From NCBI GenBank assembly GCA_017481825.1, contig JAFUOR010000052.1, forward strand, positions 1-40,570: a stretch of 40,570 nucleotides of DNA, given 5' to 3'. The position numbers and the translations under genes were made by a program. Below, one piece after another: positions 1-40,570 of this stretch; position 1 is the first letter of the stretch, and each line of letters starts with the position of its first letter. The notes beneath the pieces were generated by a model. It made no database searches. It was not told the origin of the DNA and saw only the letters and a program-made list of their open reading frames with translations. This DNA comes from Clostridia bacterium. Its GTDB lineage: Bacteria; Bacillota; Clostridia; Christensenellales; Aristaeellaceae.

Positions 1-269
1 CGCTCCGTGACCGTCTTGGCGACGGGAGAGGCGACGGCGGCCAGATCGACCGTGGCGGCGATATCGTCCAGCGAGAAATCCGCCTCCGTCTGCTCGCGCA
101 ATCCGATGGTGCGCAGGATGCGCCGCGCCTGATCGTCCGCGATGATCTTCGTACCGTTTTCAACAGCGACGAGGTAGCTCTCCGCCACGCCGCACTTCTT
201 CGCCACCTGCTTGGGGGTCATCTTGGCACGGAGGCGCTCCGTGCGAATCAAATCTCCGAGTCTGCTCAT
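1..269 (-). CDS. XRE-family HTH transcriptional regulator, C-terminus cut by window edge
   Basis: The reading frame on the minus strand begins at an ATG at 269 and runs off the left edge, so only about 89 residues are visible. A GGAGG lies 6-7 bases before the ATG. Residues about 4-60 form a lambda-repressor-like helix-turn-helix: an N-terminal LIRTERLRAKMT helix, a TPKQVAKKCGV turn region and a recognition helix SYLVAVENGTK, typical of XRE proteins. The region after residue 65 (FSLDDIAATVDLA) is not recognisable. The family binds operator DNA and usually represses nearby genes. The target cannot be seen, because its downstream neighbours lie outside the window. The family assignment is fairly safe; the role is unknown. 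Confidence 0.75.
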   Translation of the reverse strand, partial: MSRLGDLIRTERLRAKMTPKQVAKKCGVAESYLVAVENGTKIIADDQARRILRTIGLREQTEADFSLDDIAATVDLAAVASPVAKTVTE

Positions 270-299
270 AGGTTCCTCCGAATAAATGCTGTTTGCCCT

Positions 300-328
300 A
301 TTGTAGCGCATTTTGTGCTGGAACGCAA
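300..328 (-). promoter_or_regulatory. Promoter of the XRE gene
   Basis: On the minus strand, TTGCGT (323-328) and TACAAT (300-305) are separated by 17 bases, and the ATG follows about 30 bases downstream. This fits a sigma-A promoter. Confidence 0.6.
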
Positions 329-618
329 GGGGCTTTGCCCCTGGACCCCGCGAAGAGTCTTCGCTCCAACATCGCTTGTCACTTTCGCCTTCAGCGAACT
401 CCTCACGGGGGAGGCTTTCCGGCGCGACGCCCTCTGGACTCCCTTTTCCTGATGCGGTTGATGACCTTCGGTGGAGGCTGCGCGCGTGCTGATGGGGGAA
501 CGAAATCTGCATGCACTTTGTTGGTCATGCTTTTAGCCAAAGCGGGGAGCAATCGATGATTACAACGGGGAGAGCTGTCAGTGCAAGCTGACTGAGAGGG
601 TCTCTGCGCGTCCGCAGA
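329..618 (+). repeat. Dispersed intergenic repeat, copy R1 (modules A and B)
   Basis: This stretch has no convincing gene. It holds a 32-base core at 358-389 (TCTTCGCTCCAACATCGCTT, then GTCACTTTCGCC) that recurs at 24567-24598 and, inverted, at 35150-35181 and 36920-36951. Downstream, CACTTTGTTGGTCATGCTTT near 510-532 matches 26941-26960. A second module at 569-618 (GAGAGCTGTCAG...GCTGACTGAGAGGGTCTCTGCGC) is matched in inverted orientation at 36848-36896. The order A then B is the same in both copies that carry both modules, with extra sequence between them here. The element is probably a MITE- or REP-like non-coding repeat; no transposase is nearby. Confidence 0.7.
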
Positions 619-657
619 CGCGGCCCTTAAAAAATCTTCATTTGACCAGATCTGACA

Positions 658-686
658 TTGACACACCCTCTATACAGTGCTATAAT
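658..686 (+). promoter_or_regulatory. Consensus sigma-A promoter of the ABC exporter operon
   Basis: TTGACA at 658-663 and TATAAT at 681-686 are both perfect consensus hexamers with a 17-base spacer. Transcription should begin near 693, leaving a leader of about 215 bases before the first gene. Confidence 0.9.
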
Positions 687-692
687 GACGCT

Positions 693-908
693 CCAAATAT
701 TGCTTGAAATCGACATCTGCACCGATGAGAATCATGCAGCGCTGTCTGAACTGCGGGAAGCCATCCGCATTCAGATGGCGCTTTTTTTCGCGTTCAGGTT
801 CGGGCATACACGAAAGTAATCGCTGACGGATTCAGCGGTGATGCTGGCGATACCTTTTCCGCCATCTCACCATCTCATTCAATCAGCGCTTACTAAAAGG
901 AGGAAACC
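693..908 (+). promoter_or_regulatory. Structured 5' leader with terminator and competing hairpin (attenuator candidate)
   Basis: The leader can form two mutually exclusive structures. An upstream hairpin pairs GACA/TGTC (712-715 with 743-746) and CTGCA/TGCAG (717-721 with 735-739), with loop 722-734. The intrinsic terminator stem begins at 738, so bases 738-746 are shared by both structures. This is the usual layout of a transcription attenuator or riboswitch. I do not recognise a known aptamer class. A 33-codon frame from the ATG at 725 runs through the terminator, but it has no ribosome binding site. The region 789-895 has no clear structure; GGAGG at about 899-903 serves the first gene. 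Confidence 0.6.
738..788 (+). terminator. Strong intrinsic terminator inside the leader
   Basis: Bases 738-756 pair with 765-782 to give about 18 base pairs with one bulged C (751), two G-U pairs and an 8-base loop. A T run (782-788) follows directly. It sits between the consensus promoter and the first gene, so it would stop most transcripts unless read-through is controlled. Confidence 0.85.
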
Positions 909-1880
909 ATGCATTTCATCGAAGCAAAGTCACTCAGCAAGACCTATGTCCGCCACAGTGCGCCCAAGACCGGGGGGATTTCCCGGCTGTGGAGGCGCGA
1001 TACCCAGCGCGTGGAGGCGCTGACGGAGGCGAGCTTCTCCATTGAGCGCGGGGAGCTCGTTGGCCTCATTGGCCCCAACGGCGCGGGCAAATCCACCACC
1101 GTCAAGCTGCTCACGGGCATCCTCACGCCCAGCGGCGGCACCTGCACGGTGGACGGCCGTACCCCCTGGGCGGAGCGCCAGGAGCATGTGCGTCACCTAG
1201 GCGCGGTGTTTGGACAGCGCACCCAGCTGTGGTGGGATGTTCCGATCCGTGATTCCTTCCTGCTGCTGCGGGATATCTACGCGCTGGATCAGGCCGGTTG
1301 GCAAAAGCGCCTGGACGAGCTGGTGGATGCTTTGCAGCTGGGCGATTTCCTCTACACGCCCCTGCGCCAGCTATCCCTGGGGCAGCGCATGCGGGCGGAA
1401 TTGTGCGGCTCGCTCCTGCACAAGCCGTCGCTGCTGTTTCTGGACGAGCCCACCATCGGCCTTGACGCTGTGAGCAAATTGAAGCTCCGCGCCTTCCTGA
1501 AGGAGGAGAACCGCCAAAACGGCACGACCATCCTCCTGACCACCCACGATATGGAGGACATGCTTGCCCTGTGCAGCCGGGTGATGGTGCTGGGGCATGG
1601 ACGATTGCTCTACGACGGCGCGCTGGACGCCCTGCTGCAGCAGTACGATACCGTTCATACCCTGCGCGTGACCTTTGACGGCGGGGCGGATTTGACCTCC
1701 CTGCCTGCCTCGGTTACCCGTGATGGCGACGCTTACGTCCTGACCTACGAGCCGGCCCGGACGCCCACCAGCGTGCTGTTGCCCCAGGTGCTTGCTGCAG
1801 GGACGGTGCGCGAAATGACCCTCAAGGAGCAGAACGTGGACGAGCTGATCGCCCGCATGTACAGGGAGATGGCACTATGA
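909..1880 (+). CDS. ABC-2 type exporter, ATP-binding subunit
   Basis: A 323-residue nucleotide-binding protein of an ABC-2 exporter. Visible motifs are Walker A GPNGAGKST (about residues 56-64), the signature LSLGQRMRAEL (about 155-165), Walker B LLFLDEPTIGLD (about 176-187) and the switch histidine in LLTTHD. The last 80 residues resemble the DUF4162-like tail common in this subgroup (NatA/EcsA/daunorubicin-type). It should hydrolyse ATP on the cytoplasmic face and drive the two permeases encoded next, the first of which overlaps its stop codon (ATGA). A GGAGG 5 bases before the ATG supports the start. The substrate cannot be read from sequence; drugs, peptides and lipids are all possible. 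Expression probably depends on the attenuator-like leader upstream. Confidence 0.9.
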   Translation: MHFIEAKSLSKTYVRHSAPKTGGISRLWRRDTQRVEALTEASFSIERGELVGLIGPNGAGKSTTVKLLTGILTPSGGTCTVDGRTPWAERQEHVRHLGAVFGQRTQLWWDVPIRDSFLLLRDIYALDQAGWQKRLDELVDALQLGDFLYTPLRQLSLGQRMRAELCGSLLHKPSLLFLDEPTIGLDAVSKLKLRAFLKEENRQNGTTILLTTHDMEDMLALCSRVMVLGHGRLLYDGALDALLQQYDTVHTLRVTFDGGADLTSLPASVTRDGDAYVLTYEPARTPTSVLLPQVLAAGTVREMTLKEQNVDELIARMYREMAL

Positions 1881-2683
1881 CGAAGATGAAATCATGGCGG
1901 CCCTACCTGACTGTCTTCCGTTTGCGGGCGCTGATGGAGACGCAATACCGCGCCGCTGCGCTGGGCGGGCTGGTGACGCAGGTATTCTTCGGCCTGGTGT
2001 ACATTGCCCTGTATACGGTGCTCTTTGACGGCGCGAACCAGCAGGGGCTGCGGGACACCATCACCTATGTGTGGATGCAGCAGATGTTCTTCCGCATGAT
2101 GTTCTCCGCCGACGGGGAGCTGACGAACCTTATCATGACCGGCGGCGTGGCATACATGCTGGTCAGGCCGGTGGATCAGCACCGCTTCTGGGTTTGCCGG
2201 GATATTGGCGGGCGGATGGTGGGCGCCTGCATGCGCCTTGTGCCGATGGTGCTCATCCAGTTTCTCCTTCCGGGGGAATGGCGCATGGGTCTGCCGGACG
2301 GCCCTCTGGCGGCGGTGCAGTTCCTGCTCTCCCTGGGGCTTGGCTGCGTGTGCCTGTGCGAGCTGGTAGCCATCATCGACGCCATCAACATGAAGACCCT
2401 TGACAAGCGCGGCATTTCTGCCATTCTCAACCTGACCATGATGACCTTCTCCGGCAACGTGATCCCCCTGACGCTCTTTCCCGACAGCGTGCAGGCGGTG
2501 ATCCGCTATCAGCCCTTTGCCCAGGCTCTGGATGCGCCCATCCGCATGTATCAGCATGCGGCGGCCATGCCGGAATGGCTGCTGAACGTAGCGGTACAGG
2601 TGCTGTGGATTCTGGCGCTGCGGGCCCTTGGTCGCCGGATGTGGCAGCGCCAGCTGGACAATATGATCGTGCAGGGAGGTTGA
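1877..2683 (+). CDS. ABC-2 type transporter permease 1
   Basis: A 268-residue membrane protein with about six hydrophobic segments, among them AALGGLVTQVFFGLVYIALYTVLF near residues 26-49 and LSLGLGCVCLCELVAI in the middle. Size and layout resemble the ABC2_membrane_6 (PF06182-like) permeases that occur as pairs next to a NatA-type ATPase. The start ATG overlaps the ATPase stop, indicating translational coupling. It should form a heterodimeric channel with the next gene product in the cytoplasmic membrane. No substrate-specific motif is visible. Confidence 0.8.
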   Translation: MTKMKSWRPYLTVFRLRALMETQYRAAALGGLVTQVFFGLVYIALYTVLFDGANQQGLRDTITYVWMQQMFFRMMFSADGELTNLIMTGGVAYMLVRPVDQHRFWVCRDIGGRMVGACMRLVPMVLIQFLLPGEWRMGLPDGPLAAVQFLLSLGLGCVCLCELVAIIDAINMKTLDKRGISAILNLTMMTFSGNVIPLTLFPDSVQAVIRYQPFAQALDAPIRMYQHAAAMPEWLLNVAVQVLWILALRALGRRMWQRQLDNMIVQGG

Positions 2684-2686
2684 GGA

Positions 2687-3478
2687 ATGATGAAGTACGT
2701 TCTTCACGCGGTGAGGATGCTGTGGAAATCTGCGATGCAGTACCGCTCCTCGCTGGTGATGCAGGTGATTGCCCAGTTTGTGATGACGGCGGGCGAGCTG
2801 CTGGCGGTGGTGGTGCTGCTGTCCCGGTTTGAGGCGGTAGGGCACTGGTCTGCACCGGAGATCATGTTCTTCTTTGGCGTGATGCAGGCCACCTTTGCCC
2901 TGACGGAGCTGTTTGGGCGCGGCGTCGCGGCCTTTCCCAGCTTTGTGAATGCGGGTCATTTTGACGCGCTGCTGCTGCGTCCCCGGCCGCTGCTGCTCCA
3001 GGTGCTCTGCTCGCAGCTTGATCCCCGGCGCTTCGGCTCCTTTCTGGTGGGCCTGGCGTCCGTGGCGGCAGCCTCGTCCTGGCTGAACATCGTTTGGACG
3101 GCGGAAAAGGTGATTCTCCTGGCGGTGACGATCCTGGGCAGCATGCTGCTGATCCTGGGGCTGTTCCTGATTGAAGCCACGGTGACCTTCTTCTCCGTGA
3201 AGTCCATCGAGATGGTCAATGTGCTCACCTACGGCGGACGCACCACCTGCCAGTATCCGGTGGATATCTTCCCCAAGCCGCTGAGGCTGCTGTTTACATA
3301 TCTGGCGCCCTTTGCTCTATGCCTGCACTGGCCGGTCAGTTATGTGATCGGTCAGCCGATGGTGAATCTGCCGGGATGGGCGATGTTCCTGTGTCCGCTG
3401 GCAGGCGCGGCGTTCTTTGTGCTGATGAGCCGCGTGTGGTATGTGGGCGTGCGGCACTACCGCTCCACGGGCAGCTGA
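2687..3478 (+). CDS. ABC-2 type transporter permease 2
   Basis: A 263-residue membrane protein beginning three bases after the first permease gene, preceded by GGAGG. It has about six hydrophobic segments, including SLVMQVIAQFVMTAGELLAVVVLL near the N-terminus and a long hydrophobic block around residues 137-170 (VILLAVTILGSMLLILGLFL). A conserved-looking stretch near GGRTTCQYPVDIFPKPLR matches the PF06182-like family, where a similar YP-P motif precedes the last membrane segments. With the ATPase and permease 1 it completes an exporter. Confidence is high for family, low for substrate. Confidence 0.8.
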   Translation: MMKYVLHAVRMLWKSAMQYRSSLVMQVIAQFVMTAGELLAVVVLLSRFEAVGHWSAPEIMFFFGVMQATFALTELFGRGVAAFPSFVNAGHFDALLLRPRPLLLQVLCSQLDPRRFGSFLVGLASVAAASSWLNIVWTAEKVILLAVTILGSMLLILGLFLIEATVTFFSVKSIEMVNVLTYGGRTTCQYPVDIFPKPLRLLFTYLAPFALCLHWPVSYVIGQPMVNLPGWAMFLCPLAGAAFFVLMSRVWYVGVRHYRSTGS

Positions 3479-3496
3479 TGTGAGGAGGGGAAAGGA

Positions 3497-4255
3497 GTGG
3501 GTGAATTCAGAAAAATCTTTGACACAATACCGGAGCAATTCGACTGCTACCGCCCACGGTACAGCGAGGCGCTGTTTGCCGATCTGATTGCCTGCGCGCA
3601 CATCGGCAAGGATACGAGCGTGCTGGAGCTCGGTCCTGGAACCGGACAGGCAACGGAGCCCATCCTCCGCACAGGCTGCGATTATCACGCCATAGAGCTG
3701 GGCGAAAACCTGGCCGGGGTGATGCGGCGCAAGTACGGCCATCTGCCCAATTTCAGCATCGTTGTGGACGATTTCATCACGCATGATTTCCAGGGGCAGC
3801 AATTCGACTTGATCTATTCCGCCGCCACCATCCAGTGGATTCCGGAAGGAATCGCTTTCCCCAAGGTCTTTGACCTCTTAAAGCCCGGCGGAACCCTGGC
3901 GATGATGCTTACCCGCGGCGATTACAAAACCCCGAACGAGGCGCTGTTCAACGAAATCCAGAAGGTGTATGCAGCGCATTTCAGGCCGATGGAGGAATAC
4001 CGGCGGGGCTACCGGTACAGGGACTGCCTGCAGTATGGCTTTGCTGAATTTGAGCAGCGCGAATACCACGGCAGACGCGAATTCACGGCGGATCAGTACG
4101 TTGCGTTTTCCGGCACCCATTGCGACCATCTGGTGATCGAGCCTGAACACCGGGAACCGTTTTTTGACGGATTGCGCAAGGCCGTGCTGGATGCGGGGAA
4201 CAAAATCGTGTTTCATGATACCTTTGTCCTGATGACGGTGAAGAAGCCGCAATAG
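3497..4255 (+). CDS. Class I SAM-dependent methyltransferase
   Basis: A 252-residue protein with a GTG start, chosen because AGGAGG lies 8 bases upstream and no ATG fits the conserved N-terminus. Residues about 40-50 carry the SAM-binding motif I, VLELGPGTGQATEP. The acidic end of beta-2 is AIELGENLAGVM, and later FDLIYSAATIQWIP and LLKPGGTLAMML correspond to motifs of the Methyltransf_11/25 type. It is the last gene of the ABC exporter operon (19-base gap), followed by a hairpin. The acceptor molecule is unknown; co-transcription with an exporter suggests, but does not prove, modification of a small molecule or a self-protection role. Confidence 0.8.
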   Translation: MGEFRKIFDTIPEQFDCYRPRYSEALFADLIACAHIGKDTSVLELGPGTGQATEPILRTGCDYHAIELGENLAGVMRRKYGHLPNFSIVVDDFITHDFQGQQFDLIYSAATIQWIPEGIAFPKVFDLLKPGGTLAMMLTRGDYKTPNEALFNEIQKVYAAHFRPMEEYRRGYRYRDCLQYGFAEFEQREYHGRREFTADQYVAFSGTHCDHLVIEPEHREPFFDGLRKAVLDAGNKIVFHDTFVLMTVKKPQ

Positions 4256-4285
4256 CAGCCATGGCCGCTTTGATGACACGCGATG

Positions 4286-4313
4286 GCGTCCGGGAAACCG
4301 GGCGCTTCTTCAT
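4286..4313 (+). terminator. Probable terminator of the exporter-methyltransferase operon
   Basis: GCGTCCGG (4286-4293) pairs with CCGGGCGC (4298-4305) around a GAAA tetraloop, with one G-U pair. A T-rich but interrupted tract (TTCTTCATTT) follows, so the terminator may be moderate. Confidence 0.55.
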
Positions 4314-4338
4314 TTCCTGTTCTTTCGATGTATTTCGC

Positions 4339-4367
4339 TTGCAATTTCGCCGGATATGATGCATACT
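4339..4367 (+). promoter_or_regulatory. Possible serC promoter
   Basis: TTGCAA (4339-4344) and CATACT (4362-4367) lie 17 bases apart. The -10 matches consensus at only four positions. About 95 bases of untranslated leader would precede serC, with no clear structure seen. Confidence 0.35.
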
Positions 4368-4468
4368 ATAGGAGCGCGGTACAAAAATGGTCCACCGGGC
4401 AAAAAACGTCCCACTGCAACGAAGTGAATTAACAAAGTAATCCGCAAGGATATAAGGAGGACGACGCA

Positions 4469-5545
4469 ATGGAGCGCGTATACAACTTTTCTCCCGGCCC
4501 CTCGATGCTGGCTCAGCCTGTGCTGGAAAAGGCGCAGAAGGATCTGATGTGCTACGGCACGACCGGTATGTCCGTGATGGAGATGTCCCACCGCAGCAAG
4601 ATGTACACCGATATCTTTGACAAGACGGTGGCAGACCTGCGCGAGCTGATGAACATCCCCGAGGATTATGACGTGCTGTTCCTCCAGGGCGGCGCGACGG
4701 AGCAGTTCTCCGCCATCCCGCTGAATCTGATGGTGAACGGCAAGGCCGATTATGTGGATTCGGGCAACTTTGCCCACCTGGCTGCCGAGGAAGCCAAGCG
4801 CTACGGCGCGGTGAACATCGCCGCCTCCAGCCGTGCGGACAATTATACCTATGTGCCTGATCTGGCGGCTGCGAATTTCGACCCCGAGGCCGATTATGTC
4901 CACATCACCCAGAACAACACCATCTACGGCACCCGCTATACCGAGCTGCCCGATGTGAAGGCGCCCATCGTCTGCGACGCCTCCTCGATGATCCTGTCTG
5001 AGCCCATGGACGTGACCCGCTACGGCGTGATCTACGCCGGTGCGCAGAAGAACATCGGCCCCAGCGGCCTGTGTGTTGCGGTGGTCAGGAAGGATCTGCT
5101 GGGCAAGGCCAACAAGCTCTGCCCGAAGCTGATGAACTGGACCGTCCAGTCCGAAAAGGGCTCCATGTACAACACCCCCAACACCTGGGGCATCTACCTG
5201 GCTGGACTGACCTTCGACTGGCTCAAGTCCATCGGCGGTATCGACGCCATTCACAAGGTCAACGTGGAAAAGGCGCAGCTGCTCTACGACTTCCTGGATG
5301 AATCGAAGCTCTTCAAGGCCACGGCGCAGAAGAAGTACCGCAGCCTGATGAACGTCACCTTCGTCACCGGCGACGAGGCCAAGGACGCAGCCTTCGTCAA
5401 GGCCGCCGCAGCAGAAGGCCTGGTGAACCTGAAGGGCCATCGCACCGTCGGCGGCATGCGCGCCAGCATCTACAACGCCATGCCTGTGGACGGCGTGAAG
5501 AAGCTCGTTGCGTTCATGAAGGATTTCGAAGCGAAGAACGCCTGA
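4469..5545 (+). CDS. serC: Phosphoserine aminotransferase
   Basis: A 358-residue PLP enzyme, the normal length for SerC. It transaminates 3-phosphohydroxypyruvate with glutamate to O-phosphoserine, the second step of serine synthesis. The N-terminus YNFSPGPSMLAQPVLEKA is the family hallmark. GGATEQFSAIPLN is the cofactor phosphate loop region, and ITQNNTIYGTRY and CDASSMILSEPMDV (cofactor aspartate) follow. The Schiff-base lysine sits in YAGAQKNIGPSG (about residue 193). The C-terminal MRASIYNAMPVDGVKKL is also typical. AAGGAGG lies 9 bases before the ATG. Next on the same strand is serA, supplying the substrate, though a 247-base gap with a repeat separates them. No phosphoserine phosphatase gene (serB) lies in the window. 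Confidence 0.95.
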   Translation: MERVYNFSPGPSMLAQPVLEKAQKDLMCYGTTGMSVMEMSHRSKMYTDIFDKTVADLRELMNIPEDYDVLFLQGGATEQFSAIPLNLMVNGKADYVDSGNFAHLAAEEAKRYGAVNIAASSRADNYTYVPDLAAANFDPEADYVHITQNNTIYGTRYTELPDVKAPIVCDASSMILSEPMDVTRYGVIYAGAQKNIGPSGLCVAVVRKDLLGKANKLCPKLMNWTVQSEKGSMYNTPNTWGIYLAGLTFDWLKSIGGIDAIHKVNVEKAQLLYDFLDESKLFKATAQKKYRSLMNVTFVTGDEAKDAAFVKAAAAEGLVNLKGHRTVGGMRASIYNAMPVDGVKKLVAFMKDFEAKNA

Positions 5546-5604
5546 GAGGGCGGGAGGCCGCATCCGTCAGTCCGCGAGCGGACTGCCAACTTTCGCGCCC
5601 TCAA

Positions 5605-5745
5605 CATCCACGCGTGCACATCCCCCAACCCAAGGCAACCAGGCAAGATCGCAAAAAGGGGTTCTTAGGGGTCGAACGTCCCCTGAGCAGGATGCAGGGG
5701 CAGCCCCCCTGCCGGAATCCAGAGGCAGCGCCTATGGTGGGTGGG
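5605..5745 (-). repeat. Dispersed intergenic repeat, copy R5, between serC and serA
   Basis: The serC-serA gap (5546-5792) starts with a hairpin, CAGTCCGC/GCGGACTG near 5568-5585, and then carries a partial repeat copy on the minus strand. Read on that strand it shows CCCCTTTTTGCGATCTTGCC, then CCTTGGGTTGGGG, matching the distal part of R2 (24651-24690) and R3. The part CCTGAGCAGGATGCAGGGGC (5690-5709) matches 36954-36973. The central 32-base core is absent. Nothing here looks coding. Confidence 0.6.
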
Positions 5746-5792
5746 GGGCAGCGCCCTCCCTCCCCATGCCGCAAATCAAGGAGGTCATACCC

Positions 5793-6965
5793 ATGTACAA
5801 GATTCAAACGCTCAATGCGATTTCTGATATTATTTACACCCAGCTGTCGGCTGATCAGTACACCGTGACCAAGGAAGAGCCTGTGCCGGATGGTGTGCTG
5901 GTGCGCTCAGCCTCGATGCATGAGGCTGTGCTGGGGGATAATCTGCTGGCGATTGCCCGCGCGGGCGCCGGTGTGAACAACATCCCGATTGACAAGTGCT
6001 CCAAGCAGGGCATCTGCGTGTTCAACACCCCCGGCGCGAATGCCAATGCGGTGGCGGAGCTGGTGCTGTGCGGACTTCTGCTGGGCAGCCGCAACGTCTT
6101 TGGCGGCATGCAGTGGGCGCAGAGCCTGAAGGGCCAGGGTGCGGATGTGCCCAAGCTGGTTGAAAAGGGTAAGGGCCAGTTTGTTGGCCCGGAGGTTCGC
6201 GGCAAGACCCTGGGCGTGATCGGCCTGGGCGCCATCGGACGCATCGTGGCCAACGCTGCCTGCAATGGCCTGGGCATGAAGGTCATCGGCCATGATCCCT
6301 ACATTTCTGTGGACAGCGCCTGGGCTCTGTCCAGCAAGGTCAAGCATGCGGCGAATGACGATGAGGTCTTCGCGCAGGCGGACTATGTGACTGTTCATGT
6401 CCCCCTCAACGACAAGACCCGCGGCATGATCAACGCCAATGTGATCGCCAAGATGAAGCCCGGCGCGGTGCTGCTGAACTTCTCCCGCAACGAGCTGGCG
6501 GTCAATGAGGATGTGAAGGCGGCGCTGGCCTCCGGTCAGCTGAGCGCCTACGTGGTGGACTTCCCCTCCGACGATCTGCTGGGTGTGGATAAGGTCATTG
6601 CCATTCCGCATCTGGGTGCATCCACGCCGGAGAGCGAGGAAAACTGCGCCTCCATGGCAGCGGCGCAGCTGCGCGATTATCTGGAGGTCGGCTCCATCCG
6701 CAACAGTGTCAATCTGCCTGAGGTGGTGATGGGTGCGCCCGAGGGTGCGCGCATCCTGGTCATCCATGAGAACATCCCCAACACCATCGCGCCCATCACG
6801 GCCTGCGTATCGGCGGAGGGCATCAACATCACCAACCTGACCAACAAGTCCAAGAAGGATATGGCGGTGTCGGTGCTGGAGATGGCCGATCTGCCCAGCG
6901 ATCAGGCGATTGCCAATATCATGCGCCTGCCCGGCGTCATCCGTGTGAGGACGTTCCAGCGATAA
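5793..6965 (+). CDS. serA: D-3-phosphoglycerate dehydrogenase, short form with ACT domain
   Basis: A 390-residue NAD-dependent dehydrogenase that oxidises 3-phosphoglycerate to 3-phosphohydroxypyruvate, the entry step to serine. The ATG at 5793 is preferred over one at 5766 because AAGGAGG lies 9 bases before it. The Rossmann motif GVIGLGAIGRIVA is near residue 140. VPLNDKTRGMINANVIAKMK and NFSRNELAV carry the dehydrogenase signature, and the catalytic histidine is in IPHLGASTPESEEN. The last 75 residues form an ACT domain (ARILVIHENIPNTIAPITA), which often mediates feedback by serine. The long extra domain of the actinobacterial form is missing. Function with serC is clear. Confidence 0.93.
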   Translation: MYKIQTLNAISDIIYTQLSADQYTVTKEEPVPDGVLVRSASMHEAVLGDNLLAIARAGAGVNNIPIDKCSKQGICVFNTPGANANAVAELVLCGLLLGSRNVFGGMQWAQSLKGQGADVPKLVEKGKGQFVGPEVRGKTLGVIGLGAIGRIVANAACNGLGMKVIGHDPYISVDSAWALSSKVKHAANDDEVFAQADYVTVHVPLNDKTRGMINANVIAKMKPGAVLLNFSRNELAVNEDVKAALASGQLSAYVVDFPSDDLLGVDKVIAIPHLGASTPESEENCASMAAAQLRDYLEVGSIRNSVNLPEVVMGAPEGARILVIHENIPNTIAPITACVSAEGINITNLTNKSKKDMAVSVLEMADLPSDQAIANIMRLPGVIRVRTFQR

Positions 6966-6971
6966 CATTTC

Positions 6972-7004
6972 ATGCAGGGATTCGCAAGAGTCTCTGCATT
7001 TTTT
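6972..7004 (+). terminator. Intrinsic terminator after serA
   Basis: ATGCAGGGA (6972-6980) pairs with TCTCTGCAT (6991-6999), nine pairs with one G-U, followed by TTTTTT. Confidence 0.85.
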
Positions 7005-7006
7005 CT

Positions 7007-7035
7007 TTGACAGAATGTGTGTGATGCGGTACACT
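7007..7035 (+). promoter_or_regulatory. Promoter of the alcohol dehydrogenase operon
   Basis: A perfect TTGACA (7007-7012) and TACACT (7030-7035) are 17 bases apart, directly after the serA terminator and about 26 bases from the expected start of transcription to the gene. Confidence 0.7.
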
Positions 7036-7067
7036 GATAGGGAAATCATGCGGAAGGAGCGCGTTTC

Positions 7068-8192
7068 ATGCATCAACATGTCGTGCGGGGGAGGACGAGC
7101 CTGTGCCATTTGCAGCTGACGGCCCTGATGGCGCGGCTGAACATGCAGCGTCCCCTGCTGGTGTGCGGTAAGCGCATGCAGCAGTTCTTTGCGGAGCGCG
7201 TGGGGCTTGCGCTGCCCTGCTTTTCCGGCTACCATCCCAACCCGGATCTGTCGGACTGCGCTGCGGGTGCAGTCATGTACTGCGCGATGGGCTGCGATGG
7301 GCTGATCTCCCTGGGGGGCGGCTCTGCGATGGATACTGCCAAGGGCGTCAAGGCAATGCTGGTGTGCGCGGATGAGGACGCGGTGAAGCGCAGCGACCTT
7401 CCGGCACAGTGCGTGCTGCCCCACATCGCCATCCCCGGCACGGCGGGCACCGGCGCGGAGGCCACGCCCATCGCGGTGGTGTATGTGAATAACGAGAAGC
7501 TCTCCCTGGATCATCCCGCGCTGCTGCCTGAGGGGGTGCTGCTGGATGGTTCGCTGCTGGATACGCTGCCGGATTATCACAAAAAGGCCTGCGCGATGGA
7601 TGCGCTGGCCCAGGGGATCGAATCCTACTGGGCGGTAAAGGCCACGGCGGAAAGCCGCGTCCATGCGGCACGGGCCATCCGGGGCGTTGTCTGCAACATG
7701 ACGGCATATCTCACGGGCGATCCGGCTGCCCAGGACGCCATGCTGGAGGCGGCCTACGAATCCGGCTGTGCCATCCGCATCAGCCGCACCACAGCGGCCC
7801 ATGCCATGAGCTATCAGCTGACCAAGCGCCTTGGCTATGCTCACGGTCATGCATGCATGCTGACGTTGCCGCACCTGTGGGCGCAGCTGCGGGAAAGCGG
7901 AGAGGGTGCGGTGCTGAAGGAGCTGGCGCAGCTCCTTGGCCTGCCTGCGGGTGCGGATGGCTCCGCGTTGCTGCTGGGGCTGCTGGCAGCGCTGGATATG
8001 GACGCCAAGGCGCTCCCGGAGGATGCTGTGCTGGATGCGCTGGCAGCCTCGGTCAATGCGCAGCGGCTGGGCAACCATCCGCAGCCCCTTACCACCGCGC
8101 AGCTGCGGGATACCTACGTCCGGGCGCTCACGCCCATGGAACGGGACACGCGCGAGGCGGCCCTGTCCCTGTGGAGGCAATATGGCGGATAA
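7068..8192 (+). CDS. Iron-containing (type III) alcohol dehydrogenase family protein
   Basis: A 374-residue protein of the Fe-ADH family, which interconverts alcohols or related hydroxy compounds and carbonyls with NAD(P). The dinucleotide-binding signature LGGGSAMDTAKG is at about residues 82-93 and IPGTAGTGAEATP at 122-134. The metal-site region AMDALAQGIESYW (176-188) has the usual aspartate (D178), but glutamine (Q182) where FucO-like enzymes have histidine. The two later histidines remain, H245 in AAHAMSY and H259 in YAHGHAC. An AAGGAG precedes the ATG. The substrate is unknown; the ESYW motif resembles phosphonoacetaldehyde-reductase-like members, but no phosphonate genes are nearby. 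The next gene overlaps its stop. Confidence 0.85.
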   Translation: MHQHVVRGRTSLCHLQLTALMARLNMQRPLLVCGKRMQQFFAERVGLALPCFSGYHPNPDLSDCAAGAVMYCAMGCDGLISLGGGSAMDTAKGVKAMLVCADEDAVKRSDLPAQCVLPHIAIPGTAGTGAEATPIAVVYVNNEKLSLDHPALLPEGVLLDGSLLDTLPDYHKKACAMDALAQGIESYWAVKATAESRVHAARAIRGVVCNMTAYLTGDPAAQDAMLEAAYESGCAIRISRTTAAHAMSYQLTKRLGYAHGHACMLTLPHLWAQLRESGEGAVLKELAQLLGLPAGADGSALLLGLLAALDMDAKALPEDAVLDALAASVNAQRLGNHPQPLTTAQLRDTYVRALTPMERDTREAALSLWRQYGG

Positions 8193-8805
8193 GCTGACCA
8201 TGGGTGCGGAACGCTATATCCGCGCCGTGACGGACTTCGTGTTTGTCGAGGATGCGCCGGAGAAGGCGGATGTGATCTTCATTCCCGGCTCCCGCAAAAC
8301 GGAGCATGCCATCCGTGCAGCGGAGCTCTACCGGGGCGGCTATGCGCCCTATGTGCTGCCGTCGGGCCGGTATGCGCTGGCCAGGGGCTGCTTTGCGGGT
8401 GTGCCGGAAAGGTACAGGGCGGATTATCCGGAGGAATACGAGACGGAATGGGCCTTCCTGCGGGCGGTGCTGATGAAGCATGGCGTGCCGGATAGCGCCA
8501 TCCTCCGGGAGGATCAGGCAACCTACACCTGGGATAACGCCCAGCGATCCCGCGATGTGCTGCTGGGCATGGGCCTGGAGCCAAAGACGGCCATCCTGTG
8601 CCCCCATGCCTTCCATGCCCGGCGGGCACTGCTGTACTATCAGGCGGCGATGCCCCGAACGCGGTTCATCGTCTGCCCCACGGCCACGCCCGGGTATGCC
8701 AGGGACGACTGGTACCTGAGCGAGAAGGGCCGTGCGCGGGTGCTGGGGGAGGTTGCGCGGCTGGGCAGCCAGGTGAATGAAGTTTTTTCGATGATGCTGG
8801 AATAA
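8182..8805 (+). CDS. YdcF/DUF218-like protein (cytosolic form)
   Basis: A 207-residue protein whose ATG overlaps the alcohol dehydrogenase stop by 11 bases, so the two are translationally coupled. The pattern ADVIFIPGSRKTEHAIRAAELY (start of the fold), a middle part with ATYTWDNAQRS, then ILCPHAFHARRALLYY matches DUF218, the YdcF/SanA/ElyC fold. The family has an N-terminal strand-glycine loop, a TxxNA-like motif and a later histidine-arginine motif. There is no signal peptide or membrane segment, unlike SanA. Biochemical function in this family is poorly known. A larger frame extends upstream, but that part lies over the dehydrogenase and is not expected to be translated. Confidence 0.7.
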   Translation: MADKLTMGAERYIRAVTDFVFVEDAPEKADVIFIPGSRKTEHAIRAAELYRGGYAPYVLPSGRYALARGCFAGVPERYRADYPEEYETEWAFLRAVLMKHGVPDSAILREDQATYTWDNAQRSRDVLLGMGLEPKTAILCPHAFHARRALLYYQAAMPRTRFIVCPTATPGYARDDWYLSEKGRARVLGEVARLGSQVNEVFSMMLE

Positions 8806-8854
8806 AAGGGCAACTTGGATCGTTCATGTATGTGAACAGAAAGCAGGAAATTCG

Positions 8855-9613
8855 ATGACCATGCACGAAGGACACCGCCACCGCATGCGTGAGCGCTTCC
8901 TCCGGGAAGGACTGTCGGGCTTTGCAGACCATGAGGTGCTGGAGCTGATGCTGTTCTACTGCAAGCCCCGGGGGAATGTGAATCCTCTGGCCCATGAGCT
9001 GCTGGAGAAGTTCGGCTCCCTCAAGGGTGTGCTGGAGGCGCGCGGCGATAAGCTGATGACCGTCAAGGGCGTGGGCGAGGAGACGGCGGTGTTTCTCACG
9101 GCCCTGCTGCCGATGATGCGCCGCTATCAGGAGTGCGTCTGCCGGGAGAACAGCCATTTCGCCAGCCACGGGGCCATGGAGGCCTACTGCCGTGCGATGA
9201 TGGCAGGCCTGCGCTCGGAGCGCTTTTGCGTGATCTCCCTGTCCTCCACGATGGATGTGCTGGGTCAGCGCGTCATCACCGAGGGAAGCCTGACGGAGGT
9301 CATGACCTATCCGCGTCTGATCATCGAAGCTGCGCTGGATCATAATGCCCATAGCCTCGTCCTGTGCCATAACCACCCCGGGGGCGAGCCTGCACCTTCG
9401 CCCCAGGATATCGAAACCACCCGCAATCTTCAGGTGCTCCTGTATGCGGTGGGCGTGCTGCTGCTTGATCACGTCATCGTGGCGGGCGAAAGCTCCTACA
9501 GCTGTTTGATGCATGGAGATATCCCGCCCATCACGGAGCTTGTGCGCGAGCGGACGGGTAAAAAGGTGATGCAGGATGTGGAGGCGCTGTGGCTGAACGA
9601 AAGGATCTACTGA
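8855..9613 (+). CDS. radC: RadC-family JAB/MPN domain protein
   Basis: A 252-residue protein with the full RadC layout. An N-terminal helix-hairpin-helix-like part, residues about 1-90 (GHRHRMRERFLREG, VKGVGEETAVFL), is followed by a C-terminal JAB1/MPN domain with the JAMM motif HNHPGGEPAPSPQDIE near residues 172-187. In metalloproteases of this fold the two histidines and the aspartate bind zinc. Despite the gene name, the role in DNA repair is disputed. An AGGA lies before the ATG at 8855; a second ATG six bases later is also possible. The next gene begins one base after its stop, so they are co-transcribed. Confidence 0.9.
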   Translation: MTMHEGHRHRMRERFLREGLSGFADHEVLELMLFYCKPRGNVNPLAHELLEKFGSLKGVLEARGDKLMTVKGVGEETAVFLTALLPMMRRYQECVCRENSHFASHGAMEAYCRAMMAGLRSERFCVISLSSTMDVLGQRVITEGSLTEVMTYPRLIIEAALDHNAHSLVLCHNHPGGEPAPSPQDIETTRNLQVLLYAVGVLLLDHVIVAGESSYSCLMHGDIPPITELVRERTGKKVMQDVEALWLNERIY

Positions 9614-9614
9614 T

Positions 9615-10235
9615 ATGAAGCACCCCCGCAGCCGTATTCGCCATTTGCTCAAGCTTGCATTGATTTTCGTTCTCCTTGGCCTGATCGCCTATCTGGGCGT
9701 GGTGGCCATGGTCTGCTGGAAGGAGGCGCATGTCCCCGTGGCGGAGGAATACGACGCCATCATCGTCCTGGGTGCTCAGGTGAAGCCGGACGGCGTGCCG
9801 TCGCTCCAGCTGCAGTGGCGGCTTGATGCAGCGGCGCAGGCCTACCAGAAGAACCCGTGCATCATCGTGACCTGCGGCGCCCAGGGCAGCAATGAGCCCG
9901 CGCCCGAGGCCCTGGTGATGCGGGACTACCTTGTTGGGCAGGGTGTACCGCAGGAGATGATCCTGCCGGAGCCTGACTCCTACAACACCCGTCAGAATAT
10001 CGCCAACGCCGCAGCGCTCCTGGAGGAGCATGACGTGCACAGCGTCGTGGTTGTGACCAGCGATTATCATCTGCCGCGCGCGATGGCCATCGCCGAGGAT
10101 CAGGGCCTGACAGCCTCGGGAATCGGCGCGCCCACGAAGCTGGGTTTCCGCTTCTGGGTCAAGAACCACGGCCGCGAGGCCCTGGCATGGATCAAATACT
10201 GGGGGCAGAAGTATCTGCACCTCCCATTGGAGTGA
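9615..10235 (+). CDS. YdcF/SanA-like DUF218 membrane-anchored protein
   Basis: A 206-residue protein with one N-terminal membrane segment (about residues 10-34, LLKLALIFVLLGLIAYLGVV) and an external DUF218 domain. Typical motifs are YDAIIVLGAQVKPDGVPS (about 47-64), a middle EALVMRDYLVGQGVP, SYNTRQNIANAA and VVVTSDYHLPRAM. Relatives include SanA and ElyC, linked to envelope integrity and peptidoglycan precursor metabolism in E. coli, and YdcF. It starts one base after radC and lies 9 bases before rsmG. It is the second DUF218 protein within 2 kb; the first lacks the membrane anchor. The exact role is unknown. Confidence 0.8.
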   Translation: MKHPRSRIRHLLKLALIFVLLGLIAYLGVVAMVCWKEAHVPVAEEYDAIIVLGAQVKPDGVPSLQLQWRLDAAAQAYQKNPCIIVTCGAQGSNEPAPEALVMRDYLVGQGVPQEMILPEPDSYNTRQNIANAAALLEEHDVHSVVVVTSDYHLPRAMAIAEDQGLTASGIGAPTKLGFRFWVKNHGREALAWIKYWGQKYLHLPLE

Positions 10236-10244
10236 GTACAAACG

Positions 10245-10979
10245 ATGACTGAACAGGCTCTTTCTGCCCGCTTGACGGCCTGCGGCATTCCGCATGATGC
10301 GGCGCTGCCGGGCAAGCTCCTCAAATATCACGAGCTGCTGCTGGACTGGAACGCCCGCATGGATCTGACCGCCGTGACGGATGAGGAGGAGATGATCGAC
10401 CGGCATTATGTGGACAGCCTGTCCGCACTGGCGGTGCCGGGGCTGATTCCTTCCTCCGGCGCGCTGATCGACGTGGGTACCGGCGCAGGCTTCCCGGGGC
10501 TTCCGCTGGCGCTGGCCTGCCCGGAGCTCCGCGTGACGCTGATGGATGCGCAGCAAAAGCGGCTGAACTTTCTTCAGGCGGTGACCGACGCGCTGGATGT
10601 GCGCAACGTGACCCTCGTCCATGCCCGGGCGGAGGACGGCGCGCAGTTCCCCCAGCACCGGGAGAAGTATGATTTGGCGGTGGCCCGCGCGGTGGCGTCG
10701 CTCTCGGTGCTGTCGGAGTATCTGCTGCCCTATGTGCGCGTGGGCGGCAAGGCGCTGTGCTGGAAGGGCCCCGCGCTCATGGAGGAGCTGCAGCAGGGTC
10801 GCCGCGCGGCCTTCCTGCTGGGCGGCAAGGTGGAGGAGCCCATCCCGGTGGCCTTCCCGGGCCGGGAGTGGCAGCATCTGCTCCTGCCCATCAGCAAGAG
10901 CGGCAAAACCGCTCGACAGTATCCGCGCAAAGCTGGCACGCCCAGCAAGTCGCCCTTGGGCGCAAACGTCAAAAAGTAA
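10245..10979 (+). CDS. rsmG: 16S rRNA (guanine-N7) methyltransferase RsmG (GidB)
   Basis: A 244-residue SAM-dependent enzyme that methylates N7 of G527 in 16S rRNA. The N-terminal part LLDWNARMDLTAVTDEEEM and HYVDSL motif are diagnostic. The SAM site IDVGTGAGFPGLPLALACP (about residues 76-94) and the MDAQQKRLNFL strand follow, with DLAVARAVASLSVLSEY further on. The C-terminus ends with RQYPRKAGTPSKSPL, also typical. In Bacillus and Clostridia, rsmG sits upstream of noc/parA/parB; here it is followed by a Noc-like gene, and a hairpin lies between them. Confidence 0.95.
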   Translation: MTEQALSARLTACGIPHDAALPGKLLKYHELLLDWNARMDLTAVTDEEEMIDRHYVDSLSALAVPGLIPSSGALIDVGTGAGFPGLPLALACPELRVTLMDAQQKRLNFLQAVTDALDVRNVTLVHARAEDGAQFPQHREKYDLAVARAVASLSVLSEYLLPYVRVGGKALCWKGPALMEELQQGRRAAFLLGGKVEEPIPVAFPGREWQHLLLPISKSGKTARQYPRKAGTPSKSPLGANVKK

Positions 10980-11004
10980 CAGAAGCCTTGCTTCTTCAAA
11001 GAAA

Positions 11005-11064
11005 AATCCCCCGTGGACGGCTGGAATCATGTCGAACGATTCTGCTTGCCGTGTGCGGGGGATT
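11005..11064 (+). other. 60-base imperfect hairpin between rsmG and the noc-like gene
   Basis: AATCCCCCG (11005-11013) pairs with CGGGGGATT (11056-11064), ACGGC (11017-11021) with GCCGT (11048-11052), and GAATC (11024-11028) with GATTC (11038-11042). The T tract after it is weak (TTTGTGT). It could be a poor terminator, an RNA-processing site or a structured RNA. Confidence 0.5.
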
Positions 11065-11118
11065 TGTGTATAGTCATTTTGAATGATTGTACCTTTTCCA
11101 TGCAAAGGAGCATCTGCG

Positions 11119-11769
11119 ATGAACTACGACGATTCGCTGCGCGCGTTTCCCGGCGGGCGGCAGCCTGGCCCTCATGTCCCGCCCATGCCCCGGGAGATGC
11201 TCTCCCAGGCGACGTGCACGCACATGCTGGCGGCAGTGGCGTCCCAGCGGCTGCATTACCTGGAGGATGCCGATGTGCTGCGCATGCTCAACACCAGCGC
11301 CGGCATGAGCATGATGGACATGGCGCGCTCAACGGGACTGACGGTGCAGCAGATTGAAGCGCGGATGCACCTGGCGGTCATCGAGGGTGAGCTGCGCACG
11401 CTCCTGATGGCGGAGCATGTGCCGGAGCGCATCGCGCGGGCGCTGCTGACGCTGCCGGAGCGCTCCCGCCTGTCCGCTGCCCACCGCATTGCCCGGGAGC
11501 GCCTCTGCATTCGCGATGCGGAGCTGCTCATTGCTTCCATCTTGCGCCGGGCAACGGCGCAGCCGCCCCAGCGCGCGGCGCACCGGGGACGCATCATCAC
11601 GCTCATTCGCGATCATCGCCCGTACCTCAATGCCATCCGCGATATCGCCGCGCAGATGAAGGATGCGGGCGTGGATGCGACGGTCACCGAGCGAAAGGTG
11701 GGCCGAAGCGTTGCCCTTACTGTGACCCTGCCCACCCGCAGACGCCGCGCCGCAAGGCATCACAAATAG
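11119..11769 (+). CDS. Noc-like (ParB-family) protein lacking the N-terminal CTPase domain
   Basis: A 216-residue protein; the ATG at 11119 has AAAGGAG 9 bases upstream. Residues about 52-140 align by eye with the central DNA-binding region of ParB/Noc: MSMMDMARSTGLTVQQIEAR as helix-turn-helix, then ELRTLLMAEHVPERIARALLTL and LSAAHRIARERLCIRDAELLI, matching the ITERHARALIPL and SLNVKQTED parts of B. subtilis Noc. Residues about 163-205 (IRDHRPYLNAIRDI...GVDATVTER...VALTVTLP) match the C-terminal dimerisation domain. The N-terminal ParB domain with the GERR-type CTP-binding motif is missing; the first 45 residues are short and proline-rich. Position after rsmG is where noc sits in Bacillus. 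It may bind DNA without clamp sliding. Confidence 0.65.
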   Translation: MNYDDSLRAFPGGRQPGPHVPPMPREMLSQATCTHMLAAVASQRLHYLEDADVLRMLNTSAGMSMMDMARSTGLTVQQIEARMHLAVIEGELRTLLMAEHVPERIARALLTLPERSRLSAAHRIARERLCIRDAELLIASILRRATAQPPQRAAHRGRIITLIRDHRPYLNAIRDIAAQMKDAGVDATVTERKVGRSVALTVTLPTRRRRAARHHK

Positions 11770-12614
11770 CAACGAAGCGTTTTTTCGATCCAGTACAGGT
11801 ACTTTGGCCCGGGTGCTTCAAGGGCCTTCATGCGCCGGTACAGGGGCAGTCCGTCCTCCACATCGTGCCACAGGTCGGTGAATACGGTGTCATAGCCTTC
11901 GCCGGGCATGACCTTTTCGGCGTACTCAAAGGCGTCCGCCTCAATGATGCGCAGATCCCCCTGCCGTGGAAAGAAGGGCAGCAGCGTCTGCCGGAACACA
12001 TCGATCACCTGCGGGTTCTTCTCCACCACCGTGACGCTGCTCACATCCTGTTGCAGCAGGGCGTGGAAGGCGTAATACCCCAGGCCCAGCCCATATGTCA
12101 GCACCTTGCCGCGACTTTCCCGCACGGCGGGCTGAATGGTGTTGATCTCATTGGGCGTGACGGTCATCCAGACGCGCCCGTCCTCGCGGATGGCGGGGAA
12201 GGAGAAGGCCTCCTCAAACCATCCCAGCTGCGGGAAGATGCGCCCATCCCCGTCCACCAGAAAGTCATCCTCCACGAACAGCTCCATGGGCTGCACGGTC
12301 TCTTCCGCCAGATCAATCCGGCCCGACTGCTTGCCGGAGGGCTTCACGGTGCGCATGTAGGCGTCTGCCATGAAGGGGGCAGGGGAGAGCTGGTGAATCA
12401 TGCGGGGAAAGTAGGTGCGGTAGAGCCGCGCGTCCTCGGGCCGGGCCGTGTCCAGGTCACAATGGGCAGCCAGCAGTGCCATGTAGGCCTCGTTGGCTGG
12501 GATGCCGCACTCGGCGGCGAGGGCTGCCACGTCCGCCCTTCCGATGGCGCAGGGCGTGAAGCAAAGGTACTCGCTCATGAGCGTCAGGATGCGCTCGTTA
12601 TCGCGCTCAATCAT
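11760..12614 (-). CDS. Spermidine-synthase-like / SAM-fold protein of unknown function
   Basis: A 284-residue protein; ATG at 12614 is chosen because GAGGTG lies 8 bases upstream (a GTG at 12623 is inside that ribosome binding site). Residues about 165-215 hold a Rossmann-like SAM-binding motif, VLTYGLGLGYYAFHALLQQ, followed by VTVVEKNPQVIDVF and later YDTVFTDLWHDVEDGLPLYRRM, resembling the spermidine synthase/methyltransferase fold. The N-terminal 100 residues (YLCFTPCAIGRADVAALAAECG) are unfamiliar. No polyamine genes are nearby. The gene is convergent with the noc-like gene and the two overlap by 10 bases at their stops. It has its own promoter. Substrate and reaction are unknown. Confidence 0.7.
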   Translation of the reverse strand: MIERDNERILTLMSEYLCFTPCAIGRADVAALAAECGIPANEAYMALLAAHCDLDTARPEDARLYRTYFPRMIHQLSPAPFMADAYMRTVKPSGKQSGRIDLAEETVQPMELFVEDDFLVDGDGRIFPQLGWFEEAFSFPAIREDGRVWMTVTPNEINTIQPAVRESRGKVLTYGLGLGYYAFHALLQQDVSSVTVVEKNPQVIDVFRQTLLPFFPRQGDLRIIEADAFEYAEKVMPGEGYDTVFTDLWHDVEDGLPLYRRMKALEAPGPKYLYWIEKTLRCYL

Positions 12615-12632
12615 GGTTGTCACCTCGTGACC

Positions 12633-12661
12633 ATTTTACCATTCGGGCGCTGCTTTTTCAA
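12633..12661 (-). promoter_or_regulatory. Promoter of the spermidine-synthase-like gene
   Basis: On the minus strand TTGAAA (12656-12661) and TAAAAT (12633-12638) are 17 bases apart. The predicted start of transcription is close to the GAGG of the ribosome binding site, so the leader would be only about 12 bases. Confidence 0.7.
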
Positions 12662-12753
12662 GAAAAGCGGGGGAAAATGGCGGGCACAACTGGCAGTTGA
12701 CAGATTTTCGACCCGATTTGATGGTACGTAACCAGGAAATTTTCGATGCGCTG

Positions 12754-12786
12754 AGGGGCAAGCCTGAATGGCCTGCCCCTGTTTTT
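12754..12786 (+). terminator. Plus-strand terminator with no plus-strand gene upstream
   Basis: AGGGGCA (12754-12760) pairs with TGCCCCT (12774-12780), with GCC/GGC inside, followed by GTTTTT. On the minus strand no T run follows the stem, so it points to a plus-strand transcript. A TTGACA lies at 12697-12702, but a matching -10 is poor. Confidence 0.5.
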
Positions 12787-13240
12787 ATGCCTGCGCTTCC
12801 TGTTCACGCCAGTATTGCAGCATTGGCAGCTGCTCCCTGTAGAACGCCTCGGCGGCTTCGTCGCTCATGCCGGGAATAAAATGCCCTTTGACCAGAAAAT
12901 CCACCATTTCATCCAGTGTGCGGTACTGTACGGTGCCGTCTACCCGACAGTAGCGGCAGTAATCCTCATTGACGGTATGATCGGGATCGCGGGCCATATC
13001 TGCATCGGTGAGAGGCATGCCGCAGCACTGGCAGACGGGCTCCCGTGGCGAGCCCAGCAGGGTGTTGATGGATACGTCAAACAGCGTCGAGAGCGCCTTG
13101 AGGGTTTCGACGTTGGGCATGGCGTAGCCATTCTCCCAGCGGCTGATGGCCTGGCGGGTCAGATAGAGCCGTGCAGCCAGATCGTCCTGCGACAGCCCGC
13201 GCTCTCGGCGCAGCTTGACGATGATATCCTTGAATTCCAT
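12785..13240 (-). CDS. XRE-family regulator with C-terminal zinc-ribbon domain
   Basis: A 151-residue protein. Residues 1-64 are a clear helix-turn-helix of the Cro/CI type (LRRERGLSQDDLAARLYLTR, then QAISRWENGYAMPNVETL), the form that reads SWEN/RWENG in Clostridia. Residues about 70-102 hold a four-cysteine zinc-ribbon-like segment, CQCCGMPLTD and YCRYCRVDG, as in the putative zinc ribbon PF12674. The rest (YRTLDEMVDFLVKGHF) fits proteins in which this ribbon follows an HTH. It probably represses or senses a stress or metal. It lies 140 bases downstream of the FtsX-type operon on the same strand, has its own promoter, and may or may not control that operon. GGAGG precedes the ATG. Confidence 0.85.
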   Translation of the reverse strand: MEFKDIIVKLRRERGLSQDDLAARLYLTRQAISRWENGYAMPNVETLKALSTLFDVSINTLLGSPREPVCQCCGMPLTDADMARDPDHTVNEDYCRYCRVDGTVQYRTLDEMVDFLVKGHFIPGMSDEAAEAFYREQLPMLQYWREQEAQA

Positions 13241-13274
13241 GGGAAAGCCTCCTTGCGTACTTTTGTTCGGGTAC

Positions 13275-13302
13275 AGGATAGCACGGATGAGGCGAAAAGT
13301 AA
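13275..13302 (-). promoter_or_regulatory. Promoter of the XRE/zinc-ribbon gene
   Basis: On the minus strand TTACTT (13297-13302) and TATCCT (13275-13280) are 16 bases apart. Moderate match to consensus. Confidence 0.45.
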
Positions 13303-13380
13303 AGCAACAGCCTGTTGCGGGGCAGGATAGCGTTCATGGTCAGTATACGCAGCAATAAGTTTACGCATAAGTGTATCGGC

Positions 13381-14661
13381 TCACAGTCGATCCTCTTCCA
13401 GCTTGCGCACTTTGCGCCGCAGCACCGCGCCGTCAATGATGCACACCAGCAGCAGGAGGCCGCAGCCTGCGCCCAGGGCGATGGTCAGCCAGGGGGGCGT
13501 CTGCGCCTTTTCTTCCTGGGTGCCATCGGCGTTCAACGTGATTGTCACCGGCTCCTCCACCGTCGTTTCCACCGGAAGGGTCATGGCGGCGGTATTGCCG
13601 TAGGCGTCCTCGCCGGTAATGGTGAGCGTGCCCTCATAGTGCCCCAGCGCGCTCTGGCCGGGGATGAAGGTCAGCTTGGCCTGCTTGGTTTCGCCGGGGG
13701 CGAGCGTCCCCACAAGGACGCTCTGCCGCTCGGTGATGCCCGGCAGGGTCAGCGTTGCCATGACATTGCTCAGATCAGCGCGGCCCAGGTTCATCAGCGG
13801 GACGGTCAGCGTCGCCATCTCGCCCTGCAGGAGAGTTGTCGCCAGCTGCACGCCGCCCTGCTCCAGGCGGAGGGTTTGCTGCACGGGCAATGTAAAGCTC
13901 TCCGTCCAGGTGCCGGGGGTGTCCAGAGCCGTCCAGCTCAGGTCGAATTTCAGCGTGTGCAGGGAAACGGCGGCATTGGTTTTCACCTTCAGGGGGATGG
14001 ATATGGTCTGTACATCGCCTGCCGCCATGTCAGGCAGGAGAAGAACATCCGTCCCTGCGGGCAGGATATCGCCGGATGCATCCGTCACCCGCAGCGTCAG
14101 GCTGGTCAGGTCGGCGTGACGGCTGTGGTTGGTGAGGAGGAATGTCAGGGCGCTGTCCTCTCCGACGCGCAAATCAGCCTTCACATCGGAGATCACCGGG
14201 CGGAGGGACTCCTCCGGCATGCGTCCGTCGCGGATGTGCAGCACAAAGCGGTATTCGCCGCGGATGGCTGTGCCGTCGCTGCCCTGTCCGGTGAAGATGA
14301 GCGTGCAGGGGTAATCGCCGTTTACGCGGCCCCTGACGAGGGTGGCCTTGATGATGGTGTTGTACGTGCCGCTATCGCCCCGGTAGGCTGCGGCGGATAC
14401 GCCCTGGGTTTTCAGCGGGGAGGCGGCTTCATCGTCCACATACAGCGCGGCGGTCACCTTGCCGGATACGCCGCTGACCTGCAAGGGCACATGCACATTC
14501 AGCGTGTTTCCGGTGATGACGGGCTCGTATCCCTGCTGCCAGGAGCAGGGCATGTCGCCGAACACGGCGGCTTCATCAAGGGTGATAGCGCCCTCCGCGA
14601 GGGCGAAAGTGGGTATGAGGAACAAGGCTGTCATGCACAGCAAGGCAAATCTTTTTTTCAT
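13381..14661 (-). CDS. Secreted, C-terminally anchored surface protein coupled to an FtsX-type ABC operon
   Basis: A 426-residue protein with a signal peptide (about residues 1-22, KKRFALLCMTALFLIPTFALA) and a C-terminal membrane segment (WLTIALGAGCGLLLLVCII, about 395-415) followed by a basic tail (RRKVRKLEED). The extracellular part is beta-rich with alternating LTV/VPL strands: residues about 150-250 and 260-360 look like two or three CARDB/NEW3-type immunoglobulin-like repeats (VPLMNLGRADLSNVMATLTL). No enzyme motif is seen. The ATG is three bases after the permease stop, and GGGAG lies 9 bases upstream. It may act as an external partner or adaptor of the transporter. This is inferred from position only. 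Confidence 0.75.
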   Translation of the reverse strand: MKKRFALLCMTALFLIPTFALAEGAITLDEAAVFGDMPCSWQQGYEPVITGNTLNVHVPLQVSGVSGKVTAALYVDDEAASPLKTQGVSAAAYRGDSGTYNTIIKATLVRGRVNGDYPCTLIFTGQGSDGTAIRGEYRFVLHIRDGRMPEESLRPVISDVKADLRVGEDSALTFLLTNHSRHADLTSLTLRVTDASGDILPAGTDVLLLPDMAAGDVQTISIPLKVKTNAAVSLHTLKFDLSWTALDTPGTWTESFTLPVQQTLRLEQGGVQLATTLLQGEMATLTVPLMNLGRADLSNVMATLTLPGITERQSVLVGTLAPGETKQAKLTFIPGQSALGHYEGTLTITGEDAYGNTAAMTLPVETTVEEPVTITLNADGTQEEKAQTPPWLTIALGAGCGLLLLVCIIDGAVLRRKVRKLEEDRL

Positions 14662-14664
14662 AGA

Positions 14665-17442
14665 TCACAGCTCCCGGATGTTTTCGACAATGGAATGATG
14701 CGTCACGTCGCGGATGCGTAAACGGAGCAGCAGCAGGCATGCGCCCATGGTCGCACCGATAAAGAGCAGCTGCACCGCGATGGCCGGATATACAGCGGTT
14801 CCGCTGAACTGCATGACATAGGGGATGCTGCAGAAGCCGAACCAGTAGACCAGCAGCCCTGCAGCCGCACCGATCAGTACGCTCATGATGACCTGCCCTG
14901 CGTAGCAGCGGAAGATGACGTGCTCATCCGCGCCCACCGCTCGCAGGGTGCCGATCATCCGTGCATCTGCCCGGACTCGCCGAGACACGCTGCCGGATAC
15001 CTGCGCAATGCACACCGTCATCAGGATCAGCGTCACACCGATCAGCAGCAGCAGGAGCATCATGTCCTCCTGCCGACCTTCCCGGTTGCCCGCCAGCAGG
15101 TTGGTGACCTCGTAACCCTCGCCGCGTTGGGCAATGGCGATGATGCGCTTTTCCAGCGCTTCCTCTTCCTCCAAGGTCAGGTCATCAGTATAGATTTCGA
15201 TTGAAGAGACGCGGGTCATGGGTAGCCCCATGTTGGCAAGCCCCTGTTCGGTAGTCAGGATAACGATATCATCGCCGCCGAACACACCGCCGTCGATCAC
15301 GGCGCCGATGGTGACCGTTGCCTGCACGTGCTCCATCTGCCCGTAGGCTGCAAGGTATTGATCCGTCGTGTAGTTGGTCGGCAGGTATCCTGTTTCGGTT
15401 GTCCAGAGGTAATGCAGTGTAAGCTCCTGCCCCGGGATATAGGCGTCGTTCTCGATGGCCGCCAGCAGGGTCGTGTTGGGATCGTTCAGGCGGTTCTCAA
15501 GCCAGGCGTCCGACCTGCCACGCATGGAGTTGATGGAGCCATCTTCTGTCAGGAAGGAATAGATCGTCGGTGCGAACACCAGCACCTCGCGGCCTGCGTT
15601 GATGGCGTTCAGGTCAATTCTGCCGCTGACGACATGCTGCGCCATTTCCGCCGGGTCGATCACAACGATATTGAGCCGGATGCTGTTGCCCAGATGCCCC
15701 TCTATGCCGAGGTGCTGGCGGCTGGCGTCGTACCCGGCCTGGGTAATCATCTCCTGCACATTTTCAGGCCGCACTTCTTCGGGCAGCAGGTATTGATGTC
15801 CGTTGCCGAGGTTGTTTGAGTATGTGTAGCCATTGTGTTCACGCGTGCGATAGACCGGCTGCCAGTATACCGGCACTGTCTCGCCCAGCTCCTGCGCCAC
15901 GGGGATGGAGGACACTATTTCCACGCGCTTCACGCCGGGCAGGCTGCGAATCTGCGCCAGATCACCGGCAGTCAGCTGCTGCTCACTGATGTAATCGTAG
16001 AATCCGCTGCCATAGCCGCTGCTGTTATACAGCGAGAAGCCGGGGCGCTCGTATAGCAGCTGCGCAGCGTAACGGTGGATGGACTCCGATGCGGAATACA
16101 TCGTCGTGCTGACGACGATGAGCATCAGGCACATCAACAGTGCCGGGGCAATCAGCTGGGTCGGACGGATGCTGAGCTGCCGCCATGCCACGAGCCGCGC
16201 GGGGGAGAAGTTCTCCCTGGGCCTGATGTGCTTGAGCCTGCGCAGCATGTCGGTGTCTCGCATGACGGACATGGGCATGATGGTGCTGGCACGTCGCAGG
16301 GGCAGCCCACCCGATAGCAGGATCGTCATCACGGAGATCAGCAGCACCGGCAGCAGCAGCCACCATGTCGGACGGAACAGGAAGTGCTCCGGCACCAGCA
16401 GGGACAGCACCCATGCCGCCGCGCAGCCCGCCGCAACCGCCAACGGGGACACGATCAGCGCCAGCAGCCATGCTTCACGCCCGAAGATGCGGCGAATCTG
16501 CTTCTTCGTCGCACCGACAGCCCGCAGCATGCCAATCTCCGCTGTCTTGCGGGAAAGCTGGCTTTCCATCGCGCCTGCGATGCCCACGCAGGTCGCCAGG
16601 AGCAATGCGCCCACAAGGAATGCAATGCACGCCGAGTACATCAGCACGTCAGCATCGACCATCATCAGCTCGAAGGGATAGCTGGTCGGGCTGTCATATA
16701 CGCTAAAGACGTTCAGATCGCCGTACCATGTCCGCCCGTTTTCGTCGGTATAGCTGTAATAGGTCAGAGCCTGATAGGCCGTCACGCCTTTTGCAAAGGT
16801 GAACAGCTTGTGCTGCACCATGCTGCCGGTGGCGAAGACTGCATCATCCGGGTGGATGAGCAGCTCCGGGAAGTGGTTGGTGTCGCTGCCGTAGGTGGTG
16901 TATCCGCGCATGGCAGCGCTCTGGTCGTTCATGACGCCAACAATGGTAAAGGTGCGTTCTTCGTCCGCGCCCTGCACCGGGGAAAGGGTCAGCGTGATCT
17001 CATCGCCCACGCCCACATCTTCCAGGCGCAGCCGTGCCAGCGCGCCCTCCTCGATAGCCAGCTCGCCGCTTCTTTCCGGCATACGCCCCGCAATGAAGCT
17101 GCGGTTCAGATACTCTGCCGCCTTTTCATCGTAGTATCCAACAGAGGATGAGGTCGGCTTGTAGGTGGCAGGAATGTACACATGGCCGATCTCGCTGTAA
17201 AGGCCGGTGGCCATGAGATCAGCGTCGGAAACCTCGCAGGAGAGCCAGAATGCATCCTGCGAGCCCAGACGCGCTTTCTGCTTGGCGTCGCTGGCCATGA
17301 ACAGGCCGTGAACCCCAAGGCACATCGCCGTCACGAGGAAAATGGACAAGAAGATGCCCACCGCCAGCGCGGCGTAGGACTTCCTGTTCGTCCGCAAAGC
17401 CGCCGAGGCAATGCGGTTGATCGTTAATCGTTTCATGAGCAT
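14665..17442 (-). CDS. FtsX-like ABC transporter permease (second of a tandem pair)
   Basis: A 925-residue permease of the FtsX/MacB superfamily. It opens with MLMKRLTINRIASAALRTNR and a membrane segment, then an external domain of about 220 residues, three membrane segments near residues 270-385, a further one near 435, a second external domain and three final segments near 800-910. The motif IGMLRAVGATKKQIRRIFGREAW is the conserved cytoplasmic loop. It is clearly paralogous to the upstream gene. Start: ATG 17442 overlaps the previous stop as TAATG with GGGAG 5 bases upstream; ATG 17436 would give a start like the paralogue (MKRL). Such proteins export peptides or lipids, or act mechanically on the envelope. 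Substrate unknown. Confidence 0.85.
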   Translation of the reverse strand: MLMKRLTINRIASAALRTNRKSYAALAVGIFLSIFLVTAMCLGVHGLFMASDAKQKARLGSQDAFWLSCEVSDADLMATGLYSEIGHVYIPATYKPTSSSVGYYDEKAAEYLNRSFIAGRMPERSGELAIEEGALARLRLEDVGVGDEITLTLSPVQGADEERTFTIVGVMNDQSAAMRGYTTYGSDTNHFPELLIHPDDAVFATGSMVQHKLFTFAKGVTAYQALTYYSYTDENGRTWYGDLNVFSVYDSPTSYPFELMMVDADVLMYSACIAFLVGALLLATCVGIAGAMESQLSRKTAEIGMLRAVGATKKQIRRIFGREAWLLALIVSPLAVAAGCAAAWVLSLLVPEHFLFRPTWWLLLPVLLISVMTILLSGGLPLRRASTIMPMSVMRDTDMLRRLKHIRPRENFSPARLVAWRQLSIRPTQLIAPALLMCLMLIVVSTTMYSASESIHRYAAQLLYERPGFSLYNSSGYGSGFYDYISEQQLTAGDLAQIRSLPGVKRVEIVSSIPVAQELGETVPVYWQPVYRTREHNGYTYSNNLGNGHQYLLPEEVRPENVQEMITQAGYDASRQHLGIEGHLGNSIRLNIVVIDPAEMAQHVVSGRIDLNAINAGREVLVFAPTIYSFLTEDGSINSMRGRSDAWLENRLNDPNTTLLAAIENDAYIPGQELTLHYLWTTETGYLPTNYTTDQYLAAYGQMEHVQATVTIGAVIDGGVFGGDDIVILTTEQGLANMGLPMTRVSSIEIYTDDLTLEEEEALEKRIIAIAQRGEGYEVTNLLAGNREGRQEDMMLLLLLIGVTLILMTVCIAQVSGSVSRRVRADARMIGTLRAVGADEHVIFRCYAGQVIMSVLIGAAAGLLVYWFGFCSIPYVMQFSGTAVYPAIAVQLLFIGATMGACLLLLRLRIRDVTHHSIVENIREL

Positions 17443-20144
17443 TACATCTCCCGGATATTTTCGACAATGCTGTGCTTGAGCACCTCGCGGATGCGTCCGC
17501 GCAGGCTCAGCAGGCAGCACGCCAGCAGCAGCAATGCGCAAAGAACACTCACCACGAGCGCGCCGGGCGGAAGGGTCTCCACAAAACCGCCCAGATAGAT
17601 CGCGCCCACGCCGATGACAGCCAGCGGAACCGCCAGGGCGATGCTGATGAACACCTGCCCCTGATAGCACGCAAAGAGCACCTTGTCATCCGCGCCGACG
17701 GCGCGCAGCATGCCAAGACCACGCTGATCTGCACGGATCTGCCTGCTGACGCTGCCGGTGATCATCGCTGCAGCAATGGCGAAGAACACCACGCCCGCGC
17801 CCGCCAGCACTACGATCAGCCGTCTGGCTGCAGCCTGCTCGGCCCGAGCCTCGGCAGTGTTGTTGACCACCGTGAAGCCGCCGCGCTGTGCAATGGTGGT
17901 GATGCGCTTTTCCAGCGCTTCCTCTGCCTGTCCAGTAACACTGCCGTCCACGGTCATGTCTACAGAGTTCAACCGCCCCACATACAGTCCCATGTTGTGC
18001 GCACCTTCCTCGGTGGTGAGGAGAAAGCCGCCGTAGATGCGGCTGTAGGCAGGCGTCCGGCTCTCGATCACTGCACAGACATCCACATTCAGCATGATGC
18101 TTTCGCACCGGTCATAGGCGTCCGGTAAGCCCTGCTCGCCCGCGCCAAGGCCGTAGTAATTTTGCATGAGAGTCAGCGTCTGTCCGGCATGGAAGAAGTC
18201 GTTTTTATGTACATAGTCCAGGTGGATACTGTCTTCCGGCTTGTTGAAGGTTGACCATGCATCGCCATCCGTAGTCGCCCCATACTCCGTTGGGACATAA
18301 GCGATGACTGCCCTTCCCGCGTTGATGGCCTCCATGTCGATAGAGCCGTCCACCACATAGGGTGCAAGGGCTGCCGCGTCTACCGGCAGTACGCGGACGG
18401 TAAACACCACCATCTCCTGCGACACACCGAATTGCTCGCGGGCTTTGGCGTATTCCCTCCGGTGATATTCCCGCATGTCAAAACCTTCAAAGGCTGAGCC
18501 GGGCATGCTGAGGTAGCGTTCCCAGTCCTCGTCAGTCAGCAGGTGCACGTTGGTATGGCCCTGCGGTGAGGGCTTCAGGTAGTTCGTGATCGTATCAGTC
18601 AGAATATTGACCGTCAGCGCGCGCCGGGGCTGCACACCCGTCACGCCGGGCAGGCTGGCCAGCTGCTGCAGATCGGCGCGGGTCAGGGTCATATAGTCGA
18701 AGGAATCATGGAAGCGTACGCCGTAGCTGCCATCTCCCTCGAGGGTGAAGTCCGCCTGCGGCTGCTCCATGTCCGCTGCGAAGAAGGCCAGACCTGCCCC
18801 CAGGCAGATGACCATCAGCATCACCGCCGCCATCAGCGCAGCGCCCACAGGCCGCAGCGGATGCAGCATCAGCTGACGGCTGGCGATGAGCCGCGCAGGC
18901 TTGAAGCTGTTCTTTGCCCGGATGCGGCTGATGCGGCGCAGTATAGCCGTAGGGCGCATCACCCTCAGGGGCAGGATGGACGACGCCCGCCGCAGCGGCA
19001 GCATGGAGGACAGAAGAACCACCGTGACGGACAGCGCCGCCACTGGCAGAAGCACCCACAGATTCAGCCGGAACAGCAGCACGTCCGGTGCGATGGCGGC
19101 TGCGGCGATGGCTGCCCCGCAGCCCGCGAGCACCGCCAGGGGCGAGAGCGTCAGTGCCAGCAGCCATGCCTCGCGCCCGAAGATACGACGAATTTGCCGT
19201 TTCGTCGCGCCCACCGCCCGAAGCATGGCGATCTCCTCATTCTTATGGGCGAGGGTCGCCTCCATGCTGCTGGAGATGCCTACGCAGCAGGCGAGGATGA
19301 GGCTTCCCAGCAGGATACCCAGCAGCAGGAGCTGACTGTTCAGCTCTGCATCCGCCATAATCGCGTCCTGCGGGAAAAACACCGCCATGCCCTGATCATT
19401 CAGGCCAATGTTCATGCCGCGGAGCTTGAACTCAATATCCTGATCCTCGGCCGGCTCCCAGTTCCATTCGTTCAGGAAGCGGGCCAGCGTCATGCCGGGG
19501 CGCAGCGTCGCCAGCCGCTGGATGTCCGTGCGGCCTGTGGCAAAGGCAGGCTCCTGAGCGCCCACAAGAATGGAGGCAATGGGCTTATAGCTGAAGCCAT
19601 GGCCCCACATCTGATCCTTGAGGTAGTCCGTCTGCTCGGCAAGGAAGCCGACGATGGTGTAGGTGCGCGTTTCCGCCGTGCCGTCCACGGGGACGATGGT
19701 CAGCGTGATGGTATCGTTGATTTCCCCCTCCATGCGCAGCTTGGAAAGCGTGCTTTCCTCCAGCGCGATCTCGCCGGGGGTTTCCGGCATGCGGCCTTCG
19801 ATGACGCGACGGTTGAGCATCGCGGCACCCTCGGGGCTGTCATAGCCGATGGTCACCGTGCTGTCCGCAACGGTGCCGGTGATGTACAGCTCGGTCATCT
19901 GGCTGAAATAGCCGGTCTGCATGAGCTGCTGGGTGGTGGCGGGCTTGTCGTAGAGAATCACGTCCGCATAGCCGACGCGCTCGGTAACCTCAGCCTCGCG
20001 CCGCGCCAGCAGTCCATCCACGCACAGGCAAAGCGCCGTCACGAGGAAAATCGAAAGGAAGATGCCCGCAGCCAGGGCGATGTAGCTCTTGCGGTTTGTC
20101 CGAAGACCTGCGCTGGCGATGCGGTTGATGGTCAGGCGCTTCAT
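17442..20144 (-). CDS. FtsX-like ABC transporter permease (first of a tandem pair)
   Basis: A 900-residue FtsX/MacB-type permease, same layout as the next gene. Membrane segments are at about residues 20-46, 268-292, 324-350 and 358-380, another near 430-455, and three at the C-terminus (about 780-890). Two large external domains lie between them. IAMLRAVGATKRQIRRIFGR (about 303-322) is the family loop, and SSSMEATLAHKNEEIAMLRA just precedes it. The C-terminal HSIVENIREM is shared with its paralogue (HSIVENIREL), showing a duplication. Its ATG overlaps the ATPase stop (ATGA), so the two are translated together. With one ATPase gene, the two permeases probably form a heterodimer. Confidence 0.85.
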   Translation of the reverse strand: MKRLTINRIASAGLRTNRKSYIALAAGIFLSIFLVTALCLCVDGLLARREAEVTERVGYADVILYDKPATTQQLMQTGYFSQMTELYITGTVADSTVTIGYDSPEGAAMLNRRVIEGRMPETPGEIALEESTLSKLRMEGEINDTITLTIVPVDGTAETRTYTIVGFLAEQTDYLKDQMWGHGFSYKPIASILVGAQEPAFATGRTDIQRLATLRPGMTLARFLNEWNWEPAEDQDIEFKLRGMNIGLNDQGMAVFFPQDAIMADAELNSQLLLLGILLGSLILACCVGISSSMEATLAHKNEEIAMLRAVGATKRQIRRIFGREAWLLALTLSPLAVLAGCGAAIAAAAIAPDVLLFRLNLWVLLPVAALSVTVVLLSSMLPLRRASSILPLRVMRPTAILRRISRIRAKNSFKPARLIASRQLMLHPLRPVGAALMAAVMLMVICLGAGLAFFAADMEQPQADFTLEGDGSYGVRFHDSFDYMTLTRADLQQLASLPGVTGVQPRRALTVNILTDTITNYLKPSPQGHTNVHLLTDEDWERYLSMPGSAFEGFDMREYHRREYAKAREQFGVSQEMVVFTVRVLPVDAAALAPYVVDGSIDMEAINAGRAVIAYVPTEYGATTDGDAWSTFNKPEDSIHLDYVHKNDFFHAGQTLTLMQNYYGLGAGEQGLPDAYDRCESIMLNVDVCAVIESRTPAYSRIYGGFLLTTEEGAHNMGLYVGRLNSVDMTVDGSVTGQAEEALEKRITTIAQRGGFTVVNNTAEARAEQAAARRLIVVLAGAGVVFFAIAAAMITGSVSRQIRADQRGLGMLRAVGADDKVLFACYQGQVFISIALAVPLAVIGVGAIYLGGFVETLPPGALVVSVLCALLLLACCLLSLRGRIREVLKHSIVENIREM

Positions 20145-20923
20145 GCCTGCACCACCCCATCCGGCCCTTCCCCGTCATGGGGACGGGCGCTGGCTACACC
20201 ACCGCCATTGTGGCCAATGTCGGCGGGTAGTCGGGTCTGTGCCCCTCCCTCCAAGGTGTCGCGGGCAATGTGCCCGTCTTCCAGCTGGATGATACGTTCT
20301 GCCTGCTCGGCGACGTTCAGGTCATGGGTCACCAGCACCAGCGTGATGCCCAGCTCATGGCTCACCTGGCGCAAAAGCGTCAGCACCTCGCGGCCGGACT
20401 TGCCGTCCAGGTTGCCGGTGGGCTCGTCCGCGAAGAGGATGGCAGGCTTGTTCGCCAGCGCACGGGCGATGGACACGCGCTGCTGCTGGCCGCCGCTCAT
20501 CGCCCCCGGAAGGTGGGAGAGCCTGTCGCGGATGCCCAGCATGTCAACGATCTGATTCAGGTACGCTTCATCGGCCTTGCGCCCGTCCAGCATCACGGGC
20601 AGCAGGATGTTTTCCCAGCCCGTCAGTTCCCGCACCAGATTGTAGCTCTGGAACACGAAGCCAAAGCGGCGGCGGCGCAGCACGGACAGCTGATTGTCCT
20701 TGTAATCGTAGAGGTTCTTGCCCTGATAGAGCACGGTGCCCTTGCTGGGGGCGTCCAGGCCGCTGAGCAGGTGCAGCATGGTTGACTTGCCGCTGCCGCT
20801 GGGGCCGGTGATGGCGGTGAAGCTGCCCTGCTCGATGGACAGATCCACATTGTCCAGCGCAAACACCCTGTTTTCGCCCGACTGATATATCTTGCTCAAC
20901 TGCTCACAACGAATGATTTCCAT
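20141..20923 (-). CDS. MacB/LolD-type ABC transporter ATP-binding protein
   Basis: A 260-residue ATPase. Walker A is GPSGSGKST near residues 40-48, the signature MSGGQQQRVSIARAL near 142-156, Walker B ILFADEPTGNLD near 162-173, and the switch histidine is in VLVTHD. The LSKIYQSGENRVFALDNVDL start and FQSYNLVRELTGWEN (Q-loop) are typical of the MacB/LolD/BceA group that pairs with FtsX permeases. After about residue 225 there is an extra 35-residue tail rich in Gly/Ala/Asp that the family does not need. AAAGGAGGT lies 8 bases before the ATG. It heads a four-gene minus-strand operon. A two-component system 3 kb away may control it. Confidence 0.92.
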   Translation of the reverse strand: MEIIRCEQLSKIYQSGENRVFALDNVDLSIEQGSFTAITGPSGSGKSTMLHLLSGLDAPSKGTVLYQGKNLYDYKDNQLSVLRRRRFGFVFQSYNLVRELTGWENILLPVMLDGRKADEAYLNQIVDMLGIRDRLSHLPGAMSGGQQQRVSIARALANKPAILFADEPTGNLDGKSGREVLTLLRQVSHELGITLVLVTHDLNVAEQAERIIQLEDGHIARDTLEGGAQTRLPADIGHNGGGVASARPHDGEGPDGVVQA

Positions 20924-20960
20924 GGTATGTACCTCCTTTACAGCTACACTCTATCAGATG

Positions 20961-21003
20961 AACCTTACTTTCACGTGACTTTTACCTTACGATTTCGTAA
21001 GGT
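20961..21003 (-). promoter_or_regulatory. Palindromic operator candidate before the FtsX-type operon
   Basis: ACCTTACGA (20984-20992), two bases, TCGTAAGGT (20995-21003) is a perfect 9-bp inverted repeat. A further half site ACCTTAC lies at 20962-20968, giving a direct repeat of GTAAGGT 22 bases apart on the minus strand, with a TCACGTGA palindrome (20971-20978) between. The inverted form TTACGA-AA-TCGTAA resembles sites of BceR-type response regulators, and also MerR-type sites. A clear -35/-10 pair is not visible; TGATAGAGT near 20950 may hold a -10. Confidence 0.55.
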
Positions 21004-21034
21004 TGGGTGCAGCGGCGTAAATATTTCATGATGG

Positions 21035-21067
21035 ATATAACTTTTCAGTGCTCTGATGCGTTATAAT
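21035..21067 (+). promoter_or_regulatory. Possible ECF-type (self-activated) promoter of sigma factor 1
   Basis: AAC (21039-21041) and CGT (21059-21061), the usual ECF -35 and -10 cores, are 17 bases apart. A sigma-A -10, TATAAT, overlaps at 21062-21067 but lacks a good -35. Either may be used. Confidence 0.4.
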
Positions 21068-21102
21068 GGGTGAAGATCTTCTTACTCTCCATGGAGGAAC
21101 GT

Positions 21103-21570
21103 ATGAACGAAGCTGCCTTTACTGCGCTGTGCAAGGCGTATATGGACGGGCTGTACCGCATCAGCCTGAGCATTCTGCATGCGCATCAGGATGCCCAGGA
21201 CGCCGTGCAGCAGGCGCTGCTGAAGGCCTGGACGGCCCGGGCGAAGGCGCGTCCCGGCTGTGAACGCGCCTGGCTGACCCGGATCGTGATCAACGAATGC
21301 CGCAGCATCCAGCGCCAGCGCCTGCGTGTGTTTCCGGTAGAAACCCTGCCGGAAAGGCCCTGCCATCTGCCGGATTCCACGCTGCGGGACGCCACTGATG
21401 CGCTGCCGGAGCTTTTGCGGCTGCCCCTCCTGCTCAAATACATGGAGGGCATGTCCGAAAAGGAAGCGGCGCAGGCGCTGGGCGTCACGGTGACGGTGCT
21501 CAAGGGCAGGCTGTTCCGTGCACGAAAGGCGCTGGGAAAGCTGCTGAACGAGGAGGTGGAGCTGGGATGA
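21103..21570 (+). CDS. ECF RNA polymerase sigma factor (pair 1)
   Basis: A 155-residue sigma factor. ATG 21103 is preferred over 21070 because GGAGG lies 5 bases before it. Region 2 (LCKAYMDGLYRISLSILHA, then DAQDAVQQALLKAW) binds the -10 element; region 4 (LLLKYMEGMSEKEAAQALG, then VTVLKGRLFRARKAL) binds the -35. The short linker without extra domains is typical of ECF group members in Clostridia. The stop overlaps the start of the following membrane protein (ATGA), the common layout for a sigma/anti-sigma pair. It would direct transcription of an unknown regulon, perhaps including itself. Confidence 0.9.
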   Translation: MNEAAFTALCKAYMDGLYRISLSILHAHQDAQDAVQQALLKAWTARAKARPGCERAWLTRIVINECRSIQRQRLRVFPVETLPERPCHLPDSTLRDATDALPELLRLPLLLKYMEGMSEKEAAQALGVTVTVLKGRLFRARKALGKLLNEEVELG

Positions 21571-22862
21571 AACGCATCACGCAAAGGGATTTGCAGCAAA
21601 TGTACGAGCCCATGCCGGAGCATTTTGCCGCCCGCATGGATTGCCTTCTTTCCGGCCTGCCCGAAGGAGAGGAGACGATTGTTGTGAAGAGAAAACTGTC
21701 CGTCGCCATGGTGCTGGCGATGGTGCTGCTGCTTGTGTCCGTGGGAGCCGCCGCTGCGGTGCTGAACTGGAACGCTATCCTTGCCCTGTATGGTCAGGAA
21801 AAGCCGGAGCTGGAAAGCCTGTTGGTGCCGGTGAACCAGAGCGCGGAGGCTGGCGGCGTGACGCTGGAGGTAACAAGCGCACTCACCGATGGCCGGACGC
21901 TGGTGCTGGACTGGACACTTCGGGCCAATGAAGATGTTCTGCCCGTTCACATCCAAGCTGAAGAGCTCATCACCAATGGACAATCCCACTGGATCCAGAG
22001 TAACGGCCTGCAGGTCCTGTGGTTACAGCCTGAGGAGACCCTTCATCAAAGCTGCGAGATATTCCAACTGGAACAGCCGGTTCAGGCGGGAGAGAAGATT
22101 CGTGTTGAACTAACGCTGAGAGTCGCCAGGCCAAAGCAGGAGGTCATCATTCTCACCGATCCTGTGGACGCATCAGCGGCGGATCTTCATGCGGAAGCTG
22201 CAAGGCTGCGTGAGCAGGGCATATGGGCTGTGGCGCCTCAATGTCTGGTTTTCGCATACCGCTTTGATGATAACAATGTATTGTCCGGATGGAACGGTAC
22301 AACATCTGGTTTGATCCCGGCATGGAATACGCTGGAAGGAGACAATCTTCCGGCTGATGGTTTTGACTATGATCGACTCACTTTGTCCTTTGATGTAACT
22401 GTACCAGTATGTACAGAGCAGCTTCTATATCCCGCGCAGAGAGCGCTGCCTTTGACAGGGTGTTCTCTGGAGATTATCGAGGCTGTCCGCACACCGCTTG
22501 GTGTGTATACGACCGTTGAATTGGTCTGTGAAAACCCTGTCGGCGAAGATGAAATGCCTGTTCTCCGCCAGCTCAATTCCTATGCAACACACCTGCAGCT
22601 TGGCCAGGGAGAACCAACCGTAGATTTCTGGAACTTCACTGAAATTCCGCTGTGGAAGGATGATGAGGGCTATCTTCACAGGCAAGTTCGGGCCAATATG
22701 ATCGGTTATCAGAATGGGCTGTCTCAGGATGACCGGACACTGACACTTCGCATCGGAGAATACGTGTATCATATTCCCGAAGACGGAACGGAAAGCCATG
22801 CTTACTACAAGCAGCTGTTCAGTGTGCCGATCCACATGGAAGATCATGTAGATACAGAATAA
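21567..22862 (+). CDS. DUF4179-like membrane protein, probable anti-sigma factor (pair 1)
   Basis: A 431-residue protein. Residues 1-40 are cytoplasmic (QQMYEPMPEHFAARMDCLLS), followed by KRKLSV and a single membrane segment at about 47-66 (AMVLAMVLLLVSVGAAAAVL). The remaining 360 residues face outside and are beta-rich, as in DUF4179/DUF5643 proteins. Cognate ECF sigma factors normally bind the short cytoplasmic part, and signals would act on the external domain. It overlaps sigma gene 1. The C-terminal 60% is less GC-rich than its neighbours. Codon 40 (GTG 21684) has an AAGGAGAGGAG stretch upstream, as in the paralogue. Anti-sigma function is inferred from position and topology. Confidence 0.75.
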   Translation: MKRITQRDLQQMYEPMPEHFAARMDCLLSGLPEGEETIVVKRKLSVAMVLAMVLLLVSVGAAAAVLNWNAILALYGQEKPELESLLVPVNQSAEAGGVTLEVTSALTDGRTLVLDWTLRANEDVLPVHIQAEELITNGQSHWIQSNGLQVLWLQPEETLHQSCEIFQLEQPVQAGEKIRVELTLRVARPKQEVIILTDPVDASAADLHAEAARLREQGIWAVAPQCLVFAYRFDDNNVLSGWNGTTSGLIPAWNTLEGDNLPADGFDYDRLTLSFDVTVPVCTEQLLYPAQRALPLTGCSLEIIEAVRTPLGVYTTVELVCENPVGEDEMPVLRQLNSYATHLQLGQGEPTVDFWNFTEIPLWKDDEGYLHRQVRANMIGYQNGLSQDDRTLTLRIGEYVYHIPEDGTESHAYYKQLFSVPIHMEDHVDTE

Positions 22863-22871
22863 ACACAGACA

Positions 22872-22920
22872 CCCCGGCCCCGGAAATATGCACTGCATCA
22901 TCCGTGGCCGGGGATTTCAT
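22872..22920. terminator. Hairpin between convergent genes
   Basis: CCCCGGCC (22872-22879) pairs with GGCCGGGG (22906-22913); CGGA/TCCG extends the stem inside. ATTTCATATT follows on the plus strand. Without a solid T run on either side it is a moderate bidirectional terminator. Confidence 0.6.
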
Positions 22921-22921
22921 A

Positions 22922-23803
22922 TTATGTCCTGATCATTTTCATCAGCGGGATGGAGACGGTCATTTTGAGCCCCTTGGCGGTATTCTCCGCATTGATCGCG
23001 CCATGGTGCCGCCAGATGATCTCCCGCACGATGGCCAGACCGATGCCCGCGCCGCTGCTGGGGGAACCCTCCGCCCGGTAGAAGCGCTCGAACAGGTGCG
23101 GCAAGTCCTTCGCGGACGCGCCGCCGCCCTCGTCCTCCACCGTGCAGAAGAAGGCCGCCTCCGTCGTTTCCATGCGGACGCGCACCGTGCCGCCCTCCGG
23201 CATGTGCTCGCAGGCGTTTTTCAGCAGATTGGTGAAGGCCTCGCTCAGCCACTTCTCGTCGCAGCGGATAATCGCGCTGCCGGTGACCTCCACCTGGCAC
23301 GTCGGGAAGCTCGCAGACAACCCTGCCCAGCTTGTGCGGACGATGCCCGAAACCTCCTGCTCCGCAAAGGTGAACTCGTACCCGTCTGCGCAGAGCCGCT
23401 CCAGCCGCAGAAGGGACTGGATCAGCCGTTCCATGCGCTCAATCTGCGTCAGCTGCTGGGGCAGATGCGCGCTTTCGTCCATCTCGCAGTACAGGCGCAG
23501 CGATGCCAGGGGCGTTTTCAACTGATGGGAGATGTCCGCCGTCAGGTCGCTGGTGCGGCGGCATTCCTCGGCCTGGCGCTCCTTTGCCAGCAGCAGGCGG
23601 TTTTGCAGCTCCGCCACGGCGTTGTGCAGCGGCGCGAGGGAGTCCTCCCGCACGGAGAATTCAGCAGGCGGCCCCTGATTCACCAGGAAGTCCTCCGCCT
23701 GCTCGGCCAGCTTGGCCATTCTGCGCTTCTGCATCAGGAAAAGCGCCGTCATCGTCAGCAGCGCAAGGGACAGCGCGATCACCGTGACCGTCATGCCAAC
23801 CAT
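22922..23803 (-). CDS. Sensor histidine kinase (short, single membrane segment)
   Basis: A 293-residue kinase. One membrane helix at about residues 4-24, almost no extracellular part, then a linker and a HisKA domain with ISHQLKTPLA (phospho-acceptor H93). N-box FTNLLKNACEHM and G-box parts EDEGGGASAKDL and GAGIGLAIVREI form the ATP-binding domain. Lacking an external sensor, it probably takes its signal from the membrane or a partner, as do kinases that work with FtsX-type transporters. Its start overlaps the response regulator stop by 13 bases. The FtsX-type operon at 13.4-20.9 kb is the nearest candidate partner and target; that is inference. Confidence 0.9.
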   Translation of the reverse strand: MVGMTVTVIALSLALLTMTALFLMQKRRMAKLAEQAEDFLVNQGPPAEFSVREDSLAPLHNAVAELQNRLLLAKERQAEECRRTSDLTADISHQLKTPLASLRLYCEMDESAHLPQQLTQIERMERLIQSLLRLERLCADGYEFTFAEQEVSGIVRTSWAGLSASFPTCQVEVTGSAIIRCDEKWLSEAFTNLLKNACEHMPEGGTVRVRMETTEAAFFCTVEDEGGGASAKDLPHLFERFYRAEGSPSSGAGIGLAIVREIIWRHHGAINAENTAKGLKMTVSIPLMKMIRT

Positions 23804-24441
23804 TGATATCCCACCCCGAGAATCGTCTTGATGTGCTGCGCGCCGATCTTCTCCCGCAGCCGGCTGATGTGCACGGACAGCGTGTTGTCATCCACAAATT
23901 TCGCGCCGTCGTCCCACAGCACCTCCAGCAGCTGCTCCCGGGTGACGATGGAGCGGCTGCTGACCAGCATGTGCAGCACCCTGTATTCCGTCAGCGTCAG
24001 CGGGATGATCTCGCCGCTGCGCCGCACCTGCATATGGGCCTGATCGATCTCCAGCTCGCCGGAGGCCGTGACCGGCGCAGGCGCACTCCGCCGCAGCAGC
24101 GCCCGGATACGGCTGAGCAGCTCCATCATGCGGAAGGGCTTGGTCACATAATCGTTGCCGCCCGCATCCAATCCGCGCACCACGTCAAACTCCTCGTCCT
24201 TTGCGGTGAGGAACAGTATCGGCGTCGTAACGCCCTGATGACGCCATTCCTGGCACAGGGCCACGCCGTTGCCATCGGGCAGCGTCACATCCAGGACGAT
24301 CAGATCAACGGTGGGCGCAAACTGCCGACGCGCCTCAGCAGCATTCGCCGCAGAATTGACATCGTACCCCTCGCGGGTGAAAAGCTCCGTCAGGCCGCTG
24401 CGCAGCGCGGCGTCATCTTCAACAAGCAAAATGGTGGACAT
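23791..24441 (-). CDS. OmpR-family response regulator
   Basis: A 216-residue regulator. ATG 24441 is chosen since AGGAG lies 7 bases upstream and the receiver motif starts at once (STILLVEDDAAL); the frame open further upstream runs through the promoter and a repeat. The receiver domain has acidic residues at 8-10, phospho-acceptor D51 (LIVLDVTLPDGNG), T79 and K102 (DYVTKPF). Residues about 125-216 form a winged helix (LTLTEYRVLHMLVSSRSIVT, DNTLSVHISRLREKIG). It would be phosphorylated by the overlapping kinase and bind direct or inverted repeats near target promoters; the operator candidate at 20961-21003 is one possible target. Confidence 0.93.
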   Translation of the reverse strand: MSTILLVEDDAALRSGLTELFTREGYDVNSAANAAEARRQFAPTVDLIVLDVTLPDGNGVALCQEWRHQGVTTPILFLTAKDEEFDVVRGLDAGGNDYVTKPFRMMELLSRIRALLRRSAPAPVTASGELEIDQAHMQVRRSGEIIPLTLTEYRVLHMLVSSRSIVTREQLLEVLWDDGAKFVDDNTLSVHISRLREKIGAQHIKTILGVGYQWLA

Positions 24442-24486
24442 GGGTGTGCTCCTGTTCTCATTGGATTGCGTAAAGGCTCTGCTTGT

Positions 24487-24515
24487 ATTGTATACAGATT
24501 GGTGGGGGATGTCAA
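24487..24515 (-). promoter_or_regulatory. Promoter of the two-component system
   Basis: On the minus strand a perfect TTGACA (24510-24515) and TACAAT (24487-24492) are 17 bases apart, about 45 bases before the start codon. Confidence 0.85.
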
Positions 24516-24534
24516 TGGTGGGGCCTCCGGCGCG

Positions 24535-24690
24535 CAGGGAAGCTGCCCCTGCATCCTGCCAGAGGGTCTTCGTTCCAACATCGCTTGTCACTTTCGCCTA
24601 CGGCGAACGCTCTACTGGGGAGACGTTCCGGCGCGATGCCCCTGCGAACCCCTTTTCGCGATCTTGCTTGCGTGTCTTCGGTTGAATTTT
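24535..24690 (+). repeat. Dispersed intergenic repeat, copy R2
   Basis: Contains the full 32-base core at 24567-24598, then CTACGGCGAACGCTC, GGGGAG and TTCCGGCGCGATGCCCCTGC, ending with CCCTTTTCGCGATCTTGCTT and TCTTCGGTTG. It is the most complete copy of module A and shares its distal part with R3 (26860-26900) and R5. It lies between the response regulator promoter and ECF sigma gene 2. Confidence 0.7.
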
Positions 24691-24750
24691 TCATTTTCAC
24701 GCGACAAATCGGGTACGAACTCCGTCTTATGGGTGAAGGAGGTGAGGCGG

Positions 24751-25245
24751 ATGCAGCGTGAGGCCTTGGTACCGGGCGTCACAGAGGAAGAGATGATTCG
24801 CCTGCTGGAAACCTATTCCGGCGTATTGCTGGGTGTATGCAGCCTGATTCTGGGCGATCACGACATGGCGCAGGACATTGTTCAGGAGACCTTCCTGAAG
24901 GCCTGGAAGCGCCATGATTATCAGCGGGAATCAGAAAAAGCCTGGCTGATCCGCGTTGCCGTCAACCTTTGCCACGACTATCATCGGAGCCGTTGGTGGC
25001 GGCATATCGATCACCGCCTTTCGCCCGAGGAATTGCCGCTGGCCGCACCGGAAGAGCCGGATACGGACATCATCCACCTGGTCAGGCAACTGCCCATGAA
25101 GGAAAGAGAGGTCATCATCCTGTTTTTCTGGAACAACATGTCAGCGGATGAAATTGCGGCGACCCTTGGCATTACCCGATCGGCAGTCTATCGCAGACTG
25201 GAAAAGGCCAAACAACATCTCAAGCTGGAAATGGAAGGAGGCTGA
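24751..25245 (+). CDS. ECF RNA polymerase sigma factor (pair 2)
   Basis: A 164-residue ECF sigma factor. ATG 24751 is preferred: AAGGAGGTGAGG lies just upstream. Region 2 is LLETYSGVLLGVCSLILGDH, then DMAQDIVQETFLKAWKR; the strand WLIRVAVNLCHDYHRSRWWR ends it. Region 4 is LPMKEREVIILFFWNNMSAD, then EIAATLGITRSAVYRRLEKAK. It differs from sigma factor 1, with a closer match to SigW/RpoE-type proteins. The coupled membrane protein starts 3 bases downstream. No certain promoter was found; the repeat R2 ends about 60 bases upstream. Confidence 0.9.
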   Translation: MQREALVPGVTEEEMIRLLETYSGVLLGVCSLILGDHDMAQDIVQETFLKAWKRHDYQRESEKAWLIRVAVNLCHDYHRSRWWRHIDHRLSPEELPLAAPEEPDTDIIHLVRQLPMKEREVIILFFWNNMSADEIAATLGITRSAVYRRLEKAKQHLKLEMEGG

Positions 25246-25247
25246 GC

Positions 25248-26576
25248 GTGCCCATGAAGGAACACGAACTGAGGAATGCCCTGAATGCACACATCTCCAG
25301 CTGCCAGCTTCCGGCGCATCGAAAGCGTCAGATCATGGCGCAGATTAAAGGAGAGGAACCAAGCGTGAAAAGGAAACTGTCTGTTTCATTTGTACTGGTG
25401 CTGGTCACGATGATGCTGACGCTGAGCGTCGCATTTGCACTGGTACAGTCAAGCATCGTCGATGAACTCTACGGCTCGGATGAAAACGCCCCCCAGGACG
25501 TGATCGACCATATCCTCACGCCCAAGGAAACCACCGTTACCCCCCTGGGAACGCTTTCTGTGGACGAGATTCTCTACGACGGCAATGCCCTGCACGTGGC
25601 CTTCACCGTCGCCAACCCCACGTCGGAAACGCTGCTGTATACGGTGGACGGCCTGTGGCTCAACGGCAGCAGCCTTGACAGGATCGGGAGGCTGACCCTG
25701 GAGGGTGCAGGCAGTGCCGGCGTGCTGCTGGGCGGCGAGGTGGACGGTGTGCCGATGCCCCTGAGCGAGAGCCTGTACAACAAGGCTGCCTTCACCCATG
25801 AGGTGGACGAGGGTGGAAAGTACGCCGGCATGCAGCCGCTGCCCCGGGAAAAAGCCACCCTGAAGGTGGCCATGGCCATCTGGCGGCCGATCAATGCGCC
25901 GCAGCTGGTGGATTACAAGCAGTTCGAGGGCGTGAACGTGACCGAGACCAGGAACTGCCTGGTGACGGACGAAAACGGCCTGAGCGAATTGTGGCTGTTC
26001 CGTCCCCGCAAGTACAACCTCACCTACGGCCCCGCCGAGCGCGCCTCGGACGTCTATGCCGCCGCCTTCAAAGAGATGGGCTGGGCAGAGCTGGTGGATA
26101 CGGTGGAGGTGGAGCTGGAGGTGGATCTGAGCGCCGCCATGATTCCCAGCGCTGAAATCAGCCAGCCGGAATACACCCAGGATGGATGCCGTCTGGTCAT
26201 CAGCAGCTTTGAGCTTTCGCATGCAGGCGGCATGCTGGAGGGCCTGCTCTTTGGCGATGACGACGAAATCCTCCGCATGCTGCAAAATGGCCTGGGACTG
26301 GTGGATCGCGTGGGCAACCGCGTGCTGAACAACGGCACCATCTGGGATGACGAGCTCAGCAAGGATGGCGGCTACCGCTTCACCATGGAGCTCGGCCCCA
26401 TCACCGGCGAACTGCCCCAGCAGCTGTACCTGGCGCCGGTGGTCGATTTGAACATCAAGTGGGACGAAACGTCCAACTTCTACGATCCCACCCAGATCAA
26501 ACCGGAAGGCGTCATCGGCGTGTTCCAGTTCGATTTCTCCCGCGCCTTCTGCATCAACCTGGATATGAACAACTGA
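25248..26576 (+). CDS. DUF4179-like membrane protein, probable anti-sigma factor (pair 2)
   Basis: A 442-residue protein paralogous in layout to the product at 21567. GTG 25248 is taken as start: GGAGG lies 6 bases before it and 12 before the ATG at 25254, and it puts the shared VKRKLSV motif at codon 40 as in the paralogue. Residues 1-39 are cytoplasmic, the membrane helix is at about 47-68 (FVLVLVTMMLTLSVAFALVQ), and the external part of about 370 residues is beta-rich. A role in holding sigma factor 2 inactive is inferred from the 3-base gap and topology. It is followed by a terminator. Confidence 0.75.
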   Translation: MPMKEHELRNALNAHISSCQLPAHRKRQIMAQIKGEEPSVKRKLSVSFVLVLVTMMLTLSVAFALVQSSIVDELYGSDENAPQDVIDHILTPKETTVTPLGTLSVDEILYDGNALHVAFTVANPTSETLLYTVDGLWLNGSSLDRIGRLTLEGAGSAGVLLGGEVDGVPMPLSESLYNKAAFTHEVDEGGKYAGMQPLPREKATLKVAMAIWRPINAPQLVDYKQFEGVNVTETRNCLVTDENGLSELWLFRPRKYNLTYGPAERASDVYAAAFKEMGWAELVDTVEVELEVDLSAAMIPSAEISQPEYTQDGCRLVISSFELSHAGGMLEGLLFGDDDEILRMLQNGLGLVDRVGNRVLNNGTIWDDELSKDGGYRFTMELGPITGELPQQLYLAPVVDLNIKWDETSNFYDPTQIKPEGVIGVFQFDFSRAFCINLDMNN

Positions 26577-26584
26577 CACAGCAG

Positions 26585-26612
26585 CGCCTCCCGCTTTGGT
26601 GGGAGGCGTTTT
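26585..26612 (+). terminator. Terminator after sigma/anti-sigma pair 2
   Basis: CGCCTCCC (26585-26592) pairs with GGGAGGCG (26601-26608), followed by TTTT. Confidence 0.85.
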
Positions 26613-26620
26613 CGCCGCAC

Positions 26621-26669
26621 AAAAAAATCATCCGCCCCAGCGCTCATCACGAGCAGCCGGTTCGGATGA
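26621..26669 (-). terminator. Terminator of tRNA-Leu
   Basis: On the minus strand TCATCCG (26663-26669) pairs with CGGATGA (26628-26634), with further pairing inside, followed by seven T. Confidence 0.85.
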
Positions 26670-26680
26670 CTTATCTTCCA

Positions 26681-26759
26681 TGCTGATGGCGGGACTCGAA
26701 CCCGCACGCCGAAGCAGGGGATTTTAAGTCCCCGGTGTCTGCCATTCCACCACATCAGC
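26681..26759 (-). tRNA. tRNA-Leu, anticodon UAA
   Basis: Read on the minus strand: acceptor GCTGATG/CATCAGC with discriminator A, D-arm TGGTGGAATGGCAGACAC, anticodon stem GGGGA/TCCCC around CTTAAAA (anticodon TAA), a short variable arm (GCTTCGGCGTG), and T-arm GCGGGTTCGAGTCCCGC. The layout and anticodon fit leucine. Length is 79 bases, short for tRNA-Leu because of the small variable arm. CCA is not encoded. It has its own promoter and terminator. Confidence 0.93.
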
Positions 26760-26770
26760 AAGCAGCAACC

Positions 26771-26799
26771 ATTATATCACAAAGGCGAACGCTCGTCAA
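26771..26799 (-). promoter_or_regulatory. Promoter of tRNA-Leu
   Basis: On the minus strand TTGACG (26794-26799) and a perfect TATAAT (26771-26776) are 17 bases apart. Confidence 0.85.
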
Positions 26800-26815
26800 T
26801 CGGGGGAGGAACGGC

Positions 26816-26965
26816 CAGGGCGCTGCTCTCCACCTGCCAAAGGGTCTTCGAACCTCTGGACACCCGTTTCGCGATCTTGGTTGCGTTCCTTCGGTTGGGG
26901 TTGTGCGCGCGTGGTTGTTGAGAGGATGTAATCCTGTGGTACTTTGTTGGTCACGCTTTGGGTCG
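26816..26965 (+). repeat. Dispersed intergenic repeat, copy R3, in the tRNA-dinB gap
   Basis: GGGTCTTCG near 26842 is joined directly to CCCGTTTCGCGATCTTGGTT and CTTCGGTTGGGG, so the central part of the core is deleted. GTGCGCGCGTGG and ACTTTGTTGGTCACGCTTTG (26941-26960) match R1. The rest of the gap to 27151 is GC-rich, with several short inverted repeats (GCCTGCGTATCCCCTTGCGGCA) and no gene that I can support. Confidence 0.6.
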
Positions 26966-27151
26966 GCTCCCCCTGTGGTCGCCTCGCGTCGCCCGCGGCC
27001 TGCGTATCCCCTTGCGGCAGCAGGAGGCGGCCCCCCTCCTGCGGAGGAGTACGGGGTGAGAGAGGACGAAAAGACTTTCCGCTCCTAACCTTCCCCTCTG
27101 GGGAGGGTACCGCCGCGTTTGCGCGGTGACGGACGAGGCCGCCAATTGCCC

Positions 27152-28357
27152 TTATTCCACGCGTTCGGTGCCGGGGGAGATGGAGTTTTTGCCGAAGCGC
27201 CTCCGGACGCCATCGACGGCCTGTTCGAGCCTGGCCTGGCGGGGATCATCCGGCGTGATTTCTGTCAGGAAGGACAGCTGGGCTTCGGTGGCCTCGTTTT
27301 CGTTGCAGAGGGTACTTGCGGTGACGGACAGCAGGCGGATGGGCGCGCGGGGGGACCAGCAGCTGTCCAGGATGGCCAGTGCCTCCTGAAAGAGCACCTT
27401 GGTCAGGTTGGTGGGCATGGGCAGCGTCCTTTGCCGGGAGATGACCTTCAGGTTGGTGTCCTTGATCTGCACGGTGACGGTGCGGCCCTTGAGGTGCTGG
27501 GCACGCAGCCTTGCGCCCACGCTGTCGCACAGGGGCATCAGTCCGGCGCGCCAGGCGTCGCGTCCCACCAGGTCGTGGGGATAGGTCAGGCTGTTGCCCA
27601 CGGACTTCACAGGGTCGCCCTCGCCCCAGCGGCGCACGGGGGCGTCATCCTGCCCATTAGCCATCTGGTGCAGGCTCTCGCCCTGCTTGCCCAGCCACTT
27701 CTTCAGCAGCGTGGGGCTGGTATTTGCCAGTGCGCCAATGGTAGCAACGCCGTGGCGCTGCAGGATTTCCGCAGCGGCGTGGCCCACAAAGAGCATATCC
27801 CGCACGGGCAGGGGATAGAGCAGCTCCGCCACGTTTTCGCGGGTGATGAGGGTGGTTGCGTCGGGCTTCTTATAATCACTGCCCATCTTGGCCCAGGACT
27901 TATTGTCGCTCACACCCACGCTGATGGTGATGCCCAGCTCCTCGCGCACGCGCCGCCGCAGCTCGTTTGCGATGGTCATCCCGTCGCCAAAGAGCGTACG
28001 GGAGCCCGTCACATCCAGCCAGCTTTCGTCCACCGAGAAGGGCTCCACCTGATCGGTCACGGACAGGTAGATTTCATTCACCCGCCGGGACATGGCGTCG
28101 TACTTTTCATGATGGGGCGGCAGCAGAACGAGCCCCGGGCATTTGCGCCGGGCCTGCCAGATGGTTTCGGCGGTCTGCACACCGGCCTTCTTGGCAATCT
28201 GGTTTTTCGCCAGGATGATGCCATGCCGTCCCTCCGGGTCGCCTGCAACGGCCACGGGCTGATTCCGCAGCTCCGGGTGCTCCAGCAGCTCCACGGAGGC
28301 ATAGAAATTGTTGCAGTCGCAGTGGAGGATGACCCGGCGGGAGGGGTCAGTACGCAT
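27152..28357 (-). CDS. dinB: Y-family DNA polymerase IV
   Basis: A 401-residue translesion polymerase. The catalytic palm has the first aspartate in ILHCDCNNFYASVE (about residues 10-23) and the DE pair in EPFSVDESWLDVTG (about 104-117). The fingers, SVGVSDNKSWAKMGSDYKKP (about 147-166), are characteristic. Helix-hairpin-helix repeats follow around residues 180-215, and the little-finger domain from about 230. It copies damaged DNA without proofreading. The C-terminus lacks a clear beta-clamp-binding QxxLF-type motif. Its start overlaps the stop of the zinc-ribbon gene by 11 bases, so they form an operon; a LexA-like site precedes it. Confidence 0.95.
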   Translation of the reverse strand: MRTDPSRRVILHCDCNNFYASVELLEHPELRNQPVAVAGDPEGRHGIILAKNQIAKKAGVQTAETIWQARRKCPGLVLLPPHHEKYDAMSRRVNEIYLSVTDQVEPFSVDESWLDVTGSRTLFGDGMTIANELRRRVREELGITISVGVSDNKSWAKMGSDYKKPDATTLITRENVAELLYPLPVRDMLFVGHAAAEILQRHGVATIGALANTSPTLLKKWLGKQGESLHQMANGQDDAPVRRWGEGDPVKSVGNSLTYPHDLVGRDAWRAGLMPLCDSVGARLRAQHLKGRTVTVQIKDTNLKVISRQRTLPMPTNLTKVLFQEALAILDSCWSPRAPIRLLSVTASTLCNENEATEAQLSFLTEITPDDPRQARLEQAVDGVRRRFGKNSISPGTERVE

Positions 28358-28571
28358 CGTCTTCCTCGGGCTGGCGGGTGAAATTCGCCGCCAGGTTATC
28401 CGGGTTGAAGCGTGGATCGAAGGCCAGCGCCTTGAGGCTTTCGCGGCTCACGACGGTGTTGGTGCCCAGGCAATCCGTGCAGCGGTAGAAGCACTCCGGG
28501 CACACGCAGCCCAGATGGGGCGCGTCCGCCTGCACCATATAGACGCCGCATTCCTTGCAGGAACAACGCAT
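28347..28571 (-). CDS. Small zinc-ribbon protein upstream of and overlapping dinB
   Basis: A 74-residue protein with cysteine pairs CSCKEC (4-9) and CVCPECFYRCTDC (23-35), an arrangement of at least six cysteines that could bind one or two zinc ions. The second half (TVVSRESLKALAFDPRFNPD) is not recognised. AAAGGATG lies upstream of the ATG with spacing at the long end. Its position in front of dinB, sharing translation and promoter, is a typical damage-response arrangement, and it could be a DNA-binding partner; that is inference. The reading frame extends upstream, but the ribosome binding site and promoter place the start at 28571. Confidence 0.65.
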   Translation of the reverse strand: MRCSCKECGVYMVQADAPHLGCVCPECFYRCTDCLGTNTVVSRESLKALAFDPRFNPDNLAANFTRQPEEDDAY

Positions 28572-28575
28572 AATA

Positions 28576-28589
28576 AGAACATCCTTTCG
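28576..28589 (-). promoter_or_regulatory. lexA box: LexA (DinR)-type box candidate
   Basis: On the minus strand CGAAAGGATGTTCT matches the Bacillus/Clostridia LexA consensus CGAACRNRYGTTYC at 12 of 14 positions. It lies just downstream of the predicted start of transcription and overlaps the ribosome binding site of the zinc-ribbon gene. Confidence 0.5.
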
Positions 28590-28605
28590 TGATGGGATCA
28601 AACCT

Positions 28606-28634
28606 ATGATACCACGGATTGCCGGAAAAAGCAA
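28606..28634 (-). promoter_or_regulatory. Promoter of the zinc-ribbon-dinB operon
   Basis: On the minus strand TTGCTT (28629-28634) and TATCAT (28606-28611) are 17 bases apart. Confidence 0.65.
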
Positions 28635-28642
28635 TGCCGAGG

Positions 28643-28671
28643 TTGACTGAGGAAAAATGCGGATGTATAAT
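28643..28671 (+). promoter_or_regulatory. Promoter of the membrane zinc-ribbon gene
   Basis: TTGACT (28643-28648) and TATAAT (28666-28671) are 17 bases apart and divergent from the dinB-side promoter. Confidence 0.8.
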
Positions 28672-28710
28672 GATATGAAAGAACGGTAGGGCAGGTAACG
28701 GAGGTGTCGG

Positions 28711-28983
28711 ATGAAAGAAAAAGCAAGGACACGGATCGGCGTCATCCTTGTGCTGCTGTTCTGGGGCGTGCTGGCGCTCATTGAATGGACGATCGAGGGC
28801 GATGATTTCATGGACCCGGGCAGTTGCGCCATCTGCGGACGCAGCAACCCAGAGGACTACGTCGCAACGGTCAACGGAGAAGAATGGTGCTACCTGTGCT
28901 ATGGAAGCTATTGCACGGAATGCAAAAAACGCAGCGACCGGATCTACGGCGGACGCTGCCTGGACTGCATTGAGGGTAAGTGA
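28711..28983 (+). CDS. Membrane-anchored small zinc-ribbon protein
   Basis: A 90-residue protein. One membrane segment at about residues 9-27 (IGVILVLLFWGVLALIEWTI) is followed by a cysteine-rich domain: CAICG (39-43), CYLCYGSYCTECK (60-72) and GRCLDCIEG at the end. The pattern suggests two zinc sites. GGAGGTG lies 5 bases before the ATG. It stands alone between its own promoter and a strong terminator. No family name is offered and the function is unknown. Confidence 0.7.
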   Translation: MKEKARTRIGVILVLLFWGVLALIEWTIEGDDFMDPGSCAICGRSNPEDYVATVNGEEWCYLCYGSYCTECKKRSDRIYGGRCLDCIEGK

Positions 28984-28984
28984 A

Positions 28985-29028
28985 AAAGCGGCTCCTGTTG
29001 TGTATGCAAACACAGCAGGAGCCGCTTT
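28985..29028. terminator. Bidirectional terminator
   Basis: AAAGCGGCTCCTG (28985-28997) pairs with CAGGAGCCGCTTT (29016-29028), 13 perfect pairs with more inside. On the minus strand the stem is followed by TTTTT, serving the barstar/pyruvate kinase operon; on the plus strand by TTTATAT. Confidence 0.85.
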
Positions 29029-29043
29029 ATATACAGATTCAGC

Positions 29044-29298
29044 TTACAGGCGAACAACTTCGCCGCCCAGGTCTTCGATGACCCGACTGCATTTTTTCAG
29101 CGCATCCGCCGTTTCGCCTTCACCTTCGGTGAGGATGCACAGGTTCACCGTGCAGCTCTTGCGCTCGGAGAGGCAGTCGTAGAGCGCGTCGGCGTTGCAG
29201 CCGTAATGCTCCGGCAGGCCCAGCATCATTTTCAGGGCCAGGTGAAGCTCCCTGGCGGTGGCGTATCTGTCCGCATCAATGAAGATCCCCTGCGTCAT
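29044..29298 (-). CDS. Barstar-family protein, overlapping pyk
   Basis: An 84-residue protein with the barstar fold pattern: a first strand GIFIDADRY, a helix with REL-HLALKMMLGLPEHYG, the CNADALYDCLSE segment that corresponds to the barnase-binding helix/loop, a strand CTVNLCILTEG, and a final helix-strand ETADALKKCSRVIEDLGGEV. Barstar inhibits the secreted ribonuclease barnase by plugging its active site. No ribonuclease gene is in this window. The ATG lies inside the last codons of pyk (23-base overlap), so it is translated from the same message. The role could be inhibition of a distant barnase-like enzyme or an unrelated use of the fold. Confidence 0.8.
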   Translation of the reverse strand: MTQGIFIDADRYATARELHLALKMMLGLPEHYGCNADALYDCLSERKSCTVNLCILTEGEGETADALKKCSRVIEDLGGEVVRL

Positions 29299-31042
29299 TG
29301 GCGCTCACCGTTCCTTTCTTGCCGTCCAGCGTGACCACCGCGCCGGATTTGAGGATGTCCGTGGCGTGCTGTGCGCCGATCACCACGGGAATGTCGAGGG
29401 TCATGCCAGCGATAGCGCCGTGCCCCTCGGGGTTGGGGTCCTCCAGCACAAGGCCGGACGCCTTGCGCAGCAGCGCGAACATATCGCCCGTGGTCTGCTT
29501 GCACACGATGATATCGCCGGGGTCGAACTCATGGGCGTCCCGCTGGAAATCGCGGATGACGCACAATGGCGCGACGATGCGTCCGCCGTGAAGGCCCGCG
29601 CCCCTGGTCAGCAGATGGCCCACGACGTGTACCTTCATCAGGTTGGTCGTGCCGGAGATGCCCAGGGGCACGCCGGCGGTGAGCACCACCAATTCGCCGT
29701 CACGCACGATACCGGCGGCAACGGCGGCGTCCACCGCATGCTCAAAGAGGTCGTCCGTGTTGGATTCCTCGCCGATCATCAGCGGCACCGTACCCCAGGA
29801 GAGGGCCAGCTGCCGCCACACAGTGGGGCTGGTGGTACAGCCCACGATGATGCACCCGGGACGGTAGCGGCTGAGGATGCGCGCCGTGGAGCCGGACTTC
29901 GACACCGTGATGATGGCGCTGGCGTTGAGGTCATGGGCCGAGGTGACGGTGGCGTGGGAGATGGCGTTGGTCACATCGGTGGAGGTGGTGTTGGCGCGGG
30001 AGAAGCCGCGGATGTTCTTGATATCCGCCTCGGCGCGCAGGGCGATCTTGACCATCGTCTGCACGGCCTCCACGGGGTAGGCGCCCACGGCGGTCTCGCC
30101 GGAGAGCATGATGGCGCTGGTGCCGTCGTAAATGGCGTTGGCCACGTCGGTGGCCTCGGCGCGGGTGGGGCGGGGATTCTTGATCATGGATTCCAGCATC
30201 TGCGTGGCGGTGATGACCGGCTTGCCCGCCGCGATGCCGCGTTGGATGAGCTCCTTTTGCAGCGCAGGCACGTCCTCCAGGGGAACCTCCACGCCCAGAT
30301 CGCCGCGGGCGACCATCACGCCGTCCACCACGCGGAGGATCTCGTCGATGTTCTCAACGCCCTCCATGTTTTCGATCTTGGCGATGATGTTGATGGCCTG
30401 TCCGCCGTTCTCCTGCAGGATGTGGCGGATCTGCATGATGTCATCCGCGCTGCGGGTGAAGGAAGCGGCGATGTAGTCAAAGCCGTTTTCGATGGCAAAG
30501 AGGATATCGTTGTGATCCTTCTCGCTGATAAAGGGCATCGACAGATGCACGTTGGGGATGTTCACGCCCTTGTTGTTGCTCACCACGCCGCCGTTGTTGA
30601 CGCGGCAGATGATGTCATTGCCCTCGATCTTCTCTACCTGCATGCCGATCAGGCCGTCATCGATGAGAATGCTGCATCCGATCCTCACATCCTGGGGAAG
30701 ATCCTTATAGGTGATGGATACGCGATGCTCATCGCCCTCGACCTCGTCCGCAGTGAGGGTGAAGGTCTGGCCCGCATGCAGCGTGACCCGCCCCTCCCTG
30801 AAGGTGCGGACGCGCACCTCAGGGCCCTTGGTGTCCAGCAGCGTCGCCACGGGCAGACCCAGCTCATCACGGATGCGGCACACCTCATCGTGATACTGCT
30901 TGTGGCTCTCATAGGTGCCGTGGGAAAAGTTGAAGCGCGCCACGTTCATGCCAGCCTGCATCAGCGGGGCGACGAGCCCCTTTTCAAACAGGTTCGGCCC
31001 CATGGTGCAGACGATCTTGGTTTTGCGGATGGGGGTGTTCAT
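29276..31042 (-). CDS. pyk: Pyruvate kinase with C-terminal PEP-utiliser-like domain
   Basis: A 588-residue enzyme that transfers phosphate from phosphoenolpyruvate to ADP, the last ATP-forming step of glycolysis. It starts KTKIVCTMGPNLFEKG, with NFSHGTYESH and LLDTKGPEVR soon after. IAKIENMEGVENIDEIL holds the catalytic lysine and glutamate near 220; VARGDLGVE and the family signature ITATQMLESM follow. The allosteric domain is at about 355-470. Residues from 480 form the extra swivelling domain found in Bacillus-type enzymes (GHGAIAGMTLDIPVVIG). GGAGG lies 9 bases before the ATG. It is divergent from pfkA across a pseudogene; barstar is in the same operon. Confidence 0.96.
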   Translation of the reverse strand: MNTPIRKTKIVCTMGPNLFEKGLVAPLMQAGMNVARFNFSHGTYESHKQYHDEVCRIRDELGLPVATLLDTKGPEVRVRTFREGRVTLHAGQTFTLTADEVEGDEHRVSITYKDLPQDVRIGCSILIDDGLIGMQVEKIEGNDIICRVNNGGVVSNNKGVNIPNVHLSMPFISEKDHNDILFAIENGFDYIAASFTRSADDIMQIRHILQENGGQAINIIAKIENMEGVENIDEILRVVDGVMVARGDLGVEVPLEDVPALQKELIQRGIAAGKPVITATQMLESMIKNPRPTRAEATDVANAIYDGTSAIMLSGETAVGAYPVEAVQTMVKIALRAEADIKNIRGFSRANTTSTDVTNAISHATVTSAHDLNASAIITVSKSGSTARILSRYRPGCIIVGCTTSPTVWRQLALSWGTVPLMIGEESNTDDLFEHAVDAAVAAGIVRDGELVVLTAGVPLGISGTTNLMKVHVVGHLLTRGAGLHGGRIVAPLCVIRDFQRDAHEFDPGDIIVCKQTTGDMFALLRKASGLVLEDPNPEGHGAIAGMTLDIPVVIGAQHATDILKSGAVVTLDGKKGTVSANDAGDLH

Positions 31043-31100
31043 GATAAAATCCCTCCGGTTGATAGGATAATCGACCTTACGGTCGGCGTTAACCGAGGTT

Positions 31101-31129
31101 ATTATACATCATTTTGGACGCGTTGTGAA
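31101..31129 (-). promoter_or_regulatory. Promoter of pyk-barstar
   Basis: On the minus strand TTCACA (31124-31129) and a perfect TATAAT (31101-31106) are 17 bases apart, leaving a leader of about 50 bases. Confidence 0.8.
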
Positions 31130-31916
31130 GGGGCAGGGGAGCGATTCCTGCTGTATTGCATGCATCAAACGGTTTAGCTGTGCCGCCAATTGTTCGGGAG
31201 AAAGACGTCCGTCTTCATACTGCTGCATGAGTACTGCTGTCTCTGCCTGGGGCAACCATCTGCGAGGAAATACCGTATTAGACTGGATAACATGTAACTG
31301 GTTTTCAAAAAAATCAACGCACAGCAGTACATCGCGGCTGCTGACAATGTCTGAGGATCGGGCATTACCTGAGAACCATATTTTACCTTCCTCGTCTGAG
31401 GTTATTCCGTTGAGGGCAGGCAACAGCCAATGTTGTTCTTCTTGCTCCCAGGAGGCAGCGTGGGCTGCAGGGGTTGTTGCTCTGGTACACAATAGTAAAG
31501 TTTGCTTTGACCGTGTGGGTTTTCTGTCAAAACGATGAAGCCGTCCAGACAGGGGGCAAGACCAAAGATGAATTCTGATTCATATGATGCAGCCAAATAG
31601 AAGCGATTTGAATCCATTGCAACAAACAGTTCACCGTTTTCATGACAATACCGCAGGGTGGGCCGCTGCAATCCCTCTTTTCGCTTGCTTCATCATATAC
31701 GCGATGTGTTGTTGCAGTAATATGACCAGGATGGTTGAAAAGAAGCTTTTCACCAAGAGGACGCCAATCAGCATAATGAAAGTCTGTTTCATATGTGTCA
31801 GGGCAAAAGCCGGGCAGTTCTGCGGCATGTCCAGTACAACAAACGCACGGGAGAATCGCCGTTGCAAACAGATAAAATCTTCCTTTTGTAATATATGTGT
31901 TTCTCAGAAATGGCAA
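31109..31916 (-). pseudogene. Frameshifted gene of unknown function (two frameshifts)
   Basis: Three open stretches on the minus strand join into one protein of about 265 residues if two frame changes are accepted. The first part (ATG 31916) runs MPFLRNTYITKGRFYLF to about EASEKR near 31680; the second continues QRPTLRYCHENGELFVAMDS to about PLQPTL near 31455; the third continues HAASWEQEEQHWLLPALNG to the stop at 31109. The join points lie near GGGATTGCAGCGG and CCCCTGCAGCCC. The middle part (RFYLAASYESEFIFGLAPCLDGFIVLTE) looks like beta-propeller or repeat strands. The DNA is poorer in GC than its neighbours. No relative is recognised. Sequencing error is possible. Confidence 0.6.
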
Positions 31917-32015
31917 CTTCTATTAGTAAAGTAGTATACATTAAGAAAATCGCAAACTATTTCCTTTCGATTTTAGCGCTTTGTTTTCACGATAGGATTT
32001 GTATTAGAAATTGTG

Positions 32016-32042
32016 CGAAAACGTTTGAAGAAAGCGTTTACT
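32016..32042 (+). promoter_or_regulatory. cre: Two tandem cre-like (CcpA) sites before pfkA
   Basis: CGAAAACGTTTGAA (32016-32029) matches the cre consensus TGWAANCGNTNWCA at 11 of 14 positions, and AGAAAGCGTTTACT (32029-32042) at 12 of 14. They share one base and end 5 bases before the -35 hexamer. In Lactococcus, CcpA activates the pfk-pyk-ldh operon from a site upstream of -35, so activation is plausible here. Confidence 0.45.
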
Positions 32043-32047
32043 GCCTC

Positions 32048-32076
32048 TTGTCAGGTTGACGGGAACGTGATATACT
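32048..32076 (+). promoter_or_regulatory. Promoter of pfkA
   Basis: TTGTCA (32048-32053) and TATACT (32071-32076) are 17 bases apart. The 31917-32047 region upstream is AT-rich, with no gene. Confidence 0.75.
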
Positions 32077-32141
32077 GTAATGCGGACAATTCTGGTGTGC
32101 ATTTGATGCGCACCATCTCATTGGATAAGGAGTAGATCATC

Positions 32142-33203
32142 ATGAGAAAGATCGGCGTTCTGACTTCCGGCGGCGACGCGCCGGGCATGAATGCGGCCAT
32201 TATGTCTGTGGCCAAGAATGCGGCGCGCTTCGGCATGCCGCTGGTAGGCATCAAGCGCGGCTACAATGGCCTGCTGCGCCGTTCCACCAGCATCTATGAC
32301 GACCTGCAGGAGCTGCAGCTGGACACCGTGCTGGATATTGCAGACCAGCCCGGCACCTATCTGCGTACCGCGCGCTGCACCGAGTTCCTCGACCCCAAGT
32401 GGCGCGAGGTGGCCGTGAAGACCCTCCACGATATGGAGATCGACGGCCTGGTGGTCATCGGCGGCGATGGCTCGTTCCAGGGCGCCATGCGCATGTGCGA
32501 GCTGGGCATCCCCTGCATCGGCATCCCCGGCACCATTGATAACGACCTGGCCTACACCGAGATGACCCTGGGCTATGAGACCGCCGTGCAGGTGTGCACT
32601 GAGGCCATCCGTTCCATCCGTGCCACCAGCCGCTCCCATGACCGTCCCCACGTGGTGGAGTGCATGGGCCGTCACTGCGGCGATGTGGCCCTGAAGGCTG
32701 CCTGTGCCACGGGCGCGGAGATCGTGGTGGTGCCCGAGGTGGAGTGGAGCATCGAGGAGGTTGCTGCCCGGCTGAACAAGCAGATCGGCAAGGGCAATCC
32801 CCGTGCCACCGTCGTGCTGGCAGAGGGCTGCTGGGAATCCATGAAGCCCTTTGATATGTACGGCTTCCTGACCAGCCATGGCAAGCAGTGTTTCGAGGGC
32901 GAGCCCATGAGCGCTGAGCGCCTGGCCTCCATCCTCAAGCGCATGTGCGGTATGATCGAGGTGCGTTCCACCGTGGTGGGCTACACCCAGCGCGGCGCGC
33001 TCCCCGTGGCCAAGGACAGCGCCTTCGGCTTTGAGGCCGGCTATGTGGCGGTGAAGCTGCTGCATGACGGCATTTCCAACCAGGTCATCGGCACCCGTCA
33101 GGGCCGCGTGTTCCACATGGGCATTGAGGAGGCGCTGAAGGAGAAGCATACCTTCCGCCACGACCTGTACAACCTGGTCAACGATATCCGCATTGCGGAC
33201 TAA
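32142..33203 (+). CDS. pfkA: 6-phosphofructokinase
   Basis: A 353-residue enzyme that phosphorylates fructose 6-phosphate, the committed step of glycolysis. It starts KIGVLTSGGDAPGMNAAIM, with the ATP-binding glycine loop, and has GGDGSFQGAMR, where the second glycine of the GGDGS motif favours ATP over pyrophosphate. PGTIDNDLAYTEMTLGYETA carries the catalytic aspartate, and VVECMGRHCGDVALKA and GYTQRGA the substrate-binding region. The length is slightly above the 320 of classical PfkA. It is preceded by AAGGAG and followed by a strong terminator. With pyk across the pseudogene it forms a glycolytic cluster. The two cre-like sites suggest sugar control. Confidence 0.95.
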   Translation: MRKIGVLTSGGDAPGMNAAIMSVAKNAARFGMPLVGIKRGYNGLLRRSTSIYDDLQELQLDTVLDIADQPGTYLRTARCTEFLDPKWREVAVKTLHDMEIDGLVVIGGDGSFQGAMRMCELGIPCIGIPGTIDNDLAYTEMTLGYETAVQVCTEAIRSIRATSRSHDRPHVVECMGRHCGDVALKAACATGAEIVVVPEVEWSIEEVAARLNKQIGKGNPRATVVLAEGCWESMKPFDMYGFLTSHGKQCFEGEPMSAERLASILKRMCGMIEVRSTVVGYTQRGALPVAKDSAFGFEAGYVAVKLLHDGISNQVIGTRQGRVFHMGIEEALKEKHTFRHDLYNLVNDIRIAD

Positions 33204-33209
33204 TGCGTC

Positions 33210-33235
33210 AAAAAAGTGGCTGCGGCCACTTTTTT
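33210..33235 (+). terminator. Terminator of pfkA
   Basis: AAAAAAGTGGC (33210-33220) pairs with GCCACTTTTTT (33225-33235) around TGCG, giving both stem and T run. Confidence 0.92.
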
Positions 33236-33257
33236 GCGTTTTGCGCTCCGTCGCTGA

Positions 33258-33290
33258 CCGGGAACAAAGGTCTTCCCGGCCACTCTTTTT
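33258..33290 (+). terminator. Second, weaker terminator-like hairpin after pfkA
   Basis: CCGGGAA (33258-33264) pairs with TTCCCGG (33273-33279); CCACTC and five T follow. Confidence 0.4.
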
Positions 33291-33332
33291 GAAGGATTGA
33301 CATTCCTTTCTTCCTATTAGATTGTTTTCCTC

Positions 33333-33361
33333 TTGACAAAGGAGTTTCTACCAATTATAAT
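33333..33361 (+). promoter_or_regulatory. Consensus promoter of the OadB-like operon
   Basis: TTGACA (33333-33338) and TATAAT (33356-33361), both perfect, are 17 bases apart. Transcription should begin near 33368, a few bases before the aptamer. Confidence 0.92.
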
Positions 33362-33372
33362 GAAGCACGACG

Positions 33373-33467
33373 CCAGAGGGAGTAATCGGTACATATGATA
33401 CGTATGTGCAGCTGCATCGTCAATCCGGCCCTGTGCCCGGTGCAGCTTGAAATGATGAGACTCGTGG
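33373..33467 (+). promoter_or_regulatory. yybP-ykoY (Mn2+-sensing) riboswitch, aptamer part
   Basis: The order of elements matches the yybP-ykoY class. P1 pairs CCAGAG (33373-33378) with CUC-G-UGG (33461-33467), with one bulged G. GGAGUA follows (33379-33384), the conserved bases after P1. P2 is GUACAUA/UAUGUGC (33389-33395, 33403-33409). P3 is AGCUGCA/UGCAGCU (33410-33416, 33441-33447) and encloses UCGUCA (33417-33422), then AUCC, a GGC/GCC hairpin and CGG (33438-33440), exactly the UCGUCAAU...CGG internal loop of this class. AUGAGA stands before P1 closes, like the GCAAGA of Lactococcus. The usual P4 hairpin is missing. P1 overlaps the terminator, so ligand binding should prevent termination (ON switch). 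Confidence 0.82.
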
Positions 33468-33502
33468 ACAGTGTTGCATAGACTGTTCATGGGTCTTTTT
33501 TT
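33458..33502 (+). terminator. Riboswitch expression-platform terminator
   Basis: AGACTCGTGGACAGT (33458-33472) pairs with ACTGTTCATGGGTCT (33482-33496), 15 pairs including G-U, followed by seven T. The 5' arm contains the whole 3' strand of aptamer helix P1, so the two cannot form together. Confidence 0.9.
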
Positions 33503-33573
33503 CTCAGAACGCTTCTGGCCTTCCCGCTGCCGGTATGCAGCATCCCCATCATATTTCAGAGAGGATTGAGACC

Positions 33574-34782
33574 ATGGATTTCCAGAAGATTCTGACCGAG
33601 CTGTTCTCCGGCGTGGTCTATCTGGCCTCGGTGGAAGGTCTGAAGACCCTCGCTATGTTCATCATTGCGGGCGTGCTGATCTACCTGGCCATCAAGAAGG
33701 ACTACGAGCCTACGCTCCTGCTGCCCATTGGCTTTGGCTGCATCCTGGCCAACCTGCCTCCGGCCATTGACGCCATCACCGGCGCGATGGCGCCCTCCGC
33801 GCTGGGTGAGGCCGGCTTCCTGACCGTGCTGTTCAACGCGGGCATTGCCAATGAGCTCTTCCCGGTGCTGATCTTCATTGCTGTGGGTGCGATGATCGAC
33901 TTCTCCCCCCTGCTGAAGGATCCCTCTATGATCTTCTTCGGTGCTGCGGCCCAGTTCGGCATCTTTGCCACCTTCCTGCTGAGCCTGCTGCTGATCCCCG
34001 CCCTGCTGGGTGAGACCGATCCCGATCAGATCATGAAGCTGGCTTCCGCCATCGGCATCATCGGCGCGGCGGACGGCCCCACCACCCTGTTTGTGGCCAA
34101 CCACTTCCAGCTTAAGGATTACATGGGCCCCATCTCCGTGGCCGCGTACTCCTACATGGCGCTGGTGCCCGTCATTCAGCCCCCCTTCATCAAGATGTTC
34201 ACCACCAAGAAGGAACGCATGATCCGCATGGACTATCAGGAGGAGCGCTGCTCCAAGACCACGCTGATCCTGTTCCCCATCATCGTCACCATCGCGGCGG
34301 GCATCATCGTGCCCATGAGTGCGCCTCTGGTTGGCTCCCTCATGTTCGGCAACCTGATCCGCGAGTGCGGCGTGCTGGAGCGCCTCTCGAAGACCGCGCA
34401 GAACGAGCTGGCGAACCTGGTTACCATCGTGCTGGGTATCACCATCGGCGGTACCATGGTCGCTGACAAGTTCCTGCAGGTGGATACCCTGCTCATCATG
34501 GGCCTGGGCCTGGTGGCCTTCATCTTCGATACCGTGGGCGGCGTGCTCTTTGCCAAGTTCCTGAACATCTTCCGCAAGAAGAAGATCAACCCCATGATCG
34601 GCGCTGCCGGTATCTCCGCCTTCCCCATGTCCTCCCGCGTCATCGCCAAGATGGCCCTCAAGGATGACCCCAGCAACTTCATCCTCATGCAGTCCACCAG
34701 CGCGAACGTGTCTGGTCAGCTGGGCTCCATCGTGGCTGGCGGCATGGTGATCACCCTGGTGTCCATGCTGATCGGCGGCTAA
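33574..34782 (+). CDS. Na+-translocating decarboxylase beta-subunit family protein (OadB/GcdB/MmdB-like)
   Basis: A 402-residue integral membrane protein with about ten segments. LLPIGFGCILANLPP, the conserved aspartate region GIIGAADGPTTLFVANHF (about residues 165-182) and the late motif GAAGISAFPMSSRVIAKMAL (about 350-370) are hallmarks of the beta subunit that couples carboxybiotin decarboxylation to sodium export. ATG 33574 has AGAGG 9 bases upstream. No carboxyltransferase (alpha), biotin carrier or biotin ligase gene lies nearby, only a small OadG-like gene, so the partner is elsewhere or the protein has another job. Expression is probably under the Mn2+-type riboswitch, an unexpected combination. 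Confidence 0.88.
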   Translation: MDFQKILTELFSGVVYLASVEGLKTLAMFIIAGVLIYLAIKKDYEPTLLLPIGFGCILANLPPAIDAITGAMAPSALGEAGFLTVLFNAGIANELFPVLIFIAVGAMIDFSPLLKDPSMIFFGAAAQFGIFATFLLSLLLIPALLGETDPDQIMKLASAIGIIGAADGPTTLFVANHFQLKDYMGPISVAAYSYMALVPVIQPPFIKMFTTKKERMIRMDYQEERCSKTTLILFPIIVTIAAGIIVPMSAPLVGSLMFGNLIRECGVLERLSKTAQNELANLVTIVLGITIGGTMVADKFLQVDTLLIMGLGLVAFIFDTVGGVLFAKFLNIFRKKKINPMIGAAGISAFPMSSRVIAKMALKDDPSNFILMQSTSANVSGQLGSIVAGGMVITLVSMLIGG

Positions 34783-34797
34783 GAAAGGAGAAGAATC

Positions 34798-34992
34798 ATG
34801 AAGAAGCTGATTTCCGTCCTTCTGCCCCTGATGCTCGTGGGTACCGCCTTTGCTGAGGAGGCTATCTCCTACGCCAGCATGCCCCTGATGACAAAGGGCC
34901 TCATCGTGACTGCCGGCGGTCTGGCTGGCGTGTTCCTGGTGCTGATCCTGTTCTTCATCGTCATCAAGCTGATGCAGAAGGTTCTCAAGTAA
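34798..34992 (+). CDS. Small membrane protein, OadG-like
   Basis: A 64-residue protein, 15 bases after the OadB-like gene, with AAAGGAG 8 bases before the ATG. The start MKKLISVLLPLMLVGTAFAE looks like a cleavable signal, followed by a single membrane segment GLIVTAGGLAGVFLVLILFF and a basic end (IKLMQKVLK). Size, one membrane span and position after a beta subunit fit the gamma subunit (OadG family, PF04277-like), which stabilises the complex. It lacks the usual proline-rich, zinc-binding C-terminal tail. The shared riboswitch-controlled message suggests that both proteins act together. Confidence 0.65.
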   Translation: MKKLISVLLPLMLVGTAFAEEAISYASMPLMTKGLIVTAGGLAGVFLVLILFFIVIKLMQKVLK

Positions 34993-35009
34993 TTGCATTG
35001 TTTTTCAGG

Positions 35010-35040
35010 GCGCATCCGTGTGGCGGGTGCGCTCTTTTTT
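35010..35040 (+). terminator. Terminator of the OadB-like operon
   Basis: GCGCATCCG (35010-35018) pairs with CGGGTGCGC (35024-35032), with one G-U, followed by TCTTTTTT. Confidence 0.88.
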
Positions 35041-35041
35041 G

Positions 35042-35220
35042 AAGGTCGCGTGCCCTGAGAAACGCCCCAACCGAAGGCAGTCAGCTGCATCGCGAAAAGG
35101 GGAGAGCAGGCAGCGCGCCGGAATGCCTCCCCAGTGGGAGATTGCCGAAGGCGAAAGCGACAAGCGATGTTGGCGCGAAGACTCTTCGTGGATGCAGGTT
35201 CGCGCCCTGTCCCCCTGGCG
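35042..35220 (-). repeat. Dispersed intergenic repeat, copy R4
   Basis: Inverted copy of the full module A. The 32-base core lies at 35150-35181 (one to three differences), TTCCGGCGCGCTGCCTGCTC and CCTTTTCGCG occur on the minus strand further left, and CTTCGGTTGGGG ends it near 35068. It fills the gap between the oadB terminator and the infC promoter; no gene is seen. Confidence 0.7.
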
Positions 35221-35239
35221 AGAAAATTTGAAAAAGGGG

Positions 35240-35268
35240 TTGACAGAGGAGGGGAGACGTGGTATACT
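35240..35268 (+). promoter_or_regulatory. Promoter of infC-rpmI-rplT
   Basis: TTGACA (35240-35245) and TATACT (35263-35268) are 17 bases apart. Confidence 0.88.
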
Positions 35269-35274
35269 TCATGT

Positions 35275-35400
35275 GTTTGAAGTAGAGGCTTGCCCGTCTC
35301 TCACCTTGTGTGGCTCACGCTGCCGGGTAACATGGCGTCTTTCTTGATGAAGGAAGATCGTATGCATGTACAGCGACGGGATAAGCGCCCGTCGCTTTTT
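35275..35400 (+). promoter_or_regulatory. infC leader, probable L20-dependent attenuator
   Basis: About 170 bases separate the promoter from infC and contain an intrinsic terminator (35372-35400). In Bacillota the same operon is controlled by ribosomal protein L20, which binds the leader and promotes termination. I infer the same here from operon, position and terminator; the L20-binding structure itself was not matched base by base. Confidence 0.6.
35372..35400 (+). terminator. Attenuator terminator in the infC leader
   Basis: AGCGACGGG (35372-35380) pairs with CCCGTCGCT (35388-35396) around ATAAGCG, followed by TTTTT. Confidence 0.88.
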
Positions 35401-35445
35401 CGTTGTATGGAGCGGAGCGCGGGGTTCAACAAAATTGGGAGGTGT

Positions 35446-36036
35446 ATGGACATAGCACTCGATCTGATGATTAACGAAGAAATCCGCGACAGAGAGGTTC
35501 GCCTGATCGACGAGAACGGCGAGCAGCTCGGCGTCATGCCTACGCATAAGGCACTGGAGCTGGCGGAGGAACGCGGCCTGGACCTGGCGAAGATCCAGCC
35601 TACGGCAAAGCCGCCCGTGTGCAAGCTGCTGGACTATGACAAGTACCGCTACGAGCAGTCGAAGCGGGAGCGTGATAACCGGAAGAATCAGCGGGTCGTG
35701 GCCATCAAGGAAGTTCAGCTGTCCGCGACCATTGAGGAGAACGACGTTCTCACCAAGGCGAAGATGGCGCAGAAGTTCCTTGCAGATGGCGACAAAGTGA
35801 AGGTTTCCATCCGCTTCCGTGGCCGCCAGATCACCCATAGCGAGATCGGTATGAAGGTCATGCAGAATTTTGCCGAGCGCTGCGCGGACGTGAGCACTGT
35901 GGAGCGCCGCCCGCTGATGGATGGCCGCCATATGATCATGATCCTGGCGCCCAAGGCCGCCAAGGCTTCCTTCGCCGAGAAGAAGGCCGCCCGCGAGGCC
36001 CGCGATAAGAATAACCAGGAAACCGCACAGGAGTAA
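35446..36036 (+). CDS. infC: Translation initiation factor IF-3
   Basis: A 196-residue IF-3, which binds the 30S subunit, checks the start codon and blocks early 50S joining. LMINEEIRDREVRLIDENGE is the conserved N-domain start, then LAKIQPTAKPPVCKLLDYDK and the C-domain KVKVSIRFRGRQITHSEIG. A lysine- and alanine-rich tail of about 25 residues follows. The start is uncertain: ATG 35446 is only 3 bases from GGGAGG; ATA at 35452 is 9 bases away; IF-3 genes are known for non-standard starts that allow self-control. First gene of the operon with rpmI and rplT. Confidence 0.95.
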   Translation: MDIALDLMINEEIRDREVRLIDENGEQLGVMPTHKALELAEERGLDLAKIQPTAKPPVCKLLDYDKYRYEQSKRERDNRKNQRVVAIKEVQLSATIEENDVLTKAKMAQKFLADGDKVKVSIRFRGRQITHSEIGMKVMQNFAERCADVSTVERRPLMDGRHMIMILAPKAAKASFAEKKAAREARDKNNQETAQE

Positions 36037-36105
36037 GGCCTCCGGTGGCGATGCGAGAGCATCCCCCTACCGATAAAGCCTACCAGTTTGGAAGGAGGAC
36101 ATACC

Positions 36106-36306
36106 ATGCCTAAGCAGAAGTCTCACCGTGGTGCTGCCAAGCGCTTTTCCTTTACCAAGTCCGGTATTGTTAAGCATAAGCAGATGAACGCCAATCACCA
36201 GGTCCGCCTGAAGACCACCAAGCGCACCCGTCACCTGCGCGCTGACGGCATCGTGGACAATGCGGCTGAAGCCCGTACCATCCACAAGCTGCTGCCCTAC
36301 AAGTAA
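36106..36306 (+). CDS. rpmI: 50S ribosomal protein L35
   Basis: A 66-residue basic protein starting MPKQKSHRGAAKRFSFTKSG, the L35 signature, with KRTRHLRADGIVDNA further on. AAGGAGG lies 7 bases before the ATG at 36106, so an in-frame ATG at 36088 is rejected. It sits between infC and rplT, the standard order. Confidence 0.97.
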   Translation: MPKQKSHRGAAKRFSFTKSGIVKHKQMNANHQVRLKTTKRTRHLRADGIVDNAAEARTIHKLLPYK

Positions 36307-36342
36307 TCAAAGCCCGTTAGCTGGCAAGGAGGATACTAAAAA

Positions 36343-36690
36343 ATGGCACGTATTAAGAGAGCTGTGAACGCTCAGAAGAAGCGTCGCAAGGTAATGAAGC
36401 TGGCCAAGGGCTACTGGGGTGCAAAGTCCAAGCAGTACCGCGCCGCGTCCGAGCAGGTTGCTCGTTCCCTTCGCTATGCCTTTGAAGGCCGTAAGCTGCG
36501 TAAGCGTGATTTCCGCTCCCTGTGGATCACCCGTATCAACGCCGCTGCTCGCCTGAATGGCATGAGCTATTCCACCTTCATCAATGGCCTGAAGAAGCAG
36601 AACATCACCGTCAACCGCAAGATGCTGGCTGACCTGGCTGTGAATGACGCTGCCGCTTTCGCCAAGCTGGTGGAGATCGCCAAGCAGTAA
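36343..36690 (+). CDS. rplT: 50S ribosomal protein L20
   Basis: A 115-residue protein needed for early 50S assembly. It starts [20 protein letters not shown], the L20 signature; [20 protein letters not shown] and [17 protein letters not shown] follow. The globular C-terminal part is the region that in Bacillus also binds the infC leader to repress the operon. AAGGAGG precedes the start; a terminator follows. Confidence 0.97.
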
Positions 36691-36703
36691 GATGCTCAAA
36701 TAT

Positions 36704-36745
36704 TCGCCCGCTGTGTTCCGATGGGGATGCAGCGGGCGAGTTTTT
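36704..36745 (+). terminator. Terminator of infC-rpmI-rplT
   Basis: TCGCCCGCTG (36704-36713) pairs with CAGCGGGCGA (36730-36739), followed by G and TTTTT. Confidence 0.92.
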
Positions 36746-36847
36746 GTATGTGGAGAAAGCCTTTGGGCGTGCGTGCCTTTGGGAATCTGCTGCCGGTGGC
36801 GGCTCTGCGGAGCCGCAGCCTCATCATACTGGGGAAGGAATGGGGTG

Positions 36848-36985
36848 CGTCTGCGGATGCGCAGAGACCCTCTCAGTCAGCTTACGCTGACAGCTCTCTC
36901 CAAGGGGGAGTTCGCCGTAGGCGAAAGTGACAAGCGATGTGGGAGCGAAGATCCCTGAGCAGGGTGCAGGGGTAGAGCCCCTGCC
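36848..36985 (-). repeat. Dispersed intergenic repeat, copy R6 (modules A and B)
   Basis: The gap between rplT and the SulP gene (36746-37125) has no gene I can support. Its right part is an inverted copy with module B at 36848-36896 (GCGTCTGCGG, then GCGCAGAGACCCTCTCAGTC) directly joined to the core of module A at 36920-36951, then CCTGAGCAGGGTGCAGGGG (36954-36972). Compared with R1, the central 150 bases are absent. Confidence 0.7.
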
Positions 36986-37037
36986 TGCCGGAGGCCCGCA
37001 CTCGAAAGGGTTGTCCTGATTTTCTGCACATTCCCCC

Positions 37038-37066
37038 TTGCCAATTGTCTCCATCGGGCGTATAAT
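37038..37066 (+). promoter_or_regulatory. Promoter of the SulP gene
   Basis: TTGCCA (37038-37043) and TATAAT (37061-37066) are 17 bases apart. Confidence 0.8.
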
Positions 37067-37125
37067 AACCGTCGGCGTTTTGCATGCAGAACACCAAATC
37101 AAAAGATAAACGGAGCATAGGGAAC

Positions 37126-38799
37126 ATGGTGAAGCAATACATTTCCGATCTGAAGCAGGAGTTTAAGGGCTATAATGCCGGCAAGCTTACGAAGGATATC
37201 CTCTCCGGTATCACGGTGGCGGCGGTGGCGCTGCCGCTGGCGCTGGCCTTTGGCGTGTCCAGCGGTGCGGATGCGGCGGCGGGTCTGGTTACGGCCATCA
37301 TCGGCGGGCTGATCATCGGTCTGCTGGGAGGCGCATCCTTCCAGATTTCCGGCCCCACAGGCGCGATGTCCGCAATCCTGATCGGCATCGTGGCGCAGTA
37401 TGGCCTGCAGGGCGTGTTTGTGGCGTCGCTGGCGGCGGGTGTGATCATCCTGCTGGCGGGCGTGCTCAAGCTGGGCAAGCTGGTCAACCTGATCCCCACC
37501 AGCGTGGTGATGGGCTTTACCAGCGGCATTGCCATCATCATCGCGCTGGGCCAGGTGGATAACTTCTTTGGCACGACCAGCGTGGGCACCAGCGCGCTGG
37601 AAAAGCTGTGGAGCTACACGCAGGTGGGCTTCCATCCCAACTGGCAGGCGGTGGTGATCGGCCTGTTTGTGGTGCTGTTCATGATCTTCTGGCCCAAGAA
37701 GCTCAATGCGAAGGTGCCCGGCTCGCTGGTGGCGATCATCCTGGCGACGGTCATCACTGAGGTCGCGGGCTTTGACAGCCTTGCGAAGGTGGGCGACATT
37801 CCCCGCAGCCTCATGCTGGAGAACCGTCTGGATTTGTTTGCCATCAATGTGGATATGATCACCAATCTCTCCAGCCCCATCATTTCCATTGCCATGCTGG
37901 GCATGATTGAGTCCCTGCTGTGCGGTGCGTCGGCTTCCCGCATGAAGGACGAGCGCTTTGATGCGAACCGCGAGCTGATCGCCCAGGGCGTGGGCAATAT
38001 CGTGCTGCCCTTCTTTGGCGGCGTGCCTGCCACGGCGGCCATCGCCCGCACCTCCGTGGCGATCAAGTCCGGTCTGCAGACCCGCATTTCCGGCGCGGTG
38101 CACTCCATCGTGCTGCTGCTGGCGATGCTCCTGCTCTCGGGCGTCATGTCCCGTCTGCCCCTGAGCGCCCTGGCCGGTGTGCTGATGGTTACCGCGTGGC
38201 GTATGAATGAGTGGCACGGCATCAGAACCATTTTCTCCCGCAGAATCTGGACGGGTATTGCGCAGTTCACCATCACCATGGCGGCAACGGTGGTCTTCGA
38301 CCTGACCATCGCCATCGTGATCGGCATTGCCACGGCGCTGATCATGTTTGTCTGGAACGCCGCCCACCTCAAGGTGGAAACCGTGCATGTGGATCATGAG
38401 CGCGTGGTGCGCCTGAACCGCATGGGCGTGGCCTTCACGGACGAGAAGGCCTCCGGCATCCTGATCACCTACCTGAACGGCAGCCTGTTCTTCGCCGACT
38501 GCGGCGAGCTCAAGCGCGGCATGGAAGCCATCGACCTGAAGGCGTGCAGGCACCTGATCATCTCCATGCGCGGTGTGCCTGCGGCGGATATCTCCGGCGT
38601 ACAGACCCTCATGGAGACCTGCGCGGCCATTGAGAAGCAGGGCGTGCGCATCTCCATCTGCGGCGTGCAGCAGAGCGTGCGCACCTTCCTGGACAAGGTT
38701 GGCCTGACCGAGCAGGTGGGCGAGGGAAGCTTCTTCGCCAACGCCTCAGAGGCGCTGATCGATTCCATGACGAAGCTGGATGGGCAGCAGAGCGCGTAA
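37126..38799 (+). CDS. SulP-family anion transporter with STAS domain
   Basis: A 557-residue membrane protein from ATG 37126; an ATG at 37084 lies only about 11 bases after the predicted transcript start and has no ribosome binding site. The first 410 residues have 10-12 membrane segments, with the family motifs DILSGITVAAVALPLALAFG, ISGPTGAMSAIL and the later FFGGVPATAAIARTSVAIKSG. The last 130 residues are a STAS domain (SGILITYLNGSLFFADCGEL, HLIISMRGVPAADISGVQTL). Such proteins take up sulfate, bicarbonate, dicarboxylates or other anions; the substrate cannot be told. It is a single-gene unit between a promoter and terminator. Confidence 0.93.
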   Translation: MVKQYISDLKQEFKGYNAGKLTKDILSGITVAAVALPLALAFGVSSGADAAAGLVTAIIGGLIIGLLGGASFQISGPTGAMSAILIGIVAQYGLQGVFVASLAAGVIILLAGVLKLGKLVNLIPTSVVMGFTSGIAIIIALGQVDNFFGTTSVGTSALEKLWSYTQVGFHPNWQAVVIGLFVVLFMIFWPKKLNAKVPGSLVAIILATVITEVAGFDSLAKVGDIPRSLMLENRLDLFAINVDMITNLSSPIISIAMLGMIESLLCGASASRMKDERFDANRELIAQGVGNIVLPFFGGVPATAAIARTSVAIKSGLQTRISGAVHSIVLLLAMLLLSGVMSRLPLSALAGVLMVTAWRMNEWHGIRTIFSRRIWTGIAQFTITMAATVVFDLTIAIVIGIATALIMFVWNAAHLKVETVHVDHERVVRLNRMGVAFTDEKASGILITYLNGSLFFADCGELKRGMEAIDLKACRHLIISMRGVPAADISGVQTLMETCAAIEKQGVRISICGVQQSVRTFLDKVGLTEQVGEGSFFANASEALIDSMTKLDGQQSA

Positions 38800-38804
38800 C
38801 ACAG

Positions 38805-38837
38805 AAAAGCCTCCGCATGATTCATGCGGAGGCTTTT
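38805..38837. terminator. Bidirectional terminator, SulP and NlpC/P60-like gene
   Basis: AAAAGCCTCCGCATGA (38805-38820) and TCATGCGGAGGCTTTT (38822-38837) are perfect inverted repeats with A and T runs at the ends, serving both convergent genes. Confidence 0.9.
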
Positions 38838-38850
38838 GCTATGCCCTGTA

Positions 38851-39756
38851 TCAGATGCCGTTGATGCGGAACCAGCAGAAGGATGTGCAGGCAGGCAGAT
38901 CCCAGATGGTCAGCTTGTAGCCATCGGGCATCTCGAACCAGGCGAAATCCGTGATATCGACATGCTCCTGATGGGGGGCGTCCTCAAAGGGGACGCCGAT
39001 GAGGCTCACGGCCACGCCGCCGTCGGGGGTCTTCACGCCGTCGTAATAGGAATCATCCGCGTGGGCGTCCAGGAAGGTCTGCATGCGGGGGCCGTACATC
39101 AGGTTCGGGCCGCAGTGGATGACCAGCGCGTAGTCCAGATACGGCGCCAGTTCAGGCAGCTCCTCTTCGGTAAAGCCGAAGTCCCGCAGGGTGCCGATGA
39201 ACATCATCACGTGGCGGGCGCGGTTCTTGCCCACCAGCAGATCGCCCACCTGGAGGTTGGCGGCCAGCTGGTCGAAGGAGGGCATCTCCTTGCCCTTGCG
39301 GTGGCTGTAAACGTGGTTCTTGTTCTGGTACTTGCCCCACTGGTTGATCATCTCATCCAGCGGCGGATGCTCCGGATAGCCCACCTCGCTGTATACCCAC
39401 TGGGTGAAGCCGGAGCAGTCAAAGCCGTAGAGGTAGTACTGATTCTTGTCGTAGAAGCGCGTCTGCTCCCAGATTTCGCGCTTGGTATACAGGGGCTCGC
39501 GGGCGAATACGCGGGCCTCGCCGTTGATCATGTCATCGTGCTTGCCGCCAAAGAAGTAGGGCAGACCCAGCTCAAACCGGGCCTGAATATTCGCGCCGGT
39601 GATCTCGTTGTAGCGCTCCAGGAAGACATTGCCTTCCTCCAGCATGGACAGCGCCGCATCCAGCAAATCTGAACGCTGGACCTCTGCCATCGCGGGCACC
39701 ATGCCCAGGGTCAGCAGCGCCAGGAGCAGCGCCAGCATCCGCTTCATCATACGCAT
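38851..39756 (-). CDS. Secreted NlpC/P60-like cysteine peptidase
   Basis: A 301-residue protein. ATG 39756 is chosen since AAGGA lies 8-9 bases upstream. A signal peptide covers about residues 1-24 (MRMMKRMLALLLALLTLGMV, cut near AMAEV). The catalytic cysteine lies in YGFDCSGFTQWVYSEVGYP (about 113-131), the typical DCSGF motif of NlpC/P60. DQLAANLQVGDLLVGKNRAR and HVMMFIG provide the catalytic histidine, and a third polar residue may be the histidine in VIHCGPN. Members cut peptide bonds in peptidoglycan. A longer C-terminal extension of about 60 residues (VDITDFAWFEMPDGYKLTIW) is not recognised. It has its own promoter. Confidence 0.78.
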   Translation of the reverse strand: MRMMKRMLALLLALLTLGMVPAMAEVQRSDLLDAALSMLEEGNVFLERYNEITGANIQARFELGLPYFFGGKHDDMINGEARVFAREPLYTKREIWEQTRFYDKNQYYLYGFDCSGFTQWVYSEVGYPEHPPLDEMINQWGKYQNKNHVYSHRKGKEMPSFDQLAANLQVGDLLVGKNRARHVMMFIGTLRDFGFTEEELPELAPYLDYALVIHCGPNLMYGPRMQTFLDAHADDSYYDGVKTPDGGVAVSLIGVPFEDAPHQEHVDITDFAWFEMPDGYKLTIWDLPACTSFCWFRINGI

Positions 39757-39800
39757 CGTATCGTTCCTTTCCATACCACATGTCGAAAATGGTCTACAAC

Positions 39801-39829
39801 ATTATACCATCAACCGCGGAGCGTGGCAA
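39801..39829 (-). promoter_or_regulatory. Promoter of the NlpC/P60-like gene
   Basis: On the minus strand TTGCCA (39824-39829) and TATAAT (39801-39806) are 17 bases apart. Confidence 0.82.
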
Positions 39830-39966
39830 GGGCAAAAGGCGAGTTTTACAGGTATTGAGCGTTTTCGGACGCTTTGGGCAAAACGCACGAAAAAAGGTGA
39901 AAATTTTCTTTTCCAGCAAACACAAGGGGTTGAAGCACTTTTCAATCAATTATACCAAATATAGCA

Positions 39967-39996
39967 TTGACAAGATAGGCGAACAGGTGCTATGAT
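39967..39996 (+). promoter_or_regulatory. Promoter of nrdD
   Basis: TTGACA (39967-39972) and TATGAT (39991-39996) are 18 bases apart. The upstream part of the gap (39831-39966) is AT-rich, with no gene. A leader of about 130 bases follows, with hairpins CAGGAA/TTCCTG (40010-40036), GATGT/ACATC (near 40064-40078) and GTAACCCG/CGGGTTGC (40081-40104), and no clear terminator. Confidence 0.75.
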
Positions 39997-40017
39997 GGCT
40001 TACGCACGGCAGGAAGG

Positions 40018-40033
40018 ACACAAGATATAGTTC
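40018..40033 (+). promoter_or_regulatory. NrdR-box candidate
   Basis: ACACAAGATATAGTTC matches the NrdR box consensus ACACWATATATWGTGT at 13 of 16 positions and lies about 15-30 bases after the predicted transcript start. A second, weaker match (ACAATTTATACGATGT, 40052-40067, 10 of 16) starts 34 bases further; paired boxes are usual, but the spacing normally differs. Confidence 0.4.
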
Positions 40034-40131
40034 CTGTCACATGGCATTCATACAATTTATACGATGTGCAGTTACATCGCGTAACCCGCTGCGCATCGGG
40101 TTGCAAAAGCATTCAGGGAGGGAGCCATTCC

Positions 40132-40570
40132 ATGAGTATCCTTAACATCCGCAAGCGCGACGGACGCGAAGTCCCCTTCGACCGCGATAAGATTGAGCAC
40201 GCCATTTTTGCCGCCTTCAAGGCCTCCGGCAGCGCCAAGGGCCATGAGACCAGCGCCATCCTTGCCGAGCGCGTGGTGCAGGAGATGGAGAATGACGAGA
40301 ACATCTCCGGTACCCCCACCGTTGAGCAGGTGCAGGACACGGTGGAGCGCGTGCTGATCGAGAAGGGCTTTGTGCGCAGCGCCAAGGCCTACATCCTCTA
40401 CCGCGCTGAGCGCAGCCGCGTGCGCGAGATGAACACGCGCCTGATGCGCATTTATGACGATATCACCAACACCGCGGCCCGCGAGAGCGATATCAAGCGC
40501 GAGAACGCCAATATCGACGGCGACACCGCCATGGGCGCCATGCTCAAGTACGGTTCCGAGGGCGCCAAGC
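40132..40570 (+). CDS. nrdD: Anaerobic (class III) ribonucleoside-triphosphate reductase, N-terminal part
   Basis: Only the first 146 residues are in the window. Residues about 3-92 form an ATP-cone regulatory domain (LNIRKRDGREVPFDRDKIEH, TVEQVQDTVERVLIEKGF, AKAYILYRAERSRVRE). The following segment DIKRENANIDGDTAMGAMLK YGSEGAK is the start of the NrdD catalytic barrel. The enzyme makes deoxynucleotides from ribonucleotides without oxygen, using a glycyl radical formed by NrdG. GGGAGGGAG lies about 8 bases before the ATG. The catalytic cysteines and glycyl-radical site lie outside the window, so the class rests on the N-terminal match. Regulation by NrdR is suggested by an upstream box. Confidence 0.88.
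   Translation, partial: MSILNIRKRDGREVPFDRDKIEHAIFAAFKASGSAKGHETSAILAERVVQEMENDENISGTPTVEQVQDTVERVLIEKGFVRSAKAYILYRAERSRVREMNTRLMRIYDDITNTAARESDIKRENANIDGDTAMGAMLKYGSEGAK

Follow-up and report, generated by a model that had tools for sequence, protein, structure and literature searches.

A yybP-ykoY-type (Mn2+) riboswitch before an alpha-less OadB paralogue recurs across Clostridia

Inspecting a window of 40,570 nucleotides from a Clostridia bacterium (contig JAFUOR010000052.1), we find that the RNA leader at 33368-33503 is, by its sequence and predicted fold, a yybP-ykoY-type (Mn2+) riboswitch with a three-way junction and predicted ON logic. It precedes a gene for an OadB-like protein, the beta subunit of a decarboxylase-driven Na+ pump, and the pairing is found at 33 distinct loci in at least eight families of Clostridia. 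Wherever tested, the riboswitch marks an OadB paralogue that has no alpha subunit nearby, and in most cases a very small protein with one helix is encoded next. We lean towards the explanation that the Mn2+-type ON riboswitch controls both this OadB paralogue, which has no alpha subunit beside it, and the one-helix protein that follows, and that the orphan OadB takes part in Mn2+ export or ion balance. Since many Clostridia share this arrangement, the orphan pump probably has a part in coping with an excess of manganese or of a similar ion, most likely as a Mn2+-induced efflux protein that evolved from a decarboxylase pump.

Architecture and class of the leader RNA

The features of the locus, numbered from the first nucleotide of the window, are as follows.

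33333..33361, + strand: promoter-like element (TTGACA at 33333-33338, 17-nt spacer, TATAAT at 33356-33361), found by eye
33368..33473, + strand: yybP-ykoY-type aptamer, three-way-junction form, from models R1 and R2
33373..33378, + strand: P1.1 5′ strand, pairing with 33461-33467 with one bulge or mismatch, from an alignment of 11 leaders
33379..33384, + strand: L1 5′ strand GGAGUA, from alignments, read as GGGAGUA after the P1.1 5′ strand
33385..33387, + strand: P1.2 5′ strand, pairing with 33454-33456
33389..33409, + strand: P2 hairpin, 33389-33397 with 33401-33409, predicted fold
33410..33447, + strand: P3, 10 bp, 33410-33419 with 33438-33447, fold and alignment
33420..33426, + strand: L3 bulge UCAAUCC, 7 nt, enclosed by P3
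33427-33429/33435-33437, + strand: stem inside P3, fold and alignment
33457..33467, + strand: L1 3′ strand (GAGA) and P1.1 3′ strand, common to the terminator; AGA precedes the closure of P1.1 at 33461-33467
33458..33503, + strand: intrinsic terminator AGACUCGUGGACAGU..ACUGUUCAUGGGUCU-U(n), from sequence and predicted fold
33574..34782, + strand: orphan oadB-like gene, 402 aa, PF03977
34798..34992, + strand: 64-aa protein with a single helix (read by eye), resembling a gamma subunit in size and place alone

An earlier note, made from the letters of the window, had read the yybP-ykoY pattern in this leader, and the assignment is borne out: GGGAGUA with AGAC on the 3′ side of L1, P3 with its bulge UCAAUCC, and AGA all lie at the expected places, and covariation adds support. 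By position, A33422 in the bulge corresponds to the metal-contacting discriminator adenosine, A41 of L. lactis and A48 of X. oryzae, in a mapping made in this analysis. The L1 sequence GGAGUA is identical in 216 of the 218 leaders read, the remaining two being gapped at that place. In alignment A1, which holds 11 leaders under a structure drawn by hand, 88.8% of cells are paired and 16 of 27 pairs show two-sided changes, against a mean of 8.1 in shuffled controls (0/500 attain 16) and 4-7 in slid controls. The short P1.2 helix is paired in 100% of cells, with two-sided changes at all three pairs (AUC/GAU, ACC/GGU, GUC/GAC, GCU/AGC, GCG/CGC). The aptamer departs from the textbook four-way junction, as the P4 hairpin is absent from the fold and from the 11-leader alignment; a three-way yybP-ykoY member is reported in a review (PMC9495176), so this absence is not decisive.

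The predicted terminator hairpin at 33458-33503 has 15-16 pairs and a U-run (z -3.49), and none of 200 shuffles folds as stably. Its 5′ arm contains the P1.1 3′ strand, which agrees with the earlier claim that 33461-33467 is shared between switch helix and terminator and supports a predicted ON logic. By analogy with the class, Mn2+ binding between L1 and L3 would stabilise P1.1 and so keep its 3′ strand from starting the terminator hairpin; excess Mn2+ would then let RNA polymerase reach oadB.

We built two models, R1 and R2, from leaders; the window, a training row of both, scores 97.2 bits with R1 and 75.4 bits with R2. R2 also matches the validated E. coli mntP leader over its full length (34.4 bits, E 3e-8), which indicates homology to a validated member. 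The leader of E. coli mntP is missed by R1 and that of E. coli alx by R2; R1 gives alx only a 10.1-bit partial match. The check proposed earlier, a score against Rfam RF00080, fails as written, since the model gives no match to the window at E<=10 and its gathering score of 45 bits is not reached. The validated E. coli mntP leader itself scores 41.6 bits with this model, below the cut-off, as does the mntP leader of the window's own genome (20.6 bits). We therefore do not take the cut-off as defining, and reject the failed score as proof of non-membership. At its present cut-off, RF00080 can miss a short form of this class, one that is common among Clostridia. The SSRC10 model (RF02617) does match the window, at 37.4 bits (E 1.1e-5), below its gathering score of 56.

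That the leader is instead a Na+-I (DUF1646) riboswitch, another known class or a chance hairpin is very improbable. Some oxaloacetate decarboxylase genes do follow Na+-I riboswitches, according to PMC9337991, but the Na+-I model, suggested earlier as a control, gives no match to the window at E<=10, on which ground we reject that identity. Covariation, the breadth of conservation and the R2 match to E. coli mntP argue against this alternative as well.

Recurrence of the pairing and the genes under the same leader type

Scanning 80 named oadB loci (629 kb) with R1 located a leader in 13, in every case immediately upstream of oadB and in the same orientation, with no match at any other place; the other 67 homologues had no R1 match. 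Orthologues without the riboswitch occur in the same genus, several of them behind pfk. Among the 33 riboswitch-oadB leaders, the P1.1 strand lies inside the terminator in 29 by a strict test, one has a leader with no terminator, and promoter boxes of the kind seen in the window lie upstream of 21 by a strict regular expression. On a single quick-method OadB tree of 102 rows, from which near-copies and the short L128 were dropped, the riboswitch label requires 10 changes, at least six of them forced by starred branches.

The survey of downstream genes proposed in the earlier note did return OadB. Among the matches listed, 89 class-wide leaders were followed to their first gene, which was MntP in 27, a P-type ATPase in 26, CaCA in 16, OadB in 11, ABC in 5, and other or none in 4. 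For one of the 11 OadB loci (L257) the leader position was placed some 260 bases too far downstream, so that its OadB was read without its start; its class is unaffected. The unusual pairing first noticed in the window is thus recurrent, and we reject a one-off or chance pairing on the 13 of 80 named loci, the tree changes and these 11 OadB genes. The window's own genome carries sister leaders before mntP and before a P-type ATPase. In a separate sample of family leaders, 111 of 118 were covered; 23 of the 111 loci belong to none of the five named target groups, some of them possibly wrong-frame reads, and each group takes its name from a single representative. In three genomes of this sample strict filters gave no other leader.

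Most other members of the regulon are cation transporters: MntP, P-type cation ATPase, and Na+/Ca2+-exchanger-type and CitMHS-type permeases. Together with these, the orphan OadB, which is an elevator-type protein with a Na+ site and no longer lies beside an alpha subunit or biotin carrier, would act in Mn2+ export or in restoring ion balance. Most simply, as its place in the regulon suggests, OadB would be a Na+- or H+-coupled exporter of divalent cations. The recurrent Mn2+-type switch offers a handle on the function of OadB homologues without an alpha subunit nearby, which are widespread and match decarboxylase-subunit models, and opens that function to direct testing.

The orphan OadB and its possible partners

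The product of the downstream gene is PF03977 OAD_beta (E 2.1e-142), with PF03977 and TIGR01109 both above cut-off. ATG 33574 is a likelier start than ATG 33535, because orthologue alignments begin there. The 64-aa protein has no Pfam or NCBIfam match. The residues on which carboxybiotin decarboxylation and Na+ binding depend in OAD beta (E40, D203, R304, N311, S382, N412) are retained in the window protein, so by sequence the decarboxylase role is not lost, and we reject a simple loss of these residues in the window's orphan OadB. R304 and N311 are variable in other riboswitch-linked copies.

One alternative, which we consider rather unlikely, is that the orphan OadB has remained a beta subunit and serves as an alternative carboxybiotin decarboxylase/Na+ pump, borrowing its alpha subunit and biotin carrier from other loci. 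Mn2+ induction could then reflect a need for the Na+ gradient in Na+-coupled Mn2+ efflux, or Mn2+ could signal metabolic state. The retained residues fit this possibility, as does the wider genome. The earlier statement that no alpha subunit lies nearby holds at the locus, where neither alpha nor biotin carrier is seen beside the gene. On other contigs of the window genome there are part of an alpha subunit, a biotin carrier and another beta, and alpha is found elsewhere in all 22 riboswitch-OadB genomes tested. The corresponding count is 36/42 for other tested genomes with an OadB relative, and 40/42 versus 44/56 in the class sample. Three genomes (G312, G348, G351) have the orphan type as the only OadB found, together with a PYC_OADA gene. 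At the sequence level, 45 positions separate the orphan type from the canonical copies in the same genomes; the 15 of these that were checked are mostly MmdB-like, and most diagnostic residues are common to three MmdB-like (biotin-linked) rows.

Several observations weigh against a borrowed alpha subunit. The flanks (up to 4 kb) of all 13 named riboswitch loci contain no alpha or biotin carrier. A second OadB copy is present in 22/22 riboswitch-oadB genomes, in 18 on one contig with PYC_OADA and no more than about 3 kb from it, and in one (G231) adjoining a PF01039 gene. PF01039 carboxyltransferase was not found in 11 of the 22, the window genome included, which makes a PF01039-type alpha unlikely as a general partner. 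Two further genomes (G278, G325) have the orphan type and no match in the PYC_OADA search, and the other regulon members are, as noted, mostly cation transporters. At 21 loci with canonical copies, R2 detected no riboswitch on the canonical beta (44 kb with short upstream flanks; best 10.8 bits, E 0.7). If the favoured reading of orphan OadBs as exporters of Mn2+ or a related ion is true, an enzyme-coupled pump has turned into a stand-alone transporter.

The L3 loop and comparison with known systems

Over the 218 leaders, the L3 metal loop differs by target. OadB leaders carry GUCA in 33 of 36 rows (30/33 distinct loci) and CitMHS leaders in 17/18, whereas GUCA is found in 0/74 MntP leaders (AACA 69, GACA 5). 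ATPase leaders mostly have AACA (28/35; GUCA 6), and CaCA leaders are mixed (GUCA 13/23, AACA 8). The contrast holds within single genomes: in 8/8 genomes with both read, the OadB leader has GUCA and its sister MntP or ATPase leader AACA. Of the 36 OadB rows, 35 retain the discriminator A, and the exception, L128, reads AUCC in the alignment, likely an alignment slip.

This split raises the alternative that the GUCA-loop aptamer is a yybP-ykoY fold whose ligand response has changed, responding to another divalent ion (e.g. Ca2+) or to Mn2+ at another set point, with OadB serving that ion; we regard it as unlikely. Beyond the split itself, Sherlock and Breaker expect metal-specificity variants in the class, a three-way yybP-ykoY RNA of S. 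pneumoniae is described in the review (PMC9495176) as binding both Ca2+ and Mn2+, and the closest Rfam relative, SSRC10, adjoins a putative calcium transporter gene. Against this stand Mn2+-bound structures for both loop types, U39 C40 A41 in L. lactis and A45 A46 A48 in X. oryzae, together with the conserved discriminator A; the split also tracks target lineage and may be inherited. A broader proposal, which we put forward tentatively, is that alpha-less OadB and its one-helix partner form a new cation-exporter family, derived from the decarboxylase-driven Na+ pump and placed under Mn2+-type riboswitches several times, with GUCA and AACA marking two functional subclasses that occur side by side in one genome and differ in ligand or set point. 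For one of the most widespread riboswitch classes, the split by target also supplies a natural test of ligand variants inside single genomes.

The earlier note knew of no description of the riboswitch-oadB pairing, and none appeared in the literature searched, comprising the available portions of PMC9337991, PMC3766115, PMC7266159, PMC11477304, PMC2211319 and PMC9495176 among others, with the target lists of Dambach 2015, Price 2015 and Martin 2019 outside its scope. The Na+-I (DUF1646) riboswitch before pycB/oxaloacetate decarboxylase is similarly an ion riboswitch preceding decarboxylase genes, but is a different RNA class with no match in the window. SSRC10 has the same fold and a GUCA loop in its Rfam consensus; it differs in its neighbour gene, in the window's score below gathering, and in being filed as an sRNA. 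It is a Streptococcus RNA whose strand relative to the putative calcium transporter gene is left ambiguous by the probe statement of its paper. Perhaps it is the three-way yybP-ykoY riboswitch of mgtA. Salmonella OAD beta (PDB 6iva/6iww) aligns with the window protein at E 1.3e-91, with Na+-site and other essential residues retained, whereas the window gene has no alpha or biotin carrier nearby and its small partner no Pfam match. A further close parallel is yybP-ykoY itself (RF00080; E. coli mntP, L. lactis yoaB, X. oryzae): the window leader departs from it in its oadB target, its sub-threshold RF00080 score and its lack of P4, which E. coli mntP carries as an insertion, and shares with it the L1 GGGAGUA/AGA, the invariant A of L3, and a P1.1 switch strand common to the terminator with predicted ON logic.

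Structure and class of the leader RNA

The leader of the oadB-like gene is preceded by promoter-like boxes of its own, read from the sequence:

33333-33338 and 33356-33361: promoter-like boxes TTGACA and TATAAT, 17 nt spacer
33368-33503: leader RNA

The leader elements run in the order P1.1, L1 (GGAGUA), P1.2, P2, P3, GAGA (3′ side of L1) and the 3′ strand of P1.1; P3 consists of 10 bp, a bulge of 7 nt (UCAAUCC) and a short inner stem. The 3′ strand of P1.1 is also the start of a terminator of 15-16 pairs and a U-run; a P1 strand shared with a 15-pair terminator, as described in the earlier note, is seen in both sequence and fold. The leader folds 3.5 sd better than shuffles, and its helices are supported by covariation: across 11 leaders, 16 of 27 pairs show two-sided changes, against a mean of 8.1 after shuffling and 4-7 in the slid controls. 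Control (b) of this test is biased towards the window structure, because the leaders were aligned by sequence and the structure was taken from the window leader. All three P1.2 pairs are kept in 11/11 leaders, with two-sided changes in each.

An Rfam search of the window found no riboswitch at the gathering threshold, and RF00080, the model proposed earlier for scoring the leader, gave no match at E≤10. We do not take this result at face value because the RF00080 controls also fail: the validated E. coli mntP leader scores 41.6 bits, under the gathering score of 45, E. coli alx has no match at E≤0.1, and the scores are 20.6 bits for the window genome's own mntP leader and 29.3 bits for a leader upstream of a GDT1 gene. 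None of 13 riboswitch-oadB loci passes the RF00080 cut-off. The score of 45 is likewise missed by all 14 tested leaders of the window's kind. Of our covariance models, R2 (from 74 leaders, that of the window included) finds E. coli mntP at full length (34.4 bits, E 3e-8) and aligns its P4 hairpin as an insertion, window-type leaders having no P4. R1 (from 11 leaders) does not find mntP and gives only a 10.1-bit partial match to alx. The R2 match to mntP supports the yybP-ykoY assignment of the earlier note; the missing RF00080 match and the failure of R2 to find alx count against it.

The best Rfam match of the leader is SSRC10 (RF02617), at 37.4 bits, below the cut-off of 56. This family, filed as a Streptococcus sRNA, aligns with the leader over its full length. 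According to PMC3675131, SSRC10 is an S. pyogenes RNA between SPyM3_0439 and SPyM3_0440, a putative calcium transporter gene; there, signal from a 3′ probe is equated with the complementary strand, and therefore the strand of SSRC10 relative to the transporter gene is ambiguous. According to a review (PMC9495176), the S. pneumoniae mgtA yybP-ykoY RNA has a three-way junction and binds Ca2+ and Mn2+. We infer that SSRC10 is a three-way yybP-ykoY-type riboswitch, perhaps an Mn/Ca riboswitch filed as an sRNA, subject to this strand ambiguity.

Distribution and targets of related leaders

R1 was used to scan 80 named genome loci (629 kb) that carry the closest OadB homologues. The 13 leaders it found all lie immediately upstream of oadB and on its strand, with none elsewhere in these loci; among them is one from the complete Ca. 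Fermentithermobacillus carboniphilus genome. In the window's family, R1 matches occur in 91/200 genomes, and 111 of 118 leaders were traced to a gene (7 left out): MntP 47 (including the own-genome mntP, which served as query), CitMHS-type permease 18, P-type ATPase 9, CaCA 7, OadB 7 and others 23. Each target group was named from one representative, and several of the 23 others were not assigned. Across the class Clostridia, R2 matches occur in 155/291 genomes. A subset of 89 leaders (29 loci returned and 60 fetched) precedes MntP (27), P-type ATPase (26), CaCA (16), OadB (11), ABC (5) and other or no genes (4). These 11 loci belong to seven family codes (f42, f43, f44, f53, f58, f63, f85) besides the window's f1. 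Adding the 13 loci of f1, 8 of which fall in the window's genus, and 9 other named loci gives 33 distinct riboswitch-oadB loci.

In 98 genomes drawn separately, the full-length matches to OadB split into scores of ≥397 and ≤338 bits. The high-scoring, orphan type is present in 42/98 genomes, at least 9 of which carry an R2 leader up to ~350 bases upstream (coordinates compared by eye); no R2 leader precedes the low-scoring group among the matches listed. The open-licence literature searched yielded no description of a yybP-ykoY/oadB pairing, in line with the earlier note, nor of any riboswitch together with oadB. The one co-mention of yybP-ykoY and oxaloacetate decarboxylase was a Na+-riboswitch paper with the yybP term in its reference list.

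Three side observations concern other targets. The 18 family loci with CitMHS-type permeases (PF03600, named from L118; also L036 and L041) have mostly GUCA leaders, and these permeases are a second transporter family that merits testing with divalent ions. At L279 (G247:C60:4830-4932 and 4974-5072), two tandem riboswitches of the window's kind precede a P-type ATPase gene. At L112, L115, L126, L139 and L142, the riboswitch is followed by a 136-142 aa protein with no confident Pfam family.

The orphan OadB, its canonical counterparts and its history

The gene behind the window leader encodes a 402-aa OAD_beta protein (PF03977, E 2.1e-142; TIGR01109, 396.7 bits, cut-off 190.6), followed by a 64-aa protein with one helix (by eye) and no Pfam or NCBIfam match. 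As the earlier note had observed for the window, no alpha subunit lies nearby: neither alpha nor biotin carrier was found in the 13 named riboswitch loci (flanks up to 4 kb), and the flanks of all 80 named loci hold 0 alpha subunits, searched with a 250-aa C-terminal piece, and 4 biotin carriers. A small one-helix ORF (by eye) follows oadB in 12/13 named riboswitch loci and 9/11 class loci; the L183 locus stops at the end of oadB, and at L222 the small ORF lies 118 bases on.

In the window genome, the other OadB is cut by the end of contig C29 and comes after a gamma subunit (PF04277) and a biotin carrier; the C-terminal part of an alpha subunit sits at the start of contig C51. Every riboswitch-oadB genome tested (22/22) encodes PYC_OADA as well as a second OadB. 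The two lie within ~3 kb of each other on one contig in 18 genomes, on separate contigs in G000, G011 and G238, and ~275 kb apart in G231, where the second OadB is beside a PF01039 carboxyltransferase gene. No R2 leader was found at 21 canonical-copy loci (44 kb, upstream flank often short; best 10.8 bits, E 0.7). Riboswitch-linked and canonical OadB differ at 45 positions. At the 15 of these checked, class riboswitch-linked copies reaching them carry the window residue almost throughout, and most window-type residues recur in three MmdB-like rows.

The company of MntP, cation ATPase, CaCA, GDT1 and CitMHS in the regulon points to ion export for the orphan OadB. Alternatively, it could still be a beta subunit that uses an alpha encoded elsewhere. 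The window protein keeps the residues reported as essential in PMC7274780; at R304 and N311 other riboswitch-linked copies are variable. Alpha is encoded elsewhere in 22/22 riboswitch-oadB genomes and in 36/42 other genomes with an OadB relative, and in the class sample in 40/42 orphan-type genomes versus 44/56 others; the exceptions G278 and G325, with no PYC_OADA match, speak against a borrowed alpha. No OadB other than the orphan type was found in G312, G348 and G351. Weighing the kept decarboxylase residues and near-universal alpha against the regulon company, we give the borrowed-alpha explanation about a quarter of the weight and favor ion export.

Mapped on a quick-method tree of 102 OadB rows, which does not separate gains from losses, the riboswitch label requires 10 changes, of which starred branches force at least 6; shuffled labels require 19.4 on average. 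Six loci of the window's genus (L006-L010, L012) have no leader and carry oadB directly behind a pfk-like frame; the riboswitch may therefore have freed oadB from a glycolysis operon. In the window, a pfk gene (32142-33203) and, by sequence, a pyruvate-kinase gene (29276-31042) lie upstream of the leader. In riboswitch-less L006 and L008, the small protein after oadB has IGAADGPTSIFVAEQ or IGAADGPTSVFVAEQ, which nearly repeats the hairpin-tip motif of OadB, Na+-site Asp included; the window's 64-aa protein has no such sequence.

Loop types and switching

The L3 loop differs by target.

L3 loop by target, read from alignments of 218 leaders
Target: GUCA; other loops
OadB: 33/36 rows (30/33 distinct loci); L197 GACA, L189 GCCA, L128 AUCC
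CitMHS: 17/18
MntP: 0/74; AACA 69, GACA 5
ATPase: 6/35; AACA 28
CaCA: 13/23; AACA 8, GCCA 2
Other targets: 14/32

Pair 52-71 tends to shift from G-C to A-U along with loop type (191 rows). In 8/8 genomes with both leaders read (G000, G034, G061, G266, G271, G368, G436, G484; second leader of G332 left out), the OadB leader has GUCA and the MntP or ATPase leader AACA. The published Mn2+-binding loops are U39 C40 A41 .. U44 C45 for L. lactis (PMC9190785) and A45 A46. A48 U49 A50 C51 U52 for X. oryzae (PMC6754395); by numbering, in our own matching, the former is of the GUCA and the latter of the AACA type. Since both types bind Mn2+, the loop split alone is no proof of a new ligand. A within-genome partition by target would nevertheless be unexpected if both loops responded to one and the same ion at equal levels, and specificity variants are expected in the yybP-ykoY class, according to Sherlock and Breaker (2020).

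By a strict test, the terminator takes in the AGAC/P1.1 strand in 29/33 riboswitch-oadB leaders; in L029, L219 and L222 the hairpin is followed by a weak U-tract (by eye), and at L005 the aptamer is present and no terminator was found. Because the terminator includes the P1.1 strand, the predicted ligand would, on binding, turn the gene on. For the L. lactis and X. oryzae riboswitches, PMC9190785 and PMC6754395 describe stabilization of the P1.1 switch helix by Mn2+ at the expense of the terminator, and the same competition between P1.1 and terminator is predicted for the window leader.
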